From the IMG/VR virus record IMGVR_UViG_3300048592_001391, positions 1 through 64,000 of that record: a stretch of DNA of 64,000 nucleotides. One strand, given 5' to 3'. This DNA is from a virus. A program made the position numbers and the translations under genes. Positions 1 to 64,000 of the stretch are shown here, piece by piece; within the stretch, counting starts at the first letter, position 1; each line of letters starts with the position of its first letter. The notes beneath the pieces are model-generated. The model did not search any database and was not told the origin of the DNA. It was given only the letters and a program-made list of their open reading frames with translations.

Positions 1-846
1 TTATACCTCGTCCCCGCCAATCATATAATCCTTGTGGATGCTCCCCGCGTCCACGTCCCCCCGCTTGTGGTCGGGTATCCAGACCATGCCCGAATACCTC
101 CCGAACAACGGCCGTTCCGGCGCATAGTAGCGGAAGTGCCCCCGTACCGTATGCTCCCGCTTGGCGCTGCTCCCGCCGCCCAACGGCAAGCCCACATCAT
201 CCATGTCCCGAATAGCAAGGGCTGGCTGCACCGTCAGCCAGTAGTAGTCGCGCAGTCTACGGCCGTGCTTGCGCTGGTGCTGGCGTTTCATCTGGCGGCT
301 GTGGGTGATGTGATTGACCACCGTTCGCTGGTGCAGCACACTCAGCGCCTTGAGGACAAATGGCAGGAACGACACAAAACTTGTCATCTTCTGCGCATCC
401 AGCCTTGTCCCGCCCCGCAGCTCCACCCGTACTTCATCCAGATTGTCCAGTATACGGCCGTCGCTATCCAGATGCAGGATGATCCGCCCCACGGCCGTAT
501 CAATCCCCGCACCCGGCGCACCCGGCACAGGCTCATACCAGATGAAGGGTTGCATCGTGTACACCCATCGGCAATCCTGCCCGTCACTCGCCTCGACAAT
601 TACGCCCCGTTGCACTGTCTGACGGCCGTTGCCCCCGAACTCGGCCAGATCTACGGCCGTTTGTGCCTCCACAAAGAAGCGATTGAACGGCGGGGCCACA
701 ATGCCATACGCGGCGGCCGGGGGGCTAAAGTCCCACGTCTCCCCCGGCATCCGGTCAATCTGCGCGGCTACCTCATCGGCGGCGATGACCGGCGCGTCAC
801 AGAGTAGGCCAGGGTAGGCAATCTCCACACGGTCAGCCAGTCTCAT
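1..846 (-). CDS. Conserved phage hypothetical protein
   Basis: 281-residue protein of unknown role. The start at 846 is chosen because GAGGAGG lies 6 bases upstream of this ATG; a longer reading frame to 930 has no such site. The C-terminal third has a basic stretch (RQMKRQHQRKHGRRL), then a pattern of the type 'VRGHFRYY...LFGRYSG..W.PDHKRG', which I associate with a widespread uncharacterised phage/prophage family. The start overlaps the end of the upstream gene by 14 bases, so the two are co-translated. The stop codon is the first three bases of the window; what follows is outside it. Confidence 0.75.
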   Translation of the reverse strand: MRLADRVEIAYPGLLCDAPVIAADEVAAQIDRMPGETWDFSPPAAAYGIVAPPFNRFFVEAQTAVDLAEFGGNGRQTVQRGVIVEASDGQDCRWVYTMQPFIWYEPVPGAPGAGIDTAVGRIILHLDSDGRILDNLDEVRVELRGGTRLDAQKMTSFVSFLPFVLKALSVLHQRTVVNHITHSRQMKRQHQRKHGRRLRDYYWLTVQPALAIRDMDDVGLPLGGGSSAKREHTVRGHFRYYAPERPLFGRYSGMVWIPDHKRGDVDAGSIHKDYMIGGDEV

Positions 847-1294
847 CACCATCCTCCTCGCTATCCCATATGGCCTGTTCCACCAGGTAGGTGGGGCAGG
901 GGTATTGTCCGGCCAATTGAATGGCGCCAATCACTTGCGCCGCTTCTGGCTCCAACTCTTTCCAGTTGACGGCCGCACTATATTCCAGCAGCCCCCATTG
1001 CCCGTCTACGCGCCGCGAGACAATGCAACGGCCGTTGGCTACGTCAATGACATGGTTGTACGGCCGTCCTGCTCCATCCCGCTTGCCGCCCCATTGCGGT
1101 GGGCAGTAGGATGGGTGGCGCTTGCGACGGGCGGCGCGGGCTACGTGCTTCCATGCCGTGCCTTTGGTGCAGCCCAATTCGGTGATCAAGCTGGCAATGG
1201 CTTCGTTCTTGTTGGCGATACGGCCGTCTGGCCATAGCCGCACAAGCTCCATCGCTCTGGCCTGTATTGCTTCACTCCGCTCTTTGGTGTTCAT
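833..1294 (-). CDS. Putative HTH-containing phage protein
   Basis: 153 residues. Residues 12-58 (ELVRLWPDGRIANKNEAIAS and following) read like a helix-turn-helix ending in a basic arm (AARRKRH), then the short GGKRDGAGRP motif common in phage and transposon DNA-binding proteins. The C-terminal half is unrecognised. GGGAG sits before the ATG at 1294 and the gene follows the ParB-like gene without a gap, making it part of the 8.2-0 kb operon. A DNA-binding role is inferred only. Confidence 0.7.
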   Translation of the reverse strand: MNTKERSEAIQARAMELVRLWPDGRIANKNEAIASLITELGCTKGTAWKHVARAARRKRHPSYCPPQWGGKRDGAGRPYNHVIDVANGRCIVSRRVDGQWGLLEYSAAVNWKELEPEAAQVIGAIQLAGQYPCPTYLVEQAIWDSEEDGDETG

Positions 1295-1295
1295 G

Positions 1296-1922
1296 CTACT
1301 CCCACGCCTTTGAGTACGGGCGGTCCTTAAACAGCGCCGCTAACCCGCTAATCTGCTTCAAGCGCAATAGCTCATCCGCATCCATGCCCACATGCTTCAT
1401 GATCCAGTCGTTGCCCATTCCCGCTTCGGTCAACTCGGCCACAATGTTGACCATCAGGTCTACGCTATGCGTCCCTCGGGCGCGGTTGTGGCGAATGGTC
1501 GAGGCCATCCGGTCTGAGATTTCCCGCTTTTCCGGGCGGATGGTGGAGAGGGGGATGTAGCCATGTGTGGAACGGTGGATGCTGCTCGATGTCCGCTCAG
1601 CCTTGCGGCGGTGAAACCCGTCCACAATCCGATTGATGTCCCCATCAGGGAACGCCACAATGGGCATGGTGTACCCATCTTCTTCAATCGAGCGGATCAA
1701 CAGGCGCATCTCAGGCGGGGCAACGGCATTGGGGTTGTACTCGTTGCCTTCCACTTCCTCAGATCGCCGCCACTGTACAAAGTCTACCGGGTGATGCTTG
1801 AGCGGACTAACTTCGTGCAAGATTCCCCGCGCCCGGTTCAGGGCGTCAATCTTCTCATCTGTATCTGGCAGTGCCGCAATCAGTGCGTCCAGTTCGTTGG
1901 CTTTGGTCTCTATCTCATTCAT
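1296..1922 (-). CDS. ParB-like nuclease-domain protein, IbrB/YbdM type
   Basis: 208 residues. Residues about 58-110 carry a ParB N-terminal pattern: YNPN, then RSIEEDGYTMPIVAF, then the signature VDGFHRRKAER. Residues 138-200 form a helical region. The gene lies one base from a PAPS-reductase-family gene, the same pairing as ibrB-ibrA (immunoglobulin-binding regulators) and ybdM-ybdN in E. coli and its prophages. The biochemical role of these pairs is not settled; regulation or DNA modification are both suggested. The pair is almost free of ACGGCCGT. Confidence 0.8.
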   Translation of the reverse strand: MNEIETKANELDALIAALPDTDEKIDALNRARGILHEVSPLKHHPVDFVQWRRSEEVEGNEYNPNAVAPPEMRLLIRSIEEDGYTMPIVAFPDGDINRIVDGFHRRKAERTSSSIHRSTHGYIPLSTIRPEKREISDRMASTIRHNRARGTHSVDLMVNIVAELTEAGMGNDWIMKHVGMDADELLRLKQISGLAALFKDRPYSKAWE

Positions 1923-1923
1923 C

Positions 1924-3252
1924 CTATAAATCCTTGTATTTCTTCATGGCATCATGCCGCAATTGCTTCTCGTAGTTGGTCATCCCGTATCCCATGTACC
2001 TTGCACTGTAGTCGTTCTTGAGGATGGTGATGCACATACGCTTGTATGATGGCAGGTTAACGAAGTGCTTGCTATCAATCTCATCTGGGTACTCCGCAAA
2101 GCGAACCAGAATGATGTCATCCCGGTTCTGGTAAATCTTGCCGGGCGGCTTGCCCAATACCTCGAACTCATAGCCAGATGCGGCAATGTCTGGCAGGGAA
2201 TCCACATGAATGGTGGCCCCCTTCTCTAACCAGACGCGGAACGTAGACTTGAACTTCTCGCGGAACATCTTACCGATGTAGGGCGGCAGGGTAGACAGCA
2301 GGAACTCGCAGTAGCTTTTCCATGTGTGCCCAGGGGGAAGGGAGATGGATTTGTAGCCCATCGCCTTCGTTGCCCCGTAGATAGCTCCAAAATTCGCGCC
2401 ATTGACACGGCCGACAAGCCTGGCCCAGATGTCCGGTTCAATTGCCTTGTGCAGCCCCAAGCTGGCTACTCCCTCATCAATGAAGGCACTAGCAACACGC
2501 ATGTCCCCCAGCTCCACACCGGCCTGATAGTACAGGTCATAGAGCTTGTTGTAGTCGTAGTCGTTCTTGGCATTGGCTATCCAGATGTCCTCGGTCGCCC
2601 AATCGTACAAGGGGTAGCCACTGTAGCGATTCTTGCCCATGACCGTGATCCACTTTCGCCCCTGGTACATATTTACCTTGCTATCACTGGCAACGGCCCG
2701 CCAACGGTTCAGGCTTTCCTGCGCCCGAATGCCCAGCAGCCCAATCGTGCGGGTGGCTCCGTAACGGCCGTGAATCCACTCGTTGAATTTGAGGTCGAAG
2801 TCCGTGTCCTCGATCCCATGATAGTAGAAGTCAAACTCGTGGTTGTCCTTTGTAATGACTTCCAGCCCATTGCCCAACACAGGGTAATCACGTACCCATA
2901 TCTCCCGCTCTTCCTCGTTCCAGGGCAACCAGTAGTTGCGGTAGATGGAGACCCCACACTTGGTCTTGTAGGTCATGCACACCCAATAGAGGTCAATCAG
3001 GTCGGCGTTGGCCTCGACCATCCGCCGAATGAAGTCCTCGGTGTACTGGTAGCTCCCTTCGTAATCCATGTAGTAGACGCCTATCCGCTTCGTGATGTTG
3101 TGCTGGCGCATGTACTGGAAGATCATGTTCAGCAGCACCCCGCTATCCTTGCCCCCGGAGAACGACACATAGATGTTGTCGAACTCCTCAAAGATAAACT
3201 CGATGCGCTCCATTGCCGCGTCGTAGACGTTAATGTCTCTGTAGGTCTTCAT
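1924..3252 (-). CDS. PAPS-reductase/PP-loop family protein, IbrA/YbdN type
   Basis: 442 residues. The PP-loop motif SFSGGKDSG is at residues 30-38, the nucleotide pyrophosphatase loop of the PAPS reductase/ATP-sulfurylase-like superfamily. Downstream YWLPW, RTIGLLGIRAQES and a long C-terminal domain match the DUF3440-type architecture as I recall it. IbrA-like proteins are linked to regulation in E. coli prophages, and related PP-loop enzymes (DndC) act in DNA phosphorothioation, but no dnd partners are seen here. The ATG overlaps the helicase stop by 4 bases. Only one ACGGCCGT copy (about 2764) lies inside 1.33 kb, far below the window average, which suggests recent arrival. Confidence 0.85.
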   Translation of the reverse strand: MKTYRDINVYDAAMERIEFIFEEFDNIYVSFSGGKDSGVLLNMIFQYMRQHNITKRIGVYYMDYEGSYQYTEDFIRRMVEANADLIDLYWVCMTYKTKCGVSIYRNYWLPWNEEEREIWVRDYPVLGNGLEVITKDNHEFDFYYHGIEDTDFDLKFNEWIHGRYGATRTIGLLGIRAQESLNRWRAVASDSKVNMYQGRKWITVMGKNRYSGYPLYDWATEDIWIANAKNDYDYNKLYDLYYQAGVELGDMRVASAFIDEGVASLGLHKAIEPDIWARLVGRVNGANFGAIYGATKAMGYKSISLPPGHTWKSYCEFLLSTLPPYIGKMFREKFKSTFRVWLEKGATIHVDSLPDIAASGYEFEVLGKPPGKIYQNRDDIILVRFAEYPDEIDSKHFVNLPSYKRMCITILKNDYSARYMGYGMTNYEKQLRHDAMKKYKDL

Positions 3253-4661
3253 AGTAGTTTGGCTATCTCCTTCTTCAAGTCACTCCCCTTCTTCGCCTTC
3301 AGCGCATCCACCTTCCGCCGAAAGTCAGCCACCGCGTCCCCCTTGCTGGCCAGGCTCTTGGCTATCCGATCCTCAATCCCGCAAATGGCCCACACATCTA
3401 CATAGGTCGGCCGTCGCGCTTGCCCGATCCGGTGAATCCTGTCTTCGGCCTGTAGCCGATGGGCGTACTTAAACTCGTTCTCGTAGAAGATACTGTATGC
3501 CGCTTCGGTCAATGTCAGCCCATGCCCCCCGGTTGCCATTGAAGCAATCAGGAAACGGCCGTCACCCCGCCACCGTGCCAACTCGCTGCTCCGCTCTGCC
3601 TCACTCAAATCACCGTAATACTGCGCCACCGACGAACTGCCGTACACCCCCGCCAATGCCTCGGTAAGCTGCTGAATCGAATAGCGGTATTTGCACCAGA
3701 TAATCACCTTCTCGGCCTGGGGCAGGGACGCAACAACGCTCAGTGTTTGGTCTATACGGCCGTGCGGGAACTCCAGCATACGGCCGTTGCGGTTCCAGAA
3801 GCCGCTCACAATCTGCTGTAACGCGCCGAATAGCTGGAAGATCACGTAGCTATCCACCTCATCCATGCAGTTAAGCAATATCTCTTCTTTGGCCTGTTCA
3901 TAGGCATCCCGTTGCCGGTCAGTCAGGTGGAAGTAACGCGAATCGTATAGTTTCGGCGGCAGGTTCAGCCCTGCCTCTTCCTTCGTCACCTGATACACAT
4001 AGGGCTGCATCTTCGCCGCCAACCACGCCGTATTGTGCGCCCGGATCACCATGCCGGGGTACTTCTCGCTGTACTCCAGATGGTTGGCGGCAAAGCTATA
4101 GAATGAGTTGTATCCCAGTATTTTCGGGCTGAGGAAGCGCATTTGGGCATACAGGTCTTGGACGCCCTGGCTCATGGGTGTGCCAGTCAGCGCCAACCTA
4201 TACCGGGCTTGCTCACTGTATTGGGTGATGCGGTGGGTACGCATGGCGTTATGGCCTTTGATGTAGCTGCTCTCGTCCACAATGACGGCCGTTTCGCTGG
4301 TCGTCAGTTCGTGCGCAGCCAGAGCCACCCGGTTGCTGCTGCTCATGCTCTCGATGCCCACAATGTGCCAGAAGGCCGACCGGTTCAGGTTACGGCCGTT
4401 GGTCTTATCGTCGAAGATGTTGACGGCCGTAGCTGGGCAGTCCGTATGTTTGGCAATCTCCGCCGCCCATGTCTCCTTGAGAGACACTGGGCAGTACACA
4501 ATCACCCGGCGAATCCGCCGTTGCCGCCGCGCCATTAGCTCAATGGCTACTCGCGTCTTGCCCGTTCCCATGTCCATGAACAAGCCACCCACGCGAGTAG
4601 GCAATACCTTCTCGACGGCGGGTATCTGGTGGGGAAGGAGGCTAGTCGTTGTCTGCCACAT
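3249..4661 (-). CDS. SNF2-family DEAD-like helicase/ATPase
   Basis: 470 residues. Helicase motifs in order: Walker A DMGTGKTRVA (about 31-40), motif II VIVDESS (DESS instead of DEAH), motif III LALTGTP, and in the C-terminal lobe ASMATGGHGLTLTEA and EDRIHRIGQ (motif VI), the hallmark of SNF2/RapA-type translocases. It is shorter than cellular SNF2 proteins and has no N-terminal extension. In the same operon lie three proteins with HARP-like repeats, the accessory module fused to SNF2 in SMARCAL1. A role in remodelling forks or annealing single strands during phage replication is inferred. Confidence 0.9.
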   Translation of the reverse strand: MWQTTTSLLPHQIPAVEKVLPTRVGGLFMDMGTGKTRVAIELMARRQRRIRRVIVYCPVSLKETWAAEIAKHTDCPATAVNIFDDKTNGRNLNRSAFWHIVGIESMSSSNRVALAAHELTTSETAVIVDESSYIKGHNAMRTHRITQYSEQARYRLALTGTPMSQGVQDLYAQMRFLSPKILGYNSFYSFAANHLEYSEKYPGMVIRAHNTAWLAAKMQPYVYQVTKEEAGLNLPPKLYDSRYFHLTDRQRDAYEQAKEEILLNCMDEVDSYVIFQLFGALQQIVSGFWNRNGRMLEFPHGRIDQTLSVVASLPQAEKVIIWCKYRYSIQQLTEALAGVYGSSSVAQYYGDLSEAERSSELARWRGDGRFLIASMATGGHGLTLTEAAYSIFYENEFKYAHRLQAEDRIHRIGQARRPTYVDVWAICGIEDRIAKSLASKGDAVADFRRKVDALKAKKGSDLKKEIAKLL

Positions 4662-4666
4662 AGTTG

Positions 4667-4858
4667 TTAGTTCCCGCTGTAGAATCGCTTGTAGGCGATG
4701 TCAGCCAGCCGCATTGATTCGGCGGCATCCACACCACAACACGTCTCGATGTCCTTGAGATAGCCGGGGTAATCGGTTCCAGTTCTCAGCTTGGTGCGCA
4801 GCAAACGATAGTCCGCGTCCTCGTTCGTTTCGTTTGGTTGCTTCTGTAATATGTTCAT
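4667..4858 (-). CDS. Small hypothetical protein
   Basis: 63 residues starting MNILQKQP. The ATG at 4858 has GGAGG 8 bases upstream; a TTG three bases earlier is less likely. Charged N-terminal half, then CCGVDAAESMRLADIAYKRF, probably helical. It follows the 253-residue gene within 4 bases and ends 6 bases before the helicase, so it is a true operon member of unknown role. Confidence 0.65.
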   Translation of the reverse strand: MNILQKQPNETNEDADYRLLRTKLRTGTDYPGYLKDIETCCGVDAAESMRLADIAYKRFYSGN

Positions 4859-4861
4859 CAA

Positions 4862-5617
4862 TCAATCCTCCACCGGTAATATAGATGGTTCACTCACCGC
4901 GCTTGTGTCGGAGTAGATACGCCCCGCCTCAATCCGCCCAATGCACAAGGCAAGGGGCAAGTAATCTGGTACAAGAATCTCCATGCCCAATGTTAGGGCG
5001 TTGAGCGCATCTGCCCCCGACAACCGCAATTCTGCTTGCGCCACTTGCGCCCGTTCCCGGAACATCCGTATTGCCAACTCCGCCCCCTCTACTGCCGTAT
5101 CGCCACTTATCACAGCATCACACAGGTCATGGTAGCGGCTGGTAGACGCCTGCTGGATGTACGCCGCCATACCTGGATCCTCTTCGCCCATCAGCGCCAT
5201 AAACTCAGCAATCTCGGCGTCACTGGCCTGGGGCAACGGCGGCAAGCTGGCATCCACTTCGCGTACCACCTCATCCAGAATCGTGTCATACTCCTCCATC
5301 ATGTCTGGCCCCACCAATGCGCCATGTTGCAGAATGAGCGCCATCGGGTCAAAGAGAAAGCCGTAGCACAGTGCCTCCTCACGTACCTCTCTGTAACGCG
5401 CCCCGTAAGAAAGGAACACGTAACGGCCGTCACCGGCCAATCTGTCCAGCCCGAACAGGCTCCCATCTTCCCCCGGCGCTTTCGGCTCTGGGCGTGGCAG
5501 CAAGACGCCTGATGCTTCTATGGCATCGAAGCGACGGCGCACCGCTACGGCCGTTTTTGGGCTATCTGGTCGCGCTAATTCTGTTGCCCGTAGGCCAATG
5601 ATATGCTCAGCGTACAT
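4862..5617 (-). CDS. Hypothetical protein in HARP/SNF2 operon
   Basis: About 251 residues, mostly helical by composition, with acidic patches (EEYDTILDEVVREVD) and no motif I recognise. GGAGG lies 6 bases before the ATG at 5617; an upstream in-frame ATG at 5623 lies too close to that site. It overlaps the preceding HARP-like gene by 11 bases. Neighbours suggest a role with the helicase, but the sequence itself does not show one. Confidence 0.7.
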   Translation of the reverse strand: MYAEHIIGLRATELARPDSPKTAVAVRRRFDAIEASGVLLPRPEPKAPGEDGSLFGLDRLAGDGRYVFLSYGARYREVREEALCYGFLFDPMALILQHGALVGPDMMEEYDTILDEVVREVDASLPPLPQASDAEIAEFMALMGEEDPGMAAYIQQASTSRYHDLCDAVISGDTAVEGAELAIRMFRERAQVAQAELRLSGADALNALTLGMEILVPDYLPLALCIGRIEAGRIYSDTSAVSEPSILPVED

Positions 5618-6302
5618 CCTCATCCTCCATATCCTCCATCAAATCTAAATCAATCTCCACGCTCTCCGGCACATCCAGCAGTTGCGGACGGCCGTTGCCA
5701 CCAGCGGGCAACTCCGGCATAGCCATCGGTGCAAGCTGCACCACAACCGCCGCATCCCGTTCGGCTCTGGCCTCCTGCGCCAACAGGATGGCATCAGGGG
5801 AAACCGCACACGCATACATCTCGGCAAAATCCAGCACCGCCTCAAACTGTTCGGGCGGAACCACTACGCTACCACCCTGCCAACGCGATCCGGGCAGGCG
5901 CTTGACAATCTCCTTCAGCAGCCCGCCCCGCTCCTTGTGCCACCAAATGGAGAACCACCCGTCATACTCGCCACCCTTGGCGCGGGAAATGATGCGGACT
6001 GGCTCAGGCGTGAAGGTCTGGGCTACGGCCGTACTCATCACATCCACCGGCCCCTTCACACAGTAGCCAGCGGCCAGCAGCGCGTAGGCCAGTTCTGCTG
6101 CCCGTTCGTGCTGCTCTGCCTGGCTGACTTCGCGGGAGAAGTAGGGGGCTTTCCAGAAGTAGCCCCACCGCCGCACAAGCTCGTTGAATCCAGCGCCTTT
6201 CTCTGGGAAGTAGACGCGCACGGCCGTATCGCTGAGAGAGATACGGGCTATGCTATCGGTGCGCGGGGTTGACGGCCGTACCAGCAGCAGCTCATCACTC
6301 AT
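5607..6302 (-). CDS. Protein with two HARP-like repeats
   Basis: 231 residues. Two segments have the layout of the HARP annealing domain (partner-binding strand, helix with LV/IV, then a W...F/V strand pair): residues about 22-60 (VRVYFPEKGAGFNELVRRW ... PYFSREV) and about 117-165 (FSIWW ... LLKEIVKRLPGSRWQGG ... VVVPPEQFEAVLDF). HARP binds forked or single-stranded DNA in SMARCAL1. The acidic tail EDMEDEDVR ends in the next gene's start region. Similarity is by eye; the second repeat is clearer than the first. Confidence 0.6.
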   Translation of the reverse strand: MSDELLLVRPSTPRTDSIARISLSDTAVRVYFPEKGAGFNELVRRWGYFWKAPYFSREVSQAEQHERAAELAYALLAAGYCVKGPVDVMSTAVAQTFTPEPVRIISRAKGGEYDGWFSIWWHKERGGLLKEIVKRLPGSRWQGGSVVVPPEQFEAVLDFAEMYACAVSPDAILLAQEARAERDAAVVVQLAPMAMPELPAGGNGRPQLLDVPESVEIDLDLMEDMEDEDVR

Positions 6303-7035
6303 CGCTGCCCTCCAGGGCTAATCTGATCAGGCCGACAAAGCGGCGCAGCTTCTTTGCAACTTCCGCCTCTTCATCAGGGACTTCCTCCGGGTAGATTTTC
6401 TCTAGCGACGCCTTCATCACGGACAGCAATCCGTCCGTGTCGTATAGTTTGATGCCGCGCCGCTTTAGCTCGGCCAGCAAGTCGGCATCTTTCAGCATGG
6501 CGGCCGTGGTCGCTTCGCGCCGCGCCAATTCTGCCGCCAGGTCATCCACTGCGTAATTCGCCAGCGGATTGGGCTTCTCCTGCTCGCCGACTGGCTCGAC
6601 GCTCTTTGGCTCTGGCTTGATGATTGCGCCTTCGCGCATCTCCACGTCCAGCACCAGCGTACCAGACACATGCGGATTGGCGCGACTGCCACCGCTTTGG
6701 AGGTTTTGTTCAACGACGCGGAAATTAACGTCACCGCGCCGGAAACTCCAGTTGTCACGATTCACATACAGCAGGTTTGCGCCGTCAATGGAGAAATTGT
6801 CATCACGATCCAGGTGGATGGTCACGCGCTGCCACGAAGTTCGAGTGAAGAACTTGTCCACCAGAGGCATGACCTCCGGCCGTAGCTCCTCATCAAAACA
6901 CCACGCGCCATCAGCGCGGCGGAACTTAGCCGACGATGTGACCGCCTTCAGTTCCTCTTTGAATTGCTCGTTGTAGGGCGTGACAATCCCCACACGGCCG
7001 TCTACCGGCCCTTTGATCCACTCAACTTCGTACAT
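6295..7035 (-). CDS. HARP-like domain protein with acidic linker
   Basis: 246 residues. Residues 12-60 (GRVGIVTPYNEQFKEELKAV then AKFRRADGAWCF.EELRPEV) match the HARP layout seen in the neighbouring proteins. The rest contains a beta-rich middle, a hinge at about 145-160 (PKSVEPVGEQEKPNP) and a helical tail. The RBS AAAGGAG precedes the ATG at 7035. Immediately upstream is a 15-bp perfect hairpin built from two ACGGCCGT copies. Presumed partner of the SNF2 helicase; not proven. Confidence 0.6.
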   Translation of the reverse strand: MYEVEWIKGPVDGRVGIVTPYNEQFKEELKAVTSSAKFRRADGAWCFDEELRPEVMPLVDKFFTRTSWQRVTIHLDRDDNFSIDGANLLYVNRDNWSFRRGDVNFRVVEQNLQSGGSRANPHVSGTLVLDVEMREGAIIKPEPKSVEPVGEQEKPNPLANYAVDDLAAELARREATTAAMLKDADLLAELKRRGIKLYDTDGLLSVMKASLEKIYPEEVPDEEAEVAKKLRRFVGLIRLALEGSDE

Positions 7036-7045
7036 GATGCACTCC

Positions 7046-7082
7046 TTTGACGGCCGTACCCACCACAGGTACGGCCGTCAAA
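7046..7082. other. 15-bp perfect hairpin made from two ACGGCCGT copies
   Basis: Arms 7046-7060 and 7068-7082 are perfectly complementary with a 7-base loop; both arms contain the palindrome. No T-run follows on either strand, so it is not a normal terminator. On the minus strand it ends just before the Shine-Dalgarno of the 7035 gene, so it would sit in the mRNA between two genes and could act in mRNA stability or translation. Confidence 0.8.
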
Positions 7083-7137
7083 ATAATCAATTACCGCGCC
7101 CTTCTAGCGCATCCAAAACAATGGAGGGGGAAATAGA

Positions 7138-7416
7138 TTATTTCAAAATCACGCTCTGGAAACTTTTCCCCTTCATTCCCTTTGGCATGGCGACCTCCCC
7201 TTTTATGTACTCGATTTTTCCATCTGCTTTCAACTCTTCCATCGCCTGACCGACAATCCGATCAAGCGCCTGCCAATCATACTGGCGATCATAGCCCCAC
7301 TGTGTCCATGTATTCAGGACAGCTCTTTCGGGGCTGGTATGCCCTGAACTTCCGGCTGATTTCACAGACCGGATAATGATTTCTTTCGCAGATTCTAGCA
7401 ACTGATTTTCGTTCAT
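7138..7416 (-). CDS. Small hypothetical protein
   Basis: 92 residues starting MNENQLLE. AGGAG lies 6 bases before the ATG at 7416, while the longer frame to 7440 lacks a site. It reads as a compact winged-helix-like protein (YDWQALDRIVGQAMEELKAD then GKIEYIKGEV), but that is weak. It sits between two HARP-like genes and lies inside an 0.84-kb stretch without ACGGCCGT. Confidence 0.65.
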   Translation of the reverse strand: MNENQLLESAKEIIIRSVKSAGSSGHTSPERAVLNTWTQWGYDRQYDWQALDRIVGQAMEELKADGKIEYIKGEVAMPKGMKGKSFQSVILK

Positions 7417-7483
7417 TTCAGTCTCCTGTTTGCCGGGCATTCCGGCCTTTGTTGGTTAGTAAAATCGCTTAGGGCGATTCTGT

Positions 7484-7531
7484 CCCCGCCGTCTTTAACG
7501 CTATGGCGCTTCTCCCGTAGGCGCGGCGGGG
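7484..7531. other. GC-rich inverted repeat in spacer
   Basis: CCCCGCCG (7484-7491) and CGGCGGGG (7524-7531) can pair around a 32-base interior that itself holds GCGC/GCGC arms. It occupies the 123-base spacer between two genes of the same operon. There is no T-run, so a processing or attenuation hairpin is more likely than a terminator. Confidence 0.35.
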
Positions 7532-7539
7532 TTGGGGGG

Positions 7540-8118
7540 CTAGTAGATTCCAGCAGCTTCGTAAATCCGCTCTTTTGCCGTAGTCACTTCGTCGTCCTGC
7601 GCTTCATACAGCGCAGCTTTCGCGTCGGAGTACCAGTGATAGAGCGCCATCACTTCGACTTCTCGCGCTGGCGTGGCGAATTTTATGCTGCCCATTTCTA
7701 GCCGCGATTCAAAATTATACGAGGTAATAGCGGGTAGTACCTTTGGATTCAGTTGGATTTGCTCCGCCCGTTGACGCAATTCTGCGTCAAGGGCAAAGAA
7801 CTTATCCCCAAACGCTTCGGATATTTCGGCTTCGGCCTTCCGCGCTTGAACCTGCGCACTCCACTCATCCCGACTGTAGCTATTGCCATACTTGGTCACA
7901 TGCGATCCGCTGGCAAGACGGCCGTTGCTGTGCCCACTCGTTACATCGTAGGGGAATCTGCACCCGCGCCCAAAATCTTGCAAAGAAACAGGGATGCTCC
8001 ATGTCTTTGTCGCCGAATCGAAGTTCCGCCCCTCAAACGATTTGACGAAATTCAGTGCGCTTTGAAAATCACCGCCGACCTCTACCATCCCATCTTTTAA
8101 TTGAATCTTTATTGCCAT
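7540..8118 (-). CDS. HARP-like domain protein, first gene of the 8.2-0 kb operon
   Basis: 192 residues; ATG at 8118 with AAAGGA upstream. Residues 5-45 give the clearest HARP match here: VEVGGDFQSALNFVKSFEGR then NFDSATKTWSIPVS, close in layout to the SMARCAL1 repeat (LI..FKQM.SR.YD..TRKW.F). The remainder is helical (QARKAEAEISEAF...LDAELRQRAEQIQ). It is first in the operon after a TTGACA-N17-TAATAT promoter, so HARP-like proteins are probably made first and in the largest amount. Confidence 0.7.
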   Translation of the reverse strand: MAIKIQLKDGMVEVGGDFQSALNFVKSFEGRNFDSATKTWSIPVSLQDFGRGCRFPYDVTSGHSNGRLASGSHVTKYGNSYSRDEWSAQVQARKAEAEISEAFGDKFFALDAELRQRAEQIQLNPKVLPAITSYNFESRLEMGSIKFATPAREVEVMALYHWYSDAKAALYEAQDDEVTTAKERIYEAAGIY

Positions 8119-8174
8119 CTTCGCATTCCTTTGCCCTGTCAGGCCAACCAAAATCAATAATCAAGTACAGATGA

Positions 8175-8203
8175 ATATTACCACATCACAAAAACAGTGT
8201 CAA
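8175..8203 (-). promoter_or_regulatory. Sigma70-type promoter with extended -10
   Basis: Minus strand: TTGACA (8203-8198), 17-base spacer ending in TGTGG, TAATAT (8180-8175). It drives the HARP/SNF2/IbrAB operon. The extended -10 TGTGGTAA is shared with promoters at 52.1 and 60.0 kb. Confidence 0.85.
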
Positions 8204-8240
8204 GCGATTGGGCGCACATTTACCCACTATCCACCACGCA

Positions 8241-8274
8241 AAACAAAACGGCCGTACCCAAAGGCACGGCCGTT
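8241..8274 (-). terminator. Intrinsic terminator built from two ACGGCCGT copies
   Basis: Minus strand: the arm from 8274 and the arm ending at 8247 form a 12-bp stem with one G-T pair and a short loop, followed by TTTTGTTTTG. It terminates the gene ending at 8310, and the HARP-operon promoter starts 38 bases further on. Both arms are copies of the iterated palindrome. Confidence 0.85.
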
Positions 8275-8309
8275 ACATAACCAAAACTATAATAGTCTAC
8301 GCAATCAAA

Positions 8310-8777
8310 TCATGCCCACTCTAACCGGAAGGGTGGGGCGGTGGGGACGATCTCACCTTCCACACAGCTATAGCCCCAAGGCGCATCCTCCACGGCCGTA
8401 TTTGCCCAACTCAGCCATTCTTCTGCTGCCCGGTCTACTCGCGCCTGCACCACAGCGGGCCACTCCGCATACCGGGCGGCAAAGCTCACCACGTCCGGTT
8501 CGGCCGTATCGTCCAGCGTATCGGCCACGTAGTCCCACACACGGCCGTCGTCCGCATCCACAAACACCCGCGCCAACTCTTCGGCTTCATCGGCATACAG
8601 CCCCAGGCGAATCATCACCACGTACTCACCGGGCGGCACATCTTCTACACTGCCTGTCCAGCGGGTCACTGGCTGGCCGTCATCAATCACCAACCACCAC
8701 TGACCATACGGCCGTACAACCATCCGGCTGACTATCTCACTCCGATCCAATAGCACCTTGCACTCTGTCTGTAACAT
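8310..8777 (-). CDS. Hypothetical protein
   Basis: 155 residues from the ATG at 8777, which has GAAAGG 7 bases upstream; the open frame extends to 9104 but crosses the iteron array and has no ribosome site there. Motifs are not recognised: a beta-rich first half (RMVVRPYGQWWLVIDDGQPV), then an acidic helical region (YADEAEELARVFVDADDG) and WP.VVQARVDRAAEEWLSW. It is last in its transcription unit, followed by the terminator at 8274-8241. Confidence 0.65.
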   Translation of the reverse strand: MLQTECKVLLDRSEIVSRMVVRPYGQWWLVIDDGQPVTRWTGSVEDVPPGEYVVMIRLGLYADEAEELARVFVDADDGRVWDYVADTLDDTAEPDVVSFAARYAEWPAVVQARVDRAAEEWLSWANTAVEDAPWGYSCVEGEIVPTAPPFRLEWA

Positions 8778-8797
8778 GCTGCATCCTTTCTGCACCT

Positions 8798-8905
8798 TTA
8801 GGGTGTAGTCATCCAATAGAACACACGCAGCGCCGCGTAGCTCAACACAATGCACAACACAATCTGAATGATCAATCCCTTCCGCCTGTCCCAAAACTCT
8901 CTCAT
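8798..8905 (-). CDS. Small membrane protein (35 aa)
   Basis: A 35-residue ORF starting MREFWDRRKG with GGAGGT 4 bases before the ATG at 8905. One membrane helix, LIIQIVLCIVLSYAALRVFY, is preceded by positive charges, so the N-terminus is predicted cytoplasmic. It lies between the iteron array and the 8310-8777 gene. Function unknown; small single-span phage proteins are often holin-like or regulators of host membrane proteins. Confidence 0.6.
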   Translation of the reverse strand: MREFWDRRKGLIIQIVLCIVLSYAALRVFYWMTTP

Positions 8906-8921
8906 AGCGACCTCCATCACT

Positions 8922-9118
8922 TGCGATTTGCGATTGCGATTTGACCTCAGACACACACCTATTTGACCCATTTTCGGCCGTTTTGCGATTCGCAAATCGC
9001 AATCGCAAACGCATCGCAAAACGGCCGTCTACCTCTGGTAAATCTGCGATAATCCTGCGATTAAATCTGCGATAAGGGGGCTGTTCTGCGATTATCGCAA
9101 ACATGGCCCCTTATCGCA
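8922..9118. repeat. Iteron-like array of TGCGAT/ATCGCA
   Basis: Thirteen copies of TGCGAT or its complement ATCGCA in about 200 bases. Direct copies: 8922, 8929, 8935, 8984, 9045, 9056, 9068, 9087. Inverted copies: 8996, 9002, 9013, 9094, 9113. Some are spaced 6-11 bases apart. Two iterated palindromes or near-copies lie in the middle. This is the 222-base non-coding gap between the 35-aa gene and the FtsK-like gene. Such arrays typically bind a replication initiator or partition protein. Confidence 0.75.
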
Positions 9119-9128
9119 GCCAATCGCC

Positions 9129-11105
9129 CTACCGACGACGCTTCAACAGCCTGTCCGCGTCGGTGTTGCCCTGCTGCGCCAACCATTCCAGCGCCGGGTA
9201 CAGACGGCCGTCAAGGAACTGACCAGACGGCCGTTCACTGCTCTCATCACTCAGGAACGTTCCCGCCGCATTGACCGTGCGGAACTCCCGCAGGTAGGGC
9301 AGCAGTCTACGGCCGTCCATCTCCGCTTGGGTCATTTGCGGCTGTACGGGCTGCTGCACCACAGGCGGGGCAGGGGGAAGATTCACAACCGGCGCTCCCG
9401 CCTGCACCTGTACCCGATCCGACATCACCCGAATGGCTGGAGTAGGCACAACCAAACCCTGCAACGAATCCGGTAGCTCATTCGGCCGTACTCGCGTCGA
9501 ATCCAGCAGCGCCCCTACATCACCGCGCCCTGGGTAGAAGCCCACGGCCTCACCCGTACGGCCGTTGATGTTGTAGATGAAACGGCCGTTGGGCAAGCCC
9601 ACCGAACCGGAAGCATAACCATCCTGCTTGCCCACATCCAAAAACGTCCGACTAGCGGCGGCACTGTTCATGCGGAAGCCGATGGTTGCCATTTGGCGGC
9701 GCAAGCGCATCCCGTGTTCACCCGCCGCGTCCTTTGTCGGGTCGGTCATGGAAACAGCCAGGAAGATGCCGTACTTCCGTGCCTCATTGGTAATGTTAAT
9801 CAGGCGCAGCCACATGATCGTAGCCTGGAACGTCAGGTCTTTGGCCGTGTCGTGCTCTCCGCTCAGCCGCGCCAATTCCGCCGCTTCCTTCGCCGCGCCG
9901 ACAATCGTCAAGAACTCATCAATGGCAATCAGGATTTCCCCCGATTCACCCATCGCTTGCGGCAACTCCGACCAATTCCGGGCGCCAGTCCGCGCCAGCA
10001 CACTGTCTCTCCGGTGCATCTCGCTTACCACAGCGTCCAGGAATTGCGCCAATGGCTCAATGAGCGCCAACGGCCGTAACGCAGGCCACACGGTCAAATT
10101 GGGCTGATTGGCGAACGGCGCGAAGTCAGAGCCACGGCCGTTGATGATGACCACATGGGTACTGTTGCGCCAGTTCCCGGCCACAAACGGGACCAACCCG
10201 GAAGCGGTCTTACCCGCGCCCGTAGTCCCGGCCACCAGCAGGTGGGGATTCTGTGACCGATTGACAAACACAGGCATCTGGTTCTCGATGTCCACGCCAA
10301 TGGGCACGGTATCCGGGTCTGCGTGACGCATGAACATCGTCCAACTGGCGCGGGGCAGTCGCTTCGGGGCTTCAATGCCACTGGCAACAACCGGCTGTTG
10401 TGGGGCAGGGAGCGCCAATGTACTCATGCTGTTCCCGGCCAACATCGGCAAGGGCGACATCCCGCCACGGCCGTCCGGCACAATGGCAATCCGGTTGCCC
10501 ATATGCTCCACATGGTAGACGGGGTTACGGCTGCGAATCATGAGATAAGAGAATAGCCCAGCAGTGGTCATGCAGATAATCAGGAACACGCCCACCGCAA
10601 ACGGGATTGCCTCGTTCCACATCTCCCGCCGCCGCTGCTCCGCCAATAACCGGTTCTGCTCCGCCTCGCGCAACATGCGCACATTCTGCATATGCTCCGC
10701 TTCGGCCGTCATCTCCGCCATCACCATCGCCGCTTGCCGGGTAGCTGTCCCCTCGGCCACAATCGCATTTTGCGTTTGCACGGCCACCAATGCAATCTCG
10801 GTCGCCCGTACACTCAAATCAGCGGCGGTGCTGGTAGCAGCGACGGCCGTACCGGTAGCAATGGCCTCAGATGTGCCAGTAGCGGCCACACGCGCCTGTT
10901 CGGTCGTCTGGATAACCGCCTGGGTCGCGGCAATGGCCGCGTCATAGGTAGCGGCGGCATCCTGTGCCTGTCGGGCGGCAATCGTCGCATTGACGGCCGG
11001 ATTACTCGGCGGCACAAGCGCACTCTGCGGCTGACCACCTGTCGCCGGAGGCGTGGCGCAACCGGCCAGAACCATCACCATGAGCAATCCGTAAATCCAT
11101 CTCAT
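9129..11105 (-). CDS. Membrane-anchored FtsK/HerA-like ATPase with lipoprotein signal
   Basis: 658 residues from the ATG at 11105 (ATGA overlap with the previous gene; AGGA upstream). Order: lipoprotein signal WIYGLLMVMVLAGC (lipobox LAGC), Ala/Thr-rich coiled coil (about 30-160), membrane helix (FAVGVFLIICMTTAGLFSYL), then a P-loop domain with Walker A AGTTGAGKT and Walker B ILIAIDEFLT, and later GFRMNSAAASRTFLD, as in FtsK/TraG-type translocases. C-terminal Pro/Gln linker and small helical domain. A DNA pump with a lipid-anchored N-terminus is unusual in a phage. A role in DNA movement or segregation at the membrane is inferred. Confidence 0.8.
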   Translation of the reverse strand: MRWIYGLLMVMVLAGCATPPATGGQPQSALVPPSNPAVNATIAARQAQDAAATYDAAIAATQAVIQTTEQARVAATGTSEAIATGTAVAATSTAADLSVRATEIALVAVQTQNAIVAEGTATRQAAMVMAEMTAEAEHMQNVRMLREAEQNRLLAEQRRREMWNEAIPFAVGVFLIICMTTAGLFSYLMIRSRNPVYHVEHMGNRIAIVPDGRGGMSPLPMLAGNSMSTLALPAPQQPVVASGIEAPKRLPRASWTMFMRHADPDTVPIGVDIENQMPVFVNRSQNPHLLVAGTTGAGKTASGLVPFVAGNWRNSTHVVIINGRGSDFAPFANQPNLTVWPALRPLALIEPLAQFLDAVVSEMHRRDSVLARTGARNWSELPQAMGESGEILIAIDEFLTIVGAAKEAAELARLSGEHDTAKDLTFQATIMWLRLINITNEARKYGIFLAVSMTDPTKDAAGEHGMRLRRQMATIGFRMNSAAASRTFLDVGKQDGYASGSVGLPNGRFIYNINGRTGEAVGFYPGRGDVGALLDSTRVRPNELPDSLQGLVVPTPAIRVMSDRVQVQAGAPVVNLPPAPPVVQQPVQPQMTQAEMDGRRLLPYLREFRTVNAAGTFLSDESSERPSGQFLDGRLYPALEWLAQQGNTDADRLLKRRR

Positions 11106-11518
11106 TCCAGCCATCCTGTTTCTTTCGGCGCTGGCAGTTGGGGCACAGTCGCCGGTTCCTCGATCCATGGTTGTTGGGGCACAACCAGCGGCTTTCCCGC
11201 ATTCCCGCCGCCCTTGCGCTTCAACTCTTTCTTTAATAGCCGCGTCTCTTTCAGTATGCGGGGTAGGGGGGTTGCCAGCAGCAGCACGAACGCGGCAATC
11301 GTCACCAGCCCCAAGAACGGCAAGAGGATGGAACTGCTACGGCCGTTCCGCTCACTTTCCCGAAAGCGCACAATGTCCTCCATCGGATCGGCCTTCGTCT
11401 GCTCCTCCACCATCATCATGGTTGCCTTGTCAATGGTAGGGGATAGGTGTCCCATCGTCACGGAACACCCGCCAACAATCACCGCCAGCAGAGCAAGGAG
11501 AAGTAATACCTTATCCAT
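11102..11518 (-). CDS. Putative lipoprotein with second membrane helix
   Basis: 138 residues starting MDKVLLLLALLAVIVGGCS: a lipoprotein signal with lipobox VGGC. A second hydrophobic segment (SILLPFLGLVTIAAFVLLLA, about 75-95) is followed by a basic stretch KETRLLKKELKRKGGG and a Pro-rich tail. The start overlaps the previous stop as TAATG, the end overlaps the ATPase start as ATGA. Probably a partner of the ATPase at the membrane. Confidence 0.7.
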   Translation of the reverse strand: MDKVLLLLALLAVIVGGCSVTMGHLSPTIDKATMMMVEEQTKADPMEDIVRFRESERNGRSSSILLPFLGLVTIAAFVLLLATPLPRILKETRLLKKELKRKGGGNAGKPLVVPQQPWIEEPATVPQLPAPKETGWLE

Positions 11519-11898
11519 TACAGCCCCCGTTCCCGCAGCCAGCGGCCAATTTGCTCCCGGCTCCAACGGCCGTCAATCTCGCGGTCTAGGATTTCTTCGC
11601 ACAGGTCGTAGTATGCCTGGCGGCTCATGCCCACAGCGCGGGCTACCATGTCCTGTGCCTTCTCTGCATCCATGCCAGCGCGGAGCTTACGGCCGTACAG
11701 CCCGGCGTAGATGGTCGCCATCGTACTGGCTTGCACCCGTTCGCGCTCCCAAGAGAAGGTGTGGTCGCCACTGGCATAGGCGTCTGTGGTGTGTTCGGGG
11801 TAGTAAAGCCGACCAATCCGCACGGCCGTAGATAGTCTACGGTCTCCGGTCAGTCGTGCGCTTAGTCGCCATAGGTGGGCTGCTATTGTTGTGTACAT
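11518..11898 (-). CDS. Hypothetical, possible DNA-binding helical protein
   Basis: 126 residues from the ATG at 11898 with GGAGG 4 bases upstream. Helical and Arg-rich (HLWRLSARLTGDRRL; ARAVGMSRQAYYDLCEEIL looks like a helix-turn-helix; SREQIGRWLRERGL). It is first of the three-gene unit with the lipoprotein and FtsK-like ATPase and could be its regulator. Confidence 0.6.
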   Translation of the reverse strand: MYTTIAAHLWRLSARLTGDRRLSTAVRIGRLYYPEHTTDAYASGDHTFSWERERVQASTMATIYAGLYGRKLRAGMDAEKAQDMVARAVGMSRQAYYDLCEEILDREIDGRWSREQIGRWLRERGL

Positions 11899-11926
11899 CT
11901 TGCCTCCGTTACGGCCGTAACGGCCG

Positions 11927-11955
11927 TTGGTGATGTACAGCACTTCAGATACTAT
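11927..11955 (+). promoter_or_regulatory. Candidate plus-strand promoter
   Basis: TTGGTG (11927-11932), 17-base spacer, TACTAT (11950-11955). Moderate match to sigma70 consensus. It faces away from the minus-strand genes and is followed 40 bases on by a plus-strand terminator. Confidence 0.45.
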
Positions 11956-11961
11956 TGTGCA

Positions 11962-12034
11962 GGCTGCTGACTGGTGCTGTTCAGTCATTGGCCTGGCCGT
12001 ATGGTGCTTGCCTCACCATACGGCCGTTTTATTT
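11962..12034 (+). ncRNA. Candidate small RNA of about 73 nt, plus strand
   Basis: Between the candidate promoter and a strong plus-strand terminator there is no ORF. The predicted RNA has a first stem TGACTG/CAGTCA and then a terminal 12-bp perfect stem (11995-12006 with 12014-12025) followed by GTTTTATTT. All surrounding genes are on the other strand, so this terminator has no gene to serve unless an RNA is made here. The 3' end overlaps the end of the RHH-like gene by 6 bases. Confidence 0.5.
11995..12034 (+). terminator. Plus-strand intrinsic terminator
   Basis: GGCCGTATGGTG pairs perfectly with CACCATACGGCC around a 7-base loop and is followed by GTTTTATTT on the plus strand. The T-run lies only on this side, so it works for plus-strand transcripts. 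Confidence 0.8.
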
Positions 12035-12274
12035 GGGGTGGGAGCCACCACGAACCGGATGGATGTCTCCGCTCGACGGGTAGCCTCTGGCCTCCAGATA
12101 CTCAGCCAGCGCCTCCCGGACAATGACCGCTTGGGTGGGGGGGATTCCGTGTTCCTCATAGAAGCCGCTCATGAACTGCTCCAGTGCTGCACCCAATGCA
12201 GTGGGCAGCACGATAATGGGCAGTCGCTTTGTTTGCACCCGTGTCATTTGGTCGGTCTGGCTGGCTGTATCCAT
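12029..12274 (-). CDS. Putative ribbon-helix-helix regulator
   Basis: 81 residues. The segment RVQTKRLPIIVLPTALGAAL then PPTQAVIVREALAEYLEARG has the strand-helix-helix pattern of Arc/CopG-type regulators, although the strand is a poor match. The promoter TATAGT box ends 6 bases before the ATG, so the mRNA is probably leaderless, and the promoter contains an imperfect palindrome of TATA-type sequence that could be its own operator. Confidence 0.55.
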   Translation of the reverse strand: MDTASQTDQMTRVQTKRLPIIVLPTALGAALEQFMSGFYEEHGIPPTQAVIVREALAEYLEARGYPSSGDIHPVRGGSHPK

Positions 12275-12280
12275 AAGCGG

Positions 12281-12310
12281 ACTATATCATAATATATCGT
12301 TTGGCGTCAA
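12281..12310 (-). promoter_or_regulatory. Leaderless promoter with overlapping palindrome
   Basis: Minus strand TTGACG (12310-12305), 18-base spacer, TATAGT (12286-12281), then CCGCTT and the ATG at 12274. Transcription should begin at or next to the ATG. The spacer and -10 form an imperfect inverted repeat (GATATA/TATATC type) usable as an operator. Confidence 0.6.
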
Positions 12311-12641
12311 TCCCACTGCGCCACCAATCCAACGCAAAAAGACCAGATAAGCCCGTATCTGACGGCCGTATCTGGCTGATGCGCCTTGCGATGTAAGGTG
12401 CGATGTTAGTCGGCGTCGCCGAACTGATTAGCCTGAACGCACACAGACAGGGCGAGTATCGCAGAAACAATGAGCCAGAGAGATAGTAGCAGCAACATAG
12501 TGGGAAATTATAGCAGAACTGAGCGCCGATCCAGACTGACAAACGTCCCAATCTCGCCGATTTTCCGCCAAATTATAGATACCAATACATGTTACTTATC
12601 GGTACTTATAAAAACAGGACTGAAACAACATGGAACAATAA
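12311..12641. other. 330-base spacer without a supported gene
   Basis: Lies between the regulator promoter and the lysis-operon terminator. It contains one ACGGCCGT (about 12361), a degenerate GTTCC-type direct repeat (12622-12636) and AT-rich sequence with TATAAT-like boxes on the minus strand at 12560-12620. A minus-strand ORF (12282-12551) exists but has no ribosome site and an implausible Cys/Ser/Tyr-rich composition. Confidence 0.6.
12622..12636 (-). promoter_or_regulatory. Degenerate GTTCC-N5-GTTTC repeat
   Basis: Same 10-base periodic direct repeat as at ten other sites but with one changed base in the second half. It lies just downstream of the lysis-operon terminator, about 350 bases upstream of the RHH-like gene. 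Confidence 0.45.
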
Positions 12642-12678
12642 AGCCTAGCCAGTGGTGGAGGTGTCCACTGGCTAGGCT
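12632..12678 (-). terminator. Intrinsic terminator ending the tail/lysis operon
   Basis: Arms 12642-12655 and 12665-12678 form a perfect 14-bp stem with a 9-base loop, followed on the minus strand by TTTATTGTT. It lies 25 bases after the lysin stop codon. Confidence 0.9.
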
Positions 12679-12702
12679 GAGGAAAGGGAATCGGTAGGCT
12701 AT

Positions 12703-15219
12703 TTATGGGTGCTGACGGAACTCAATCAGCGTCCCCGGATAATGCTCGGTGTACCATTCGCGGTACTCTTGCTGCTCCATCGCAGCAATGTTCCACAACA
12801 CGGCCGTCTTGCTTGCCAGCGCCCCAATGCCAGCATCATCGAACGATGGCCCAACCGTCACCTGTGCGTCACTCGCCATCGAATAAATCTTCGCCCGCAC
12901 ATCGGCGGCAATGTGCCCCCCTACTACCCAATAGACACGGCCGTACTGCACACGCGGCTTGCCCTCGGGGATGTCAATGGTCGGTGGGTCTACGGGTGGC
13001 TCAACAGGCGGATCAATGGGCGGGGTGACTGCCGTGCTACTCAGCGACCAGCCATCCACAAACACGCCACTGTTTTGCAGGGCAAAGTTGCAGCGTATTT
13101 GCAAGCCCACAGTCACCGGCCCGCCCTCACTGCTAAAGGTGTAGGCAATCTCGTTCCAGCGCCCTGGCGTCAGGGGTAGCCATTCCGTGTACGCGCCGTT
13201 CAGCCGGAACCGGTATTGCCCGTCACGCTGTTGCGGATCATTGGCCCACACCTTCCCGGCCTCGCCATACGCCTTCACCAGGTCGCCAAACACAGGAGCC
13301 TCAAACCGGTAAGAGCCTCGCGCCAAATGCACCTGCTGGCTGAGTTCCCCCCACCATGCGCCGTTGCCCTTGAAGATTTTGACGCACTGACGGCCGTCAC
13401 GGATGAAGACGCCCTGTTCTGCCGGGGGCAACTGCTCACGCGGAATCACGCGCACTTCTGGGCGCACGTAGCCCGACCAGGCATTGCTGTCGTAGGGGTT
13501 GGCGGTAGGCGGGGTTGTCTCAAAGCTGAATGTCCAACCCTCGGGAATCTGCAACTCCGGTATCCCGTCCGGGTGGTACCAGCCACCCTCAAAGCTGCCG
13601 TTCACCAGCTCAGTCGGTACGGCCGTATCCTCGCCAATGTAGCGCCGCAAATCATCGGCACTGCCATTGAAGTAGTTGAGGTCAATGCCGTTTGACTGCG
13701 CCCCATACACTGGCCCCGGCCCGGTAGATGTGTACTGCCAGAATACCCACGTGTCCCACCCGGCCGGTAGCACAGGCGGTGGTGTAGCGCGGTAATTGGC
13801 AATCCACAAGTCATACTCTTTGGCCCACGGCAAGCTGCCGAACTGGTTCCACCACCATGCGCCTGTGTAGACGATTGGCTTACGGCCGCTCAACATCTCC
13901 ACTTGCAGCAGGAAGGTGCGCACTTCTTCTGCGTTCGGCGTCCCCTGCGTATCCTCGATGTCTGCCACCAGCGGCAACTCACCAAACCCGCCAGAACGCA
14001 CAGTCGAAACAAAGTGCTGCGCCTGATTCTCCGGGCTGAACCCGTTGCGGAAGAAGTGGTACGCGCCTCGCGGAATGCCCGCCTTTTGCGCCTCTGCCCA
14101 ATTACGGCCGTATTGTGGGTCTACCCAGCTTTGCCCCTCTGTCGCCTTAATGAAAGCGAACTGAGCGCCAGCGGTTTTTGCCTTCTGCCAATCCATCACC
14201 CCTTGCCAGCGCGATACGTCAATGCCGCGCACGTTGCTGGCGGGTGGTTGCGGTGGTTCTGGGGGACGCGGTGCAGGGGTAGGCGTGGTACGCACGTACT
14301 CGCCCAACCGCCGCAAGATGCTCTCGTTAATCTCGAAGTAGCGCCACTGGCTTCCCCCACCAGAGGTAAACAGCACGGCGCCCAACAGCCGCCCTTCCCG
14401 CGCCGCTCGTGTGGCGGCAAGCAGTTCGTCCATGTCGGCGATGTCATCCAAGTAGGCGGTCTCGTCGCCGTTCCAGGCGGAGTTGTGCTTCCACCCGTCC
14501 AACGGCCGTGGGTTGTACCCGTCTGCCCCTGCCCCACAACATCCACTTTCACCCAACATCCAGTTTACACGGATGCCCCGCGTCACCAGGTAGTTGTCCA
14601 CTTCCACCCAACGCATATGCAAATCGCGCATATGAGGCGGGGAGTTGACGAACGATTGGCGCTGATGCACCGACCAGTAGCCATGATAGCCGAATGCGCC
14701 ACCGGCAACGGCCGTTTCTCGCGCCAAATCCACCAGTGCCCCATACTCATTGTGATCCGGGTTGCCGACTGCGGCCGTAAACACCACCGGGCGCACACCG
14801 GGGCAGTGCAGTTTCAACCGCCGCACGAAGGCGCGGTCGAACTCCACAATCGCCCGCAGCTTGGTTGGGTTGCGTGTGGGGTACTCTTCGTTCAGGGATT
14901 CGACAAAGAGACGGCCGTTGTCCACCGTGCCCATGTGCGTGTTGACGCTATCCTTAAACATGGCAATGTACTCATCTGCCGCCTGATTGCCCAACGCATG
15001 GGACTGCGCGGCCATGTCAATCCATCGCCCCTGATTGTGTTGATCCGCCCAAAAGCGGTAGATAAAGAAGATGCCCGGCGATGCGCTGTTGGCGTGGTGG
15101 TAATCCTCCGGGTGAAAGCTCTTGATTAGCCGGAACGGGGAGCCAGCAGCCTGCGCCAATCGCAACTGCTCATCCCACCCACGTACCGGGTCTTGCATGT
15201 GCAAGCCTATGTAGCTCAT
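12703..15219 (-). CDS. Modular endolysin with GH25 lysozyme domain
   Basis: 838 residues. Residues 1-310: an uncharacterised glycosidase-like barrel (ESLNEEYPTRNP, MLGESGCCGAG). Then a Pro-rich linker (TPTPAPRPPEPPQPP). Residues about 330-530: a GH25 muramidase with RGIDVSRWQG, FAFIKATEGQSW, PRGAYHFFR, LPLVADIED (catalytic Asp/Glu region) and DLWIANY. The C-terminus has a carbohydrate-binding beta-sandwich-like region and a small end domain after the linker PPIDPPVEPPVDPP. It cleaves peptidoglycan at lysis or entry. AGGAGA precedes the ATG, which overlaps the holin stop as TAATG. Unusually large for a lysin; a virion role is possible. Confidence 0.9.
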   Translation of the reverse strand: MSYIGLHMQDPVRGWDEQLRLAQAAGSPFRLIKSFHPEDYHHANSASPGIFFIYRFWADQHNQGRWIDMAAQSHALGNQAADEYIAMFKDSVNTHMGTVDNGRLFVESLNEEYPTRNPTKLRAIVEFDRAFVRRLKLHCPGVRPVVFTAAVGNPDHNEYGALVDLARETAVAGGAFGYHGYWSVHQRQSFVNSPPHMRDLHMRWVEVDNYLVTRGIRVNWMLGESGCCGAGADGYNPRPLDGWKHNSAWNGDETAYLDDIADMDELLAATRAAREGRLLGAVLFTSGGGSQWRYFEINESILRRLGEYVRTTPTPAPRPPEPPQPPASNVRGIDVSRWQGVMDWQKAKTAGAQFAFIKATEGQSWVDPQYGRNWAEAQKAGIPRGAYHFFRNGFSPENQAQHFVSTVRSGGFGELPLVADIEDTQGTPNAEEVRTFLLQVEMLSGRKPIVYTGAWWWNQFGSLPWAKEYDLWIANYRATPPPVLPAGWDTWVFWQYTSTGPGPVYGAQSNGIDLNYFNGSADDLRRYIGEDTAVPTELVNGSFEGGWYHPDGIPELQIPEGWTFSFETTPPTANPYDSNAWSGYVRPEVRVIPREQLPPAEQGVFIRDGRQCVKIFKGNGAWWGELSQQVHLARGSYRFEAPVFGDLVKAYGEAGKVWANDPQQRDGQYRFRLNGAYTEWLPLTPGRWNEIAYTFSSEGGPVTVGLQIRCNFALQNSGVFVDGWSLSSTAVTPPIDPPVEPPVDPPTIDIPEGKPRVQYGRVYWVVGGHIAADVRAKIYSMASDAQVTVGPSFDDAGIGALASKTAVLWNIAAMEQQEYREWYTEHYPGTLIEFRQHP

Positions 15220-15611
15220 TATGCACCGTCTCCTTCCGGCTCCGATTCAGGCGCAGGCGCTACGGCCGTCTCCTTGCGTATGGCGTTCAACACGCCCTCG
15301 ATTATCGTATCGGCGTCCATCGGGGTGATGGGGATGTTCATCCGCGCGGCCCACTGCACAAGCTGCTGCACTGCATCCAGCTTCACCTGCTCATTGCTAT
15401 AGCCCAACGTGCGGCGGTACTGGTCGCCTGCCCGTACAATCATGACGGCCGTCTCGGTTAGCAGCGTCCAATTCTTCTGACCTAGCTCCGCCGCCGCCTT
15501 GCCCTGCAACTGCACCAGATACCCGCGCAATGCCTGGGCCACAACAGCCACAACCAGCGGGATCAACAGCAGTAGGCCATTAACCAACACTTCATTCACT
15601 TGCTCACTCAT
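15219..15611 (-). CDS. LLH-type holin
   Basis: 130 residues with one N-terminal membrane helix (VLVNGLLLLIPLVVAVVAQAL), then amphipathic helices and KNWTLLTETAVMIVRAGDQ, the layout of phage LL-H type holins. It lies between the metallophosphoesterase and the GH25 lysin. Holins form membrane lesions that release the lysin. The start overlaps the upstream stop; GAGGA is the ribosome site. Confidence 0.8.
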   Translation of the reverse strand: MSEQVNEVLVNGLLLLIPLVVAVVAQALRGYLVQLQGKAAAELGQKNWTLLTETAVMIVRAGDQYRRTLGYSNEQVKLDAVQQLVQWAARMNIPITPMDADTIIEGVLNAIRKETAVAPAPESEPEGDGA

Positions 15612-16893
15612 CGCAATCCTCCATATTCACATTGGCGCTATACTGCGCCACTAGCCCTTGTGTTCTATGCCACAGGTACGCCTCAGCGGCGCGTACCCCA
15701 CCGTCATACCCGTTGTCACTGTGCCACCTGTCCGCCGCCGAAAGGCTGGGCAACACGCGCACCCGTACCCCATTGGCTTCGTCGGTCGCCAGAAAAGAGA
15801 ACTCTCGCTTGCGGTGGAAGTGCCCAATGTGCCACTCCCGATACTGCGTAGCTGCCCAATCCTCCGGCCGTTCTGTTGCCATTTTTAGCGGCATGTTGCC
15901 CGGCTTCATCTGGTCTCCGTGGGCAAAGCCAATCAGGTTACGGCCGTATCGGTAATACTTGCGGCTTAGGGGACTGTTATCCACCGTCACCGTGTCGCAG
16001 TTGGCGTACCAATCTTCCAATGCCTCGCCCAAGAAGTAGGTTGTCTGCCGGTCATGATTGCCCGGCATCACCACCACATGCACCGGCGCAACGGCCGTCA
16101 ATCGGTCAATCGTCTGGCGCATCATCTGGCGCACAAGCCGGAAGTGCTGACGATGTGTGCCGTGCATGTCTTGGGGCGTACCCTTCGTGGTGGTGTGGAA
16201 GATGTTGTCGGCGTTGAACAGGTCATTGCCCATCACGAACAGGACTTGCTCCACTGCCTCATGCCTGGCTCTGCTGAGTAAGGTGTCTATGGCCCACTCA
16301 TACAGCCGTCGCGCTTCGGTCATGTCGTAAAACTCGCCTGTCTCTTCGTCCCATGCCCACTTGCCAAAGTGCAGATCGGGCACATTCAGTTCCAGCAGGT
16401 GCGCGTCTTGGGTGGTTACGGCCGTCTTGGGTGGCTTTGCAATGGTGTAACGGGGGGCAAACTGGCGCATCTCATGGCGTAAATCCTCAATCAGGTTGGT
16501 GGCTCGCGCTTCGATATTGGGGATGAGGATCGCCTTCACCTGAAACAGCGGCGTCACCTGAATGTCGCCGTCTATGTTTGCCCCCTGCTCCCACACATTC
16601 ACCGTGTAGCTCTTCACCTGCCACACCCGCAAATCCACCTGCGCCGCCTCTAGTAGCTGCTCCAGTGTCCGAATACGGGTAGATGTGCTGGTTGCTACGG
16701 CCGTATCCCCCTCCTCGGTAAACTCTACCTTGTGGCGGGGGGTTGGTTCTTGGTTCGGTTGCGGAGGCGCTTCGCTTCGGGCGGCGTTGGCCTCTTTCAG
16801 TCGGCGGTAGTCCGAAAGCCGCCCCCTTAACGAGGAGAACGGCACACCGGGAAACTCTGCTTGTATCTCATCCCAACTCTTGCCCTCAACCAC
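15604..16893 (-). CDS. Calcineurin-like metallophosphoesterase
   Basis: 429 residues from a GTG at 16893. Metal-binding motifs in order: VPDLHFG, VMGNDLFN, VVMPGNHDR and IGHFH, the five-block pattern of the calcineurin-like superfamily. The N-terminus is an HTH-like region (KSWDEIQAEFPGVPFSSLRG). The GTG has no ribosome site, while AAGGAGG stands 6 bases before an in-frame ATC at 16929, so the protein may start there (IAINKEKLYQLRVVEGK), completing the HTH. Substrate unknown; phage members of this family are often called DNA-repair or capsid-associated phosphatases. Confidence 0.85.
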   Translation of the reverse strand: MVEGKSWDEIQAEFPGVPFSSLRGRLSDYRRLKEANAARSEAPPQPNQEPTPRHKVEFTEEGDTAVATSTSTRIRTLEQLLEAAQVDLRVWQVKSYTVNVWEQGANIDGDIQVTPLFQVKAILIPNIEARATNLIEDLRHEMRQFAPRYTIAKPPKTAVTTQDAHLLELNVPDLHFGKWAWDEETGEFYDMTEARRLYEWAIDTLLSRARHEAVEQVLFVMGNDLFNADNIFHTTTKGTPQDMHGTHRQHFRLVRQMMRQTIDRLTAVAPVHVVVMPGNHDRQTTYFLGEALEDWYANCDTVTVDNSPLSRKYYRYGRNLIGFAHGDQMKPGNMPLKMATERPEDWAATQYREWHIGHFHRKREFSFLATDEANGVRVRVLPSLSAADRWHSDNGYDGGVRAAEAYLWHRTQGLVAQYSANVNMEDCDE

Positions 16894-16945
16894 ACGAAGT
16901 TGGTAGAGCTTTTCTTTGTTGATGGCGATACGCCACCTCCTTGCC

Positions 16946-17287
16946 TTACGGCACAGGGATACCGGCCAAATGGAACAGCAACGGCCGTGCTACAGAATCC
17001 ACCGCCAAAACCAGCACCATGATGAACAGCAGGGTCGGGATGGTCTTGGGGTTGTTCTTGATCAACCACAAGACCGACGGGCTTTCGTGGCCTACCCGCT
17101 CCAGCGCCTTGATGCGCTGATCCAACTCATTGACTGTTCGCGCCAACCCGGATGCGGTGTCATTGATCTGGCGTACCTCCTTGAGCGTTTCCGTGATTGC
17201 CGCCAATATCAGGCGGTCGGTCACGTCGCTCGGCACAGTGCCAGATTGGAGTAGTTGTTGCAGTTCGTCGTACACGCCATTGCTCAT
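16946..17287 (-). CDS. Coiled-coil protein with C-terminal membrane helix
   Basis: 113 residues. Residues 20-68 form a coiled coil (VRQINDTASGLARTVNELDQ), then KNNPKTIPTLLFIMVLVLAV with a membrane helix and a short outside tail. GGGGGAG precedes the ATG. Its position next to holin and lysin suggests a lysis or membrane-remodelling role; a second holin is possible. Confidence 0.7.
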   Translation of the reverse strand: MSNGVYDELQQLLQSGTVPSDVTDRLILAAITETLKEVRQINDTASGLARTVNELDQRIKALERVGHESPSVLWLIKNNPKTIPTLLFIMVLVLAVDSVARPLLFHLAGIPVP

Positions 17288-17299
17288 GCGTGGCTCCCC

Positions 17300-17672
17300 C
17301 TATTTCTCTGCGTATGGGATGAAGATGAATACGGCCGTACCCGTGGGCGGCGGTGTGCCTGTTGGCTCTTTGGTCGGCGGTGGTGTCATCGAAGGCCAGA
17401 ATGTCGTCGGCGGTATGTCACTGGTCGCCGTCTCGGTCGGCTGCTTTGTGGGCGGCGGCGTCATACTCGGCCAAAAGGTTGTCGGGGGTATCTCACTCGT
17501 AGCTGTCTCGGTGGACTGCTTGGTAGGCGGCGGCGTCATCGAAGGCCAAAAGGTGGTAGGCGGAATGTCCTCCCCCGCCAGCGCATCACCCATACTGCCA
17601 AAGGTCAGCAGTACGGCCGTAATCAGCAGCACCCCAAAGAACAAAATCCCAATGCGTATCTTGGTACTCATG
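17300..17672 (-). CDS. Exported Pro/Thr-rich repeat protein
   Basis: 123 residues; AAGGA precedes the ATG at 17672. The N-terminal signal/membrane helix (IGILFFGVLLITAVLLTF) is followed by three tandem 25-residue units of the type DIPPTTFWPSMTPPPTK and a Pro/Thr tail. Such rod-like extracellular stretches occur in spanins and cell-wall-crossing proteins. It is first in the lysis unit after a terminator and a GTTCC repeat. Confidence 0.7.
17355..17570 (-). repeat. Three tandem 75-bp coding repeats
   Basis: In-frame direct repeats coding for 25-residue Pro/Thr-rich units, the last one truncated. Copy number probably changes by slippage or recombination. Confidence 0.85.
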
Positions 17673-17700
17673 CCAATTCCTTCCCGTATCTTCACATATT

Positions 17701-17715
17701 GGAACAATACGGAAC
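17701..17715 (-). promoter_or_regulatory. GTTCC-N5-GTTCC element before lysis genes
   Basis: Two GTTCC units exactly 10 bases apart (minus strand), just after the terminator at 17728-17753 and 28 bases before the start of the Pro/Thr repeat gene. Confidence 0.75.
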
Positions 17716-17727
17716 AATAACGATTCT

Positions 17728-17753
17728 AAAAAACAGGGCCATTGCTGACCCTG
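17728..17753 (-). terminator. Intrinsic terminator after tail genes
   Basis: Minus strand CAGGGTC/GGCCCTG 7-bp stem (one G-T pair), loop AGCAAT, followed by TTTTTT. It lies 10 bases after the stop at 17763 and separates the tail from the lysis unit. Confidence 0.85.
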
Positions 17754-17762
17754 CCTCTACCA

Positions 17763-18071
17763 TTAACTCGCGGCGGCAAACTGCGATTCGCGCACCGTGA
17801 AGAATGTCTCATCGGCTACGCTGGCTGCACCTGCATCACCCTCCCACCGATAATACCATATTCCGGCCGTATCTGGTGTAAGATCAACGTGATAGTTCCC
17901 GGCGCTGTCCCGCACTACCTCAGCATCTGTGCCGTAGGTGTAGCTGGTCTCAGCCACACTCGCCGTCTTGTATCGGAAGATCACCACGTCCGGGTCTACG
18001 GCCGTCCCATCCTCATCCGTAAATGCGTAGGCGCATCGCACGGTGTCGCCAATATCGTAGGTATTTGCCAT
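17763..18071 (-). CDS. Small beta-rich tail-associated protein
   Basis: 102 residues from MANTYDIGD with GGAGA before the ATG at 18071; the longer frame is not translated. Ig-like pattern: GDTVRCAYAFTDEDG, VVIFRYKT, GNYHVDLTPDTAGIWYYRWE. Similar single-domain proteins occur beside phage fibre genes. Its ATG overlaps the previous gene's stop (TAATG). Confidence 0.7.
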   Translation of the reverse strand: MANTYDIGDTVRCAYAFTDEDGTAVDPDVVIFRYKTASVAETSYTYGTDAEVVRDSAGNYHVDLTPDTAGIWYYRWEGDAGAASVADETFFTVRESQFAAAS

Positions 18072-18247
18072 TAGCAATCTCCATCGCCAGTTTCGCTGGC
18101 TGTGCCGGTTATTACGGCCGTGTCGGTCATTGCCCCGGTCAGTACGGCCGTGTCGCTGGGGCAACCAAACAGCATGAGTGGTGTTCGCTGGTCGCGCCAA
18201 AACCGCGCCAGCCAGAACCGCGCCGAGAAGAATCCGCTCTTAAACAT
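18071..18247 (-). CDS. Small phage protein (58 aa) between fibre and Ig-like genes
   Basis: ORF too short for most gene tracks: starts MFKSGFFSARFWLARFW, then Thr/Ala-rich, ends GDGDC. The aromatic N-terminus of this type is common in small proteins beside phage tail-fibre genes. The ATG overlaps the upstream stop region (ATGTTTAA) and the stop overlaps the next ATG (TAATG), so coupled translation supports it. Two ACGGCCGT copies inside give its two Thr-Ala-Val triplets. Confidence 0.6.
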   Translation of the reverse strand: MFKSGFFSARFWLARFWRDQRTPLMLFGCPSDTAVLTGAMTDTAVITGTASETGDGDC

Positions 18248-19652
18248 TGTGCGTTACGGCCGTGCGGTTGCCGCTCCCATCTACAGTCGCCGTAATCCGG
18301 TCTGCACTGTCGTCCATGCTGCGGATGGTGTTCGTCACCGTCGCCGCCCCACTGAGCTTGCCAGCTACGGCCGCGCCAATGAGTTGCAATGTCTGTTGCA
18401 GCGTGTAGCCCGTCTCAATGGTCAGCGCCGCGACAGCATCGGCAATGTCAGCAGGTACGGCAATGTTGTCTACGGCCGTGTCTAGTGCCGCGCCGGTGGT
18501 TCCGGCCGTCAGATGGTCGGCTAGGGCTTCGTCCCACACCGCGTCGGCAATTGGCGCGGTAATGTTCGTGGCGGCGCTCAGGGTTCGGGTGACGGCCGTC
18601 CAGATGGCATTAGCAATCTGGGCAATGGTGTCGGTGTCAACCTCACCGTCCAAGTCAATCGTAAAGCCGGTTCCTGTGGTAGAGACCTCGATACCCTTGC
18701 CCGTGGCGTGGGCATTGGTGATGGACACGGCGGGATCGCTCGAATTAACGTCAATGTCTACACGGCCGTTGATGTCAACGGCTGGCTGACTGCTAAATGC
18801 CGGGATTACCTGAATCCCCGCATTATTTCCGATTATCTGAATCCCATATCCGCCAGACAGCTTTAGCGCAGCCGCGGAATCGTCATTTAGGAGCTGAACG
18901 GCTGGGCCTCGATAAGTCTCTACTGACAACCCTATGCCAGTTGCGGAAGGGTTCAGGATATAGGCGGCTGGTGCAAGCCCATCATTTTCGATATGCAGCG
19001 CTGCATCTGTACCAGAATTATTATGCACCACCAGCCGCCCCAAGCTCAGCGTCCCCCCGCCTGTGCCGTCCAGCATGGTCTCCAGATTGTCGGCGGCGGC
19101 GGCATCACCAGAGACTGCCCCCACATTGGAATCAATCCTGCCACCAACCAGCGCCGCAGGTATCCGGCTCTGGATGTCCTGAGTGTCGGCTTCTATGGCA
19201 CTAGCGGTGGTCTGGCTGGCTCTGGCATCAAGGATAAGGTCGAGCCGCCCCCCATCTGTCCAATCGGTTTGCAATTCGGCCGTGTCCAACACAATGGTAT
19301 CCACCACCCCATCTACCGTTGCAATATCCGCCGCTATGCTTGCGCCCGCTGGTGCCCCCAACCGTGCGAACCCATCACCAGTTTGGGGGAATGTGGTGTA
19401 AACCTGAACCGTTTGGGTAATGGCACTGGAATTTGTGAAGGTGAATGCAATGTGATCATAGTTGGTTTCGGCTTGGGTGGGTACATAGCTCCAACACCCT
19501 TGCCCTTCGTGTGTGACAGTCCCGCTTCCGCTTGCTTGCGTGCCCCCATCCCCTAGCACGTAGACTGTGGTTGTCCCTGACGTGACCGCAGTCCCGTCAG
19601 CTAGTGCGTTCAGTTGTGCGACTATCACCTGTCCTGACGTGTTCTTTTTCAT
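18240..19652 (-). CDS. Tail fibre-like/receptor-binding structural protein
   Basis: 470 residues. N-terminal beta domain (residues 1-90), a segment LDTAELQTDWTDGGRLDLIL common in phage tail and baseplate-associated proteins, a middle of short beta repeats (residues 190-340, typical of a trimeric shaft), then IADAVWDEALADHLTAGTTG, another recurrent phage-tail signature. GGAG precedes the ATG, which overlaps the LamG stop. Probably the distal fibre. Bases 18770-20510 have no ACGGCCGT, so its N-terminal coding half and the LamG gene look recently acquired. Confidence 0.75.
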   Translation of the reverse strand: MKKNTSGQVIVAQLNALADGTAVTSGTTTVYVLGDGGTQASGSGTVTHEGQGCWSYVPTQAETNYDHIAFTFTNSSAITQTVQVYTTFPQTGDGFARLGAPAGASIAADIATVDGVVDTIVLDTAELQTDWTDGGRLDLILDARASQTTASAIEADTQDIQSRIPAALVGGRIDSNVGAVSGDAAAADNLETMLDGTGGGTLSLGRLVVHNNSGTDAALHIENDGLAPAAYILNPSATGIGLSVETYRGPAVQLLNDDSAAALKLSGGYGIQIIGNNAGIQVIPAFSSQPAVDINGRVDIDVNSSDPAVSITNAHATGKGIEVSTTGTGFTIDLDGEVDTDTIAQIANAIWTAVTRTLSAATNITAPIADAVWDEALADHLTAGTTGAALDTAVDNIAVPADIADAVAALTIETGYTLQQTLQLIGAAVAGKLSGAATVTNTIRSMDDSADRITATVDGSGNRTAVTHNV

Positions 19653-20380
19653 TAGTCAACTCCTACTAAAACCGTGCTCTTGCTTGCCCAGAAAGGAGAG
19701 AACCCCCCCGTGGCAATTCCGGCCGCGTAAAGCGCCGCCACCTGCGCCGCAGACAGCGCATAATCGAATAATGCTGGCTCGTCCAGGATTCCGGGAAACT
19801 GGTTCGCGCCCCCATTGTTGTAGGCCATGAATGTGCAACGGACTGAGGAACTGCTGCCGGTGGCTGCGGGCAGAGCTATCGAGGAAATCTGCGCCCCGTC
19901 CCGGTAATAACGAAATTGGCTGGTAGCCGTGTCCCAGGTGACCACAACGAATCCGCTCGTCCATTCTGTGCCCCCAAAGTATTTGTTGACCACCCCGTTC
20001 GCATTTGCGAATTGAATCGTCAAAAACCCCGTGCTGCTGCCCTTTCGCACATGAACGGTGTTGTCGCCCCCCGCATCTCCAAGAAACCACAGATACCGTG
20101 TGCCGGTACCGGAAAATGAAACGCTGCTTACCCAAAACGCGACACTCCCATGGTTCATGATATTGGCCGTGTCCGCCGCCGTGATTAAGGATTCGGGAGC
20201 GTAAAATGTGGCCCCGGGCGAGAGAACACTGAGTTGGTCACTGCCCTGTACCCCCCCCGAAACAAACGTCCCGCCGACATTTACCCCTGTGTGCCCGTTC
20301 CCGCTTTCGTCGTCTAAACTGCTATCAAGCCGCCAATACGCCAGGGGAGACAGCGCCAATACATCGCTTTCGTAACTCAT
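19652..20380 (-). CDS. LamG/concanavalin-like tail protein
   Basis: 242 residues with LamG features: PLAYWRLDSSLDDESGNGH at the N-terminus, GSVAFWV, FVVVTWDTATSQFRYYRDG and ILDEPALFDYALSAAQVAAL. This jelly-roll fold binds glycans; here it probably helps cell attachment. GAGGATGAG lies before the ATG. The gene is entirely free of the iterated palindrome. Confidence 0.85.
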   Translation of the reverse strand: MSYESDVLALSPLAYWRLDSSLDDESGNGHTGVNVGGTFVSGGVQGSDQLSVLSPGATFYAPESLITAADTANIMNHGSVAFWVSSVSFSGTGTRYLWFLGDAGGDNTVHVRKGSSTGFLTIQFANANGVVNKYFGGTEWTSGFVVVTWDTATSQFRYYRDGAQISSIALPAATGSSSSVRCTFMAYNNGGANQFPGILDEPALFDYALSAAQVAALYAAGIATGGFSPFWASKSTVLVGVD

Positions 20381-20431
20381 TGCCTCATCCTCTCTATAAT
20401 TGCCACTTTCCTTGCTCCTTGCCCAATGGGC

Positions 20432-22396
20432 TTAATTCAGCAGCGCCATAAAATCAGGCGCTCCCAAACTAATCGTACAAATCTCATCCTGATACTGCGT
20501 GTGTGTCACAACGGCCGTAAACCCATCACCCAACACATCATCCAAAAAGCTCTCCACCCGCAAGCGGTTCCCCGCCTGAATGTTGGCAGTCGGTATCTCC
20601 TGCCCTGCCCCCTTGCCCCGAATAAAGCCCATCACCCGAATGGGTGAGGTAATGGAGACCAGCGGGTCTTTGTGCGCCGCCAGATAGCTACGGCCGTAAC
20701 TCACGGCCGTAGCCGAAAGCCCCTGCCCAATATCCAGTGGCGCCGCTACGTGCCGCTCCCCATACAGCGTAATACTCGTCGTGTCCTTCAGGTTCGCGTC
20801 GTCGTCGGGCGTCATCACTCGCGTACGGCCGTCCTCATCCTGGTACGTCACCACCACCCAATTGACAATCCGGTCATAGTCCACCTGAATCTCCACTGGC
20901 CCCAACAGGTTGTCATCGTCCAGGCGCAGCGCGTAGTCGTAGTCCGTCAGCGCCGGGTACTGAGCAATCTGCAACACCGGACGGCCGTTTGCCGTACTCC
21001 CGGATTCGCTGTGCAGCAGACGGCCGTACCAGGCGTTGTAGCTGCTGTCGCCATAGTCCAGCACCCGCGTCAGGACGGACGCCCAATTCTCGAAGCCATC
21101 CGTGATGAACGGCACAACTGCCAGCGTGTTGCTCCCCAAATATTGGGCATCACTACTTAGCACCCCGCTCAGGTTGTCAATCGCGTCCTGGGCTACGGCC
21201 GTAGGCGTAATGTTGCCCGTCTCGGAGTAGACCATCATGCTGCTCACCTGACCGTACACAGTGCCGTTACCGTGCCCGCGCTGTCTGGCCAGGCTCAAGA
21301 ACTCCACGTAAAGCGCCTGTCTCGGCGTCACCAATGTGTGGTCTACGCTCCCCGTCCCGCTGGCCGTCACGCTCCACAATGTCGTGTTGCCCGTCCGGTC
21401 ACGCAGTCGCAAGCTCCACGTCTGCAACTCGCCCACCGAAGCGCCAATGATCACCACATTGGCCGTCAACGAAGAAGAAGGTGTCATGCGTACCCAGTGC
21501 ATACGCTGGCCCCCTATCGAGGTTTCCTCGTCCCAATCATCGGGAATCGTCCAGCTCATGTCGCCGTCTCGCGCCCATGTGCGCCCCGCCGAAGCCGTCC
21601 CATCTGTCACCGTCAGACTGACCCAGTTCGTGCCATCGAAATACTGCACAGTCATCGTTGCCGCTACGGAGTTCACCGTGCCGCCAAAGTCAAATCGCAC
21701 AAGCGAGTACGGCCGTCGCGCCCCAATGTAGAAGTATTGCCCAGCTACCAAACTCACCGTTTGGGTGGTCGTTGTCAGCCCGTCAATGATGTTGTCCAAA
21801 TCCGTCAGCGCATTGTTCTGGCAACCAGCAGGCAACCAAACGGCCGTCTCGGCAAAGTCGTAGTTGAAGGTGATCCGCTTAATCGTCTCGCCGGTAGGCA
21901 TCGTGTAGCTCAGCGCCCCTACCGTTGTCGCGTCCGGGTACTCCTCATCCGTAGGCGTGAAGCGCATCCGGTTCGTGCGGTCAATGCGGATCGAATCGAG
22001 GGTGGTCGTCGTGTCAATGCGCCACACATCGTCACTCATCCGGTTGTCCGCCCACCGCTTGTCAATCGTGCGCTTGCTTAGGATGCTGCCCCAATAGCCT
22101 ACGGCCGTTAGCGTGTTGCCTTCCATGCTGTTGCTAATGGCGTAGCCCACAAATGAAATCTCGCCCTCCCACACCACATCAGAGCCATTCCACACCACAA
22201 TCCGGTCGCCGCCCCGCCATACCGGGGGCAGTGTCACGTTGCGCGGAACAAACATCTGTAAACTGCCATACAGCCCACCGGGGAAGAAGGTCTCGAACCG
22301 TTCTATCTGCGCGTACTCCAACTCTCCGCTCAGGTCAGGGCGAGGGGTTGTGCTACGGCCGTTGAAAATCTGCACCGTCAGGCTGTTGTAGCGCAT
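20432..22396 (-). CDS. Large tail-tip / baseplate hub-like protein
   Basis: 654 residues starting MRYNSLTVQIFNG; GGGGAGG lies before the ATG at 22396, which overlaps the preceding stop (TAATG). The N-terminal 130 residues resemble a hub scaffold (WRGGDRIVVWNGSDVVWEGE), with an inserted beta-sandwich at about 195-330 (YFYIGARRPYSLVRFDFGG) and a C-terminal portion (VDYDRIVNWVVVTYQDEDG ... RLRVESFLDDV) of the kind seen in siphovirus tail-associated proteins after Dit. Likely central in the adsorption apparatus. Confidence 0.75.
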   Translation of the reverse strand: MRYNSLTVQIFNGRSTTPRPDLSGELEYAQIERFETFFPGGLYGSLQMFVPRNVTLPPVWRGGDRIVVWNGSDVVWEGEISFVGYAISNSMEGNTLTAVGYWGSILSKRTIDKRWADNRMSDDVWRIDTTTTLDSIRIDRTNRMRFTPTDEEYPDATTVGALSYTMPTGETIKRITFNYDFAETAVWLPAGCQNNALTDLDNIIDGLTTTTQTVSLVAGQYFYIGARRPYSLVRFDFGGTVNSVAATMTVQYFDGTNWVSLTVTDGTASAGRTWARDGDMSWTIPDDWDEETSIGGQRMHWVRMTPSSSLTANVVIIGASVGELQTWSLRLRDRTGNTTLWSVTASGTGSVDHTLVTPRQALYVEFLSLARQRGHGNGTVYGQVSSMMVYSETGNITPTAVAQDAIDNLSGVLSSDAQYLGSNTLAVVPFITDGFENWASVLTRVLDYGDSSYNAWYGRLLHSESGSTANGRPVLQIAQYPALTDYDYALRLDDDNLLGPVEIQVDYDRIVNWVVVTYQDEDGRTRVMTPDDDANLKDTTSITLYGERHVAAPLDIGQGLSATAVSYGRSYLAAHKDPLVSITSPIRVMGFIRGKGAGQEIPTANIQAGNRLRVESFLDDVLGDGFTAVVTHTQYQDEICTISLGAPDFMALLN

Positions 22397-24873
22397 TAGA
22401 GGCCTCCCCATCGTGGCGTCACGGTCACTGTCATCGTGGCCTCGTTGTCAATGTCGTCTTCTGGCCCATACAGCACCCACACATAGTTAAAGCCCGGCAC
22501 AAGCTCAGCCTTGTCGCCCAACACTTGGTATGGGTCAGTTTGTATCCCGGTTGTTGGGCTTTTGGTGTAAGCACGGCCGTTCTCAATGACCACCGTGCCG
22601 CCGACAACTCCGCCAGGGGTGCGCAGTTCCATCAACTCGCCATTGGGTGTAAACACGTAGTCAATGTCCAATGACTGCCCGGGGGCCGTGTAACCGCCCA
22701 ATCCCGCACCTATAGACGCAAGATCGGCAATGTAGTTCTGGATCGAGATGCTTCCCACATAAAACAATCGCCAGCTAGTTGTAACGGACAATGCGCGTTG
22801 TGAACCGTAGACGCTCTCTCCGCCCGTCGCTCCCATTGGTGCCGCATACAATGTGTAAGCCCCGGATGTCCCCTTGATCCGCACGAACACATGGATACGA
22901 CCAACCGCCAAATCTGGCCGATACGATCCGACGCCAGCAATCGTATCCATGCTCGTTGTTGTTACCGTTGTGATGTATTCGCCACCACTCGCATTGGCAT
23001 CAGCAAAGAAATTGTAGTCCGAATACCATTGCGGCGTTGCTCCGCCTGGTCTCACCACATTACTTGGAAATGTCAGGTGAACCCGCGCCAGATACATCCT
23101 TGTCGGGTTGCTGGTCGTCACATCCGTCTCAATCTCATACCGCGTCAGTGCATCCACATCCCCCGGTATGCTCCCGGCAATCGCCCAATTCTGGTGGGTG
23201 GTGTCGTCACATCCCTCAATCACCCCGTCGCCACCCCGCGTCAGCAGGTACGGCGGCGGGCATAGCCCCATACGGAAATCATCAATCTCAATCGCCGCAG
23301 CCACGGCCGTATAATCGGCCGTCACCTGCGTAGCATCCAACTCCTCGTCAAATATCGCCATGTCCAGAAAGGCGAAGTTGCCGCACGTAGTCACTGCCCC
23401 CGTGTGGTCTGTGCCAATGTACAAGTCGCCCACGTACTCAATCGGCGTGTCATTTGTGGTGATTGTCAGCGCCCCGTCTATGTACACCTTCGTTGCCGCC
23501 GCCGACCACACCACATGGGCTACAATCACGTCGCCCACGGTAAAAGCGGCGGCGGCATTCGTATCCGCTCCCCCTACCGTCAACTGCCAGTTCCCCGCAT
23601 TGAAGCGCAGGCGCAATGTCACCCCGCTACCGTCATACGATTCAAATACCACCGGCAGCGTCACCCCACCCAGGTTGTAATTCGCCTCAGTCGCCGCTAC
23701 GCGGAACACGTAGCGCATAGCCCCTTCCCCCGGATTCAACACGCTCACGGGCAATTTCAGTTGCCCTGTTGTACGGGCAGATGAGCTATCGTTGTAGCCA
23801 CTGCTCCACGCCGAATCAATCATGTCTCCGTAGCACAGGGAAGACGGGAAGTAGCCCAACTCCAACTGCACCCCGTCAATATGCACCCGCACAGCAGGCG
23901 GAACCAGCACCCCGAAGTTGCTCCCCACACTTAACCCGGTAGCAAATGCCGCCCACACCCGATACCAGCCATTGCCCACCGATTCATACACGGCCGCCAA
24001 CACGGTCGGGTTGCCCACGTTGTCCTCAACAAATGGCTCCACTATCAAACTCGTCACCGCCCCACCATCCGGCAGCTTGGCATAGAAGGAGATCACATAG
24101 TCCGTGCCCAACAGCGTAGGCGACTGGTAAAACCAATGGTCTGTCGTGTCCACATTCGTCAGCGACACGGCCGTATCGCCAAACAGCACATAGTCCGGGT
24201 TGCGGGTGCTGGACGCAACCAGCTTGGAACTGGATGCTGTCCAGTCGTTGTCAAAGTCGGTCGCATGCCCAAATACCGGGTTGGTAATCAGGTTGGTCGT
24301 CCCCCGCGCCACAATCACCCCCCGGCTTGCCGCGTCTGTTGTGCCTACCGTGTCTTCCAGAATCCCGTAACGGCCGTCAGCCAACCGCTGTGGCTGGCCC
24401 AACGCAAACGGCCGTAGGGTGCAAGAAATCATCACCAGTTCCAGTCGGTTGCGTATCGTGCCAATACCCCATTGGGCATCCGCCTGAAACGGTTGGGCAT
24501 GAACAATCTCAAAGCGGCGCGTCGCCCCTGTCTGTCCCCAGGTTGGCTCTACCGTCAACGGCGAATCTGCATACTCGAAGTACAGCGGCGTGTTCCCCTG
24601 CCCCGCCAGCAGCAGGAAGCGTTGTAGCCGGTTCTTTGCCGACTGCATCTCTGCCCGTGATACCCCCCGTACCTGAATGGGCAGGGCATAGCCTGCATTG
24701 CTGCTGCGCTGGTCGAACTTGCGCCCACCACTATACCGGTCACGCATCCCCCCACTGGTCATCAATGGCTCCAGTACGGCCGTAGGTGGCACAAAGCTCT
24801 CATCCAGCCGGTAATTGCCTGTTGTCAGGTCAAGGTACTTATCTGCGTAGCTAAATCTCGCAATAACAGTCAT
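22396..24873 (-). CDS. Distal-tail-like protein with carbohydrate-binding and LamG domains
   Basis: 825 residues, next gene after the tape measure. Residues 1-160 resemble a distal tail protein N-domain (GYALPIQVRGVSRAEMQSAK, FLLLAGQGNTPLYFEYADSP). Residues 195-350 look like a CBM (ISFYAKLPDG, GNGWYRVWAAF, IDGVQLELG). Residues 380-540 are LamG-like (VIVAHVVWSAAATKVYIDG, FAFLDMAIFDEELDATQV). The C-terminus is another beta domain. Suggests a tail tip that binds surface glycans. Confidence 0.8.
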   Translation of the reverse strand: MTVIARFSYADKYLDLTTGNYRLDESFVPPTAVLEPLMTSGGMRDRYSGGRKFDQRSSNAGYALPIQVRGVSRAEMQSAKNRLQRFLLLAGQGNTPLYFEYADSPLTVEPTWGQTGATRRFEIVHAQPFQADAQWGIGTIRNRLELVMISCTLRPFALGQPQRLADGRYGILEDTVGTTDAASRGVIVARGTTNLITNPVFGHATDFDNDWTASSSKLVASSTRNPDYVLFGDTAVSLTNVDTTDHWFYQSPTLLGTDYVISFYAKLPDGGAVTSLIVEPFVEDNVGNPTVLAAVYESVGNGWYRVWAAFATGLSVGSNFGVLVPPAVRVHIDGVQLELGYFPSSLCYGDMIDSAWSSGYNDSSSARTTGQLKLPVSVLNPGEGAMRYVFRVAATEANYNLGGVTLPVVFESYDGSGVTLRLRFNAGNWQLTVGGADTNAAAAFTVGDVIVAHVVWSAAATKVYIDGALTITTNDTPIEYVGDLYIGTDHTGAVTTCGNFAFLDMAIFDEELDATQVTADYTAVAAAIEIDDFRMGLCPPPYLLTRGGDGVIEGCDDTTHQNWAIAGSIPGDVDALTRYEIETDVTTSNPTRMYLARVHLTFPSNVVRPGGATPQWYSDYNFFADANASGGEYITTVTTTSMDTIAGVGSYRPDLAVGRIHVFVRIKGTSGAYTLYAAPMGATGGESVYGSQRALSVTTSWRLFYVGSISIQNYIADLASIGAGLGGYTAPGQSLDIDYVFTPNGELMELRTPGGVVGGTVVIENGRAYTKSPTTGIQTDPYQVLGDKAELVPGFNYVWVLYGPEDDIDNEATMTVTVTPRWGGL

Positions 24874-24874
24874 C

Positions 24875-27664
24875 TTATCTCCCGGCCATCCCTGCGCCCG
24901 AAGCGGCCGTCACGCGGCGCATGTTGCCCAACCGCCAGGCCACCCGGTCGCCCAACGCCGCCTCATTCATTCCCGGCGCCGCATTGACCGTAATCGGTGC
25001 ATTGATGCTCGTGCCGCTGCCTACCATGCCGCTTTGGGCAGACTGGTGCAGCGATTCCAAATAATCCAGCCCCAACGCCGCTACGGCCGGGGCGCTGAAT
25101 ACATATTCCTGCCCATGCACATACCCTACAATGTCGTCAGCCCGTCCGCCTGTGAACCCACCAGAAGCAAAGGCCACACCACCATCGGTAATATTCACGT
25201 CCTCGGGGCTGACACCGGGCGGCAGGGTAAAGCCGCTCATGTCGGTCTTGAACGTGTAGGTGAAGTTCTTGGACTCTGGCAGGTTGTTGATGCCCTCAGC
25301 CAGCGCCAATGCCGCCTCCTTGCCTTCCAGCATCCGAATGTTGGCCGCGTCCACATTCTGCGCCAGGTAGATCGCCTTGTCTGCTGCGTCCGCCTCGCCC
25401 GACTGCAAGAAGCCCAACGCCTGTACTGCGTCGTCAGCCGTCAGCGAACCCTCAGCCACCGCTTCCGCCAATAGCTGGATGTTGTTCTGCATGACGGCCG
25501 CTTGAAACGCCGCCTCGATCTCTGCATCCGTAAAGTCACCGGTCGCGGCGGCAAGGATAGCCAATGCTTCTGGCCCCGCTCCCGCCGCTGTTGCCGATTC
25601 ATACAGGGATTGGGTCAGGGCGTCCGTGTTCCACACCGCCTCATTGGTAACAGCGATAACCTCGCCGGTCACATCGGTCAGTGGTTGCATCGCGCCTTCC
25701 AGTTGCGCCATGCGGTCTATCTGTTCCTGAATCTTCTCGGCTCGTTCTTCTTCCGTCAGGCCAAGCCCGGCCACGCCAATCTGGTAGTCGGTCAGGCTTT
25801 CCTGTGCCTTTGCATACTCATCCCGCAAATCGGAAAGCACACGCTCTTGGTCAGATGTACGGCCGTTGGTCGTGTAGTAGCTCGTGCCCAGGTCGGATAT
25901 AGCTTTTGTGTATAGACCGACCTCATCCTTTGCATCCAGCGTGGAGGAGAACAAGCCGCCCATTGCCGCCTGATGCTCTCGCGCCGCTTCCGCCGCCAGC
26001 CGGTCAGCTTCCGCCTTTGCTTCGGTGTCAGCCTTGAGCTGGGCAATCACCGCGTCCAGATGTTCCTGATGCCCGGCCAATTCGCCCGAGGCATAGGCCA
26101 TCTCTTCCATCTCGCGGGTATCCATCTCCGTGTAATGGCCGTAATCTCCCATCACGACATTCAAATCGCGCAAGGTTTCTTCGTAGCTCTTTGTCTCTAC
26201 AGCTAGAGGCTCCAGGGCGTTGGTCGCCATGTTGAAGTAATGGTCAGGTGCGCCGCCAAGAACTTCCTGTTGTGCCTGCCCAAACTTCGCCATCGCAATG
26301 GCAGCAGCGGCCAACTCCTCCGATGTCCCCTTGAACCCTGCTTGCAGCAGCAATACGGCCGCATCTGTGCGGCGGGCCAGCTCGTCGGCTCTCACCATCG
26401 AATCGCGCCAGAACCCGTTACCTTCGCCTAGCGCATTAACGGTACGCAGAGCGCCTTGTGCGGAGTACCCGTAATCATCCAGAGCCTCTGCCGATGTGTT
26501 GATCTGATTACGCAGAGCTATATCGGACGCAAGGTAATCCGTTACGGCCGTCCTCAGCTTTAGCCAACCCTGTTGGGCGGGTTCTAAAGTTTTCCCGGTT
26601 TCAATGCGCAACGCCTCGGCACTAGCAGCGGCCTTGTCCTCCATGTGCTGCATACTATCGGCCATTTCCGCAGCGGCTTTGGCCGTCGCGCCCATCGTGT
26701 CGGCCGTCGTGCCAAAGGTCTCAATGATATTCAAGCCGGTCTGGTTGGTGATACCCAACACAGCGTTCGATGCTTCCACCGACCCAAACAGGTCACGGAA
26801 CTCTTGCTCTGGCATGGAATCCCGAAGCTCGGAGAACACCTGCACGCTGCTCTTGCCGCTCTTCATCAAATTGGCAAACGTATCACCGTGTAGCTGGCGG
26901 ATTGCCCGATCCAGCTTTGTACCACTCTGCGAAGCCTCAATAAACGCTTGCCGTAGCTGGGTTGTGGCTACACTCGTCGGTGTGCCTTGCGCGGTTAGCG
27001 CCGCCAGTGATGCGGCCACATCATCGAAGCCCACACCCAACGAAGCGGCCGTCGGAATCACATTGAATAGCGAAGCCGATAGCTGCTCAAAGTCGGTCTT
27101 GCCCAGCTTGACGGCCGTAAACATCACGTCCGACGCCTGTTGCACCGAGATGACCTCAGTGCCGTAGGCATTGACAACGCTGGTCAGGCCATCTACGGCC
27201 GTCTCCAAGTCTGTCACACCGCCAAGCGCGGCGTCACTGGCAACCTGCATAAACTCAAATACGTTCTCAGACGGCACACCCGCAGAGATAGACTGGTACA
27301 GCGCCGGTATCGTCTCGTCCGTCACACGGCCGACACTGCGCGAGAACTCCATGATGTCGGCTTCCATCTGCTTGGACGCAGACGCCGACATATCCGGCAT
27401 GAGGGTGAATACCTCACGCATCCCCCGGTCAAACGCCTTGAACTCCTCCAAACTCTGACGGCCGAACTCGGCCATCGCCATAGCCGCTGCACCAGCAGCA
27501 GCCACAGCCACCCCACCCATGACGCCCTTGACCACACCGCCGAAGTCCGTTACAGACTTCTTGGTGTCATCCGTATTCTTTTTGATCTTCTCAGTCTCTT
27601 TGCGGTACTGATCCGTCTCTGCTTTCAGGATGACGCGCAGTGTCGCCAGGGTTAATGTTTGCAT
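24875..27664 (-). CDS. Tail tape measure protein
   Basis: 929 residues. N-terminal coiled coil (ILKAETDQYRKETEKIKKNT), a hydrophobic Gly/Ala stretch (GVMGGVAVAAAGAAAMAMAE), then the TP901-type core: MREVFTLMPDMSASASKQ, SRSVGRVTDETIPALYQSIS, GVTDLETAVDGLTSVVNAYG, LTAQGTPTSVATTQLRQAF. Later coiled coils and a Gly-rich C-terminus. At about 1.5 angstrom per residue this implies a tail of about 140 nm, so a siphovirus. Confidence 0.95.
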   Translation of the reverse strand: MQTLTLATLRVILKAETDQYRKETEKIKKNTDDTKKSVTDFGGVVKGVMGGVAVAAAGAAAMAMAEFGRQSLEEFKAFDRGMREVFTLMPDMSASASKQMEADIMEFSRSVGRVTDETIPALYQSISAGVPSENVFEFMQVASDAALGGVTDLETAVDGLTSVVNAYGTEVISVQQASDVMFTAVKLGKTDFEQLSASLFNVIPTAASLGVGFDDVAASLAALTAQGTPTSVATTQLRQAFIEASQSGTKLDRAIRQLHGDTFANLMKSGKSSVQVFSELRDSMPEQEFRDLFGSVEASNAVLGITNQTGLNIIETFGTTADTMGATAKAAAEMADSMQHMEDKAAASAEALRIETGKTLEPAQQGWLKLRTAVTDYLASDIALRNQINTSAEALDDYGYSAQGALRTVNALGEGNGFWRDSMVRADELARRTDAAVLLLQAGFKGTSEELAAAAIAMAKFGQAQQEVLGGAPDHYFNMATNALEPLAVETKSYEETLRDLNVVMGDYGHYTEMDTREMEEMAYASGELAGHQEHLDAVIAQLKADTEAKAEADRLAAEAAREHQAAMGGLFSSTLDAKDEVGLYTKAISDLGTSYYTTNGRTSDQERVLSDLRDEYAKAQESLTDYQIGVAGLGLTEEERAEKIQEQIDRMAQLEGAMQPLTDVTGEVIAVTNEAVWNTDALTQSLYESATAAGAGPEALAILAAATGDFTDAEIEAAFQAAVMQNNIQLLAEAVAEGSLTADDAVQALGFLQSGEADAADKAIYLAQNVDAANIRMLEGKEAALALAEGINNLPESKNFTYTFKTDMSGFTLPPGVSPEDVNITDGGVAFASGGFTGGRADDIVGYVHGQEYVFSAPAVAALGLDYLESLHQSAQSGMVGSGTSINAPITVNAAPGMNEAALGDRVAWRLGNMRRVTAASGAGMAGR

Positions 27665-28029
27665 TTAGTTCCCCACAATGGCGTGTCCAATGACCGCCGC
27701 TTTCAGCATCTTGTACAACTCACTTGGGGTCTTCTGCCGTCCCGGTGTCGAATCCGGGTACATCAGCTTTTCCATCTTCAGCCAGCGCGGATGACGTACA
27801 TGGGTAGCCAGCATCGTGTTGCCTATCGTGGTCGCTACCATCGCCGCGTTCCAGTCGGCGCGGTTCTGCCGGTAACGCGCTGAGAAGAGCAGTGGTTCCA
27901 GGTTGGCAAAGGCAATCCACTCATACAGCAGGCTCATGGGCATCTCGTCTTCCAGCCGGTCTATATCCCACTCCCCGCACATTGATCCCAACTGGAAGAG
28001 GAAGCGGCGGTACGGGGAGTTGGCTAGTT
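27665..28029 (-). CDS. Tail assembly chaperone extension (gpGT part), reached by -1 frameshift
   Basis: The frame continues from the slippery site of the upstream chaperone without a good start of its own. After the shift the sequence reads KKLANSPYRRFLFQLGSMC, then EMPMSLLYEWIAFANLEPLL, the pattern of lambda gpT-like extensions, and ends just before the tape measure gene. The extended protein would bridge the tape measure and tail tube subunits during assembly. The TTG near 27991 is therefore not needed as a start. Confidence 0.85.
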
Positions 28030-28467
28030 TTTTTCCGCGTTGCTCACCGCGCCTGTACCATTGAGCGCGTCCGCCTTGCCAGAAAGCCGTATAGCCGCCA
28101 GCGCAATCCGGTTAATCGCTTCCCGGTAGGCAATCGGCAAGTTGCTCACGGTTTCAATGGCTTCAACGGCCGTCTCACCGAATACCATATTGCCCTCATC
28201 GTCTTGGGCGCAGACGGCCGTAAAGTAGAACGCGGCATCTGCCCCCGGTCGCCGCGATTCTTGGTAGCCCTTCCCGTTCGCGTTCGGGCGCAGGTCAAAC
28301 AGGTACAGATTCATGGCGTGTTGCTCTTTGACTGTCAGCCCACGCACATGCACCACCAGCGGTTCTCCCTGCTCATCAACGCCAAACTCAGGCACTTCCA
28401 CGACCTCCGTCTTGTGGGTAGGCAATTGGCGAATTGCAGCAAGGTTCAGTATGGTTTTTTTACTCAT
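28024..28467 (-). CDS. Tail assembly chaperone (gpG-like)
   Basis: 147 residues starting MSKKTILNLAAIRQLP; AAGGAAAGG lies before the ATG at 28467. It has the usual position between tail tube and tape measure genes. The 0-frame ends GAA AAA AAC TAG, which contains the slippery heptamer A AAA AAC, so a fraction of ribosomes should continue in the -1 frame into the 27665-28029 extension. Confidence 0.9.
   Translation of the reverse strand: MSKKTILNLAAIRQLPTHKTEVVEVPEFGVDEQGEPLVVHVRGLTVKEQHAMNLYLFDLRPNANGKGYQESRRPGADAAFYFTAVCAQDDEGNMVFGETAVEAIETVSNLPIAYREAINRIALAAIRLSGKADALNGTGAVSNAEKN
28027..28033 (-). promoter_or_regulatory. Programmed -1 frameshift site A AAA AAC
   Basis: Perfect X XXY YYZ heptamer directly before the TAG stop. 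The -1 frame stays open to 27665. Confidence 0.9.
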
Positions 28468-28485
28468 GTCCCTTTCCTTATATAG

Positions 28486-28506
28486 AAGGGGCGGGTATTA
28501 CCCCGC
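28486..28506 (-). other. Hairpin between tail tube and chaperone genes
   Basis: GGGCGGG/CCCGCCC stem with a short TAAT-type loop, no long T-run. Probably an attenuator or 3' mRNA protection after the highly expressed tail tube gene. Confidence 0.55.
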
Positions 28507-28515
28507 CCTCACTCA

Positions 28516-28926
28516 CTAGCTGATGGTCGGTGCGCCGGTCGGGTGCAGCGTCACCGTTGCCTTGTAGATGTCCTCTTGGGCAAAGATGCGGCTGATCCGC
28601 TCGATATGCACTTCCATCGAAATGGTCTCGTCGCCGTCCGGGTCGGTCACCGTGAAGGTAACGGGGGTCTCCGAATTGAACGCGGTCACGATAGCCCCAT
28701 GGGTCGTCTCGCTCGTGTCCCAGGCCAGCGTCACGGTAATCGGGTCAATGCGCCGTTTCCCGGTGTCTGTCGCTTCGTAGAAGCCATCCGTGCTGTCATG
28801 CGCGGTAGATTCCGCGATGTACTTCATCAGCGAAACCTCAGGTAAGTCCAGCACAGAAGCCAGCGCGGTCGGGGTGGAAGATACATCAATCTGTACAGCA
28901 ATTCCAAAAGAGCCTTGTGCGGCCAT
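28516..28926 (-). CDS. Major tail (tube) protein
   Basis: 136 residues. Beta-rich: GSFGIAVQIDVSSTPTALAS, IAESTAHDSTDGFYEATDTG, ITVTLAWDTSETTHGAIVTA, VTFTVTDPDGDETISMEVHI. This is the tail-tube fold pattern, a bit smaller than lambda gpV, and it has the right position before the chaperones. The ATG overlaps the preceding stop. Confidence 0.85.
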   Translation of the reverse strand: MAAQGSFGIAVQIDVSSTPTALASVLDLPEVSLMKYIAESTAHDSTDGFYEATDTGKRRIDPITVTLAWDTSETTHGAIVTAFNSETPVTFTVTDPDGDETISMEVHIERISRIFAQEDIYKATVTLHPTGAPTIS

Positions 28927-29162
28927 TAGCTATTCTCCTTAGCCCGCTGGCGTTTCCCGCTGGCAGGGCGTTGATTGTTTAATCTTGCTACGTGGTTGAG
29001 CATGTAGCGCAGGTGTGGCGTCTTGAATCCTGTTTGGGTAGCCACATAGTAGGTACGGCCGTTCTCGGTGACGGCCGTGTAATCAGCAGGTACGGCCGTA
29101 GGCGTCTCGGCTGGTGGTGTTACGGCCGTTGGTTCGACGGCGGGTTGTTCGGGTTCGCTCAT
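28926..29162 (-). CDS. Small Pro/Thr-rich protein
   Basis: 78 residues. The first 40 are Pro/Thr/Ala-rich with three Thr-Ala-Val triplets from ACGGCCGT copies; the C-terminus is basic (LNHVARLNNQRPASGKRQRA). Start and stop overlap neighbours (ATGA). Unknown role in the head-tail region. Confidence 0.6.
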   Translation of the reverse strand: MSEPEQPAVEPTAVTPPAETPTAVPADYTAVTENGRTYYVATQTGFKTPHLRYMLNHVARLNNQRPASGKRQRAKENS

Positions 29163-29485
29163 CTCGGTTTCTCCTGCACAAATCGCAGCATGATGCTGTT
29201 CGCCGCGTCCTTGCCGACAAGCTCTTTCAAGCCGCGCATCGTGCGCGGAATCTGCGCTATGCTCGTAATCCCGGCCTCGTGTAATGCGTCACGCGCCGGG
29301 AAGTCGGATGGCAGTCCTTGAGCATAGCCACCCGCCTGCGCCGCCTGTTCCATCGCCTCACGGTAATAAACCGTTACCGGCATTAGCTCCAATCGCAGGG
29401 AGTACAGGTGGTCCCGAATCTCCGCCAGCATCGAGAGCATCAAGGCGCTTGTGTCCACTTCCGTTACAGTCTCGTTATCTACCAT
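29159..29485 (-). CDS. Hypothetical head-tail region protein
   Basis: 108 residues, helical, acidic N-terminus, then IRDHLYSLRLELMPVTVYYR and IPRTMRGLKELVGKDAANS. Lies between the tail-terminator-like gene and the tail tube gene. No family recognised. Confidence 0.6.
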   Translation of the reverse strand: MVDNETVTEVDTSALMLSMLAEIRDHLYSLRLELMPVTVYYREAMEQAAQAGGYAQGLPSDFPARDALHEAGITSIAQIPRTMRGLKELVGKDAANSIMLRFVQEKPR

Positions 29486-29487
29486 TG

Positions 29488-29883
29488 CTACACACTCACA
29501 TACTTGGACACACGCACATTAAAGCCAAACTCCGCCCGTTCATTGGCGTCTCGCCGCAAGTAGTACGGCGCTTGATACGGCCGTACCAGCAGGTAGCGCG
29601 TACCCGACAGGTCGGTATTGGAAAGGTGCATGGATGTGTAAATCGCCTCAATCAGATTGCGCCCGGTGGCATAGTCCGCCGCCCGTACATTCACCTGCAC
29701 ATTCGGGTACTCCACCATTGGCGTTGCTTCGTCATGCGCGTAGGTTCCCGGCAATCCTGTGTACTCATACAGCGCCACGGCCGTATTTGGTGCTTCTGGC
29801 ATACGGCCGATGAAGATGGATGTACCCACCACACCGTGCCCCTCAGTCTCCAGATAAGCCGCCAGTTCCGTTAGGACTGTCAT
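29488..29883 (-). CDS. Tail terminator / minor capsid-like protein
   Basis: 131 residues: LAAYLETEGHGVVGTSIFIG, ALYEYTGLPGTYAHD, VEYPNVQVNVRAADYATGRN, YLLVRPYQAPYYLRRDANER. The alpha/beta layout and position after the HK97-gp10-like gene fit tail terminator proteins of the minor-capsid type, which stop tail growth and join it to the head. Confidence 0.7.
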   Translation of the reverse strand: MTVLTELAAYLETEGHGVVGTSIFIGRMPEAPNTAVALYEYTGLPGTYAHDEATPMVEYPNVQVNVRAADYATGRNLIEAIYTSMHLSNTDLSGTRYLLVRPYQAPYYLRRDANERAEFGFNVRVSKYVSV

Positions 29884-30257
29884 GGTCTCACCGAAATCCT
29901 GTCTGCCATACGGCCAGCCATGCCATTGGCTCGTTCCATCACCGGGGTAATCAGGTACTTGGCCTGACCGGTCGTGTGCTGGTAGTTCATGTTCTCGTGC
30001 TGAATCAGCGCATAAGCCGCCGCTGGCCCACCGAAGCCCATAAGGACGCTTGCCGTACTGCCCTGAATATCGGGCTGCTGCACAAACCCACTGCTGCGCA
30101 AGATGCCCTGATCCACCGGCACGTACTTCTCTTTGGAGAGGGTCATCATCTCCTCGGCCTCACGGTAAAGCTCCTGCGCCAGTCGGTCAGGCATGACGGC
30201 ATTCAGCCGGTCAATGGCTGCGTACAGCTTTTCTTCGCCCACAAACTCTACGCTCAT
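29880..30257 (-). CDS. HK97 gp10-like neck protein
   Basis: 125 residues: VGEEKLYAAIDRLNAVMPDR, then KEKYVPVDQGILRSSGFVQQ and AAYALIQHENMNYQHTTGQA, the 'VDTG.LR.S......Y....E.G' pattern of the HK97-gp10 family. Overlaps both neighbours by 4 bases. Confidence 0.8.
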   Translation of the reverse strand: MSVEFVGEEKLYAAIDRLNAVMPDRLAQELYREAEEMMTLSKEKYVPVDQGILRSSGFVQQPDIQGSTASVLMGFGGPAAAYALIQHENMNYQHTTGQAKYLITPVMERANGMAGRMADRISVRP

Positions 30258-30571
30258 GTGTAGACCACCTCGTGATGGTCGCCGTTCTCGTCCGGGTATC
30301 GCTCCACCCGGAGAATTTGCGGCGTTGTGCCGTCTGGCATGGTGATCTGTGCCTGCGTGGAGATGTCGGGAGCGCCGTAGATGTACACCTGCTGGGAGCT
30401 AATCACCTCGCGCCCTTCCGCATTCAGCACCCGGCGAATCTTTCCCACCACCCGCGCCCGATGCGACACGGCCGTACCATAGGCAGGTTCGGCAAAGTCG
30501 TTGTGCCCGGTCAGTGGCGCAATCGTCACCGTTTGGGTCATTAGCTCGAGGAAGTCGCTCTCAATCGTCAT
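30254..30571 (-). CDS. Head-tail joining (stopper-like) protein
   Basis: 105 residues, all-beta: TQTVTIAPLTGHNDFAEPAY, RARVVGKIRRVLNAEGREVI, VYIYGAPDISTQAQITMPDG, ILRVERYPDENGDHHEVVY. The pattern and length match phage head closure/stopper proteins. Confidence 0.75.
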   Translation of the reverse strand: MTIESDFLELMTQTVTIAPLTGHNDFAEPAYGTAVSHRARVVGKIRRVLNAEGREVISSQQVYIYGAPDISTQAQITMPDGTTPQILRVERYPDENGDHHEVVYT

Positions 30572-30576
30572 GGGCG

Positions 30577-31008
30577 TTACAAGGCCGGGTTGTCGTCGTC
30601 GGCGCTAACCATCTCATCCACACTATCTAGATCACGGGTAAAGGCCGGGGGTACACGGTCGTCGTCCTGCTCTCGTGCCAGTTTGTCACTCAGGCTAATC
30701 CCACCCGCAAACGGCACGGCCGTAATTGCCACCTTCCGCTTCAGGGTTGCAACCAGCTTGGCGTAATGCTCCACGCGCTGACTGTAGGAGATACGCAAAT
30801 CCCCTACAGCTTTGTCCACCTTACGCGCATACTTCGCCATCACAGCCTCAGCCGCCGCAATCGCCGCGCCATTCACGCTGCCGTGTGCCGATAGCAAGTA
30901 ATTGATCTCGGCATCCTGCAACTGTTGGTCATCGGCGTCCGTGTCCCCAATGAGGAAACGAACGGCGTCCAGGTCGCGGCTTTGCGGGTTTCCGGTGTAA
31001 GTCCACAT
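30577..31008 (-). CDS. Head-tail adaptor (gp6-like)
   Basis: 143 residues: DLDAVRFLIGDTDADDQQLQ then EINYLLSAHGSVNGAAIAAA and RISYSQRVEHYAKLVATLKR. This is the familiar phage adaptor layout (RFLIGDTD...LQDEEI), a helical ring that sits under the portal. Confidence 0.85.
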   Translation of the reverse strand: MWTYTGNPQSRDLDAVRFLIGDTDADDQQLQDAEINYLLSAHGSVNGAAIAAAEAVMAKYARKVDKAVGDLRISYSQRVEHYAKLVATLKRKVAITAVPFAGGISLSDKLAREQDDDRVPPAFTRDLDSVDEMVSADDDNPAL

Positions 31009-31011
31009 GGG

Positions 31012-31251
31012 TTAGCTCTTTCTCTTGGGCTGTGCTTTGCGCGGGGGTGTTTCCACCACACGCACTACGCTATCTGGCACGGCCGTAGACTGAGCGGATT
31101 GCTCCTCCTCAGTCAACGGCCGTATCCAGCCAGCATTGAGCATAAATCTGGCACGGTCACGGCGCGGAATATGCACCACCTGACCCGCCGTAACCGTTCG
31201 GTCATTGCGGGCATAGCGGCTCAGTGCGATATATCCAGTGCCGTTAGACAT
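31012..31251 (-). CDS. Small head protein
   Basis: 79 residues, basic C-terminus (PPRKAQPKRKS), middle RDRARFMLNAGWIRPLTEEE. Start overlaps the capsid stop (TAATG). Similar small basic proteins often follow major capsid genes; exact role unknown. Confidence 0.65.
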   Translation of the reverse strand: MSNGTGYIALSRYARNDRTVTAGQVVHIPRRDRARFMLNAGWIRPLTEEEQSAQSTAVPDSVVRVVETPPRKAQPKRKS

Positions 31252-32213
31252 TAGGCCACCGCCGAAGCGAAAAAGTAACCCAGGTCAGAGCCAATCAGCT
31301 TGTAGTCAAAGGCAACTTCACCCTCGACCCGATCCACACCCAGGTGGGACAGCGGGAACCGCTTGATCCCAATGGTCGCGCCCATGCCATCGGACACACC
31401 GCGCCACAGGAAGGTGTAGCCAGCAGACACAGAGAGCAGAGACGGCCGGGGGGCGGAGTAGCACAGCAAGGCGTTCTTGCCATGCACGAAGCTGTACGCG
31501 CCCGTCGCGCCTTCTACGTTGGTGGCATAGACGCTCTTGGCAACCAGCACCCGTTCCACATCCAGAATGCCAGCCATCATGTCGGCCGTCACGCTGTCGG
31601 AACTGGTGTACTTGAACCGATCCACGAAGTCGGGGTGGTTCTTCAGGCTCTTGAACACGTCATAGCCCAAGACCAGCGTGTTGGGCAGATAGCCGGTCGA
31701 GGCCAGTACGGCCGCTTTCCCGGTCTCCACATCGGCAATAGGGGTGCTGGTGGCGTAGGTACTCCACAGGGTGAAGTCGGTGCCGCCCGTTACGTCCGTG
31801 CCCCAAATGCTGGTCGTGAAGTAGTTGGTAGCCCAGGCGCGTTCTTTGCGGACCAACAGGCGTTGGGTCACGAACTCCGTGGCTTCGCTGTCCAGGTTGA
31901 TCCCGTCATCGGCATTGGCGCGTGTGTACTTGTCAATGTCTTTGTGGATCGCGTTGGGGATACAGGCATAGGTGGTCGTACTGGTGATGTTGTACCCGGA
32001 GCCAGCGGATTCGGTGCCGGAAGCGCGGGGCTTGGCCTCATCGCGGAACCAGTCGTTTTTGGTGTAGGTGCGGATGATGTCGGTCTGTTTGTCCACCGGA
32101 ATGGCGGGAAACACCTTGTCCGCAATGAAATTGTCATGATTTTGGATGTACGCAATCGAGAGGTTGGTTAACGGCCGATTGACATGCACATCACTCGAAG
32201 TAGGTTGAGCCAT
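31251..32213 (-). CDS. Major capsid protein
   Basis: 320 residues, HK97-fold-type phage capsid: NLSIAYIQNHDNFIADKVFP, VDKQTDIIRTYTKNDWFRDE, DSEATEFVTQRLLVRKERAW, LGYDVFKSLKNHPDFVDRFK, VAFDYKLIGSDLGYFFASAV. I recall this layout from a common siphovirus capsid family. It follows the protease/scaffold and decoration genes. Strong AAGGAG before the ATG, and a GTTCC repeat touches that ribosome site, so the gene has its own control signal. Confidence 0.9.
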   Translation of the reverse strand: MAQPTSSDVHVNRPLTNLSIAYIQNHDNFIADKVFPAIPVDKQTDIIRTYTKNDWFRDEAKPRASGTESAGSGYNITSTTTYACIPNAIHKDIDKYTRANADDGINLDSEATEFVTQRLLVRKERAWATNYFTTSIWGTDVTGGTDFTLWSTYATSTPIADVETGKAAVLASTGYLPNTLVLGYDVFKSLKNHPDFVDRFKYTSSDSVTADMMAGILDVERVLVAKSVYATNVEGATGAYSFVHGKNALLCYSAPRPSLLSVSAGYTFLWRGVSDGMGATIGIKRFPLSHLGVDRVEGEVAFDYKLIGSDLGYFFASAVA

Positions 32214-32230
32214 GTTCTAGTCTCCTTACA

Positions 32231-32245
32231 GGAACGATACGGAAC
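32231..32245 (-). promoter_or_regulatory. GTTCC-N5-GTTCC element before the capsid gene
   Basis: Two GTTCC units 10 bases apart ending 17 bases before the capsid ATG, next to AAGGAG. Just upstream, the minus strand has a small hairpin (ACGGTC/GACCGT). Confidence 0.75.
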
Positions 32246-32278
32246 GGTCACTTCTCAAAAAGAGACCGTCACGCCTCA

Positions 32279-32668
32279 TTAGGCGGCACGGTGAGGTGCA
32301 GCGCAGTTGATAAGTACGGTCGCCAGTTCAGCGGCGTTGCTTGTGCCTTCCAGCACCCGACCCACCACATACTCGGTGGTATCCGTGCCAACCGTTTTGG
32401 CGTCAGCCTGACCGTCAGCAGACGTACCAATCAGAGCGCCTACGCTCAAACCGGCGTCGCCCTGAACTTTGGTCATGCCAATCACCATCACCTCGGCGGG
32501 CATCCCGCTGGTGGGTTTGTTTTGCAGCACACCAATCGGAATGTCGGTCGCGCCGTTGCAAACCGTGCAAGTCAGGGCAGCGCCTAACTCCACGAATTTG
32601 TACTGACTGCCGCTCAAATCAGCGCCAGCAGTCAGAGTAATGCAGTATTGTCCTTGTTCAATTGCCAT
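32279..32668 (-). CDS. Capsid decoration protein (DUF2190-like)
   Basis: 129 residues, beta-rich: QYCITLTAGADLSGSQYKFV, ATDIPIGVLQNKPTSGMPAE, GALIGTSADGQADAKTVGTD, YVVGRVLEGTSNAAELATVL. This is the capsid-stabilising DUF2190-type pattern and it lies just before the major capsid gene. AAGGAG precedes the ATG. Confidence 0.85.
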   Translation of the reverse strand: MAIEQGQYCITLTAGADLSGSQYKFVELGAALTCTVCNGATDIPIGVLQNKPTSGMPAEVMVIGMTKVQGDAGLSVGALIGTSADGQADAKTVGTDTTEYVVGRVLEGTSNAAELATVLINCAAPHRAA

Positions 32669-32695
32669 CGTTTGTCTCCTTAATGCTCACGGCCG

Positions 32696-33265
32696 TTACG
32701 CCTGAGCGACATACTCCACATACAATTCAGGGTTTTGTTTCAGCACTTCGGCGTAGGCTTGTTCGTAGGTACGGCCGCCCGCTTTCATCAATTCCCGTGC
32801 TTTTGCCGCGATCTTGTCATCGGCCGGAACATCGTTGCTGGCGCTTGTGCCTTGCTCAGCAAACAGTTTGCTTTGTGCCAACGCAGCAGCAATCTGCCCT
32901 TGTTGGTTCACGTAGGTGGCAAACGGTTCGCTGTCCTCACCGAACTGATTAGCCAGATGGCCCAGCATGGTGTGGTGTTGTGTTTCCTCACCGAACCACT
33001 GAGCGCCACCATTGGCAATCAAATCGGCAAAGCGCCGTTCACGCGATGCGCCTTCCAGCGACGCAATGCGGGTGGATAATGCGCCCACCTGCTCGGACAT
33101 CTGTTGATTGACGCCGGTCAGTTGAGCAATCTGGGCTTCGGCAGCTTGAGCTTTTTGCTCAGCGGCCTGGCGGGCTTCTTCACTGGCTGTCAAGAGGGCT
33201 TGCACCTCATTGAATTTCACTTCCAGTTCAGCGAATGCCTGCGCGCTTTGTGTTTCTTCGCTCAT
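32696..33265 (-). CDS. Nested scaffold protein from internal start
   Basis: In-frame internal ATG at 33265 (MSEETQSAQ) with AAGGAG 6 bases upstream, better than the site of the full-length gene. Product of 189 residues: coiled coil (FNEVQALLTASEEARQAAEQ) and C-terminal capsid-binding part. This repeats the lambda C/Nu3 arrangement, where the scaffold is also made alone from inside the protease gene. Confidence 0.75.
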   Translation of the reverse strand: MSEETQSAQAFAELEVKFNEVQALLTASEEARQAAEQKAQAAEAQIAQLTGVNQQMSEQVGALSTRIASLEGASRERRFADLIANGGAQWFGEETQHHTMLGHLANQFGEDSEPFATYVNQQGQIAAALAQSKLFAEQGTSASNDVPADDKIAAKARELMKAGGRTYEQAYAEVLKQNPELYVEYVAQA

Positions 33266-34504
33266 AACTTTCTCCTTGTGAGTATTAGCCGCGCCAGGCG
33301 CAGCCGGGATAACAGTCTCATCAGCAACGGCCGTACGGCCGTCACCTTCTGCGTTATCGTCTTGGGCTGTGCCCTCGACATCTGCATTTACATCATGGTC
33401 GGGGGCTGCCCCCTCGACATCTGCATTGACAATCACGCCCTCACTGGCAACCAACGGCCGTAGATAGGGCGGCTTGAAGAACGGCCGTGTGGTAATCGCT
33501 CCACCCACCGCAATGTCCTGGTGGGTTGTGCCTGTGGACGGGTCAAGCCAAACGTTGTACCACTCGGGGGAGAAGAACTTGTACTGGTCAGTCGCCAGCA
33601 AGGTGCGCCCTCGTTCCGTCCATTCGACAATGGCATCCACCGATCCATCTTCGTTGACGACCATCTCATTGATCCAGCCCGCCGCGCCGCTTAGTTTGGT
33701 CTGGTGTTCGGCGTCAATGGGGATCGGCTTCTGGTAAATACCGGCGTTGAAGTTGGACGCGAACCGCTCATTGCGTTCGCGGGTAATTACCACCTTGCCA
33801 TAAGCCGGGTGCATGTACTCGTTGGGGATGGGCATGTAGGGGATGATGGGCGGCGCTTCGGCAAAGGCCACCTCGTTGAAGAAGGCCGTCGCACGGCCGT
33901 TCTCCTCACCGGGTTGGGTGGCGCAAATGTCTGCCAGTTCCCGGTACTCCTCGAAGCCCATGCCGGATAACGGCCGTTTCACCGTGCGTCCCCCAATGGA
34001 GAAGGTCAACTCGTCAATGACCAGTGGCATGGTTGGCACTTCGGGCAAGGAGACGGCCGTACCCGCTTCCATGTAGGCCAGTGTGATGTGGGGCGTAAAG
34101 CTGTGGTTGTCGGCAAAGGGGATGTCCTGCCAGCGCAAGCGCTTCACCAGCTCCCCGCGTAGCTCAGACAGGCCAGGCACATCTACATTGGCGTAGATCA
34201 CGTCACGGCCGTCAGAGGAGCGCGAGGCGTTGAACAGCCCCACCCCACCGATACGGCCGTTGAGCGGGCGAAACGATTGGGCAATCCCAGAGAAGGCCAG
34301 CAGCGCCGCAGCAGCTTGCTCGTCACTCAGGTCGTCTGCATCGGGAATGTAGGCCAGCGTAATGTGCATCTGCTCGGCAGGTACACCGCCTTCCATCGCC
34401 AGTGCCCCGGCCACATACTCAGGCACAACGGCCGCAATCAGCAGACCGTCAAACTCGGCTTCGTCGGGAATCTCAAACAGTTCGGTCGTCGCTTGGGTAG
34501 TCAT
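32696..34504 (-). CDS. 2H phosphoesterase - Mu gpI-like prohead protease - scaffold fusion
   Basis: 602 residues in three parts. Residues 20-190: a 2H phosphoesterase (2'-5' RNA-ligase-like) with both HxTx motifs, HITL at 47-50 and HITL at 139-142. Residues about 215-350: a Mu gpI-type protease (DAEHQTKLSGAAGWINEM, VEWTERGRTLLATDQYKFFS). Residues 350-415: acidic linker; from 413, a coiled-coil scaffold (ARQAAEQKAQAAEAQIAQLT). The protease cleaves scaffold during head maturation. T4 Acb1, an anti-CBASS cyclic-nucleotide phosphodiesterase, is also a 2H enzyme, so a defence-evasion role for the front domain is conceivable. The ATG at 34504 lacks an obvious ribosome site. Confidence 0.85.
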   Translation of the reverse strand: MTTQATTELFEIPDEAEFDGLLIAAVVPEYVAGALAMEGGVPAEQMHITLAYIPDADDLSDEQAAAALLAFSGIAQSFRPLNGRIGGVGLFNASRSSDGRDVIYANVDVPGLSELRGELVKRLRWQDIPFADNHSFTPHITLAYMEAGTAVSLPEVPTMPLVIDELTFSIGGRTVKRPLSGMGFEEYRELADICATQPGEENGRATAFFNEVAFAEAPPIIPYMPIPNEYMHPAYGKVVITRERNERFASNFNAGIYQKPIPIDAEHQTKLSGAAGWINEMVVNEDGSVDAIVEWTERGRTLLATDQYKFFSPEWYNVWLDPSTGTTHQDIAVGGAITTRPFFKPPYLRPLVASEGVIVNADVEGAAPDHDVNADVEGTAQDDNAEGDGRTAVADETVIPAAPGAANTHKEKVMSEETQSAQAFAELEVKFNEVQALLTASEEARQAAEQKAQAAEAQIAQLTGVNQQMSEQVGALSTRIASLEGASRERRFADLIANGGAQWFGEETQHHTMLGHLANQFGEDSEPFATYVNQQGQIAAALAQSKLFAEQGTSASNDVPADDKIAAKARELMKAGGRTYEQAYAEVLKQNPELYVEYVAQA

Positions 34505-34510
34505 AGGCAG

Positions 34511-34557
34511 AAAATAAAAATGGCCTCATTCGCAAGCAGGGCTTGGGAATGAGGCCA
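34511..34557 (-). terminator. Strong intrinsic terminator in head-gene leader
   Basis: Arms 34521-34531 and 34547-34557 form a perfect 11-bp stem (TGGCCTCATTC type), followed on the minus strand by TTTTTATTTT. It ends only 6 bases before the ATG of the protease/scaffold gene. Confidence 0.9.
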
Positions 34558-34727
34558 TCACAGATCGCAACAGCGTATACAATTGAACGTGCCCCATCTC
34601 GGATACCATTACAGCGTCCCCAATGGGGCTAACTATGATGTCAGCTTATAGAGTTGATTGACGGGCGGGGGTCATGTCGTTCCCCCGCCCTTGTCAGGAG
34701 AGCCACCATGTAACACAGGTTGGCTTG
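34511..34727 (-). ncRNA. Candidate 217-nt leader or small RNA
   Basis: Transcript expected from the promoter at 34734-34762 to the terminator at 34511. It contains no protein gene, only a 9-codon ORF (MTPARQSTL) whose ATG lies in the loop of a GGGCGGGGG/CCCCCGCCC hairpin (34663-34690), and a small CCCC-AAT-GGGG stem. Either a free phage RNA or a leader whose terminator must be passed for head-gene expression. Confidence 0.6.
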
Positions 34728-34733
34728 CACACC

Positions 34734-34762
34734 ATTGTAATAGCACGGCCGTTCTATGTCAA
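34734..34762 (-). promoter_or_regulatory. Near-consensus sigma70 promoter
   Basis: Minus strand TTGACA (34762-34757), 17-base spacer containing ACGGCCGT, TACAAT (34739-34734). It overlaps the last codons of the 34754-34948 gene. Confidence 0.85.
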
Positions 34763-34948
34763 TAACTCCGTGACGCCTTCACGCTGCGCTAACAAGGTCA
34801 GCGCTTCGTGTGCCCGGCGCAAACGGCCGTTTGCTTCTTCCATCAATACATCCACCTGCGCGTGAAGCTCCCGCACCCGCCGCCCCTCGTTGCGGATATG
34901 GGCCAGAAGCTCGGCGCTGTTCATCGAATCGTAGTCTGTGGTGTCCAT
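34754..34948 (-). CDS. Small coiled-coil protein
   Basis: 64 residues, almost one long helix: AELLAHIRNEGRRVRELHAQ, VDVLMEEANGRLRRAHEALT. TGGAGA precedes the ATG. It lies between the MuF-like gene cluster and the head leader. Possibly a head accessory protein; unknown. Confidence 0.65.
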   Translation of the reverse strand: MDTTDYDSMNSAELLAHIRNEGRRVRELHAQVDVLMEEANGRLRRAHEALTLLAQREGVTELLT

Positions 34949-34949
34949 G

Positions 34950-35159
34950 CTATCTCCAGTTGTGGGGTTGGGGGATACAGGCGCAGTTCAACGGTACATC
35001 AACGATCATGCTCGACACAAACTGCAATGGAGCTACGGCCGTATCATCGCCGCGTTCTGCCCCATTGTGTGGCTGTTCGGGTTGTGGCCATACGGCCGTC
35101 GGGCTGTCCTTGCCCATCATCTCTTCTTGCCCAGCGGCAAGTGCGTTTAGTAAGCTCAT
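34950..35159 (-). CDS. Small hypothetical protein
   Basis: 69 residues from MSLLNALAAGQEEMMG; AGAGGA precedes the ATG at 35159 (the longer frame to 35315 is a shadow). Pro-rich middle, C-terminal hydrophobic stretch with two Cys. Overlaps the upstream gene by 4 bases. Unknown. Confidence 0.55.
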   Translation of the reverse strand: MSLLNALAAGQEEMMGKDSPTAVWPQPEQPHNGAERGDDTAVAPLQFVSSMIVDVPLNCACIPQPHNWR

Positions 35160-35335
35160 CGCAACATCCTCTTTAACGGCCGTACCGGCTTCGATACCGG
35201 GCGACCAATTGCCTCTAAGGTACGCTCCACCGCGTACACTGCCTGTAATGCTTGCTCCCGTTGGGCCAACAGAATCTGCTCGAATATCTCCACAGAAACA
35301 ACGGCCGTGTCGCACGTAGGCTTTAGATCACTCAT
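35156..35335 (-). CDS. Small helical protein
   Basis: 59 residues from MSDLKPTC; GAGGA precedes the ATG at 35335. Helix EIFEQILLAQREQALQAVYA then basic end (KPVRPLKRMLR). It begins just after the MuF-like stop. Unknown. Confidence 0.6.
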   Translation of the reverse strand: MSDLKPTCDTAVVSVEIFEQILLAQREQALQAVYAVERTLEAIGRPVSKPVRPLKRMLR

Positions 35336-35336
35336 G

Positions 35337-36266
35337 CTAATCCTCAAACACCAACCCAACCGCGCAGCGGCAGTTGGGGCCAGAGGGCGGCGTTAACACC
35401 CGCTTGCCCTCACCTGTCAGGAACGGTTCCTTCATCCGGCGCATCTGCCCGGTCATCGGCTTGCACCGCTTCTGGCTCAAGCGGTCATCGTGCGTCACCA
35501 GCCATTTGCGCCAGATGGTAGACTCCAACACATAGCCGTTGTCAATCGCATCTTCCCAAATCAACTGCTGCCCCATGCTGCTGGCACGAATGGTCTCCGT
35601 GCGGGCAATCGTCTCACCCCGATACAGCAGCAGCCGTTTGGCGTACTCCTTCGCCATGTCCTCGGCCAAATCCTTCTGTGTCCCTTTGGCAATCAGGCGG
35701 GCGCGGTAGTTCTGCACGGCAATGGCATGGCGCGGCAACAGCCCTACCGCTTCGGCCATGTACTTGGCCGCATCAGCGGGGGGAATCCCGTCCATGAACA
35801 TCCGGTAGAGCGTGAAGCGCAGGGCTTCGACGGTTTGGGCGTTAACGGCCGTCACCAGTTCGGCGCTGTTGGTAGCCAGCCATGTCACGGCGCGGGGGTT
35901 GAGCAGATCGAAGGAGAGAGAGCCAGCCGCTTGCGGAATGAACTGCACCTGGCTGTTACCCGCCGCAGCCATCGCCTCGCGTAGCAGGTCAAATGAGGCG
36001 TTGGTTATTTTCTCGTCAAGGATATTCAGGTTCAGGGCATCGGCCACCAGTCGCATGTTCCGTTCCCGCACTGCCCGCGCCAGTTGGGTCAGGCTGGCTT
36101 CGCTCCCCAACTCCCCCATGACATTGGCAAACGAGGCGGCAAGTTGCGGCACGATCTCTTCCTGTACCTGCCGCAGCGCCGCCCACTGCTCATTCACCGG
36201 CGCGGCAAACTGCAACGGCCGTACCACAGGCACACGGGGAATGGGTCGGCGCGTCACCACAAACAT
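35337..36266 (-). CDS. MuF-like head morphogenesis protein
   Basis: 309 residues. Long helical N-terminus, then the MuF signature: RGETIARTETIRASSMGQQL, WRKWLVTHDDR, RCKPMTGQ, TPPSGPNCRCAV. MuF-family proteins are minor head proteins packed with or near the portal. It overlaps the portal stop by 1 base. It has the typical length of MuF proteins without a fused toxin. Confidence 0.9.
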   Translation of the reverse strand: MFVVTRRPIPRVPVVRPLQFAAPVNEQWAALRQVQEEIVPQLAASFANVMGELGSEASLTQLARAVRERNMRLVADALNLNILDEKITNASFDLLREAMAAAGNSQVQFIPQAAGSLSFDLLNPRAVTWLATNSAELVTAVNAQTVEALRFTLYRMFMDGIPPADAAKYMAEAVGLLPRHAIAVQNYRARLIAKGTQKDLAEDMAKEYAKRLLLYRGETIARTETIRASSMGQQLIWEDAIDNGYVLESTIWRKWLVTHDDRLSQKRCKPMTGQMRRMKEPFLTGEGKRVLTPPSGPNCRCAVGLVFED

Positions 36267-37582
36267 TAGTCTCTCTCCGTCACAGGCAAGCCAGCACGTT
36301 GCAGAAAGTACGCTTCGAGGTCGTCGTTCGGGAAGAGCATCGCCCCGGCTCCCGCCAACTGCCCAATCAGTGCGCCCAACTGCCCCAAGTCCACCTGGTC
36401 AATGTCGTCATGCACCAGCATGGGCGCTGACTTCACCGACAGGTTGTTGGCCTTGAGCAAGCTGGGGATTGCGTGTTGGTTCATCACCCCCAACGGCCGT
36501 CCATCGTCACTCACGCCGCCAATGATGTCCATCCACGCGCCCAACGCCGTTGTAAAAAGCTCGGTCTTGTTGGACGACAGGGCATAGCTCCCTACCCCGT
36601 CATGCCCCAATGTCAGGAAGTCCGCCAACATCGCCATGGCGATCCGCTGGTCGTAGTAGCGCAGGGTTTCCAGAATATCGAACTGGCGACTTCCCCCGCT
36701 GCTGAGCAGCTTCAGGTCATACAACGGCCGTCCGCTCTCATCGTAGACCATCGGGAAGACAATCCCTTCCTGCTCATCGCGCCGAATGGATGTCACGATG
36801 TCCTTGACGGCCGTCAGCACCGCCTGTTCGGCGGGGCCAGCGTTGGCGTCAAGTATCTCCGCTGGCACAAAGGCCACTGGTAGCCCGGCCAAGTCTCGCT
36901 CCACGCCAATCCCCATGATGTTCTCGAAGTTCGTCTTGAAGTACCATGGGCGATACGCCGACCGTAACAGGCTGCGTCCTTCCGGGTTGCCCTTGTTGCT
37001 CGTTGTGCGGAAGAGTATGCACTTGTTGATCCCGCTGCTGTCGGTCAGGTACAACGGCCGTCTCGGGCCACCATTCGGGTCACTCTGCCACATCCCCTGC
37101 ACATTGCCGTGTTCGTCAAATATCCACTCGTCGAGCGTGTTCTGTCCCCGTAAGGCGAACTTGCGCCACCCGATACGGCCGTCGGAGTATTTGCTTCGAC
37201 GGCTGGTGTCCTTCTGGGTCGGGCCATTGCGCGTCTTGTAGACAATCTCCAAGTACGCCCAGCCCCACGGGATCATGGTCAGGATTTCGCTAATGATGGT
37301 TGTGAAGTCTCGGCTCATGTCGTGCAAGCACTCGCCTACAAACTCCGCCGCCGCCACGTCCTGGGCATCGTCGGATCCAGCCACCACCCGCCATCCCACC
37401 TGCCCAATCAGCAGATTGATTGCCAACAGCACAGCGCCAACCACCGGATCATTCTCGGTCATCTGCGCCACAACCTTGCTCCACCGCGTCCCCTTCAGGT
37501 TGCGGTTGAACTCTTCCTCGATTGTCCCCCCGGAGCGTTGCAAGCCGCTCACGCCCATCTCCACCATCGGTACTTTTGCCAT
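36266..37582 (-). CDS. Portal protein (DUF935-like)
   Basis: 438 residues: LKGTRWSKVVAQMTENDPVV, MIPWGWAYLEIVYKTRNG, IRRDEQEGIVFPMVYDESGR, FDILETLRYYDQRIAMAMLA, ADFLTLGHDGVGSYALSSNK. This is the portal family of Mu/siphovirus type that forms the DNA entry ring. It lies directly after the terminase and before the MuF-like gene. Confidence 0.9.
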   Translation of the reverse strand: MAKVPMVEMGVSGLQRSGGTIEEEFNRNLKGTRWSKVVAQMTENDPVVGAVLLAINLLIGQVGWRVVAGSDDAQDVAAAEFVGECLHDMSRDFTTIISEILTMIPWGWAYLEIVYKTRNGPTQKDTSRRSKYSDGRIGWRKFALRGQNTLDEWIFDEHGNVQGMWQSDPNGGPRRPLYLTDSSGINKCILFRTTSNKGNPEGRSLLRSAYRPWYFKTNFENIMGIGVERDLAGLPVAFVPAEILDANAGPAEQAVLTAVKDIVTSIRRDEQEGIVFPMVYDESGRPLYDLKLLSSGGSRQFDILETLRYYDQRIAMAMLADFLTLGHDGVGSYALSSNKTELFTTALGAWMDIIGGVSDDGRPLGVMNQHAIPSLLKANNLSVKSAPMLVHDDIDQVDLGQLGALIGQLAGAGAMLFPNDDLEAYFLQRAGLPVTERD

Positions 37583-37583
37583 C

Positions 37584-38933
37584 TTAATTACCCCACTTGC
37601 TTATTTTGCCCAAACCAGTGGGCGCAATATGCGGAACCTCGGGTTTGGTATCAACCATTAACTCTGTGAATCCCCACACCATGGCGTCCAACCGGTTCGG
37701 GGATTCTTCGCCCGGAACCCAGGTGCAAAGCTCGTCTTCCAGCTTCGCCAATGACCCAACCATATGCGCCCGTCCCTGCTCATACAGAGCGCCCACCGGT
37801 TCGGCGCGGGTGTATTTGCCCCGTGTTGCCCGTACCAACTTCACCGGCAGCTTGCTGCTATCGGGCATGGTGTGGATGGTATGGCGCACCATCTCGCCCC
37901 CTTGGTTGGCCTCGGCCACAATCAGGTTAGCCCGCCATTTGCTGTAAGCGGCTACGGCCGTAGCTGCCCATGTTGCCGGTGAAGCACCTGCCTCTGGTGT
38001 CACATCGTCCAGCACATAGCCATTGAGTACCCCGCCCACCTTCGCTACGCCCACGACCACAATGCCCGTTGTGCCGGTCGTCGCTGCCGGGTCAATCGCC
38101 ACGACAATCTTTTCCAGCGCCGGTACATGCAGGACACGGGTCTCATCCAACATGGCGCGGTTCCACAAGGCTCCCGGCGTGTCGTCGAGGATGTGCGCCA
38201 ATAGCTCTTGCCGCCCAAGGCGTGTGCCTTCGTACTTGCGGATAATCTGCTCGAAGAAGCTGGCCGCAAGATTGGCGCGGTTCTCGTAGGTGGTTCCGTG
38301 TGTCACGACACAGTGCGGATCAGATACCAGACCACGAATGACGGGGGTCGGGCGGGGGGTGGTGGCAATGGCGCATTGGGGGTTCTCACCCAGCCGCAAG
38401 CCGAACTGCAACATTGACCACGCATCTTCGTAGCGCCATGCCGCCAGCTCATCTACGGCCGCCCAATGGAACTGAGGGCCGCGCATACTGTCGGGCTTCT
38501 CGGCGGAGAAGAGGGTAGCCACTGTGCCATTAGGCCATGTCAGGCGACGCTTGGAGGCTACATAGTCGGGCATGAAGTCGGGCGGAGAACAGGCCAATAT
38601 GCCGCTCTCCCCTTCAATCAGCACATCGCGCACATCACCGGCCGTCTGCCCCACAATTGCGCCCCGGCTCCCCGGCATCTCCCGCGCCTTGCGGATCACC
38701 CACTCGGAAATACTGCGCGTCTTGCCGAATCCGCGCCCGGCCAGCAGCAGCCAGTATGTCCAGTTACCGGGCGGCGCAATCTGTTTCGGCCGTGCCCAGA
38801 AATCCCACCAGTAAGGCAGGTGTTCCAACTCCCGTTTGCTCAGGGCACGAAAGAAGTCATCGGCCAAGCCGGATACTTCCAGTCTCAGCGCCTGGCTCAT
38901 CTCGGTTTCGGTGTCTACGGCCGTATCTACCAT
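37584..38933 (-). CDS. terL: Terminase large subunit
   Basis: 449 residues. ATPase: Walker A LLAGRGFGKTRS (about 64-75), Walker B AAVDELA, coupling motif ATTPRPTP. Nuclease: VAIDPAATTG, IVAEANQGGEMV, SPNRLDAMVWG (three acidic metal sites). Motor that pumps DNA into the head and cuts it. The ATG at 38933 lies only 3 bases from a GTTCC repeat and has no clear ribosome site; an internal ATG (MSQALRLEV) is an alternative start. Confidence 0.97.
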   Translation of the reverse strand: MVDTAVDTETEMSQALRLEVSGLADDFFRALSKRELEHLPYWWDFWARPKQIAPPGNWTYWLLLAGRGFGKTRSISEWVIRKAREMPGSRGAIVGQTAGDVRDVLIEGESGILACSPPDFMPDYVASKRRLTWPNGTVATLFSAEKPDSMRGPQFHWAAVDELAAWRYEDAWSMLQFGLRLGENPQCAIATTPRPTPVIRGLVSDPHCVVTHGTTYENRANLAASFFEQIIRKYEGTRLGRQELLAHILDDTPGALWNRAMLDETRVLHVPALEKIVVAIDPAATTGTTGIVVVGVAKVGGVLNGYVLDDVTPEAGASPATWAATAVAAYSKWRANLIVAEANQGGEMVRHTIHTMPDSSKLPVKLVRATRGKYTRAEPVGALYEQGRAHMVGSLAKLEDELCTWVPGEESPNRLDAMVWGFTELMVDTKPEVPHIAPTGLGKISKWGN

Positions 38934-38936
38934 AAC

Positions 38937-38951
38937 GGAACAAAGCGGAAC
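38937..38951 (-). promoter_or_regulatory. GTTCC-N5-GTTCC element before terL
   Basis: Direct repeat 10 bases apart between the 65-aa gene and terL, ending 3 bases before the annotated terL ATG. Confidence 0.7.
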
Positions 38952-38963
38952 AGTAAGAAGGCG

Positions 38964-39161
38964 TTACGGTTCCGGTATCTCCACACTGTCTAGCACATCT
39001 TCCAACTCATACAGCCGTTCCAGTTCTTCAATCAGCCATGTGGCGAATTGGCGGGTGATGACCGCATACCCGGCAGGCGTTGGCAATCCCGCCGCCTGTC
39101 GCAGCATGTCTATGGCATCGAACTGTTTACGGCCGTTACTCGGCTTGTTCATCTGGCTCAT
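38964..39161 (-). CDS. Small hypothetical between terS and terL
   Basis: 65 residues from MSQMNKPSNG with GAGGAA before the ATG at 39161, overlapping the end of the small terminase by 26 bases. Helical, acidic C-terminus (LERLYELEDVLDSVEIPEP). Unknown. Confidence 0.6.
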   Translation of the reverse strand: MSQMNKPSNGRKQFDAIDMLRQAAGLPTPAGYAVITRQFATWLIEELERLYELEDVLDSVEIPEP

Positions 39162-39903
39162 CGGTTTCCTCTGCTTCTTCTGGTTGGGGCGCGTGGTTAA
39201 ACGCCGCCCCCAATGCCGCCAATCGGCGGCGCATCGTTTGCTCAAGTTCGCTGTGGTTCACTTCGCTCACTTCGGCCGTCACCGCAACGGCCGTCTGCTC
39301 CGTGTCCATGCCCAAAGCCAACCGCGCCAGCTTGTCAGCATCCAGCGACGTGCGACTGACGGCCGCAATCAGTTGGCTGATATTCGTCCAGGTAATGTCG
39401 GCGGGGTTCAGGTGGGAAAGCATCCCGTCCAGCAGCATGATCCGGGTTGTGTCGCCTACTTCCAGCAGGTCATTGGCGCGTTTGTAGGTCTTCTCGCGCC
39501 ACTCTGCCTGGCGCTGCATCATCTCGCGGGCTTCCCGCGCCGCGTCCCATCGCTGGTACAGACCACACAGCACTTCCAGCGCCAACCGATACTCAGGGTG
39601 GTGTATCCAGTCCTTGTCTCGGTTGTAGAACGTCGTGCGGCTCACTACGTCCGGCCGTTTGAAGATGTCGTTGCGGCTCATGGCGGGAACGATGGAGGAT
39701 TCAGCAATTGCCAACGCCGTTGCCCGCCTCCGGCTCCCCCCACTCCCAACCGCCGCCGCACGAGCCAGCCACTCGTTGACGGCCGTTGTGAATTGCCGGT
39801 CACTCTCCAGCGGGGTGCTGTCGAGAATGTCACGAACACGGGCGGTTAGTAGTGCCCGTTCGTCGGCAGTCTCTGTGTCTAGCTGAAAGTACAGGCTAGA
39901 CAT
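39136..39903 (-). CDS. terS: Probable terminase small subunit
   Basis: 255 residues from the ATG at 39903. Central HTH-like segment (MSRNDIFKRPDVVSRTTFYN), a long coiled coil (WDAAREAREMMQRQAEWREK), and an acidic C-terminus (PEEAEETDEPDEQAE). Position before terL and architecture fit a DNA-recognition subunit. No ribosome site; its ATG overlaps the stop of a 21-codon upstream ORF (ATGTCTAG), so translational coupling is likely. Confidence 0.75.
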   Translation of the reverse strand: MSSLYFQLDTETADERALLTARVRDILDSTPLESDRQFTTAVNEWLARAAAVGSGGSRRRATALAIAESSIVPAMSRNDIFKRPDVVSRTTFYNRDKDWIHHPEYRLALEVLCGLYQRWDAAREAREMMQRQAEWREKTYKRANDLLEVGDTTRIMLLDGMLSHLNPADITWTNISQLIAAVSRTSLDADKLARLALGMDTEQTAVAVTAEVSEVNHSELEQTMRRRLAALGAAFNHAPQPEEAEETDEPDEQAE

Positions 39904-39961
39904 GGTGTAATAGGTTAGCGGCGGTGAAGCTTGAATCAAACTCGGTGGTCATACTGATCAT
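39896..39961 (-). CDS. Possible 21-codon leader peptide before terS
   Basis: MISMTTEFDSSFTAANLLHH type ORF with GGGGAGAG just upstream and a stop overlapping the terS start. It would supply ribosomes to terS, which has no ribosome site of its own. It lies within an operator region. Confidence 0.35.
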   Translation of the reverse strand: MISMTTEFDSSFTAANLLHHV

Positions 39962-40074
39962 ACTCTCCCCGTGTGAATATGCGAATAGAACGGATGTACA
40001 CCCGTTCGGACACCATTTTAGCACATCTCGGAACAATGTGGAACGGTGTGGATAAAGTAGAGTATCATACTCTC
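39957..40074. promoter_or_regulatory. Divergent control region with repeated ATCATACTCTC
   Basis: Plus-strand ATCATACTCTC occurs at 39957-39967 and 40064-40074; the second is part of a 15-base palindrome AGAGTATCATACTCT (40059-40073). Between them lies the GTTCC repeat and a minus-strand TGTGCTAAAAT (-10-like). Likely operators for the terS operon and the plus-strand operon. Confidence 0.65.
40030..40044 (-). promoter_or_regulatory. GTTCC-N5-GTTCC element in divergent region
   Basis: Direct repeat 10 bases apart. On the minus strand a TAAAAT box follows 9 bases after the second unit, so here the repeat would cover the -35 region of a terS-operon promoter. Confidence 0.75.
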
Positions 40075-40100
40075 ACTACACTTTGGAGGTGACTGAACAC

Positions 40101-40793
40101 ATGGCAAAGCCAAAAGACAAGTATCGCAATCGGATTCAGGAGGTACGCATACTCAGGGCGGGGGAACTGCTTGACCACGAGGGCAACTGGCGGATTCATC
40201 CACAGTTTCAGCTTGAGGCGACGGAAGGCAGTCTGACCGATGTCGGCAAGGTGGATGTGCTCAAAGCGTACTACTCGGAGCGCAACGGCGGGGCGTTGAC
40301 GCTGCTGGATGGACACGGCCGTAAGAGCATCAACCCGGATGAGGAATGGACAGTCGCCATTCTCGACCTCACCGACGCCGAAGCAGACATGCAGCTTGCC
40401 CTGCACGATTCCATTGGCGCATGGGCGCAAACCGATGCCATGAAGCTTAATGCGCTCATTGAGCAAGCGCGAGAGCGGCATAACAGCGAGAAGGCGCAGG
40501 AAGCGTTGTCACGTCTGGCGAACAGTATTTCGGCGCAGGTGGAGTTAGCCAGGCGCATGGCCGGTGATGAGGAGGTACGCAAGCCTGCCCGTCTGGTGGA
40601 GGATTTCGAGGAAGGGATGAAACGCAAGGTGCGGGTGGTCATCCCGATTGAGGAAGGGCTGGAGCTGGTGGAAGGCGCAATCAGGATGACCGGCATTCGC
40701 AATCGCGGTGACGCCATGATTGCCATTTGCCGTTACTTTTTGGACCACGCTGACCCTGATGGTGACTACACAGTGAGGGGCGGCGATGAATAA
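40101..40793 (+). CDS. ParB-like phage protein
   Basis: 230 residues from MAKPKDKYRN; GGAGGTGA lies 8 bases before the ATG. The N-terminus has the ParB-type layout: GELLDHEGNWRIHPQFQLEA, TEGSLTDVGKVDVLKAYYSE, LTLLDGHGRKSI. The middle is helical; the tail (EEGLELVEGAIRMTGIRNRG) may be a second domain. Such proteins are common beside phage terminases. First gene of the only plus-strand operon. Confidence 0.75.
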   Translation: MAKPKDKYRNRIQEVRILRAGELLDHEGNWRIHPQFQLEATEGSLTDVGKVDVLKAYYSERNGGALTLLDGHGRKSINPDEEWTVAILDLTDAEADMQLALHDSIGAWAQTDAMKLNALIEQARERHNSEKAQEALSRLANSISAQVELARRMAGDEEVRKPARLVEDFEEGMKRKVRVVIPIEEGLELVEGAIRMTGIRNRGDAMIAICRYFLDHADPDGDYTVRGGDE

Positions 40794-41412
40794 CCCACAG
40801 GTTGACAACAATACATTCGAGCAGAAGATCATGCTCCGCAAGACGGCGCTCAATCAACTGGCGGCCTGGGGCGACACGGCCGTCGTCATGGAGACACATG
40901 GCGGCATTGGCGATGTCTGGAGCGCCTTGTACCACGATATTGCCGATGGTGTGGTCATGGAGAAGAAAGGCGACCGCGCCATCCATCTGGCGCATCAACG
41001 GCCGTCATGGGCAGTCTATGAGTGCGATAGTGTTCACGCGCTCACCTACGGGGCGGGGAAACATCTGGCCGTCAACCTGTTGGATGTTGACCCATACGGC
41101 TCCTGCTGGGATACAGTCCGCGCCTTCTTCACCAGCGAACGGCCGTTTGCCCGGCGCATGGTGCTGGTCGTCAATGACGGGATGCGGCAAAAGGTACGGG
41201 TTGGTGGCGCCTTCGACACGGAGATACTTCAGCCCGTTGTCCAGAAGTGGGGCAATGACCTGTGGGACATCTATCTGGATGTGTGCCGCTATCTGGTGGG
41301 GAGCTTTACGGCCGTGCCTGGCTACCGGGTAACGTTCTTCGACGGCTATTACTGCGGGGTGGAACTGAAGATGACCCACTTTGTGGCGGTGCTGGAACAA
41401 CCATCTGCGTGA
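40786..41412 (+). CDS. Methyltransferase-like phage protein
   Basis: 208 residues, overlapping the ParB-like gene by 8 bases. VVMETHGGIGDVWSALY and WAVYECDS, then NLLDVDPYGSCWDTVRAFF resemble motif I and motif IV regions of class I SAM methyltransferases, especially the DPYG motif, but the Gly-rich loop is atypical. Pairing with a ParB-like protein beside terminase is a recurrent phage arrangement. Activity unproven. Confidence 0.6.
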   Translation: MNNPQVDNNTFEQKIMLRKTALNQLAAWGDTAVVMETHGGIGDVWSALYHDIADGVVMEKKGDRAIHLAHQRPSWAVYECDSVHALTYGAGKHLAVNLLDVDPYGSCWDTVRAFFTSERPFARRMVLVVNDGMRQKVRVGGAFDTEILQPVVQKWGNDLWDIYLDVCRYLVGSFTAVPGYRVTFFDGYYCGVELKMTHFVAVLEQPSA

Positions 41413-41432
41413 CGCCACGAAAATGGTAACAA

Positions 41433-41465
41433 AAAAGCCGGGGCTATCCCGGCTTTTGCTTTTTG
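41433..41465 (+). terminator. Intrinsic terminator of plus-strand operon
   Basis: AAAAGCCGGG and CCCGGCTTTT form a 10-bp stem around GCTAT, followed by GCTTTTT. It may also work for the opposite strand because of the A-run on the other side. Confidence 0.9.
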
Positions 41466-41480
41466 GTGGTACGGCCGTAC

Positions 41481-41840
41481 TCAGGCAAAGAATCCGCCGC
41501 GTCCCTGCCCACATGAGGCGCAGGTCTGGCTGATCATCCGACGGCCGTCGAACTCATCCTCATCATCCTCCCAGTTGTGGCCACGCACAACACAGCGCGA
41601 ATACACCAGCCAGTACCAGAGGATGAAGCGGGTCGCGGCCAGCAGCGCCAGTACACGGCCTGATAACGGCCGTAAGCCAAGCGTATGGCGCTCCTCTGCA
41701 TCGCAATCCACCATCAGCGGCAAATCGCGCCGCAACTGCCACCACTGGGACATGGTGAAGTCATGCACCATCGCTCCCAACTTCCACAAGCCTACGGCCG
41801 TCTCTGGCCGCTGCTGACATTTCTCTTGCCAAGTCTTCAT
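41481..41840 (-). CDS. Zinc-ribbon-tailed hypothetical protein
   Basis: 119 residues; GGAGAGTG lies before the ATG at 41840. Helical core with a hydrophobic stretch (RVLALLAATRFILWYWLVYS), then HNW and CASCGQGRGGFFA at the C-terminus, a possible half zinc site. It follows a long structured leader. Unknown. Confidence 0.6.
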   Translation of the reverse strand: MKTWQEKCQQRPETAVGLWKLGAMVHDFTMSQWWQLRRDLPLMVDCDAEERHTLGLRPLSGRVLALLAATRFILWYWLVYSRCVVRGHNWEDDEDEFDGRRMISQTCASCGQGRGGFFA

Positions 41841-41867
41841 GTCACTCTCCTTGCCCCCCTACCCCTT

Positions 41868-41899
41868 GCCTGTGGGCGAAACCCCTAACGCCCACAGGC
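41868..41899 (-). other. Leader hairpin before 41481-41840
   Basis: Perfect 11-bp stem GCCTGTGGGCG/CGCCCACAGGC with 10-base loop in the 5' leader, 28 bases before the ATG. No T-run. Possible translational control element. Confidence 0.6.
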
Positions 41900-41957
41900 T
41901 GAGGAGGAGGAAAACCCGAACCCGGTTGGTTCAGTCGTTGTACGGCCGTTCCGCATT

Positions 41958-41972
41958 GGAACAATACGGAAC
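41958..41972 (-). promoter_or_regulatory. GTTCC-N5-GTTCC element upstream of 41481-41840
   Basis: Direct repeat 10 bases apart, about 118 bases before the gene and next to an ACGGCCGT copy. A GTTCC in opposite orientation (41947-41951) makes a larger dyad. Confidence 0.7.
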
Positions 41973-41985
41973 GGCCAATTGATAA

Positions 41986-42014
41986 AGCTAACAGTATACG
42001 TAATATTGTGTCAA
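41986..42014 (-). promoter_or_regulatory. Weak promoter candidate
   Basis: Minus strand TTGACA (42014-42009) followed after 17 bases by TTAGCT, preceded by TG. The -35 is perfect, the -10 poor. It lies in a 213-base gap with the GTTCC element and leader hairpin. Confidence 0.4.
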
Positions 42015-42053
42015 ATGATTGACGCAGGAAAATGGGTGATTCACTCGACTGAG

Positions 42054-42209
42054 CTAACCGCTTCTGCCACCCACAGCCAGCGCCAACGGCCATGTCAAGG
42101 CCACCAGAACCCGCGTCGATAGGCGGAACCAGAACGGCCCATCTACCGCCGTACACAGTCCGCCTATCAGCGCCCCAATCAACAGGTAGTAGGCAATGAT
42201 AGCCAGCAT
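42054..42209 (-). CDS. Small two-helix membrane protein
   Basis: 51 residues from MLAIIAYYLLIGALIGGL; the start overlaps the upstream stop (TGATG). Two hydrophobic helices with a WFRLS turn. Unknown. Confidence 0.55.
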   Translation of the reverse strand: MLAIIAYYLLIGALIGGLCTAVDGPFWFRLSTRVLVALTWPLALAVGGRSG

Positions 42210-42586
42210 CACGCCATTGGCTCCGGGATTGCCGCATAGTAGAGTACGGCCGTACCCGCAGGTTGGCCGAACGTGAACTGCCACCCATCCGGCGTGTACC
42301 GGGCAATGGTGTAGTAGCTCGGCTTCGCGCCGTCTGTGAAGGCCACATGCACCAGCAGGTAAGCGCCATGATGCTCCTGACCGGGTGGGCTTTCCATATC
42401 ACACCAGCGAAACGGTCGTGCATACTGGTCATTGGAGAGAAAGAAGCTCCTGCTCTCATCTGCCTCATGCCGCGCCTGGAGCGCCAAATAGTATGTGCCT
42501 TTCAGCCCACTGGCGGCTATCTCATCCTCTATTTCTAGCAAGTAACCGGCAATTCGATCCTGAAAATCTTGCATCACTTTACTCAC
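42209..42586 (-). CDS. Hypothetical protein
   Basis: 125 residues. Helical N-terminus (VMQDFQDRIAGYLLEIEDEI), then a beta-rich part (YLALQARHEADESRSFFLSN, AYLLVHVAFTDGAKPSYYTI, YTPDGWQFTFGQPAG). Coupled to both neighbours. Unknown. Confidence 0.65.
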   Translation of the reverse strand: MSKVMQDFQDRIAGYLLEIEDEIAASGLKGTYYLALQARHEADESRSFFLSNDQYARPFRWCDMESPPGQEHHGAYLLVHVAFTDGAKPSYYTIARYTPDGWQFTFGQPAGTAVLYYAAIPEPMA

Positions 42587-42822
42587 GCTGCTACCTCCTT
42601 CTGACTAACTGGTTGGCGTACGGCCGTAATCGTCCACCGCCCATCACCCACCCGAACAACCGGTATACGGATTGCCCCATTTTTGAGGAATATCCACGCC
42701 GCCTTGACAGTCTCATCATCGCCATACACCACATGCACCCGCTTGCGCCACGAACGGCCGTTCACGCTGACCACCTGTCCCCGATAGGACACATGCTTGC
42801 CTTCAATGCGTTCGCCATTCAT
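42583..42822 (-). CDS. Small beta-rich hypothetical protein
   Basis: 79 residues: GKHVSYRGQVVSVNGRSWRK, RVHVVYGDDETVKAAWIFLK. Possible small barrel. Overlaps neighbours by 4 bases on each side. Confidence 0.6.
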   Translation of the reverse strand: MNGERIEGKHVSYRGQVVSVNGRSWRKRVHVVYGDDETVKAAWIFLKNGAIRIPVVRVGDGRWTITAVRQPVSQKEVAA

Positions 42823-43244
42823 CGTACCCCCCGGTAGTAGTTGATGACTGCCCGAGAGCCGCCCATGGGGCTGGTATAGCCGGGCATGTCGTCATAGCTA
42901 ACACGGCCGTTAGCGTGTTTGCACACATCGCACAGCGTTTCCTCGTTGGGCTGGAGAATGATCGTGCATCGCCCACAGCGCGGCATACTGGCATAGTCCA
43001 CCGGGATAATCTCCGGCACTTCTTCCGGCGCGGCGGCTTCTTCCGGGTCTATCCCCGCTTCGGCGAACCCATGCAACAGGCGCGGCCGTAGTGCGTGAAG
43101 GCTGAACCCGTAGTAGTTCTCTTCCAGAAAGCGGGTGATACTCAGCCCCCGCCCCACTTCCAGATAACGGGCAACCATCTCGGCCGGCAGCGGGGCAGTA
43201 GAACACATGCGCTTATGCAAGCCACTGATACGGCCGAACTCCAT
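42819..43244 (-). CDS. Zinc-ribbon protein with helical N-terminus
   Basis: 141 residues. Residues 22-64 are helical and HTH-like (MVARYLEVGRGLSITRFLEE, NYYGFSLHALRPRLL). Residues 89-110 hold CGRC and CDVC, a zinc ribbon. A small DNA- or RNA-binding protein is likely. Confidence 0.65.
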   Translation of the reverse strand: MEFGRISGLHKRMCSTAPLPAEMVARYLEVGRGLSITRFLEENYYGFSLHALRPRLLHGFAEAGIDPEEAAAPEEVPEIIPVDYASMPRCGRCTIILQPNEETLCDVCKHANGRVSYDDMPGYTSPMGGSRAVINYYRGVR

Positions 43245-43271
43245 CCCGCAACGGCTACAAAGTATCGGCCA

Positions 43272-43841
43272 TCATTGCACCTCCCGCGCTGCTGTTGGCC
43301 CACTCTGCCCCTGATAACGGCCGTTGCCATCGCCATACGGCCGTACGGGAGCCTCGGACATTTGCGCGAATACCAACTGCATCAGCGGCTTACCGGCCGT
43401 CAGCACCACCGGCCAGGGCGCTACGTTAATCAGTTCCCATGTCCACTGCCCCTGAAAGCCCGGATCGCCCCACCCCGCATGAAGATGCTCCAGCCCCACC
43501 CGCCCTGTGGATGATTTGGACATAAGAATGGCGCTCATATTGGGCGGTACGGCCGTAAACTCCAGACTGCTGCACAACACAAACTCACCCGGCCAAAGCG
43601 TGAAGGTGTCAAACACCTGCTCCGGTTCCCAAAAGGCGTCCGGGTTGGCCTTTGGGTCGCGGTTGTACTTGGGCAACAGTGCCCACGCCACCCGCCGCGC
43701 CAATGGGTTACGCCACCGCCACCGAGGGCGGCGCAGCTTGTACCCCAGGCACAGGTCATAGCTGGCAGGGTTCACCTGCCTGTCACTGAATGGGTGAATG
43801 GAACTACGCAGTTCTCGTATTTGCTTATCACTCAGAATCAT
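43272..43841 (-). CDS. dcd: dCTP deaminase family protein
   Basis: 189 residues from MILSDKQIRELRSS; GGAGGAA precedes the ATG. Family motifs: VNPASYDLCLGYKLR at the N-terminus, MSKSSTGRVGLEHLHAGW (nucleotide and magnesium site with SxxR and H), WGDPGFQGQWTWEL, and a C-terminal QMSEAPVRPYG lid. The enzyme makes dUTP from dCTP, feeding dTTP synthesis or, in bifunctional forms, dUMP. Overlaps the upstream gene by 14 bases. Confidence 0.92.
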   Translation of the reverse strand: MILSDKQIRELRSSIHPFSDRQVNPASYDLCLGYKLRRPRWRWRNPLARRVAWALLPKYNRDPKANPDAFWEPEQVFDTFTLWPGEFVLCSSLEFTAVPPNMSAILMSKSSTGRVGLEHLHAGWGDPGFQGQWTWELINVAPWPVVLTAGKPLMQLVFAQMSEAPVRPYGDGNGRYQGQSGPTAAREVQ

Positions 43842-44301
43842 TTGTTCCTCCGAAGACAATACGCGCTATCTCGTCGGCGCTCTTCTCTCCATGCAAGCTC
43901 CACACCACACGGCGCGGAGTTTGCTTAATTGGGCTATTCAACCGGTAGTAGTTTCCATCAATAATCTCGACCTCTTCGATGGTCTCCCACTCCACCACCT
44001 CCACCGACATGGCATTCGGGTCTCCCAAATCGTAATCCAGGCAAAACCGCTCTGCCTGTTCAATCGTCACCGGGAGAGAGCTATACACAGAGAAGGTGAT
44101 CGGTAGCTCCTTCATCTTGTACAAGGCGCGGCAGGTGAAGTAAATAGAGTGAATCAGCCCAAAAGTGCGTGATGATGTGTCAATCACCTTCACACTCGGG
44201 TTTGCTCCCTCAGTCGTATGGCTTACCCGCTCCGTGCGCACGACCTCAGTCCAGATTCCGTCTATCCACTCCTCTGGATGTAGTATTCTTTTGCTCATCA
44301 T
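43828..44301 (-). CDS. Hypothetical protein
   Basis: About 157 residues from MMSKRILHPEEWID. The ATGATG start overlaps the upstream TGA. Beta-rich centre (FGLIHSIYFTCRALYKMKEL, ITFSVYSSLPVTIEQAERFC), then acidic VEVVEWETIEEVEI. Unknown. Confidence 0.65.
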   Translation of the reverse strand: MMSKRILHPEEWIDGIWTEVVRTERVSHTTEGANPSVKVIDTSSRTFGLIHSIYFTCRALYKMKELPITFSVYSSLPVTIEQAERFCLDYDLGDPNAMSVEVVEWETIEEVEIIDGNYYRLNSPIKQTPRRVVWSLHGEKSADEIARIVFGGTNDSE

Positions 44302-44600
44302 ACCGCCGTCTCCATGTGGGCACTCGCCCATGCTGGATGCCGATACAACCAATCATGGTTGTCCGACATCACATCAAATACCTCATGCACATAAGGCGGA
44401 GTTAGCCCGCCTTCTTCCCGGCGCTTCTCCAAGTACCAGGGGATGAATGATTGCGGCCCCTCGCGGAACTTCTCCGCGTACTCCGCATAGAACTGCTGCA
44501 CCCATAGCAGGGGTTGGTTGTGCAACACGGCCGTCAGCGCAATGTCGGCGTCTGTCACCAGCAAACGGGCTGTCTTCCAAGGCGGCTCTTTCTTCATCAT
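44298..44600 (-). CDS. Hypothetical protein
   Basis: About 100 residues from MMKKEPPWKTARL, overlapping the nuclease stop (ATGATG). Helical, aromatic-rich (LLWVQQFYAEYAEKFREGPQ, FIPWYLEKRREEGG). Unknown. Confidence 0.6.
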   Translation of the reverse strand: MMKKEPPWKTARLLVTDADIALTAVLHNQPLLWVQQFYAEYAEKFREGPQSFIPWYLEKRREEGGLTPPYVHEVFDVMSDNHDWLYRHPAWASAHMETAV

Positions 44601-45022
44601 GTCCACCCATCCCATTCGTGATTGAAAGCGTCAATTGCCGTAATGCTTTTGCGCGGCCCAAACCCCGCAATCGGCCAGCGCATCACCACGTAGTTGATGT
44701 CACTCACCATCACCAGCAGCGACACGCCGCCCAACTTGTGGTTTTCATCCAGCGCCTCAACCTGATGCGGTTCAAGGCGACTGTAGACCAGCCGATCCGT
44801 ACACGTCTTCACCTCGGCCAAGACGCGGCGACCACCCGGCATAATGCCGCGAAAGTCCCCGCTCACCTTTTGCTTGTAGGTGTACTGCACCCATACCCCC
44901 TGTCGCGCCGTGATGGTGATAGGCGTCGCAATCTGCTCCACCATCTGCACCCCTTTGGTACGCAGGGCAATCATGGCAATGTCCTCACCCGTTCGGCCAA
45001 TGGCCTGGCTCTTTCTTCCCAT
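44597..45022 (-). CDS. PD-(D/E)XK nuclease, possible Holliday junction resolvase
   Basis: 141 residues. GRTGEDIAMIALRTKG (N-terminal acidic helix), then SGDFRGIM and RRVLAEVKTCTD form the D...ExK metal site, and LEPHQVEALDENHKLGGVSL is the Gln-helix and next strand, a RecU/Hjc-like order. Likely branch-specific or VRR-type nuclease for replication or packaging. AAGGAG precedes the ATG, and a GTTCC repeat touches that site. Confidence 0.75.
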   Translation of the reverse strand: MGRKSQAIGRTGEDIAMIALRTKGVQMVEQIATPITITARQGVWVQYTYKQKVSGDFRGIMPGGRRVLAEVKTCTDRLVYSRLEPHQVEALDENHKLGGVSLLVMVSDINYVVMRWPIAGFGPRKSITAIDAFNHEWDGWT

Positions 45023-45039
45023 GCTCTACACTCCTTCCC

Positions 45040-45054
45040 GGAACAGCCCGGAAC
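45040..45054 (-). promoter_or_regulatory. GTTCC-N5-GTTCC element before nuclease gene
   Basis: Direct repeat 10 bases apart, ending 17 bases before the ATG at 45022, directly followed by the AAGGAG ribosome site. Confidence 0.75.
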
Positions 45055-45058
45055 AGCA

Positions 45059-45085
45059 TACGGCCGTAGCGAATTTACGGCCGTA
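45059..45085. other. Hairpin of two TACGGCCGTA copies
   Basis: TACGGCCGTA at 45059-45068 and 45076-45085 around a 7-base loop: 10-bp stem overlapping the stop codon of the 45075 gene. A 3' end structure without T-run. Confidence 0.65.
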
Positions 45086-45434
45086 ACAGTGACCACAACC
45101 ACAACAAAAAGCTGGCAATCCCCGCCAGTAACATGGCGAACAGCCAAACCAGCAAGGCAAAGTCCGACACATAGCGACCGGCCTCGTTCGGCGGTTCGCT
45201 GCCCGTGTCCCATAACTCGGCATGGTTCAGGTTATCCAGCCGGGGGTACACGTACAGATGCCCCATGTTTGGCTCACTCGGGTCTACAACCATCGTCTCG
45301 ATGAAGCGTTCCCCGTCCATGCGGAGCTGGACAAGCCCAATGTCTACAGTTGGAACCATGATGTCGGTTCCCGGCATCAGGAAGCGGCGGATCAATGGCC
45401 CGTCGCCGCTGTCGGTGGCAATATCATCGCTCAT
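45075..45434 (-). CDS. Hypothetical with C-terminal membrane helix
   Basis: 119 residues. Soluble N-terminal part (LIRRFLMPGTDIMVPTVDIG, FIETMVVDPSEPNMGHLYVY), then FALLVWLFAMLLAGIASFLL near the C-terminus: a tail-anchored protein. Last gene before the 45.04-kb control region. Unknown. Confidence 0.65.
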   Translation of the reverse strand: MSDDIATDSGDGPLIRRFLMPGTDIMVPTVDIGLVQLRMDGERFIETMVVDPSEPNMGHLYVYPRLDNLNHAELWDTGSEPPNEAGRYVSDFALLVWLFAMLLAGIASFLLWLWSLLRP

Positions 45435-45829
45435 TGGTCGGCCTCCCGCTCAGCAACGGCCGTCAAATGCCCGGCGCGGATTGTCTTCTTGTTGGTCCAC
45501 AAGTTGAACAGGAACCCATCGGCATAATCCAGCCGCCACCCATGCCGCCGCAACTGCCAGATGAGGTCAGTCACGTTGCCTACGGTCATCGTTGCCCAAT
45601 CCCACTCTTGGTTTTGGGCATGGCGCGTGTATGATTCCGTGCCAATCACCATATCCTCGAACTGAAGATATAGTTGCTTGTCGTCAACTGTGGCGTTGAC
45701 GGCCGTTGGCTTCTCCCCTGCCGATAGCATCAGGATCGTATCGTTCATCCCGGCGCCGATCTCGACGGCCGTCAGGTCGCCCGTGAAACGGCCGTGTGCG
45801 TCATTGACGCGCAGTCCTACATACCACAT
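45431..45829 (-). CDS. Hypothetical protein
   Basis: 132 residues: WYVGLRVNDAHGRFTGDLTA, NATVDDKQLYLQFEDMVIGT, DLIWQLRRHGWRLDYADGF. Beta-rich then helical. Overlaps neighbours. Unknown. Confidence 0.6.
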   Translation of the reverse strand: MWYVGLRVNDAHGRFTGDLTAVEIGAGMNDTILMLSAGEKPTAVNATVDDKQLYLQFEDMVIGTESYTRHAQNQEWDWATMTVGNVTDLIWQLRRHGWRLDYADGFLFNLWTNKKTIRAGHLTAVAEREADQ

Positions 45830-46512
45830 GGATAATCTCCGGGGTGTCCGATGTGCTCAAATCGAATCGCCCATACCAGCGGGTTACTGTCCCAATCAAA
45901 CCCGCGCTGCTTGTTGATACTGTCCCATAGGTTGGCGAACGCAGTACGGTAAATCCCGTCATACATCGTCACCGTTCGTTCGGGCAAAGCGACCCCCTCA
46001 GCCTGTGCATCTTCTTCCGTAATCTCCTGCAACCACTCGGCGCGCACTGCCTTCGCCTGAATCAAGGCGCGGCTCAGCGAACCGTACATGAAGCGGGCAG
46101 GCGTTGGGGCATACGGCCGTTTCCGCTCACAAAACAGGTTCCACTCCGGCGCGGCAAGTACCACATCAAACGCCTTGTTGTCGGCCAAGTAACGGCCGGT
46201 AACACGACTGCGCCAGGCGTACTCAATCTGGTAGCCTTCCAGCATCAGCAGGCGTTGGTCAGGGGTATAAGGCGCTTTGGCTCCCCACTCGCCGTACACA
46301 TCATACGCGCCGAATATCTCGTCACCGGGGTAAATCTCGCCGTCCTTGTCCACCTTCTCCGGGTGGTACAAGCCGGTGACAATCTCACCCACACCGAACG
46401 GTGGCTGATTGCGGACAATGCGACGGGTGGCCGTCTTGGATGTGTCCAGGACGCGGGGAACTAAGGGGGCTGAGAAGGCGATACGGCCGTAGGGTTTGGT
46501 TGGCTTGCTCAT
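45817..46512 (-). CDS. ASCH-domain-like phage protein
   Basis: 231 residues: SAPLVPRVLDTSKTATRRIV, then GDEIFGAYDVYGEWG, PARFMYGSLSRALIQAKAVR, EWLQEITEEDAQAEGV, FANLWDSINKQRGFDWDSNP. This is the order seen in phage ASCH-like proteins (TRR...WVRE...LQ.ITEEDA.AEG...LW..IN). The ASCH fold binds RNA or acts on modified nucleosides (YqfB is an N4-acetylcytidine amidohydrolase). Confidence 0.75.
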   Translation of the reverse strand: MSKPTKPYGRIAFSAPLVPRVLDTSKTATRRIVRNQPPFGVGEIVTGLYHPEKVDKDGEIYPGDEIFGAYDVYGEWGAKAPYTPDQRLLMLEGYQIEYAWRSRVTGRYLADNKAFDVVLAAPEWNLFCERKRPYAPTPARFMYGSLSRALIQAKAVRAEWLQEITEEDAQAEGVALPERTVTMYDGIYRTAFANLWDSINKQRGFDWDSNPLVWAIRFEHIGHPGDYPCGM

Positions 46513-46820
46513 TCCTCGATCTCCACCAGAAAGACCAATCGTCCTAACCAGTCGGCGGCTTGCTCCAGCCGCGCACGGCGGAAACCCTCGCTTTCATCCC
46601 ACATCTGTGCGCCCATGTAATTAAACGCGCCCTGATTCAAGCGATACCGTATCCCGTTCACATTGGCGGTGACAATGATTTCGATACAGCCATTGTCGGG
46701 CAACACCTTGGCCTCAACCGTGCAGTTCTTCAACCGCTCAGTGTAGTAGCGCTGGATGCGCACGGCCGTTTCTTCCATGTAATCGTATCGGCGTGCCAAG
46801 TCTCGAATGGTCATGTTCAT
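46509..46820 (-). CDS. Hypothetical protein
   Basis: 103 residues: MTIRDLARRYDYMEETAVRI, then VEAKVLPDNGCIEIIVTANV, ending EQAADWLGRLVFLVEIEE. Alpha/beta. The second ATG (MTIRD) may be the start. Unknown. Confidence 0.6.
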   Translation of the reverse strand: MNMTIRDLARRYDYMEETAVRIQRYYTERLKNCTVEAKVLPDNGCIEIIVTANVNGIRYRLNQGAFNYMGAQMWDESEGFRRARLEQAADWLGRLVFLVEIEE

Positions 46821-47479
46821 TGCTCACCTCTCAGCTTCTTGAGCGCCACCCGCATTCCCTCTTGCAAGTTGCCGCTCCCCATTGATGCCATGACCTCCAG
46901 AAGGTTCAGGAACATGTCATGATCCCGATAAGCCTCCAGTTCCATTCCCATCCCGGCTGTCCAATGCGGATCGGCCTCAATGTCATACCGCCCCTGCTCC
47001 TCATCCCACTTGCCCAACATAAGGGGATCCGCTATTTCGCCCAAGATGTTAATGGGCGTACTCCGAACAAATACAGGGCGAAGCAGGTCTCTCAACGCCG
47101 CCTCGCAAGCATCCTCGACAAGAGTGACGATTCTTTCCTCCTCAACAAGCGCCGCACCCATCTTGTCCACTAACCACTCTTCTGTTATCAGGCCAGGTAT
47201 AGACGCCTTGTCCCGCCAGCACTCGGCTAACTTGTTTCCCAGTTTGTCAGTCAGTCCCACCCCAAACCATGCGTTCTTAGCGGTCACACTGACCGCAACG
47301 AAAACGTCAATTTCGCCGGTAGGTAGGTAGTAGTTGCATACCTCCTTGTCCGGGTCTCCTCCCCACCCGGTATACCCAAAGCGGCGAATCAGGTAAATCA
47401 GCGCCGGGCCTGCTGGCACAAATGGCAAGGAGCCATTTATGCCAAAAACCTTGATGACAATATCGTTTATGCTTATCAC
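46817..47479 (-). CDS. Hypothetical protein in palindrome-free island
   Basis: 220 residues: ALIYLIRRFGYTGWGGDPDK, VAVSVTAKNAWFGVGLTDKL, GALVEEERIVTLVEDACEAA. No family recognised. This gene, its two downstream neighbours and the start of the next lie in 1.5 kb (46770-48296) without a single ACGGCCGT, which suggests recent acquisition. Confidence 0.65.
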   Translation of the reverse strand: MISINDIVIKVFGINGSLPFVPAGPALIYLIRRFGYTGWGGDPDKEVCNYYLPTGEIDVFVAVSVTAKNAWFGVGLTDKLGNKLAECWRDKASIPGLITEEWLVDKMGAALVEEERIVTLVEDACEAALRDLLRPVFVRSTPINILGEIADPLMLGKWDEEQGRYDIEADPHWTAGMGMELEAYRDHDMFLNLLEVMASMGSGNLQEGMRVALKKLRGEQ

Positions 47480-47673
47480 ACTGCCTCTCCCAAGGTCTCC
47501 CCCATATCGGCAGACCGCTCGACCAACGCGGCAAAAACGCCTTGGCCGTATTCCAATTCACACTGAGCGCAGGAACAGGGCAATGCGCTTCTGTCGGTCT
47601 CGAACATCATGTCGTCGTAGCCCATCTGCCACGCATCCATGCCATCCTCGTACAAATCCTCGTTGTGTTGCAT
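47476..47673 (-). CDS. Small Cys-containing protein
   Basis: 65 residues, acidic N-terminus (NEDLYEDGMDAWQMGYDDMM), then PCSCAQCELEYGQG with three Cys (half zinc site). Overlaps the next gene's start. A 76-base spacer separates it from the upstream zinc ribbon gene. Confidence 0.6.
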   Translation of the reverse strand: MQHNEDLYEDGMDAWQMGYDDMMFETDRSALPCSCAQCELEYGQGVFAALVERSADMGETLGEAV

Positions 47674-47749
47674 ATCTCACCTATGGTCTTTGCCGGGACG
47701 GGGGCTGCCCGTTGCGGCGCATACTCGCCCGGCCTTTGCGGTTTCCCGC

Positions 47750-48001
47750 CTATGTGAATCGCGGCACTCCGCCGCAATCCAAAATCGCGCCAATAATTGC
47801 ATTGCCCACATGAGCCTTGCCAAAATCACAACCACGCCACGGCTCTGTGTCGCGGATGTGGGCTGAAAGAATATCTTGCAAGACCGCAGCATCTTCCGCC
47901 CTTGCCTCGCGTCGCGCATTACACCGAAAGCATTGTCCGTTCTCATCCAGCGTATACCCACGCATCCCGCAAGATGGGCACTGTGAAATTGCTCCTAGCA
48001 T
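47750..48001 (-). CDS. Small zinc-ribbon protein
   Basis: 83 residues: CPSCGMRGYTLDENGQCFRC is a clear zinc ribbon at residues 8-27, followed by a helix with AEDAAVLQDILSAHI and a GKAHVGNAII motif. Overlaps the methylase-like stop by one base. Probably nucleic-acid binding. Confidence 0.7.
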   Translation of the reverse strand: MLGAISQCPSCGMRGYTLDENGQCFRCNARREARAEDAAVLQDILSAHIRDTEPWRGCDFGKAHVGNAIIGAILDCGGVPRFT

Positions 48002-48651
48002 TAGTACATCCTCTGATACACCGGCCCGAACCGGCCAAACACCCGGCTGAACCGATGAACATTCGCCCCCAGATAAACCACCACACTGCCCTTCGTTGCC
48101 CCACGCACTGGCTCCAGCGTATCAGGCGACAGGTAGTTCACCCGCTTCCGCATCAGGCAGATCGGGTATGAGGCTATCCAGTGAAACCAACTCTCTGACG
48201 GGCTGGCAAAGGTGATCGCCATTGCCTGCGCCATGTCGCCGCGCTGGTAGCTCATGTCCAGCTTCTGCAACCATTCGCCAATGCCGGGCAGGTCTACGGC
48301 CGTATGCCACCCCCGCTCCACACAAATCTTCTTCTTGCACCCCGGCTTGCATCCCTGCTCAGTACGGCCGAACGGCGCATTCAACCAGATACGGCCGTTC
48401 ACCTTCGCCCACGATTCATCCAGCCCCCCGCCGCCCTGGGTCATGAAGGGCAAGCCGTCAAACTCACCACACGGAACCAACTCCGGGCGCGTGAAGTACC
48501 GCGCCGCCTTGACAATGCTGTTGGCCTTCTCGCTGCTGGCCGGGTCAAGGTCAATGCCGCCCATGACCTCATGCACTGCTTCCATGATCTCATGCGGCGT
48601 GTACCACTCGGTCGAACCGCTGGTCTGGTTGATCAGTTGGTGGTTATTCAT
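48001..48651 (-). CDS. Phage DNA N6-adenine methyltransferase family, atypical catalytic motif
   Basis: 216 residues: TEWYTPHEIMEAVHEVMGGI, DLDPASSEKANSIVKAARYF, DGLPF ... GRIWLNAPFGR, then SWFHWIASYPICLMRKRVNY. The order matches the phage Dam-like family, which normally has NPPY/NPPF; here it reads NAPF. An inserted Cys-rich loop (GCKPGCKKKICVE) follows. It may be inactive, have altered specificity or be a decoy. Confidence 0.8.
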   Translation of the reverse strand: MNNHQLINQTSGSTEWYTPHEIMEAVHEVMGGIDLDPASSEKANSIVKAARYFTRPELVPCGEFDGLPFMTQGGGGLDESWAKVNGRIWLNAPFGRTEQGCKPGCKKKICVERGWHTAVDLPGIGEWLQKLDMSYQRGDMAQAMAITFASPSESWFHWIASYPICLMRKRVNYLSPDTLEPVRGATKGSVVVYLGANVHRFSRVFGRFGPVYQRMY

Positions 48652-48883
48652 AGTTCACCTCGATTGGGGGCAATCCGTGTTCCAGATGCACCCGGTCAAT
48701 GGCGACAATCGCAAACTTCAAGCCGCGTCCGGGGCGCGGGTAGGTGGCAGGTGTACGGCCGTACTGTGGATGCACGGCCGTTACCCACCCTAAGCTATCC
48801 CATTCCAGTTCCCAACCAGCAGCCGCCAGCGCAGCGGCCTGGGCGCGGAATTGTGGGGTTTGCAAGGCGTCTTTCATGCTCAT
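48644..48883 (-). CDS. Small hypothetical protein
   Basis: 79 residues from MSMKDALQTPQF, overlapping the LexA-like stop by 4 bases (ATGA). N-terminal helix (RAQAAALAAAGWELEWDSLG) then beta (FAIVAIDRVHLEHGLPPIEV). Unknown. Confidence 0.6.
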   Translation of the reverse strand: MSMKDALQTPQFRAQAAALAAAGWELEWDSLGWVTAVHPQYGRTPATYPRPGRGLKFAIVAIDRVHLEHGLPPIEVNYE

Positions 48884-49125
48884 TGCAGCACCCACTTCTC
48901 ACCCGGAATGCGGATGGTGCGCGGCTGGCCGGGAATGAAGTCAATACGGCCGTTGCGCTTGAGGCTATCCAGCATGCGGGTCAGGCTGGATGTGCTGTTG
49001 ATGTCCATAGCGGCGCACAATTCCCGCACGGTAGGCGAGATGCCCCCGGCGCACTCCTTGTAGGCCACAATGTGCTGATACAGTTCATTCAGCTTTTCCG
49101 GCTTCTCATACTCTCTTCGCTTCAC
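48880..49125 (-). CDS. LexA-like winged-helix DNA-binding protein
   Basis: 81 residues: ELYQHIVAYKECAGGISPTV then RELCAAMDINSTSSLTRMLD, SLKRNGRIDFIPGQPRTIRI. This is the N-terminal HTH of LexA (G.SPT.REL......S.....L..L...G.I......RAIR) without the protease domain. Binds DNA; a small stand-alone regulator. Confidence 0.85.
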   Translation of the reverse strand: MKRREYEKPEKLNELYQHIVAYKECAGGISPTVRELCAAMDINSTSSLTRMLDSLKRNGRIDFIPGQPRTIRIPGEKWVLQ

Positions 49126-49604
49126 TCAACACCTCCTAGCTGCCATGTCAGCAGCGCATACGCCCACGGCGGCGCTTCCTCGTGGGTCTCGGCGTCAACC
49201 AGAAAGTCCACCGTCAGGAACCAGCTATACACAAACCCGCTGGGCGTGTACACACGGCCGTATCGCGGCACCACGGCCGTGCCACTGTCGCGGCACTCCC
49301 ACACGCCTGCCCAATCCACCACCAATACCTGGCCGTACATGCCGGGCGGACAAGCCGCGTAACGGCCGTAGCCCTCATCTACCGGCGTCCCGTCGCCCAG
49401 ATAGTCGGCGGTTCCAGCCAGACAATTGATCGGCGACACATCGCACAGCGCCGGGTTGTACCAACTGGCGCGAATGGGCAGATCGTCCGGGGCAATCACG
49501 CACTCGACGCCCGAACTGCTGTAGACACAGTGGCCCACAGGGGTAGCTTCGGCGTAGCACCACTGCCCCACCACCCCGATGATGAACAGGCAAACATGAA
49601 TCAT
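49122..49604 (-). CDS. Secreted protein, possible double-psi barrel
   Basis: 160 residues from MIHVCLFIIGVVGQWCYAEA: signal-peptide-like N-terminus, start overlapping the Dam stop (ATGA) with AGAGGAG upstream. Mature part has several Cys and segments resembling 3D/RlpA barrels: RASWYNPALCD, AGTADYLGDGTPVDEGYGRY, YGQVLVVDWAGVWECRDSGT. If correct it would act on the host wall. Low certainty on fold. Confidence 0.55.
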   Translation of the reverse strand: MIHVCLFIIGVVGQWCYAEATPVGHCVYSSSGVECVIAPDDLPIRASWYNPALCDVSPINCLAGTADYLGDGTPVDEGYGRYAACPPGMYGQVLVVDWAGVWECRDSGTAVVPRYGRVYTPSGFVYSWFLTVDFLVDAETHEEAPPWAYALLTWQLGGVE

Positions 49605-50473
49605 GCGAACAGGCTCCTCTGGGCGATACGGCCGTTGGCCGCTACCGTGCGCGGGGAAAGCCACAACGATTCCGTTGCCATCCGCTTGCCGCCATTCACC
49701 CGCGCTTCCCGGTCTACCCGCTGCCACCCATGCGCCTCGTACAATGCTTCGTACAGGTCGCTTGGGTAGCCAGAGAGCAGCACATACCCTTCCAGCCCGC
49801 GCAGCACTTCCGCCAGCTTGATGTGCGCCAATACGTCCGCATCCCCTTCCCGCTTGGCAAACTCGACAGGGTAAGCGGAGCGGGTGTTTGCCTTGCGGGT
49901 GGAGTACAGATACGGCGGGTCAACGTAATGCACGGCCGTATCGGCGTCATAGCGGGGCAAAAACTCCAGCGCGTCCATGTTCTCAATGGCGACACCGCGC
50001 AAGCGTTCGGTGATCTCAGGCAGATGGTCTACTCGGGCAAAGAGTTTGGCGGCAGATGTCATGGGCGCGGAGTTGTTACGGCCGGTGCTGATGAACGTCT
50101 GGCGACGGAAGGCAGGGAGTGTGTCGAACGGCCGTATCGCCGCCCAACAGCGGAAGTAAAAGCGACGGGCGGCTTCGATTGGGTCATCGGTAGGCTGGGT
50201 GCATAAGGCGAACTCATCCGCCGCCCAGGGGGTCAGGCGAATGCGCTCGGCCAGTTCGGCGCCGTTATCCCGCTGCACCCGGAACAGGTTGACCACATCG
50301 CCGCTGGCGTCGTTGATCGTCTCCATGCGAAAGCGAGACGGATTGGAGAGCAAGACGGCCGCACTGCCCATGAATGCCTCTGTGTAGGAGTGCACCCCCT
50401 CACGCGGAATGTGGGACAGAATCCACGATGCCAGTGACCACTTGCCGCCCACATAGTCAATGTACTTGGTCAT
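49601..50473 (-). CDS. dam: Dam-type DNA adenine N6-methyltransferase
   Basis: 290 residues: YIDYVGGKWSLASWILSHIP (motif X/GGK), YTEAFMGSAAVLLSNPSRFR (motif I, FxGSAA), ETINDASGDVVNLFRVQRDN, and VHYVDPPYLYSTRKANTRSA (motif IV, DPPY), then LLSGYPSDLYEALY. A complete class alpha N6-adenine methylase. Probably protects phage DNA from host restriction; target unknown. Confidence 0.93.
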   Translation of the reverse strand: MTKYIDYVGGKWSLASWILSHIPREGVHSYTEAFMGSAAVLLSNPSRFRMETINDASGDVVNLFRVQRDNGAELAERIRLTPWAADEFALCTQPTDDPIEAARRFYFRCWAAIRPFDTLPAFRRQTFISTGRNNSAPMTSAAKLFARVDHLPEITERLRGVAIENMDALEFLPRYDADTAVHYVDPPYLYSTRKANTRSAYPVEFAKREGDADVLAHIKLAEVLRGLEGYVLLSGYPSDLYEALYEAHGWQRVDREARVNGGKRMATESLWLSPRTVAANGRIAQRSLFA

Positions 50474-50703
50474 GACGCCTGCTGCCCCTCATGCCAGCAC
50501 AGCAGGTAGGAGCCTTTGGGCATGGTAGACGACGGCCGTACCTGGACGCCCTGAACCGTCACCGCATCCTGAATCTCTGTCGCTGGCGCCAACACAAACA
50601 GCAGCTTCTTCTGCTGACGGCCGTTGTAGTGGCTCATTGCCACACGCATCTTGGCCTCAATCGGTTCGCTTGACGGATCACTCCACATCATTCCTGTTGC
50701 CAT
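50470..50703 (-). CDS. Small hypothetical protein
   Basis: 77 residues: SHYNGRQQKKLLFVLAPATE, IQDAVTVQGVQVRPSSTMPK, SYLLCWHEGQ. Overlaps the methylase start and the upstream gene. Unknown. Confidence 0.55.
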   Translation of the reverse strand: MATGMMWSDPSSEPIEAKMRVAMSHYNGRQQKKLLFVLAPATEIQDAVTVQGVQVRPSSTMPKGSYLLCWHEGQQAS

Positions 50704-50960
50704 GTCACATCTCCGCCGTCGAACGCCACATGGTCAATGACCATGTTTGCCAATTGCAACGGCCGTAGCAGCACCTCAACGGCCGTATGGGGCGGGAACT
50801 CCTCCATAACGCCGCTGGTAGCTTGTGGTTGACGAAAGATGACCGGCACTTTCCGGTCGAATAGTTGCAGGGTTGTCACCCCGATACGGCCGTCGGTCAG
50901 CCGAACAATCGAGTTGGGCTGGGCCTGGCCTATCGTGGTGTACTCGGTAATCAGTTGCAT
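50688..50960 (-). CDS. Small beta-rich hypothetical protein
   Basis: 90 residues: IGQAQPNSIVRLTDGRIGVT, then FPPHTAVEVLLRPLQLANMV. GAGGAGG lies before the ATG, and a GTTCC repeat touches this site. First gene of the unit leading to Dam, LexA-like and later genes. Confidence 0.65.
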   Translation of the reverse strand: MQLITEYTTIGQAQPNSIVRLTDGRIGVTTLQLFDRKVPVIFRQPQATSGVMEEFPPHTAVEVLLRPLQLANMVIDHVAFDGGDVTWQQE

Positions 50961-50972
50961 AGTTGCCTCCTC

Positions 50973-50987
50973 GGAACACTGTGGAAC
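50973..50987 (-). promoter_or_regulatory. GTTCC-N5-GTTCC element before 50688-50960
   Basis: Direct repeat 10 bases apart, ending 12 bases before the ATG, directly followed by GAGGAGG. Confidence 0.75.
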
Positions 50988-51010
50988 AGTGTACTGGTAA
51001 AAAGAAACGG

Positions 51011-51394
51011 CTACTCGTACCGCGAACGAATGGCGGCAATATGATCCTCGATTGTGGGGATGCGCTCCATCATACTGCCTGTGCGAGTATGCCGCTGGTG
51101 GAAAGTCAATCGCAGATAACGGGGCGCGGCTGGCTCGACCGTCATGCGCAACATCCGGTCATGCGACAGCACGACCAAGGCTGTCAGGTGGTCGCTATCA
51201 AAGGTGGACAGCGACCCGCGCAGGGTAATATCAATAAAGAACGGGTGATGCCAGTCCACACGCTTCAGAGCGCCAGAATCCAAATGATAGATGCCCGCCC
51301 ACACGTCACCCAGCAGGTCTGCTACGGCCGTGCCTAATGGCGACATCCCGACTGAAAACTCTTTCTTGATCCACTCGGAGCCTGAGTATTTCAT
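51011..51394 (-). CDS. Hypothetical protein
   Basis: 127 residues: SEWIKKEFSVGMSPLGTAVA, LLGDVWAGIYHLDSGALKRV, TALVVLSHDRMLRMTVEPAA, PRYLRLTFHQRHTRTGSM. Alpha/beta; GGGGGAA precedes the ATG. Unknown. Confidence 0.65.
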   Translation of the reverse strand: MKYSGSEWIKKEFSVGMSPLGTAVADLLGDVWAGIYHLDSGALKRVDWHHPFFIDITLRGSLSTFDSDHLTALVVLSHDRMLRMTVEPAAPRYLRLTFHQRHTRTGSMMERIPTIEDHIAAIRSRYE

Positions 51395-51407
51395 GATTCC
51401 CCCTGCC

Positions 51408-51647
51408 CTACTCGCTCATACGAATACACCACGCGCTTTGCCTGCTTACTCTTGTCTGGAAATGAACGGCGACTGGCTCAGAGCCAAACCCGGCCACCGT
51501 CTCGGCCCCACATCCGGGTCACTGCCATAAGTCTGCATCCCAAATCTTGTATGGTTCGGGCGGATTGCTGAACATCTCTACCACACAAACGCCACTCGTC
51601 TCGATCTTCAACTCGACCTGGCACTTCACACAAATCATCTTTGGCAC
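51408..51647 (-). CDS. Zinc-ribbon protein with in-frame TGA at a conserved Cys position
   Basis: Starts at GTG 51647 with AGGAGG 6 bases upstream. First part (42 codons): MPKMICVKCQVELKIETSG, then EPYKIWDADLWQ. TGA is at 51519-51521. The frame continues PGCGAETVAGFGSEPVAVHF and ends at TAG (51408). In the family I recall ('ADLW.CPGCG..V.AGFG..P...HF') the TGA position is the first Cys of CPGC, so it replaces TGC/TGT. Right after the TGA the mRNA can fold: CCCGG and CCGGG enclose GGCC/GGCC around a GAGACGGT loop, which looks like a bacterial SECIS in place and size. Pseudogene, selenocysteine protein or read-through. Confidence 0.7.
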
Positions 51648-51660
51648 AATCGCCTCCTAC

Positions 51661-51708
51661 AAACAAAACGGCGGGGATTGTTGCCGTCTAAGCAACAGTC
51701 CCCGCCGT
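51661..51708 (-). terminator. Intrinsic terminator before the TGA zinc-ribbon gene
   Basis: Arms 51668-51684 and 51692-51708 form a 17-bp stem with one G-T pair, loop of 7, followed on the minus strand by TTTTGTTTGT. It ends the unit of the 51713-51928 gene just upstream of the next ribosome site. Confidence 0.88.
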
Positions 51709-51712
51709 ACAC

Positions 51713-51928
51713 TCAACCAACGCCAGCAAAAGCTACTTCACGCGACACGGCCGTAAGCTCACCCTTCACGAACCGATCCATTACCATCTGCCCCGGTCGC
51801 CACGGGTAGCCATCGGCATCCCGCGCCAACTCCAGGCACTCGTCGCAGCCAAGCCGAACGGCTACCACCCCGTTGACGCCTGGCTCAAACCCTTTCCCGC
51901 ACTGCGGACAAACCACCATACGCTTCAT
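51713..51928 (-). CDS. Small zinc-ribbon protein
   Basis: 71 residues from MKRMVVCPQCGKGF; AAGGAG precedes the ATG at 51928. Cys pairs CPQC (7-10) and CDEC (28-31) form a zinc ribbon. A longer in-frame reading from ATGATG at 52048 (AAAGGA upstream) would add 40 residues but covers the GTTCC element, so the short form is preferred. A terminator follows the gene. Confidence 0.7.
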   Translation of the reverse strand: MKRMVVCPQCGKGFEPGVNGVVAVRLGCDECLELARDADGYPWRPGQMVMDRFVKGELTAVSREVAFAGVG

Positions 51929-51950
51929 CTCACACTCCTTGTTGCGTAAC

Positions 51951-51965
51951 GGAACATCATGGAAC
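51951..51965 (-). promoter_or_regulatory. GTTCC-N5-GTTCC element before 51713-51928
   Basis: Direct repeat 10 bases apart, ending 22 bases before the ATG; the ribosome site AAGGAG lies between. About 130 bases downstream of the promoter's -10. Confidence 0.75.
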
Positions 51966-52093
51966 GGCCGTAACGCAAAAATAACACGAATGCGGAAAGA
52001 GAACAAACGTTTGGTCTTGTGAATTTTTAGCTTAGTTGGGTTCATCATGCCGCATTCCTTTGATAAAATCGGTGGAACCACCACCAGAACAAT

Positions 52094-52122
52094 AGTTTAC
52101 CACATGCGTAATACCATTGCAA
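52094..52122 (-). promoter_or_regulatory. Promoter TTGCAA-N17-TAAACT
   Basis: Minus strand TTGCAA (52122-52117) and TAAACT (52099-52094) with extended -10 TGTGG. The -35, spacer start (TGGTATT) and -10 are nearly the same as at 59997-60025. Confidence 0.7.
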
Positions 52123-52149
52123 ACTATTGCCTCGATTAAATCAGGCAGG

Positions 52150-52368
52150 TTACGCAGGTCTTTTGGCCTTCTTACTCATGTAAACCCGCCGTACTTTTTT
52201 TTTGAACTTGTCTCGCTGCTGTTTGGTGTAGCCTACGTGGTATGCACCGCACGTCGGGCACATATACACATTCGGCCGTACTCCGCCATTCCGATCTGCC
52301 AATGAAGCGGCATGGAAATCGGCGCTGCCCATTGTCGCGTGTCTCACCTTCCCTTTGCACTCACTCAT
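52150..52368 (-). CDS. Small zinc-binding phage protein
   Basis: 72 residues from MSECKGKVRHATMGSADF; GGAGAAG precedes the ATG at 52368. C4, CPTC(36-39) and H (CGAYHVGYT) make a one-zinc site, followed by a Lys-rich tail (KKVRRVYMSKKAKR). Pattern 'C.GKVRYA...A........Y.C..C..WHV' recurs in phages. Overlaps the upstream gene by 8 bases. Confidence 0.7.
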   Translation of the reverse strand: MSECKGKVRHATMGSADFHAASLADRNGGVRPNVYMCPTCGAYHVGYTKQQRDKFKKKVRRVYMSKKAKRPA

Positions 52369-53557
52369 CGTTCTTCTCCAATGGGTCACGGCCGACAGCG
52401 GCCACAACCTCCTGCCAGAACTGAACCAAATTATCTCGCCCCGATACGGCCGTCCGCTTTGCCAGCAGGTCCGCCCGTTCCGGCGCATACCATTCCACCC
52501 ACCCGCACAGCACCGACCGAATCATCCAGCGGTCAACGGCCGTCTCCCGCCCCGCATGGAACCGGGCAATGCCCCGCACCAGGCCGGGGAAGCGGTCGGC
52601 GTGTTCTTGCCAGTTGGCAAAGATACGGCCGTCTGCCGCGTCATACACCACAGCGGAAAGCTCCGGGCGCTGTTGTAGCAGTGGGGTAATCTCATCCCGC
52701 TTGTGCAAGAACTGGTAACGGTAAGCGCAGCGGCGGCGTTCTTCGTTCCGCAGCTTGTCCACATGCCACATGGGGATGCCAACCGCCCGCGCCAGAACAA
52801 GGAACGCATCCCCGTCTACGCTCCAATCCAGCGGCGTGTACCCGCCCTTACCGGAGAAGACACGGAAGGCCATCGCGTCAGAGCGCAGCACCCGCCAATT
52901 GTTCCAGCGCACGGCCGGTAAGCGTCCCCGGTAGATGTTCATGGTCACGGTACGGCCGTCCACCCCATGCCAGCGGGCCACCTGCCCCACCGACCACCAC
53001 GCATCATCCCACTGCGCCATGCGCACGGAGATCATGCGGCGCAGAGATTCGTTCTGGATGCTCTGGAGATTTAGCACGAACACAAAGTTCTCCGGTCGCA
53101 GAATCCAGCGGTAAAAGATGGGCACATCCACCATGTGAATCCCGGCCACCGTCTCCCGTGCCGGCAGTCCGTATTCGTGGATCAGGCGCTTCACCTTCTT
53201 GCCACACCAGCCCATCATGTCGCCCACTGCCCGCGCCGATAGTTCCCGATGCGGCGCCACTTTGGTGGGAGCAGGTACGCCAAAGCGCATACGGCGAATC
53301 TTCACCGCATCTTTCGAGCGCCCCAACCGCTGCCCCAACTCATCATTGGACAGGTGGGCGTTTTGCCGGAGATAGGACATCTCGGCGGGCGTCCAGGGCG
53401 TGTTGCGCCCCGTCTGCTGGTAGGCAGTCTGATGCCGCTCCACCAGCGCCTTGCTTCCTCGCGCTGCCACCAGTGCCGGGGCTATGCCAGACTCCAACTG
53501 GCCGATGGTAATGGCCTCTTCCAAGAACGAATCATCCAACACGCTCCACGCACTCAT
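52361..53557 (-). CDS. Multi-HTH DNA-binding protein
   Basis: 398 residues from MSAWSVLDDSF, start overlapping the ParB-like stop (ATGA). Residues 50-92 are a SANT/Myb-like HTH: TPWTPAEMSYLRQNAHLSND then LGQRLGRSKDAVKIRRMRFG. Further possible HTHs: DMMGWCGKKVKRLIHEYGLP and WWSVGQVARWHGVDGRTVTM. C-terminal helical region unknown. Probably a regulator or accessory to the ParB-like gene. Confidence 0.7.
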   Translation of the reverse strand: MSAWSVLDDSFLEEAITIGQLESGIAPALVAARGSKALVERHQTAYQQTGRNTPWTPAEMSYLRQNAHLSNDELGQRLGRSKDAVKIRRMRFGVPAPTKVAPHRELSARAVGDMMGWCGKKVKRLIHEYGLPARETVAGIHMVDVPIFYRWILRPENFVFVLNLQSIQNESLRRMISVRMAQWDDAWWSVGQVARWHGVDGRTVTMNIYRGRLPAVRWNNWRVLRSDAMAFRVFSGKGGYTPLDWSVDGDAFLVLARAVGIPMWHVDKLRNEERRRCAYRYQFLHKRDEITPLLQQRPELSAVVYDAADGRIFANWQEHADRFPGLVRGIARFHAGRETAVDRWMIRSVLCGWVEWYAPERADLLAKRTAVSGRDNLVQFWQEVVAAVGRDPLEKNDE

Positions 53558-54516
53558 CCCGGAACCTCCATCATGAAGTGCAACTTGCGCAGCATTTGCG
53601 GCAATGGGCATTGGCGGCAAGTGACGGCCGAACGACGGCCGTCCTGATCCTGAATACACCGCTTGCATGTCTGGCCAACAGACTCCATGAACACATGCCA
53701 ACCCGGCTCCGCCACCCCCACCGGCGCTACCTGACAAGCCGAGCACGTCCGGTTCGCGGCGAAACGAATCGAGCTATCCCATCCCAAGGGAACATCATGC
53801 GCCGGGGGAGCGCCCAACCCAAAGGCCAGCGCCACAGCCGGTACGGCCGTCTCGCCATCATCAATCTGCTGGTCAAGCACCCGGTCTATGGCCGCTTCCA
53901 CTGTCTGCACAATCGTCTTGATGGTCGCGCCTTTCTCGGCAAACTTGGTGGCAAACTTGATCTGCAACTCCGCAGTAGGTAGACGGTTCAACGCTTGCGG
54001 AACCGAATGGGTGAGAGGCAAGCGGCGCATCGCGGCAAGCTGCTGCACTTCCTCGGGCAGTTCCAGCCAGGCCAGCGCCCCATTGACATATTGATTGTGC
54101 TTGCCGGTCAGGGCACACAGCTTTACCCTGCTCATCGGCTTCCCGTCATGCTCCATCTGAAGCATCGCGGCAAAGGCGCGGGCTTCTTCGATGACCGTCA
54201 GGTTTTGCCGTTTGTCGTTCTCCTCGTACTGCACAAGGAACGTTTCCAGCGGCGTCCGCTCTATCTCGCCGCCATTGCGTACCACCGCCTGTACCGTAGG
54301 CAACCCGGCCAACTGGCAAGCCCGCCAGCGCCGCTCACCGTGTACCAACTGGTAACGGCCGTCATCGGTCGGCACAACTTCCACCGGCTGGAGCTGGCCG
54401 TACTGCTTAATGGAATCGGCTAACGCTTGCAGGGCATCGCCGTCAAAGTGTTGGCGCGGCTGATTGGGATCGGGGTCAATCAGGGCCACATGGATTTGTT
54501 TCAATAAGTCGTTCAC
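53554..54516 (-). CDS. ParB/Spo0J-family protein with zinc-binding C-terminus
   Basis: 320 residues from a GTG at 54516 (GGAGGAAC upstream; GTGA overlap). Complete ParB N-domain: IDPDPNQPRQHFDGDALQAL, IKQYGQLQPVEVVPTDDGRY, LVHGERRWRACQLAGLPTVQ; then the HTH core LTVIEEARAFAAMLQMEHDG, SRVKLCALTGKHNQYVNGAL. C-terminus has CSACQ, CKRC and CRQC (zinc fingers). Could serve in plasmid-like partition or regulation; no ParA is present in the window. Confidence 0.88.
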   Translation of the reverse strand: MNDLLKQIHVALIDPDPNQPRQHFDGDALQALADSIKQYGQLQPVEVVPTDDGRYQLVHGERRWRACQLAGLPTVQAVVRNGGEIERTPLETFLVQYEENDKRQNLTVIEEARAFAAMLQMEHDGKPMSRVKLCALTGKHNQYVNGALAWLELPEEVQQLAAMRRLPLTHSVPQALNRLPTAELQIKFATKFAEKGATIKTIVQTVEAAIDRVLDQQIDDGETAVPAVALAFGLGAPPAHDVPLGWDSSIRFAANRTCSACQVAPVGVAEPGWHVFMESVGQTCKRCIQDQDGRRSAVTCRQCPLPQMLRKLHFMMEVPG

Positions 54517-54878
54517 AGTAGTTCCTCCAATAGTTCGCTGGCCCACTCCACATTGGCATGGGCCGCAAGGTGACGTTGATAATTACTGCCGGTCACGGCA
54601 ATCTCCTTGCCGCACTCAGGGCAGGAAGCAATCCGGCTAATGCGTTGATACGGCCGTCCGGTGCGCTCATTGCACAGGGCAGAGGTACGCAGGGCATCCT
54701 CCCGCCGCTGCTGCACCAGGCGTTCCAAATCCACTCGGGCAACAGCCTTGTAGCCAAATAGCTCATGGATGGTCACGCCGTAAGCCGCCACCGTACTCCA
54801 CACAGCATTGGCGGAGACACCCAAGGCGCGGGCTACTTCTCCACTTGTTGCATAATCTGCAATAGTTGAGCTAGGCAT
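54513..54878 (-). CDS. HTH plus zinc-finger protein
   Basis: 121 residues from MPSSTIADYATSGEVARALG; GGAGGTT precedes the ATG. Residues 10-50 are a MerR/excisionase-like HTH (VARALGVSANAVWSTVAAYG, then YKAVARVDLERLVQQRR). Residues 84-108 are C..C..H...H (CPECGKEIAVTGSNYQRHLA). A DNA-binding regulator. Confidence 0.75.
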   Translation of the reverse strand: MPSSTIADYATSGEVARALGVSANAVWSTVAAYGVTIHELFGYKAVARVDLERLVQQRREDALRTSALCNERTGRPYQRISRIASCPECGKEIAVTGSNYQRHLAAHANVEWASELLEELL

Positions 54879-55911
54879 AAGCAACCTCCGCTTTGTAGAC
54901 GGGCGCAGGTTCGCCGAACAATCCCAACTGCTTGCCAGCGGCCGGGCCGTCAAAGCTGTAACGCGGCGCTTGCTTGATTGCTTCGGTTAGCTGCTCGACA
55001 ACGGCCGTATCGCCGTTCTTGTGCGCTTCCCGGACTGGCTCGTATACCGGCTTCCAGTTGTCGGGCACACGGGCGGCAAAGTCGGCGTCGTTCATCATCA
55101 GGATGCAATCAACCCAGGCTCCATTTAGCCCGTACAGCATCAGGTTCACCTGCGCCATACGCACACAGGTAAAATCAATGTCTTGCCCAAAGAACTGGAT
55201 AAGGCCGGAGTGAATCGCCCATGAGGGATAGCAAGCGGCCGTCGCCAAAAGCATCGCGCCGCTGCCCACTGCCGGGTCGTAGACGGCAATTGGATCAATC
55301 GCGCCTGATTCCATCAGGGGAGCCAGCAGGGTCATCATGGCAATGTACTGCGCTTGCGGGTCGGTCTGGCCTAGCGCCCTACCCAACCGCGCATAGAGCA
55401 TCATCTGATCCAATGGCTCCATGCGGCGGGCTACCCGGTAGATGCGCTCCAGGGCGTCAGCACGGCCGTCTAGCACCGTCATCTCGGCCATCATGCGGCA
55501 AATGTGCATGGGCGTGAAGAACTGCCCGGCGCGGCTGTTGGCGTAGGCGAAGTCCATGTAGACTGCGCCCAACACATCCTCGTAGCCGGTAGACGCCGCT
55601 TCCATCAGGATTGCCGCCGCCCGAAAGAACACTTGCAGGGTGTCGCTGCTGTTACGGCCGTTCCACCCATAAGTCGTGTCCAGCCGCGTCAGGTTCGCCA
55701 CATCCTCGGGGTCAGGGGTGAACTCCTGCCCCACCAACTCACACGCCGTCTTCCGCTCGGTCTCCTTGAGCAAGAAGTAGGTGAAGGACAGCCAGTCCTC
55801 AAAGAGCGTATGCGGCTGTTGGGCATAGCACAGTGGTTCCAGCAGCCGGATGATCCGCTCGGCGTAGAATCGGGCTGGCTGCTTGCCATTGATGGTTACA
55901 ATTTCGTCCAT
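54871..55911 (-). CDS. N6-DNA methylase-like protein lacking NPPY
   Basis: 346 residues from MDEIVTINGKQPARFYAERI; AAGGAGG precedes the ATG at 55911. AGQFFTPMHICRMMAEM and VYDPAVGSGAMLLATAA (motif I, SAM site) then FFGQDIDFTCVRMAQVNLML match HsdM-type methylases. The catalytic (N/D)PP(Y/F) expected about 20 residues later is absent; the place reads LMMNDADFAARVPDN. Possibly a SAM-binding regulator or inactive antirestriction protein. A GTTCC repeat lies upstream. Confidence 0.8.
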   Translation of the reverse strand: MDEIVTINGKQPARFYAERIIRLLEPLCYAQQPHTLFEDWLSFTYFLLKETERKTACELVGQEFTPDPEDVANLTRLDTTYGWNGRNSSDTLQVFFRAAAILMEAASTGYEDVLGAVYMDFAYANSRAGQFFTPMHICRMMAEMTVLDGRADALERIYRVARRMEPLDQMMLYARLGRALGQTDPQAQYIAMMTLLAPLMESGAIDPIAVYDPAVGSGAMLLATAACYPSWAIHSGLIQFFGQDIDFTCVRMAQVNLMLYGLNGAWVDCILMMNDADFAARVPDNWKPVYEPVREAHKNGDTAVVEQLTEAIKQAPRYSFDGPAAGKQLGLFGEPAPVYKAEVAYA

Positions 55912-55934
55912 AAGTACCTCCTTGGTTGGCTTGC

Positions 55935-55949
55935 GGAACGACCCGGAAC
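55935..55949 (-). promoter_or_regulatory. GTTCC-N5-GTTCC element before 54871-55911
   Basis: Direct repeat 10 bases apart, ending 23 bases before the ATG. The upstream unit is part of an 18-base palindrome centred on ACGGCCGT (GCGGAAC...GTTCCGC). Confidence 0.75.
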
Positions 55950-55969
55950 GGCCGTTCCGCAACAAAAAA

Positions 55970-56554
55970 TCAGACCTCGATTACATTGAACTTCACATGG
56001 GGCGCAGTCATCACCCGGCTATGGGGGCAAAGATGCGTTTGCAACCCGCCCTCCGTGAGAACATTTAAGTACACCGCGCCGGTTGCACCACACCCAATAC
56101 AGGTGTACCCGTCCATGTCCATTAACCGCTCTGGCTCCACACGTAAGGCGGAACGGCCGTGCCACAGGAATATCTCGCCCTGGGGAATGACGGCAAAGGG
56201 AGCCTCTATCACCACATCCCGCTGGACTATTTTCGGCACTAGCTGCTCACAGCGGGTAATGGCGGCGTAGACGGCTTCGGGCGCGGTGTTGTAGTGGTAC
56301 TCCAGGCCGCGCAGAATGCTGAACGCAGTGGCCTTCTGGTTGTTGTGCCGCATGGTCACATCTTCGACGAGCGCCATGTACCAACGGCCGTTGCCCTCGG
56401 GGTGGTTGCAGAATGCACCCGGCTTCTTCTTGTTGTAGACGGGGCCATTGTCGGCCGTTGCCAGCATCCCGAAGGTGAACAGAGTTGGTAAGTTACCGTC
56501 AGTGGTCAGGCGCGTCGGGCTGTTGGGTGTTGGTGTGGGTTTCAGGTAGATCAT
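55970..56554 (-). CDS. Hypothetical with C-terminal Cys/His cluster
   Basis: 194 residues from MIYLKPTPTP (ATGA overlap at 56554). Middle: GRWYMALVEDVTMRHNNQKA, TAFSILRGLEYHYNTAPEAV. Residues 150-180 hold CIGCG and HLCPHSR, possible zinc ligands. Unknown; helical/beta mixed. Confidence 0.65.
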   Translation of the reverse strand: MIYLKPTPTPNSPTRLTTDGNLPTLFTFGMLATADNGPVYNKKKPGAFCNHPEGNGRWYMALVEDVTMRHNNQKATAFSILRGLEYHYNTAPEAVYAAITRCEQLVPKIVQRDVVIEAPFAVIPQGEIFLWHGRSALRVEPERLMDMDGYTCIGCGATGAVYLNVLTEGGLQTHLCPHSRVMTAPHVKFNVIEV

Positions 56555-56796
56555 GATACACCGCCAAAGAGAGATGGTTGAGGCGCAGCCTCGACCGGCT
56601 TGGGGCAGGTGCAGCCCCACTTCATCGTGCGTACCTGCTCATTGGGCACGGTGCGAATGGTCAGGCCAGCAACCGCACACTCCACAATCTCGCGCTTGGC
56701 ATCCCGGTCAATGACGGCCGTGATGAACTGCATCCCGTCGCAGGTTGGGCATGTGGCGACTATTGCTGTTTTGTCCAAGTGGGTAGGCTTACTCAT
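56551..56796 (-). CDS. Small zinc-ribbon protein
   Basis: 81 residues from MSKPTHLDKTAIVATCPTC (ATGA overlap). Cys pairs CPTC and CTCPKP with EIVECAVAGLTIRT between. Probably nucleic-acid binding. Confidence 0.65.
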   Translation of the reverse strand: MSKPTHLDKTAIVATCPTCDGMQFITAVIDRDAKREIVECAVAGLTIRTVPNEQVRTMKWGCTCPKPVEAAPQPSLFGGVS

Positions 56797-57275
56797 TGTC
56801 CCGCTCCCGTCGCACAGAACGACGACCGCACAGCGTACCATTGGTACTGCTGGGCATATCCCTGATACTCCGAATGAGGCACTTCAATCTCGGTCGCAGA
56901 TGTCAGGTACGGCATGATGCCTTCCCGATACAGTTTGCCCGCCATGAGATGTACCTTCCCCAACTTCTTATCACCCATGATCCACAAGGCGTCTTCCAGA
57001 CTGTTCCACACCCGCCGCCCCCATGCTGGCAGGTCTCGCTTCTTTAGCTCCTGCTCATAGGGCGCCACTGTGTCAATGCTGGTCAGCAGGCCATGTTTGG
57101 CCGACAGGACAAAGATTTGGCGGTCTGGCAGCTTGAGGCAGTGCCGCGCATAGCGCAACTGAGCGGTAAACAATGGGCCGGTGTATAGTTCCAGCGCCGG
57201 GATACGCTCGTACAAGTCCGGTGGGCTTTTCTTGCTCTTGCTACAGGCAATGAGCGCAATGTCTACTTGGTTCAT
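56793..57275 (-). CDS. DUF6884-like protein beside TGT-like gene
   Basis: 160 residues: IALIACSKSKKSPPDLYERI at the N-terminus, ELYTGPLFTAQLRYARHCL, FVLSAKHGLLTSIDTVAPYE, then helical tail. The pattern 'CSKSK...LY.S..F......A.......LSAKHGLL.....I.PY' is that of DUF6884. I recall this family beside phage 7-deazaguanine DNA-modification genes; exact function unknown. Overlaps the TGT-like gene by 4 bases. Confidence 0.8.
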   Translation of the reverse strand: MNQVDIALIACSKSKKSPPDLYERIPALELYTGPLFTAQLRYARHCLKLPDRQIFVLSAKHGLLTSIDTVAPYEQELKKRDLPAWGRRVWNSLEDALWIMGDKKLGKVHLMAGKLYREGIMPYLTSATEIEVPHSEYQGYAQQYQWYAVRSSFCATGAGQ

Positions 57276-58567
57276 AGTCCCAACTCCAACTGCGCCGCTT
57301 GATAACGGCCGCGTAATGCGGCAACCTGTGCCGCGTCTGATAAATTAACCGGCAACGGTTCCGGTGGAGGCCAGACCCACAACCCTTCATACGCCGCCAG
57401 AATGGAGCGCAGGTTTGCGGCCATCATCTCGGTCAGGGTGAAGAACGTGTGCGAACGGCGGCGGCGCTTGCCGTCCTTCTCTCTCGGAGCCTCGAAGCTG
57501 TGCATGGTAATCAGGCCGTCTTCGACGTAGGCGAACCGCTCAGAGACGGCATCACTCAGCCACCATGTACCATCTGTCCACACCCGATCCAGCAGCCCCA
57601 ACCGCCCCAGCCCGTTGACCACTGCGAAGTTGGCCTGACCCAACAGCCAGAACTGCACGTCCGGGAATAGCTCACAAAGTACGGCCGTAAAAATATGCCG
57701 CGCCATCCGATTGCACTTGCACCCGACCATGCCGCCCAACATCACCTTGCCGTACCGCTCCACCATCATGCGGAAATCCTTGTCCGCCGCCATGACCAGC
57801 GCATTGGCAATCGCTTGCCGTACCATCCGCTCCCGTGCCTCCTCGCCCACAAACCGCTGTGTGCCGTTGAGTGGAATCATGTCGGCGAAGCGCATGGACG
57901 CCCAACCGGGCAACTGAGCAAACGACAGGTGCGCGTTGTCGTCCCATGTCCAGCGAATGGAGAAGACGGGCCAAAGACGGCCGTCATCGGGGAAGATGTG
58001 GCTCATGGCGTCGAGGGCTTTCAGGGTAGCTTGTCGGTCTGTTGGGTAGTCCCATGCCGCATACCCATCCGGGTCAATGGCCTCAATCGCGGCGGGGTAC
58101 ACATCGAACTCCATCGCCCATTGCGGCGCGGTGCGGGTCATCTCGCGGCGATAGCCACAGGAATCGAGGAACAGGGGGAGAGAACGGGTGGCGCGGGAGA
58201 AGGTGGATGCACGGCCGTTGCGCCATTGGATAGCGCCGGTGTGGGCATAGCCGCCGTTGTCGGTTGGCGCGTAGGGGGTGGTGATGTAGGTGAAGTCGGC
58301 GAACCACACCCCCCGCCGCCAGGCACGACGCGCCGCCATGTCGCCAATGCGTTCGGAGCCATCGGCCAGCGATTCCAAACGGCCGTCGCGCTGGCGCAGG
58401 GCATCGGCGGTGTCCAGGCCACGGCCGTGGGTGTTGGTCGCGTCTGTGTCCGCCGCCATCTGTGCATGGCTCACGCGGTCCAACCCGGCCACCCCCACCG
58501 ACCCAATCTGGTGGGCGGTGCGGATGTTATTACGGGTAGACAGGCCGCTAATACCGAATGCACTCAT
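57272..58567 (-). CDS. TGT/DpdA-like DNA or tRNA guanine transglycosylase-like protein
   Basis: 431 residues; TGGAGG precedes the ATG. TIM-barrel-type segments: LPLFLDSCGYRRE (compare TGT DSGGF), WPVFSIRWTWDD, MLGGMVGCKCNRMARHIFTA, QFWLLGQANFAVVNGLGRLG and LDRVWTDGTWWLSDA (region of the catalytic Asp and G-x-G barrel end). The canonical zinc site (CxCxxC...H) is not complete. DpdA enzymes insert 7-deazaguanines in phage DNA. No folE/queCDE genes are in the window, so the base would come from the host. Confidence 0.65.
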   Translation of the reverse strand: MSAFGISGLSTRNNIRTAHQIGSVGVAGLDRVSHAQMAADTDATNTHGRGLDTADALRQRDGRLESLADGSERIGDMAARRAWRRGVWFADFTYITTPYAPTDNGGYAHTGAIQWRNGRASTFSRATRSLPLFLDSCGYRREMTRTAPQWAMEFDVYPAAIEAIDPDGYAAWDYPTDRQATLKALDAMSHIFPDDGRLWPVFSIRWTWDDNAHLSFAQLPGWASMRFADMIPLNGTQRFVGEEARERMVRQAIANALVMAADKDFRMMVERYGKVMLGGMVGCKCNRMARHIFTAVLCELFPDVQFWLLGQANFAVVNGLGRLGLLDRVWTDGTWWLSDAVSERFAYVEDGLITMHSFEAPREKDGKRRRRSHTFFTLTEMMAANLRSILAAYEGLWVWPPPEPLPVNLSDAAQVAALRGRYQAAQLELGL

Positions 58568-58968
58568 GCCGCCTCCAACAGAAAGACACGAACGGGATGA
58601 TTCTGCCGAAACATATCCTCGATCTGCTCGTACTCAATCCAACTAAAATCCTCACCCGCATACTCGGTTGCCAGCAGGTTCGCCCACCACGCATCCACCC
58701 GCGCCTTGTGCGCTTCGGTGGTGATGTAGTGCAACTCCGCCCCGTCCAGATTGCGGTTGAGCGTGATGAGATTCGCGTCACCCGGATCAACGGCCGCAAA
58801 GAAAATCCCGCTCACCCACTCACCCGTCCACGCCAGACCGTACAACGGCCGTGTCGTGTTGAAGATGAGCCAGTCGGCGGGGATAGGCTCACCGGCATGG
58901 GTCAAGCTATCATGGGGCACGACTGACGGCCGTTGCCCGACTACCTCGATAATCCGGTGATTGCTCAT
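58564..58968 (-). CDS. Hypothetical protein
   Basis: 134 residues: DWLIFNTTRPLYGLAWTGEW, SGIFFAAVDPGDANLITLNR, LHYITTEAHKARVDAWWANL. Alpha/beta. Coupled to the TGT-like gene by ATGA, so perhaps functionally linked to it. Unknown. Confidence 0.65.
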   Translation of the reverse strand: MSNHRIIEVVGQRPSVVPHDSLTHAGEPIPADWLIFNTTRPLYGLAWTGEWVSGIFFAAVDPGDANLITLNRNLDGAELHYITTEAHKARVDAWWANLLATEYAGEDFSWIEYEQIEDMFRQNHPVRVFLLEAA

Positions 58969-59168
58969 TGGTCGAACAGCCCCTTTTGCCCATTGGCGCG
59001 AAGCTGCGCGTCAATCGGAATCTCTTGCGTGTGGGTGCAGTCCGGCCAATTGGGGCAGCCCAGGAACTGCGCCCCGGTGCGTTGGGTAGTCCGCACAATG
59101 AGCAAGGTATCATGCCCACAGTTGGGGCAACTGATCCCTAGCTCTTTCCCGTTTGCCAATTGTTTCAT
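58965..59168 (-). CDS. Topoisomerase-type zinc finger protein
   Basis: 67 residues from MKQLANGKELGISCPNCGHD; AAGGAG precedes the ATG. CPNC(14-17) ... FLGCPNWPDCTHT matches the C4 finger of bacterial topoisomerase I (FxGCxxYPxC). Stand-alone single-strand DNA-binding module. Confidence 0.85.
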   Translation of the reverse strand: MKQLANGKELGISCPNCGHDTLLIVRTTQRTGAQFLGCPNWPDCTHTQEIPIDAQLRANGQKGLFDQ

Positions 59169-59185
59169 GGGGTCTCCTTGACAGG

Positions 59186-59212
59186 CACGGCCGTTACTCG
59201 GGAACGGCCGTG
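59186..59212. other. Hairpin of two ACGGCCGT copies
   Basis: CACGGCCGTT (59186-59195) and AACGGCCGTG (59203-59212) make a 10-bp perfect stem with 7-base loop, in the 55-base spacer between two genes. No T-run. Confidence 0.7.
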
Positions 59213-59223
59213 CAATATGCAGA

Positions 59224-59910
59224 TTATGCAATTTCGTAATTCAGGACTGTGGGCAGTGGCAGGCGGCAAGCCTCGAACGCGGCAATCTCTTGGCTCATGT
59301 CTTCCGTGTCAATGAACTCGCCGTAGATGTAGACCGTGTAGGTGATGCCGTCTACCTCGCCCGTACAGGCATACCGATTGGTACGGGTACGAGCTACCAG
59401 ATCAACCAGCAAGGAGCCAACCCGCTCGTCATAGAACAGGGCATAGCGGTTGTCGTCTTGCAAGCGGTAGGGCGATTCTCCCAGCTCCCGCTCGATGTAG
59501 GCGATTGCTTCCTCGCAAGCGGCGAAGTGGATGTAGTCCCCCACCCCGCCCACGATCTGGAGACCATGAAACGGCCGTGTGGTCAACTCGTCACACTCAG
59601 AACATTTGGCGGCAAAGGTGCGACCGCCGCAGAACTGGCAGCGCATGGGGTTCAGGGCCAGGCCGCGCATGGCGGTTTGGTAGTGGTAGTTCCGTAGGTT
59701 GCTATGGGCTGTGTCCAGAGAAGCCGGATCAGCGGCCATCAGCCGCCGCAGGGCAACGGTGGTCACACTGCCGTTCGGCCAGCGCACCATAGCCGCTTCA
59801 CCGCGTACGGCCGTCACGTGCCCGATATGGTGCATCTTCGTGGGGAAGTCGGCGCGGCGCATGACGGCCGTGCCGGGGACTGCTGCTGCTTCTGGTAAGT
59901 GTAGGGTCAT
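59224..59910 (-). CDS. Hypothetical with zinc ribbon
   Basis: 228 residues from MTLHLPEAAAVPG; AAAGGAG precedes the ATG at 59910 (the longer frame crosses the promoter). N-terminal small barrel (MHHIGHVTAVRGEAAMVRWP), helix LRRLMAADPASLDTAHSNLR, then CQFCGGRTFAAKCSECDE (zinc ribbon), then alpha/beta part with IHFAACEEAIAYIERELGES. Unknown. Confidence 0.7.
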   Translation of the reverse strand: MTLHLPEAAAVPGTAVMRRADFPTKMHHIGHVTAVRGEAAMVRWPNGSVTTVALRRLMAADPASLDTAHSNLRNYHYQTAMRGLALNPMRCQFCGGRTFAAKCSECDELTTRPFHGLQIVGGVGDYIHFAACEEAIAYIERELGESPYRLQDDNRYALFYDERVGSLLVDLVARTRTNRYACTGEVDGITYTVYIYGEFIDTEDMSQEIAAFEACRLPLPTVLNYEIA

Positions 59911-59939
59911 GGGTATCACTCCTTTGTGTACGGCCGTTC

Positions 59940-59954
59940 GGAACACTATGGAAC
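59940..59954 (-). promoter_or_regulatory. GTTCC-N5-GTTCC element before 59224-59910
   Basis: Direct repeat 10 bases apart, about 43 bases downstream of the -10 at 59997-60002 and 29 bases before the ATG, so within the 5' leader. Confidence 0.75.
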
Positions 59955-59996
59955 GGCTGAAACCTAAATAAAAACGGCGTAACCAACGCCAAGAGG

Positions 59997-60025
59997 ATTT
60001 TACCACAGGTGCAATACCATTGCAA
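59997..60025 (-). promoter_or_regulatory. Promoter TTGCAA-N17-TAAAAT
   Basis: Minus strand TTGCAA (60025-60020), 17-base spacer beginning TGGTATT and ending TGTGG, TAAAAT (60002-59997). It comes right after a terminator, so it starts a new unit. Confidence 0.75.
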
Positions 60026-60054
60026 ACAATTGGCGCGAATTGGCCGGAAAGGGG

Positions 60055-60106
60055 AATAAAAAGACCCGCCAGTTTGAGGATGCCTTGGGGCATAGCCTGG
60101 GCGGGT
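60055..60106 (-). terminator. Intrinsic terminator
   Basis: Minus strand: ACCCGC(C)CAG pairs with CTGGCGGGT (one bulge), with an inner ATGCC/GGCAT stem, followed by CTTTTTATT. Ends the 64-60.2 kb unit. Confidence 0.8.
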
Positions 60107-60169
60107 TCTGTCACTCAATGGTACTACTTATGGTACTACTTTACGACCGCATCGTAAACAATATACGCC

Positions 60170-60658
60170 TTATACGCCATCCGGTATAAAACGGCCGTAC
60201 AACTCCCGCGCCGCCTGCTGGCTGACCGGATCGAGATAGATGTAGTCCGACACCTTGTTGTCCGGGCGCGGCTCGTTCCACTTCATCCAGATGTGCAGCG
60301 TCCCCCATGCTCTTGGCTCCTGTGCCGCACTCAGCCAAACTTCCACGTCACGGCCGTCCAGGTAGATGTTGTGCCAGATGACATCCGTGTTGTCTTTGGT
60401 CTCGGCGGTGCGAATGCTCTCGCACACGGCCGTATACCGGTTGGTCACGAACTCCTCTGTGCCGTAGATGTGGGTAGGGATGACGGCCGTCACGCGGTAA
60501 CGGCCGTCTTTCATCTGCTCCAGCGTCACAGAAGCCGGAATGTACACCTGCTCTTTCAGGCGCACGGCGCTGCGCTTTGGATCGCGCTCGATAATCGCAA
60601 TGGGCGTTGGCTCAAAGACCAACACCGGGCACTGGCCGATAAGGGTTACGTTTAGCAT
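60170..60658 (-). CDS. Hypothetical beta-rich protein
   Basis: 162 residues from MLNVTLIGQCPVLV; AGGAGGTGG precedes the ATG at 60658. IAIIERDPKRSAVRLKEQVY, SVTLEQMKDGRYRVTAVIPT, VWLSAAQEPRAWGTLHIWMK. Unknown. Last gene of its unit before the terminator. Confidence 0.65.
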   Translation of the reverse strand: MLNVTLIGQCPVLVFEPTPIAIIERDPKRSAVRLKEQVYIPASVTLEQMKDGRYRVTAVIPTHIYGTEEFVTNRYTAVCESIRTAETKDNTDVIWHNIYLDGRDVEVWLSAAQEPRAWGTLHIWMKWNEPRPDNKVSDYIYLDPVSQQAARELYGRFIPDGV

Positions 60659-60894
60659 CGTTCCACCTCCTGAAAGAACACCACCTTGGGCGCGTCGTGC
60701 TTTACTCTGTGTCCCGCTGCCACCCGCTCGGCCAAACTGGCCTCGGGGATGGTGACAATCGGCACTCGCTGCCGCTTGACCGAAAAGCCAAGGCTCACGG
60801 TTGCCCCGCACTTGCACTGTGCCTCACACCCCTTGCCGGTGCGCAGAATCACCCGTCTGCCACAAATACACCGTACCACTGCTTGCCATTTCAT
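60652..60894 (-). CDS. Small zinc-ribbon protein
   Basis: 80 residues from MKWQAVVRCICGRRVILRTG (ATGA overlap at 60894). CICG and CKCG about 16 residues apart form a zinc ribbon; then beta strands. Probably nucleic-acid binding. Confidence 0.7.
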   Translation of the reverse strand: MKWQAVVRCICGRRVILRTGKGCEAQCKCGATVSLGFSVKRQRVPIVTIPEASLAERVAAGHRVKHDAPKVVFFQEVERC

Positions 60895-61520
60895 GATTGC
60901 GCATCCTGCTTTTTGCGCCACCATTCCCGCCGCTCTGCGGCCGTAGCGGGAATGCGATGGAGATTCTTTACCCAAAACGCACACGCTTCTTCCGCAGTCT
61001 CCCACCGGAAATCTTCGTAGTAGTCATCATCCCGGCTAGACGGCGGACACTCCACGAAGAAAAGACAGTCGTTCTTGCTCAGAACGAAGCCATCATGAGT
61101 ATAAATTCCCCACCGAACTCCGCCTGGATAAGGAATTGAGTTGAGTGTCACAACCCGCACACCATCCTCGTTCCTCTCTAGCACGTACTCGCTTACTTCC
61201 AGCGGCAAGGCTCCGTTACGGCCGTCTTCGGGCAGTTGCTCCATCTTCGTCACGGCCGTACGCAGCACAACCCACGGATCAAACTGCTCCAACAGAATGT
61301 CATCACCGGCCAAGCCCCAATCGGCCTCATCCAACCCCATCACGTCAGACAGTTGGGCAACTGCCTTGAGCATTGCCAGCCAATCGGCGTTATGCTGTGC
61401 CAGCGTCTCACGCAGCTTGTCATAGGTGGCACGGGTCATCCGCATGGGCGGAGAACCGTCGCCTATGTACGTCTCGGTTGTGGTGGCCCCGTTCGATCCC
61501 TGAAACTTCTTAATCGTCAT
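60891..61520 (-). CDS. Hypothetical protein
   Basis: 209 residues. Helical first half (TRATYDKLRETLAQHNADWL), beta centre (VSEYVLERNEDGVRVVTLNS), then WETAEEACAFWVKNLHRIPA. Overlaps both neighbours. Unknown. Confidence 0.65.
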   Translation of the reverse strand: MTIKKFQGSNGATTTETYIGDGSPPMRMTRATYDKLRETLAQHNADWLAMLKAVAQLSDVMGLDEADWGLAGDDILLEQFDPWVVLRTAVTKMEQLPEDGRNGALPLEVSEYVLERNEDGVRVVTLNSIPYPGGVRWGIYTHDGFVLSKNDCLFFVECPPSSRDDDYYEDFRWETAEEACAFWVKNLHRIPATAAERREWWRKKQDAQS

Positions 61521-61728
61521 CGTCGTCCTCCCATACGGCGGTCACCGACTGCACCATGGCGTCCTTGTCACCGTAATAAAACTCACCCGCCTCGTTGTAT
61601 GCCTTGCCGCCGTCATACTCGCTTTTCAGGCCCACAGACTGGAACGTCATGTCCACAAACAGTCCCGGTCTGCATTCTTCAATCCTGCAAGGCCACCCGT
61701 CTGGCTTTAGTACCAACCGCTTTGTCAT
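61510..61728 (-). CDS. Small hypothetical with poly-Asp end
   Basis: 72 residues: TKRLVLKPDGWPCRIEECRP, FVDMTFQSVGLKSEYDGGKA, EFYYGDKDAMVQSVTAVWED, ending in five Asp. Overlaps the next gene by 11 bases. Unknown. Confidence 0.6.
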   Translation of the reverse strand: MTKRLVLKPDGWPCRIEECRPGLFVDMTFQSVGLKSEYDGGKAYNEAGEFYYGDKDAMVQSVTAVWEDDDDD

Positions 61729-62132
61729 CAGGCCAGCCCTCCCAGCGCAATAGCAATCTGCTCCAGCAGTTCAATCTGCCGCTCCAGCAGCGCATGGGTC
61801 TTGGCAGTATTCTCGGCGCTGATTACTTTTGCTTCCTCTGCCCGTCTCTCCGATTCTGCGTGCCATGTAGCGTACATCTGAAAGGCTTTCGCATCAGACT
61901 CTTGGGCGGCCTGAGCTTCGGCCTGGCGATCTGCCTCAAGTCTGGTTAACTGATCCTGCAAAAAAGATTGAAAGTCGAACCCTGCTGTATCTGCCATCTC
62001 ATCACTCCATTGGCCCTTACGGCCGATTTTCATCACGTCTGCCGCTGCCCCATCCGTTATCTCTTCTTCTACCACCGTTCGGGGAACTGCCGGGCCATTT
62101 CCCGAATTTCTGACATACTGACTATTTCTCAT
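61728..62132 (-). CDS. Coiled-coil hypothetical protein
   Basis: 134 residues; AGGAGTGAG precedes the ATG. Residues 50-130 are a long coiled coil (FLQDQLTRLEADRQAEAQAA, TKTHALLERQIELLEQIA). Lies in a 0.9-kb stretch without ACGGCCGT. Unknown. Confidence 0.65.
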   Translation of the reverse strand: MRNSQYVRNSGNGPAVPRTVVEEEITDGAAADVMKIGRKGQWSDEMADTAGFDFQSFLQDQLTRLEADRQAEAQAAQESDAKAFQMYATWHAESERRAEEAKVISAENTAKTHALLERQIELLEQIAIALGGLA

Positions 62133-62138
62133 GGCTAC

Positions 62139-62768
62139 TCACTCCTTTGGCCCTACGGCCGTACTCTCCACCACATCCACATGGGCAAACACATTAAGCA
62201 AACGCAGCATATAGTTTGTCGTTGCCTGAATCCCGACATTCCATCGTTCAGGCGTGAGGTTCGCGCAAATCTGGCACAACGCCGTTCCGCCTGGGGCCAA
62301 AGCAACGGGGACTTCAACCCCACACACCTTGCACGAATCATAGCGCCCCGCAACCTTGTCCGGATCGGGGCTGTAAAACCGCCATTTGTAACCGGCGCTT
62401 ACCTGCCCCAAGTCCTTGTAGTGCATTGGCTCTCCGCTGTTGGTCGCGGTCACGGCCGTACCATCATGCGCCCACACCACAGCCACATCGTCAAACACAC
62501 TGAGCAAGCGCAAAGCAATGTTAGCCGTTGCCTGAACTCCAGCATTCCGGTGTTCGGGTATAAGTTTCGCGCAAATCTGGCACACCATCGTTCCATCCGG
62601 GCATGGAGCAACGGGAACTTCAACCTCACACGCCTTGCACCAATCATAACGACCCAGACCACTTCCCTCCCCAGCGACATCGAGAAGCCGCCATGTGTAC
62701 TCAACTACCTGATTCAAATCTTTGTATTGCATCTCATACTCCCATGGCTCTACGGCCGTCTCACGCAT
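62139..62768 (-). CDS. Tandemly duplicated zinc-binding protein
   Basis: About 209 residues (start at 62768-62771, overlapping the upstream stop). Two units of about 95 residues, each: (M)xYKDLxQV...YxWR, GRYDxCKxCxVEVPVA, GTxxCQIC, then VQATxNxxLRLLxVF. Each has two CxxC pairs (CKAC/CQIC and CKVC/CQIC). The units have diverged, so this is an old in-frame duplication. Role unknown; binding to nucleic acid likely. Confidence 0.75.
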   Translation of the reverse strand: MRETAVEPWEYEMQYKDLNQVVEYTWRLLDVAGEGSGLGRYDWCKACEVEVPVAPCPDGTMVCQICAKLIPEHRNAGVQATANIALRLLSVFDDVAVVWAHDGTAVTATNSGEPMHYKDLGQVSAGYKWRFYSPDPDKVAGRYDSCKVCGVEVPVALAPGGTALCQICANLTPERWNVGIQATTNYMLRLLNVFAHVDVVESTAVGPKE

Positions 62769-62946
62769 CATCTTTACCGAACAAACTTGCAAACATCTTC
62801 GCAAACTCTGGCCCCACCACGTACAGCGCCGCCACCCCAATGAGCAGGAAGCCCAGCGTCTCGTTGGTTGGCATTGCCAGAAAGTGCGCCAACAACACAA
62901 TGATCAACCCCAAGAAACATCGGTCTGCATACCCTGTTTTAATCAC
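62761..62946 (-). CDS. Small membrane protein
   Basis: 61 residues with two hydrophobic helices (CFLGLIIVLLAHFLAM and LGFLLIGVAALYVVG), then an amphipathic end. Possible holin-like or membrane regulator. Overlaps neighbours. Confidence 0.6.
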   Translation of the reverse strand: MIKTGYADRCFLGLIIVLLAHFLAMPTNETLGFLLIGVAALYVVGPEFAKMFASLFGKDDA

Positions 62947-63227
62947 CAGTTTGCCCCCTCGCGCACCTTGCGCAACTCCTCCAGTCTCGTCCGCGCCTCC
63001 AGCACATCAAGGCTGGCGGCTTCAATGTCGGCGGGGTCTGCGTCCTCCAGCTTCAGGTCGCGCAGATGGCCTTCCTCTGCCTCGACATCCTCCTCCGCCG
63101 ATTGCACAGCATGAAGAAAATCCGCCTGACTGCCATACTGGGCAATCAGATAGTCTCGCGTCTCCATCACAATCTTCATCTTTGCGAGTAGCGCACTCGC
63201 TGCTGGACTACCAAATTTAATCGTCAT
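62943..63227 (-). CDS. Coiled-coil hypothetical protein
   Basis: 94 residues: AKMKIVMETRDYLIAQYGSQ, then coiled coil VQSAEEDVEAEEGHLRDLKL, ASLDVLEARTRLEELRK. Unknown. Confidence 0.65.
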   Translation of the reverse strand: MTIKFGSPAASALLAKMKIVMETRDYLIAQYGSQADFLHAVQSAEEDVEAEEGHLRDLKLEDADPADIEAASLDVLEARTRLEELRKVREGANW

Positions 63228-63258
63228 CTCGTTGCTCCTTACGGCCGTATGCCGCCCA

Positions 63259-63972
63259 CTAAAACAACCTCATCGTTCTTGGCTGCAAAATCTCAATCTC
63301 GCGCCAGTTCCATTCCGGTTCGGGCATTCGCCATACCCAACCCACCTTCCCTGCTGGCCCCGGCACTGGCTCACCGTCCGCACCGACATACATCGGCTCT
63401 GCACCGGCCAACCGGTAGATTGCGCCTTTGTGGAGCGCTGGATCGTGGTAGCTCACGGCCAACCGGATGTGGTACGGCTGATTGGGGTAAACAGGTGGCC
63501 ACATCGCCACCCGGTCAACCTGAACCCGGCGCAGCACACTCTCAATAAGCCACGTCGCCACTGTGGGGCGGAAGTTGCCTTTTCGGTCCACAAATCCCGG
63601 AACCATCTCCGGTTGACACCATGCCCCGCCTTGCTGGATAGCCGGATCAAGCCAGATGCGGCTCAAGTCCACCACCTGCCACTGCGTAGGCTGGTCATCA
63701 TATCCCCACCAGCGCCGGTTCCGTGTCGCATGGGGAATGCCCACAATGCACAATCCCAATCGCAGTGCATTACCGCCACATGCCCGCCGCCCCCACAACA
63801 CATAAACCATCGGCCGTGCCTGTGGGTGAACGGGCTGGCGCAGATAGTGGAAGTAGGTCACTGTCTGCTGTGCCCACATCAAGTCATTGGCGTTGCCAAG
63901 TGTGATCTCAAGTATCAGGTCACGGCCGTCATACACTCGGGAATCATGCTGAGCAACGGCCGTCGTGTTCAT
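63259..63972 (-). CDS. Mom-like (GNAT-fold) phage protein
   Basis: 237 residues from MNTTAVAQHDSRVYD; AGAGAG precedes the ATG at 63972. The pattern TYFHYLRQPVHPQARPMVYV, LRLGLCIVGIPHATRN, QWQVVDLSRIWLDPAIQ, TWLIESVLRRVQVD, YHIRLAVSYHDPALHKGAIY resembles phage Mom proteins (LARLAL...SW.I...L.......VSFADP..GH.GTIYQA), GNAT-like enzymes that modify adenine to block restriction. Similarity by eye only. Confidence 0.55.
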   Translation of the reverse strand: MNTTAVAQHDSRVYDGRDLILEITLGNANDLMWAQQTVTYFHYLRQPVHPQARPMVYVLWGRRACGGNALRLGLCIVGIPHATRNRRWWGYDDQPTQWQVVDLSRIWLDPAIQQGGAWCQPEMVPGFVDRKGNFRPTVATWLIESVLRRVQVDRVAMWPPVYPNQPYHIRLAVSYHDPALHKGAIYRLAGAEPMYVGADGEPVPGPAGKVGWVWRMPEPEWNWREIEILQPRTMRLF

Positions 63973-64000
63973 CACGCTCTCTGTGACTGTCATTCCGCAC

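Follow-up and report, generated by a model that had tools for sequence, protein, structure and literature searches.

A 64,000-nucleotide stretch (hereafter, the window) of a 65.5 kb IMG/VR phage record encodes an SNF2-family motor and, in separate genes of the same run, proteins with HARP-like modules. In 49 loci, a homologue of the two-module protein 5607-6302 (proteins are named here by their positions in the window) lies beside the homologous motor gene or is fused to it. Across a broad phage family that has no annotation, the split arrangement is the usual one, and on these grounds we take the pairing of modules and motor as real. Close relatives fuse the same parts in the layout of SMARCAL1, the human fork-repair enzyme. 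We consider it fairly likely that the window encodes an SNF2-type dsDNA translocase that has its DNA-structure-recognition modules as separate subunits and that would reanneal or branch-migrate DNA at forks, bubbles, or branches.

Gene run and SNF2 motor

The preliminary description had placed modules and motor in separate genes of one run, and the open reading frames bear this out: the motor and the three module genes are all on the minus strand (Table 1). Genes within the run overlap or almost abut (6302/6295, 5623/5607, and 3252/3249). As a terminator-like hairpin and a promoter-like site also precede 7540-8118, a single operon is plausible, although promoter-like sites in the same consensus scan were no more frequent in real than in shuffled sequence. 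In the window, two genes part 5607-6302 from the motor.

Table 1. Features of the gene run and its surroundings (positions in the window)
Feature	Position	Strand	Basis and remarks
Terminator-like hairpin	8247-8274	-	Consensus scan; just upstream of the first gene of the run, 7540-8118
Promoter-like site, TTGACA-17-TAATAT	8174-8203	-	Consensus scan, 10/12 matches, extended -10 TG; before 7540-8118
First gene of the run, 192 aa	7540-8118	-	HARP-like segment at residues ~3-48 (window 8112-7975)
100-aa ORF within the run	7138-7440	-	ORF list; no significant match in family scans
246-aa protein	6295-7035	-	Possible HARP-like segment at residues ~5-64 (window 7023-6844)
231-aa protein, two HARP/DRD-like modules	5607-6302	-	Residues ~16-87 (6257-6042) and ~102-163 (5999-5814)
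253-aa ORF	4862-5623	-	Between module gene 5607-6302 and motor; no homologue in relatives
64-aa ORF	4667-4861	-	Between module gene 5607-6302 and motor; no homologue in relatives
SNF2-family ATPase motor, 470 aa	3249-4661	-	PF00176, PF00271, phrog_62
PAPS-reductase-like PP-loop protein with DUF3440	1924-3252	-	DUF3440, E 4e-63; conserved motor neighbour
ParB-like protein (phrog_2159)	1296-1922	-	E 1.5e-65; conserved neighbour

The motor matched both Pfam families (E 2.2e-25 for PF00176 and 2.3e-11 for PF00271) and belongs to the DNA helicase family phrog_62 (E 1.6e-96). Its best solved relative was the Sulfolobus SNF2/Rad54-family helicase 1z63 (E 5e-29), and the SMARCAL1 motor was absent among the solved-structure matches listed. 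PADLOC matches reflected the SNF2 motor common to many systems, and we therefore do not call the protein a defence protein.

Such a generic motor might instead work in transcription or host takeover, clearing RNA polymerase or host proteins off DNA as RapA/HepA or chromatin remodellers do, and a RapA profile did match it weakly (E 7e-7). However, RapA relies on other domains for recruitment and none of these was recognised in the window, whereas HARP/DRD modules are linked to DNA structure recognition. We regard a role of this kind as highly improbable.

HARP-like segments in three proteins

None of the four short ββαββ(α) segments of the window that the preliminary description had assigned to the HARP layout reached the curated cut-off of Pfam HARP (PF07443, 25 bits). 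The 7540-8118 product was the only window protein to match this family, below threshold at 15.8-19.1 bits (E 0.01 for the whole protein, 9.8e-4 for its N-terminal 52 aa, and 1.9e-4 in the record); 5607-6302 and 6295-7035 gave no match. Any PF07443 match was found in only 1 of 32 records.

A phage HARP profile was built from Bacillus phage proteins, of which the vB_BcoS-136 member passes Pfam HARP (E 1.2e-11), and scores were judged against 200 column shuffles. With this profile, each of the four proposed segments outscored at least 199 of the 200 shuffles. The N-terminus of 7540-8118 scored 22.6 and module 2 of 5607-6302 scored 23.2, with no shuffle as high in either case, while a single shuffle was as high as the N-terminus of 6295-7035 (22.2) and module 1 of 5607-6302 (16.0). 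The mutual resemblance implied by the preliminary description held for layout only. When the segments were compared with one another by profile, scores were mostly not above those of shuffles; the sole pair to stand out was 5607-6302 module 2 with 6295-7035 (4/200 shuffles). The four segments are alike in layout and each is HARP-like, yet they have no clear mutual sequence likeness. SMARCAL1 HARP was not retrieved by the PDB sequence search.

No convincing homologue of 7540-8118 was found; a 29-residue stretch in locus L082 lay outside every listed ORF and was taken as chance. Homologues of 6295-7035 occurred in two loci only (L003 and L027). In its AlphaFold model, residues 5-64 follow the ββαββα order at a pLDDT of 62, and a β-rich domain and a helical tail come after this segment. 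No HARP/DRD fold was among the matches in the fold comparison of this model, an uninformative result at such low confidence. The evidence for a role of 6295-7035 is weak, and it is counted less surely as a supplier of a further HARP-like module.

Predicted fold and homologues of 5607-6302

The AlphaFold (AF2) model of 5607-6302 had a pLDDT of 91, with ββαββα in both modules. The closest solved fold for both was the XPB damage-recognition domain (DRD), at a low sequence identity of 11-13%: module 2 superposed on the archaeal XPB DRD 2fz4 at 1.7 Å over 53 residues, and module 1 on 5tnu at 2.2 Å over 55 residues. In addition, one member of the 5607-6302 family gave an XPB_DRD Pfam match (E 0.0035), and a BFVD search matched 5607-6302 to the HepA-related protein of Bacillus phage vB_BcoS-136 (E 1.1e-3, prob 1.00, 163 columns). 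No solved SMARCAL1 HARP structure was among the PDB fold matches listed. Of the proteins proposed to carry the HARP fold, 5607-6302 is thus the only one for which a HARP/DRD-like fold is confidently predicted.

The PDB Z-scores of the two modules (5-6.4) were equalled by unrelated folds, for example aIF1/SUI1, and a Z of 5-6 would not by itself decide for the HARP/DRD fold. Given that aIF1/SUI1-type and ACT-like folds score level with the XPB DRD and that Pfam HARP does not detect 5607-6302, the protein could be a generic α/β nucleic-acid-binding processivity or loading factor with no structure-specific recognition, its ββαββα likeness being merely a common arrangement. We consider this quite improbable, because both modules scored above 199-200 of 200 shuffles with a genuine HARP profile, the protein matched in BFVD over 163 columns is annotated as HARP, and the position N-terminal to an SNF2 motor is exactly that of HARP.

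Searching directly for homologues of 5607-6302 gave none, whether the seed was the single sequence or the full alignment, in which no conserved stretch was long enough. Homologues were located via the homologous motor gene. The long homologues matched phrog_16123, which, unlike the helicase family phrog_62 of the motor, has no assigned function. This match covered only an N-terminal extension (residues 1-134 of the L005 protein) that is missing from the window protein, and full-length relatives of the long form were present in 1 of 50,697 public phage records.

Split and fused relatives

In about 40 loci, the 5607-6302 homologue was adjacent to the motor gene on its upstream side and usually overlapped the motor ORF at its start. 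In eight loci (L002, L083, L006-L008, L013, L015, and L025), the corresponding region was fused N-terminal to the motor in one chain of 659-929 aa. Two of these, L002 (874 aa) and L083 (929 aa), carried two tandem copies, giving four modules and a motor. In a tree composed solely of phage-type motors, all seven fused motors that it included formed one clade with the window trio (support 98/97). L033 had no two-module protein; a 109-aa single-module protein occupied the same place and outscored all 100 shuffles against both the HARP and module-1 profiles. Corynebacterium phage P1201 gp75, an SNF2 helicase from the BFVD fold search, showed no sequence-level HARP signal at its N-terminus and was therefore not counted.

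Conserved neighbours and replication genes

A DUF3440/PAPS-reductase family gene was present in all 12 sampled motor-bearing records, and the machine may therefore serve a wider DNA-processing cassette. In most relatives, ParB-like homologues lay on the downstream side of the motor gene. So lasting a link with a PAPS-reductase-like gene suggests a setting that differs from simple fork repair. A literature search on DUF3440 with ParB offered nothing useful on their phage function.

One explanation of these neighbours is a DNA-modification or restriction-evasion cassette, in which the DUF3440 and ParB-like proteins would carry out or regulate DNA chemistry and the HARP-like SNF2 remodeller, instead of repairing forks, would open or scan DNA for them. 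In its favour are the recurrence of both neighbours and two weak resemblances: that of 1924-3252 with DndC (E 1.8e-6) and BrxP (E 6e-4), and that of the motor with Zorya, DISARM, and Dnd SNF2 proteins, which mostly reflects the common motor family. However, DndC is matched only in part, none of the genes scanned was recognised as a cysteine desulfurase or another Dnd partner, and it is to the motor alone that fusion and adjacency tie the HARP-like subunit. We therefore judge this explanation rather unlikely.

It had also been suggested that the system could replace replication genes missing from the window. No match to DNA polymerase A or DnaB was found in the window, but three relatives (G025, G028, and G029) carry DnaB together with this motor. 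The two are therefore not alternatives, and the suggestion was rejected as unsupported.

Proposed mechanism

Our reading of a translocase with separate recognition subunits is based on the motor family, the confidently predicted fold of 5607-6302, the gene neighbourhood, and the fusion in relatives; from these we infer complex formation, DNA-structure binding, and annealing or fork remodelling. The 5607-6302 product, with its two HARP/DRD-like modules, would act as the recognition subunit of motor 3249-4661, and 7540-8118 and, less surely, 6295-7035 might contribute additional modules of the HARP-like type. If they work as in SMARCAL1 and UvsW, the modules would place the motor on a fork, bubble, or branch, where ATP hydrolysis would then drive re-annealing or branch migration of DNA.

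More tentatively, SNF2 remodellers with HARP-type sensors as exchangeable subunits, numbering one to four modules and either split from the motor or fused to it, might be widespread and unrecognised in phages, as a prokaryotic-virus counterpart of SMARCAL1 possibly coupled to the PAPS-reductase-like cassette; we see this as possible rather than likely. A phage family in which the same parts are split, fused once, or doubly fused amounts to a natural experiment on the role of HARP for an SNF2 motor, and each part can be purified on its own and then mixed or swapped with others. The proposal also offers a testable function for a phage protein family that has no annotation.

Comparison with known systems

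The preliminary description regarded a split machine of this kind as new. This holds only in part: the split is common in the broad, unannotated phage family of 5607-6302, single-chain forms exist, stand-alone HARP proteins of Bacillus phages are already annotated, and phage T4 is known to have a fork-rewinding helicase in UvsW, an SF2 enzyme active both in rewinding DNA and in regressing forks that have stalled (PMC3778716). Unlike the window system, UvsW is a single chain of a different SF2 family, and its chain was absent among the fold matches listed for the 5607-6302 model. Its N-terminal domain is reportedly related to HARP and the XPB DRD, as described by Mason et al. in PNAS in 2014. 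In archaeal and eukaryotic XPB, which is not an SNF2 protein, the DRD sits in the motor's own chain.

The Bacillus phages vB_BcoS-136 and PJN02 encode HepA-related (HARP) proteins that stand alone, as the module proteins of the window do. The vB_BcoS-136 protein has two HARP domains, and its predicted fold matches that of 5607-6302. However, no SNF2 motor was found in the vB_BcoS-136 record, and pairwise sequence similarity between the HepA-related proteins of these phages and the window proteins was undetectable.

In animals, SMARCAL1-type enzymes rescue replication forks that have stalled. The place of HARP domains is at the N-terminal border of the SNF2 domain, and other SNF2 proteins gain annealing-helicase activity when two HARP domains are fused to them (PMC4035279). 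According to a 2022 review, a prokaryotic SMARCAL1 homologue is not known (PMC9368896). The window differs from SMARCAL1, the metazoan annealing helicase, in its separate module genes, its extra modules, its Pfam HARP scores below the cut-off, and its phage setting. SMARCAL1 also has an RPA-binding motif at its N-terminus, for which a phage would require a counterpart that binds SSB. Of the SMARCAL1 architecture, the window has the SNF2 motor but not HARP in the same chain, whereas the eight fused relatives, like SMARCAL1, carry the modules N-terminal to the SNF2 motor (one or two in SMARCAL1) in a single chain.

Gene organisation around the SNF2 motor

The window covers most of the 65,512-base IMG/VR virus record and includes a run of minus-strand genes from 8118 to below 833, overlapping or with short gaps. 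The ORF coordinates confirmed the preliminary description's placing of HARP-like modules and SNF2 motor in distinct genes of this one run. Because a promoter-like site lies ahead of 7540-8118, along with a terminator-like hairpin, this gene may be the first of the transcript. Separately, the product of 9129-11168 (679 aa) contains an ATPase domain of the FtsK/SpoIIIE type (E 5.5e-7), and a protein that looks related (L027:2187-3758) lies upstream of the module genes in the relative's locus L027.

Genes of the run containing the HARP-like proteins and the motor
Product	Position	Strand	Basis
192-aa protein; start of gene run	7540-8118	minus	ORF
ORF	7138-7440	minus	ORF list
246-aa protein	6295-7035	minus	ORF list
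231-aa protein	5607-6302	minus	ORF list
ORF	4862-5623	minus	ORF list
ORF	4667-4861	minus	ORF list
SNF2 motor, 470 aa	3249-4661	minus	family scans
PAPS-reductase/DUF3440 protein	1924-3252	minus	family scans
ParB-like protein	1296-1922	minus	family scans

Resemblance to HARP

Among the three candidate proteins, Pfam HARP matched 7540-8118 alone, with every score below the 25-bit cut-off. The AlphaFold model of 5607-6302 matched a 'HepA-related protein' of Bacillus phage vB_BcoS-136 (Foldseek, BFVD; E 1.1e-3, probability 1.00, 163 columns), which passes Pfam HARP over two stretches (E 1.2e-11) and is thus a genuine HARP protein. Using both of its domains and relatives from phages PJN02 and 2S-4, we built a phage HARP profile and compared it by hhalign with the four segments (the N-termini of 7540-8118 and 6295-7035, and modules 1 and 2 of 5607-6302), with 200 column-shuffled controls per segment. 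Every segment scored at least as high as the 199th of its 200 shuffles. The proposal of four HARP-layout segments therefore holds against this profile, but none reaches the Pfam cut-off; what the segments share is resemblance to HARP and layout, while profile comparison among them revealed no clear sequence likeness.

Based on an alignment of 30 sequences, 5607-6302 was modelled as two ββαββα modules (mean pLDDT 91). Module 2 superposed on the archaeal XPB N-terminal domain (2fz4; Z 5.5, 1.7 Å, 53 residues) as well as on the XPB and p52 subunits of solved TFIIH structures; module 1 superposed on archaeal XPB 5tnu (2.2 Å, 55 residues) and likewise on aIF1 (Z 6.4). Taken alone, these Z values could reflect a common arrangement. 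No SMARCAL1 HARP chain appeared among the solved-structure matches listed for this model, and its global TM-score to the vB_BcoS-136 protein was only 0.35, a low value that a different placement of the two modules would produce. One family member matched Pfam XPB_DRD (E 0.0035). A shared fold is reported for the HARP domain of SMARCAL1, the DRD of XPB, the mismatch domain of MutS and the N-terminal domain of T4 UvsW. The anticipated fold is thus supported for 5607-6302 by its confident model and its XPB and phage HARP matches, whereas the 6295-7035 model (pLDDT 62, three aligned sequences) suggests only a ββαββα order at residues 5-64.

Pairing of modules and motor

With the motor as starting point, 80 viral and 26 genome loci were gathered. 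A 5607-6302 homologue adjoined or was fused to the motor in 49 of 104 loci counted, the window included, although these are not 49 independent cases, as some are near copies of each other. In 41 loci the two were split, the upstream module gene mostly overlapping the motor ORF, and in eight they were fused. The pairing is real. Two tandem copies, hence four modules, precede the motor in one chain at L002 (874 aa) and at L083, a locus on an Anaerolineae contig (929 aa), and at L033 a 109-aa single-module protein takes the place of the two-module protein. Profile searches found no 5607-6302-type partner for the more distant motors, which share about 30% identity.

A tree was built from 54 motors; its seven fused members formed one clade with the motors of the window, L003 and L027 (support 98/97), and split motors were spread over the remainder. 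Given this grouping, the fusion originated within the window's own clade; the window's split state could represent either fission or escape from fusion, both of which fit the tree. The motor of the closest relative (L003:4870-7332) carries an intein-like insertion in Walker A (GTGK-A...HN-T), giving an 820-aa ORF. The motor matches of L019:5965-7479 and L026:5944-7500 are interrupted mid-domain, as the first phmmer stretch stops near query residue 292.

N-terminal extension and palindrome

In long homologues (e.g. L005:4653-5798), an N-terminal ~150 aa comprising a zinc-ribbon and LxGSxKQxxWAxxIR precedes the HARP-like modules, and most relatives have this extension. Full-length relatives of the long form occurred in 1 of 50,697 public phage records, the remaining eight public phage matches covering the N-terminal third only. 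Since the extension matches the anti-CRISPR AcrIF23 (7fia, E 8e-6; also phrog_16123), an inhibitor of Cas2/3 (PMC13381967), AcrIF23 may derive from a replication- or repair-type protein of the long-homologue kind.

The palindrome ACGGCCGT occurs at 221 sites in the whole window versus about 1.6 predicted from base composition, often in close pairs forming hairpins (e.g. 7050/7071, 8248/8266). Among the fetched loci, enrichment is confined to L003 and L027, the window's nearest relatives, and is not seen in L083 or L002: a HIP1-like lineage signature.

Genomic context and likely function

The PAPS-reductase/DUF3440 and ParB-like pair (1296-3252) is a conserved neighbour of the motor in phages with many different hosts. 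This context limits a fork-machine reading, and the main rival explanation is that the motor and HARP-like subunits serve DNA modification or its evasion: the DUF3440 protein was found in 12 of 12 related records tested and is partly similar to DndC, and ParB-like homologues lie downstream of the motor in most relatives. Neither PolA nor DnaB was matched in the 64,000-nt window, yet DnaB and the motor co-occur in three relatives; the earlier suggestion of a machine standing in for absent replication genes is not supported.

The most economical and most likely reading is that the 5607-6302 product would act as a DNA-structure-recognition subunit of the SNF2 motor, perhaps assisted by 7540-8118 and 6295-7035. 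We infer that it may form a complex with the motor, with fork or annealing activity.

The preliminary description called such a machine new. This applies to the two-module HARP-like subunit family beside or within the motor, for which we found no literature description, but stand-alone phage HARP proteins are already annotated, and phage SNF2 helicases are common: the motor has matches in 1,558 public records. UvsW of T4, an SF2 helicase with DNA rewinding and fork regression activity (PMC3778716), is already known as a phage fork helicase. According to a 2022 review, no prokaryotic SMARCAL1 homologue is known (PMC9368896). HARP domains confer annealing activity when fused onto other SNF2 proteins (PMC4035279). 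In SMARCAL1, one or two HARP domains lie immediately N-terminal to the SNF2 motor (PMC4035279) in one chain, as in the eight fused loci, whereas the window keeps its HARP-like modules and its motor in separate genes.
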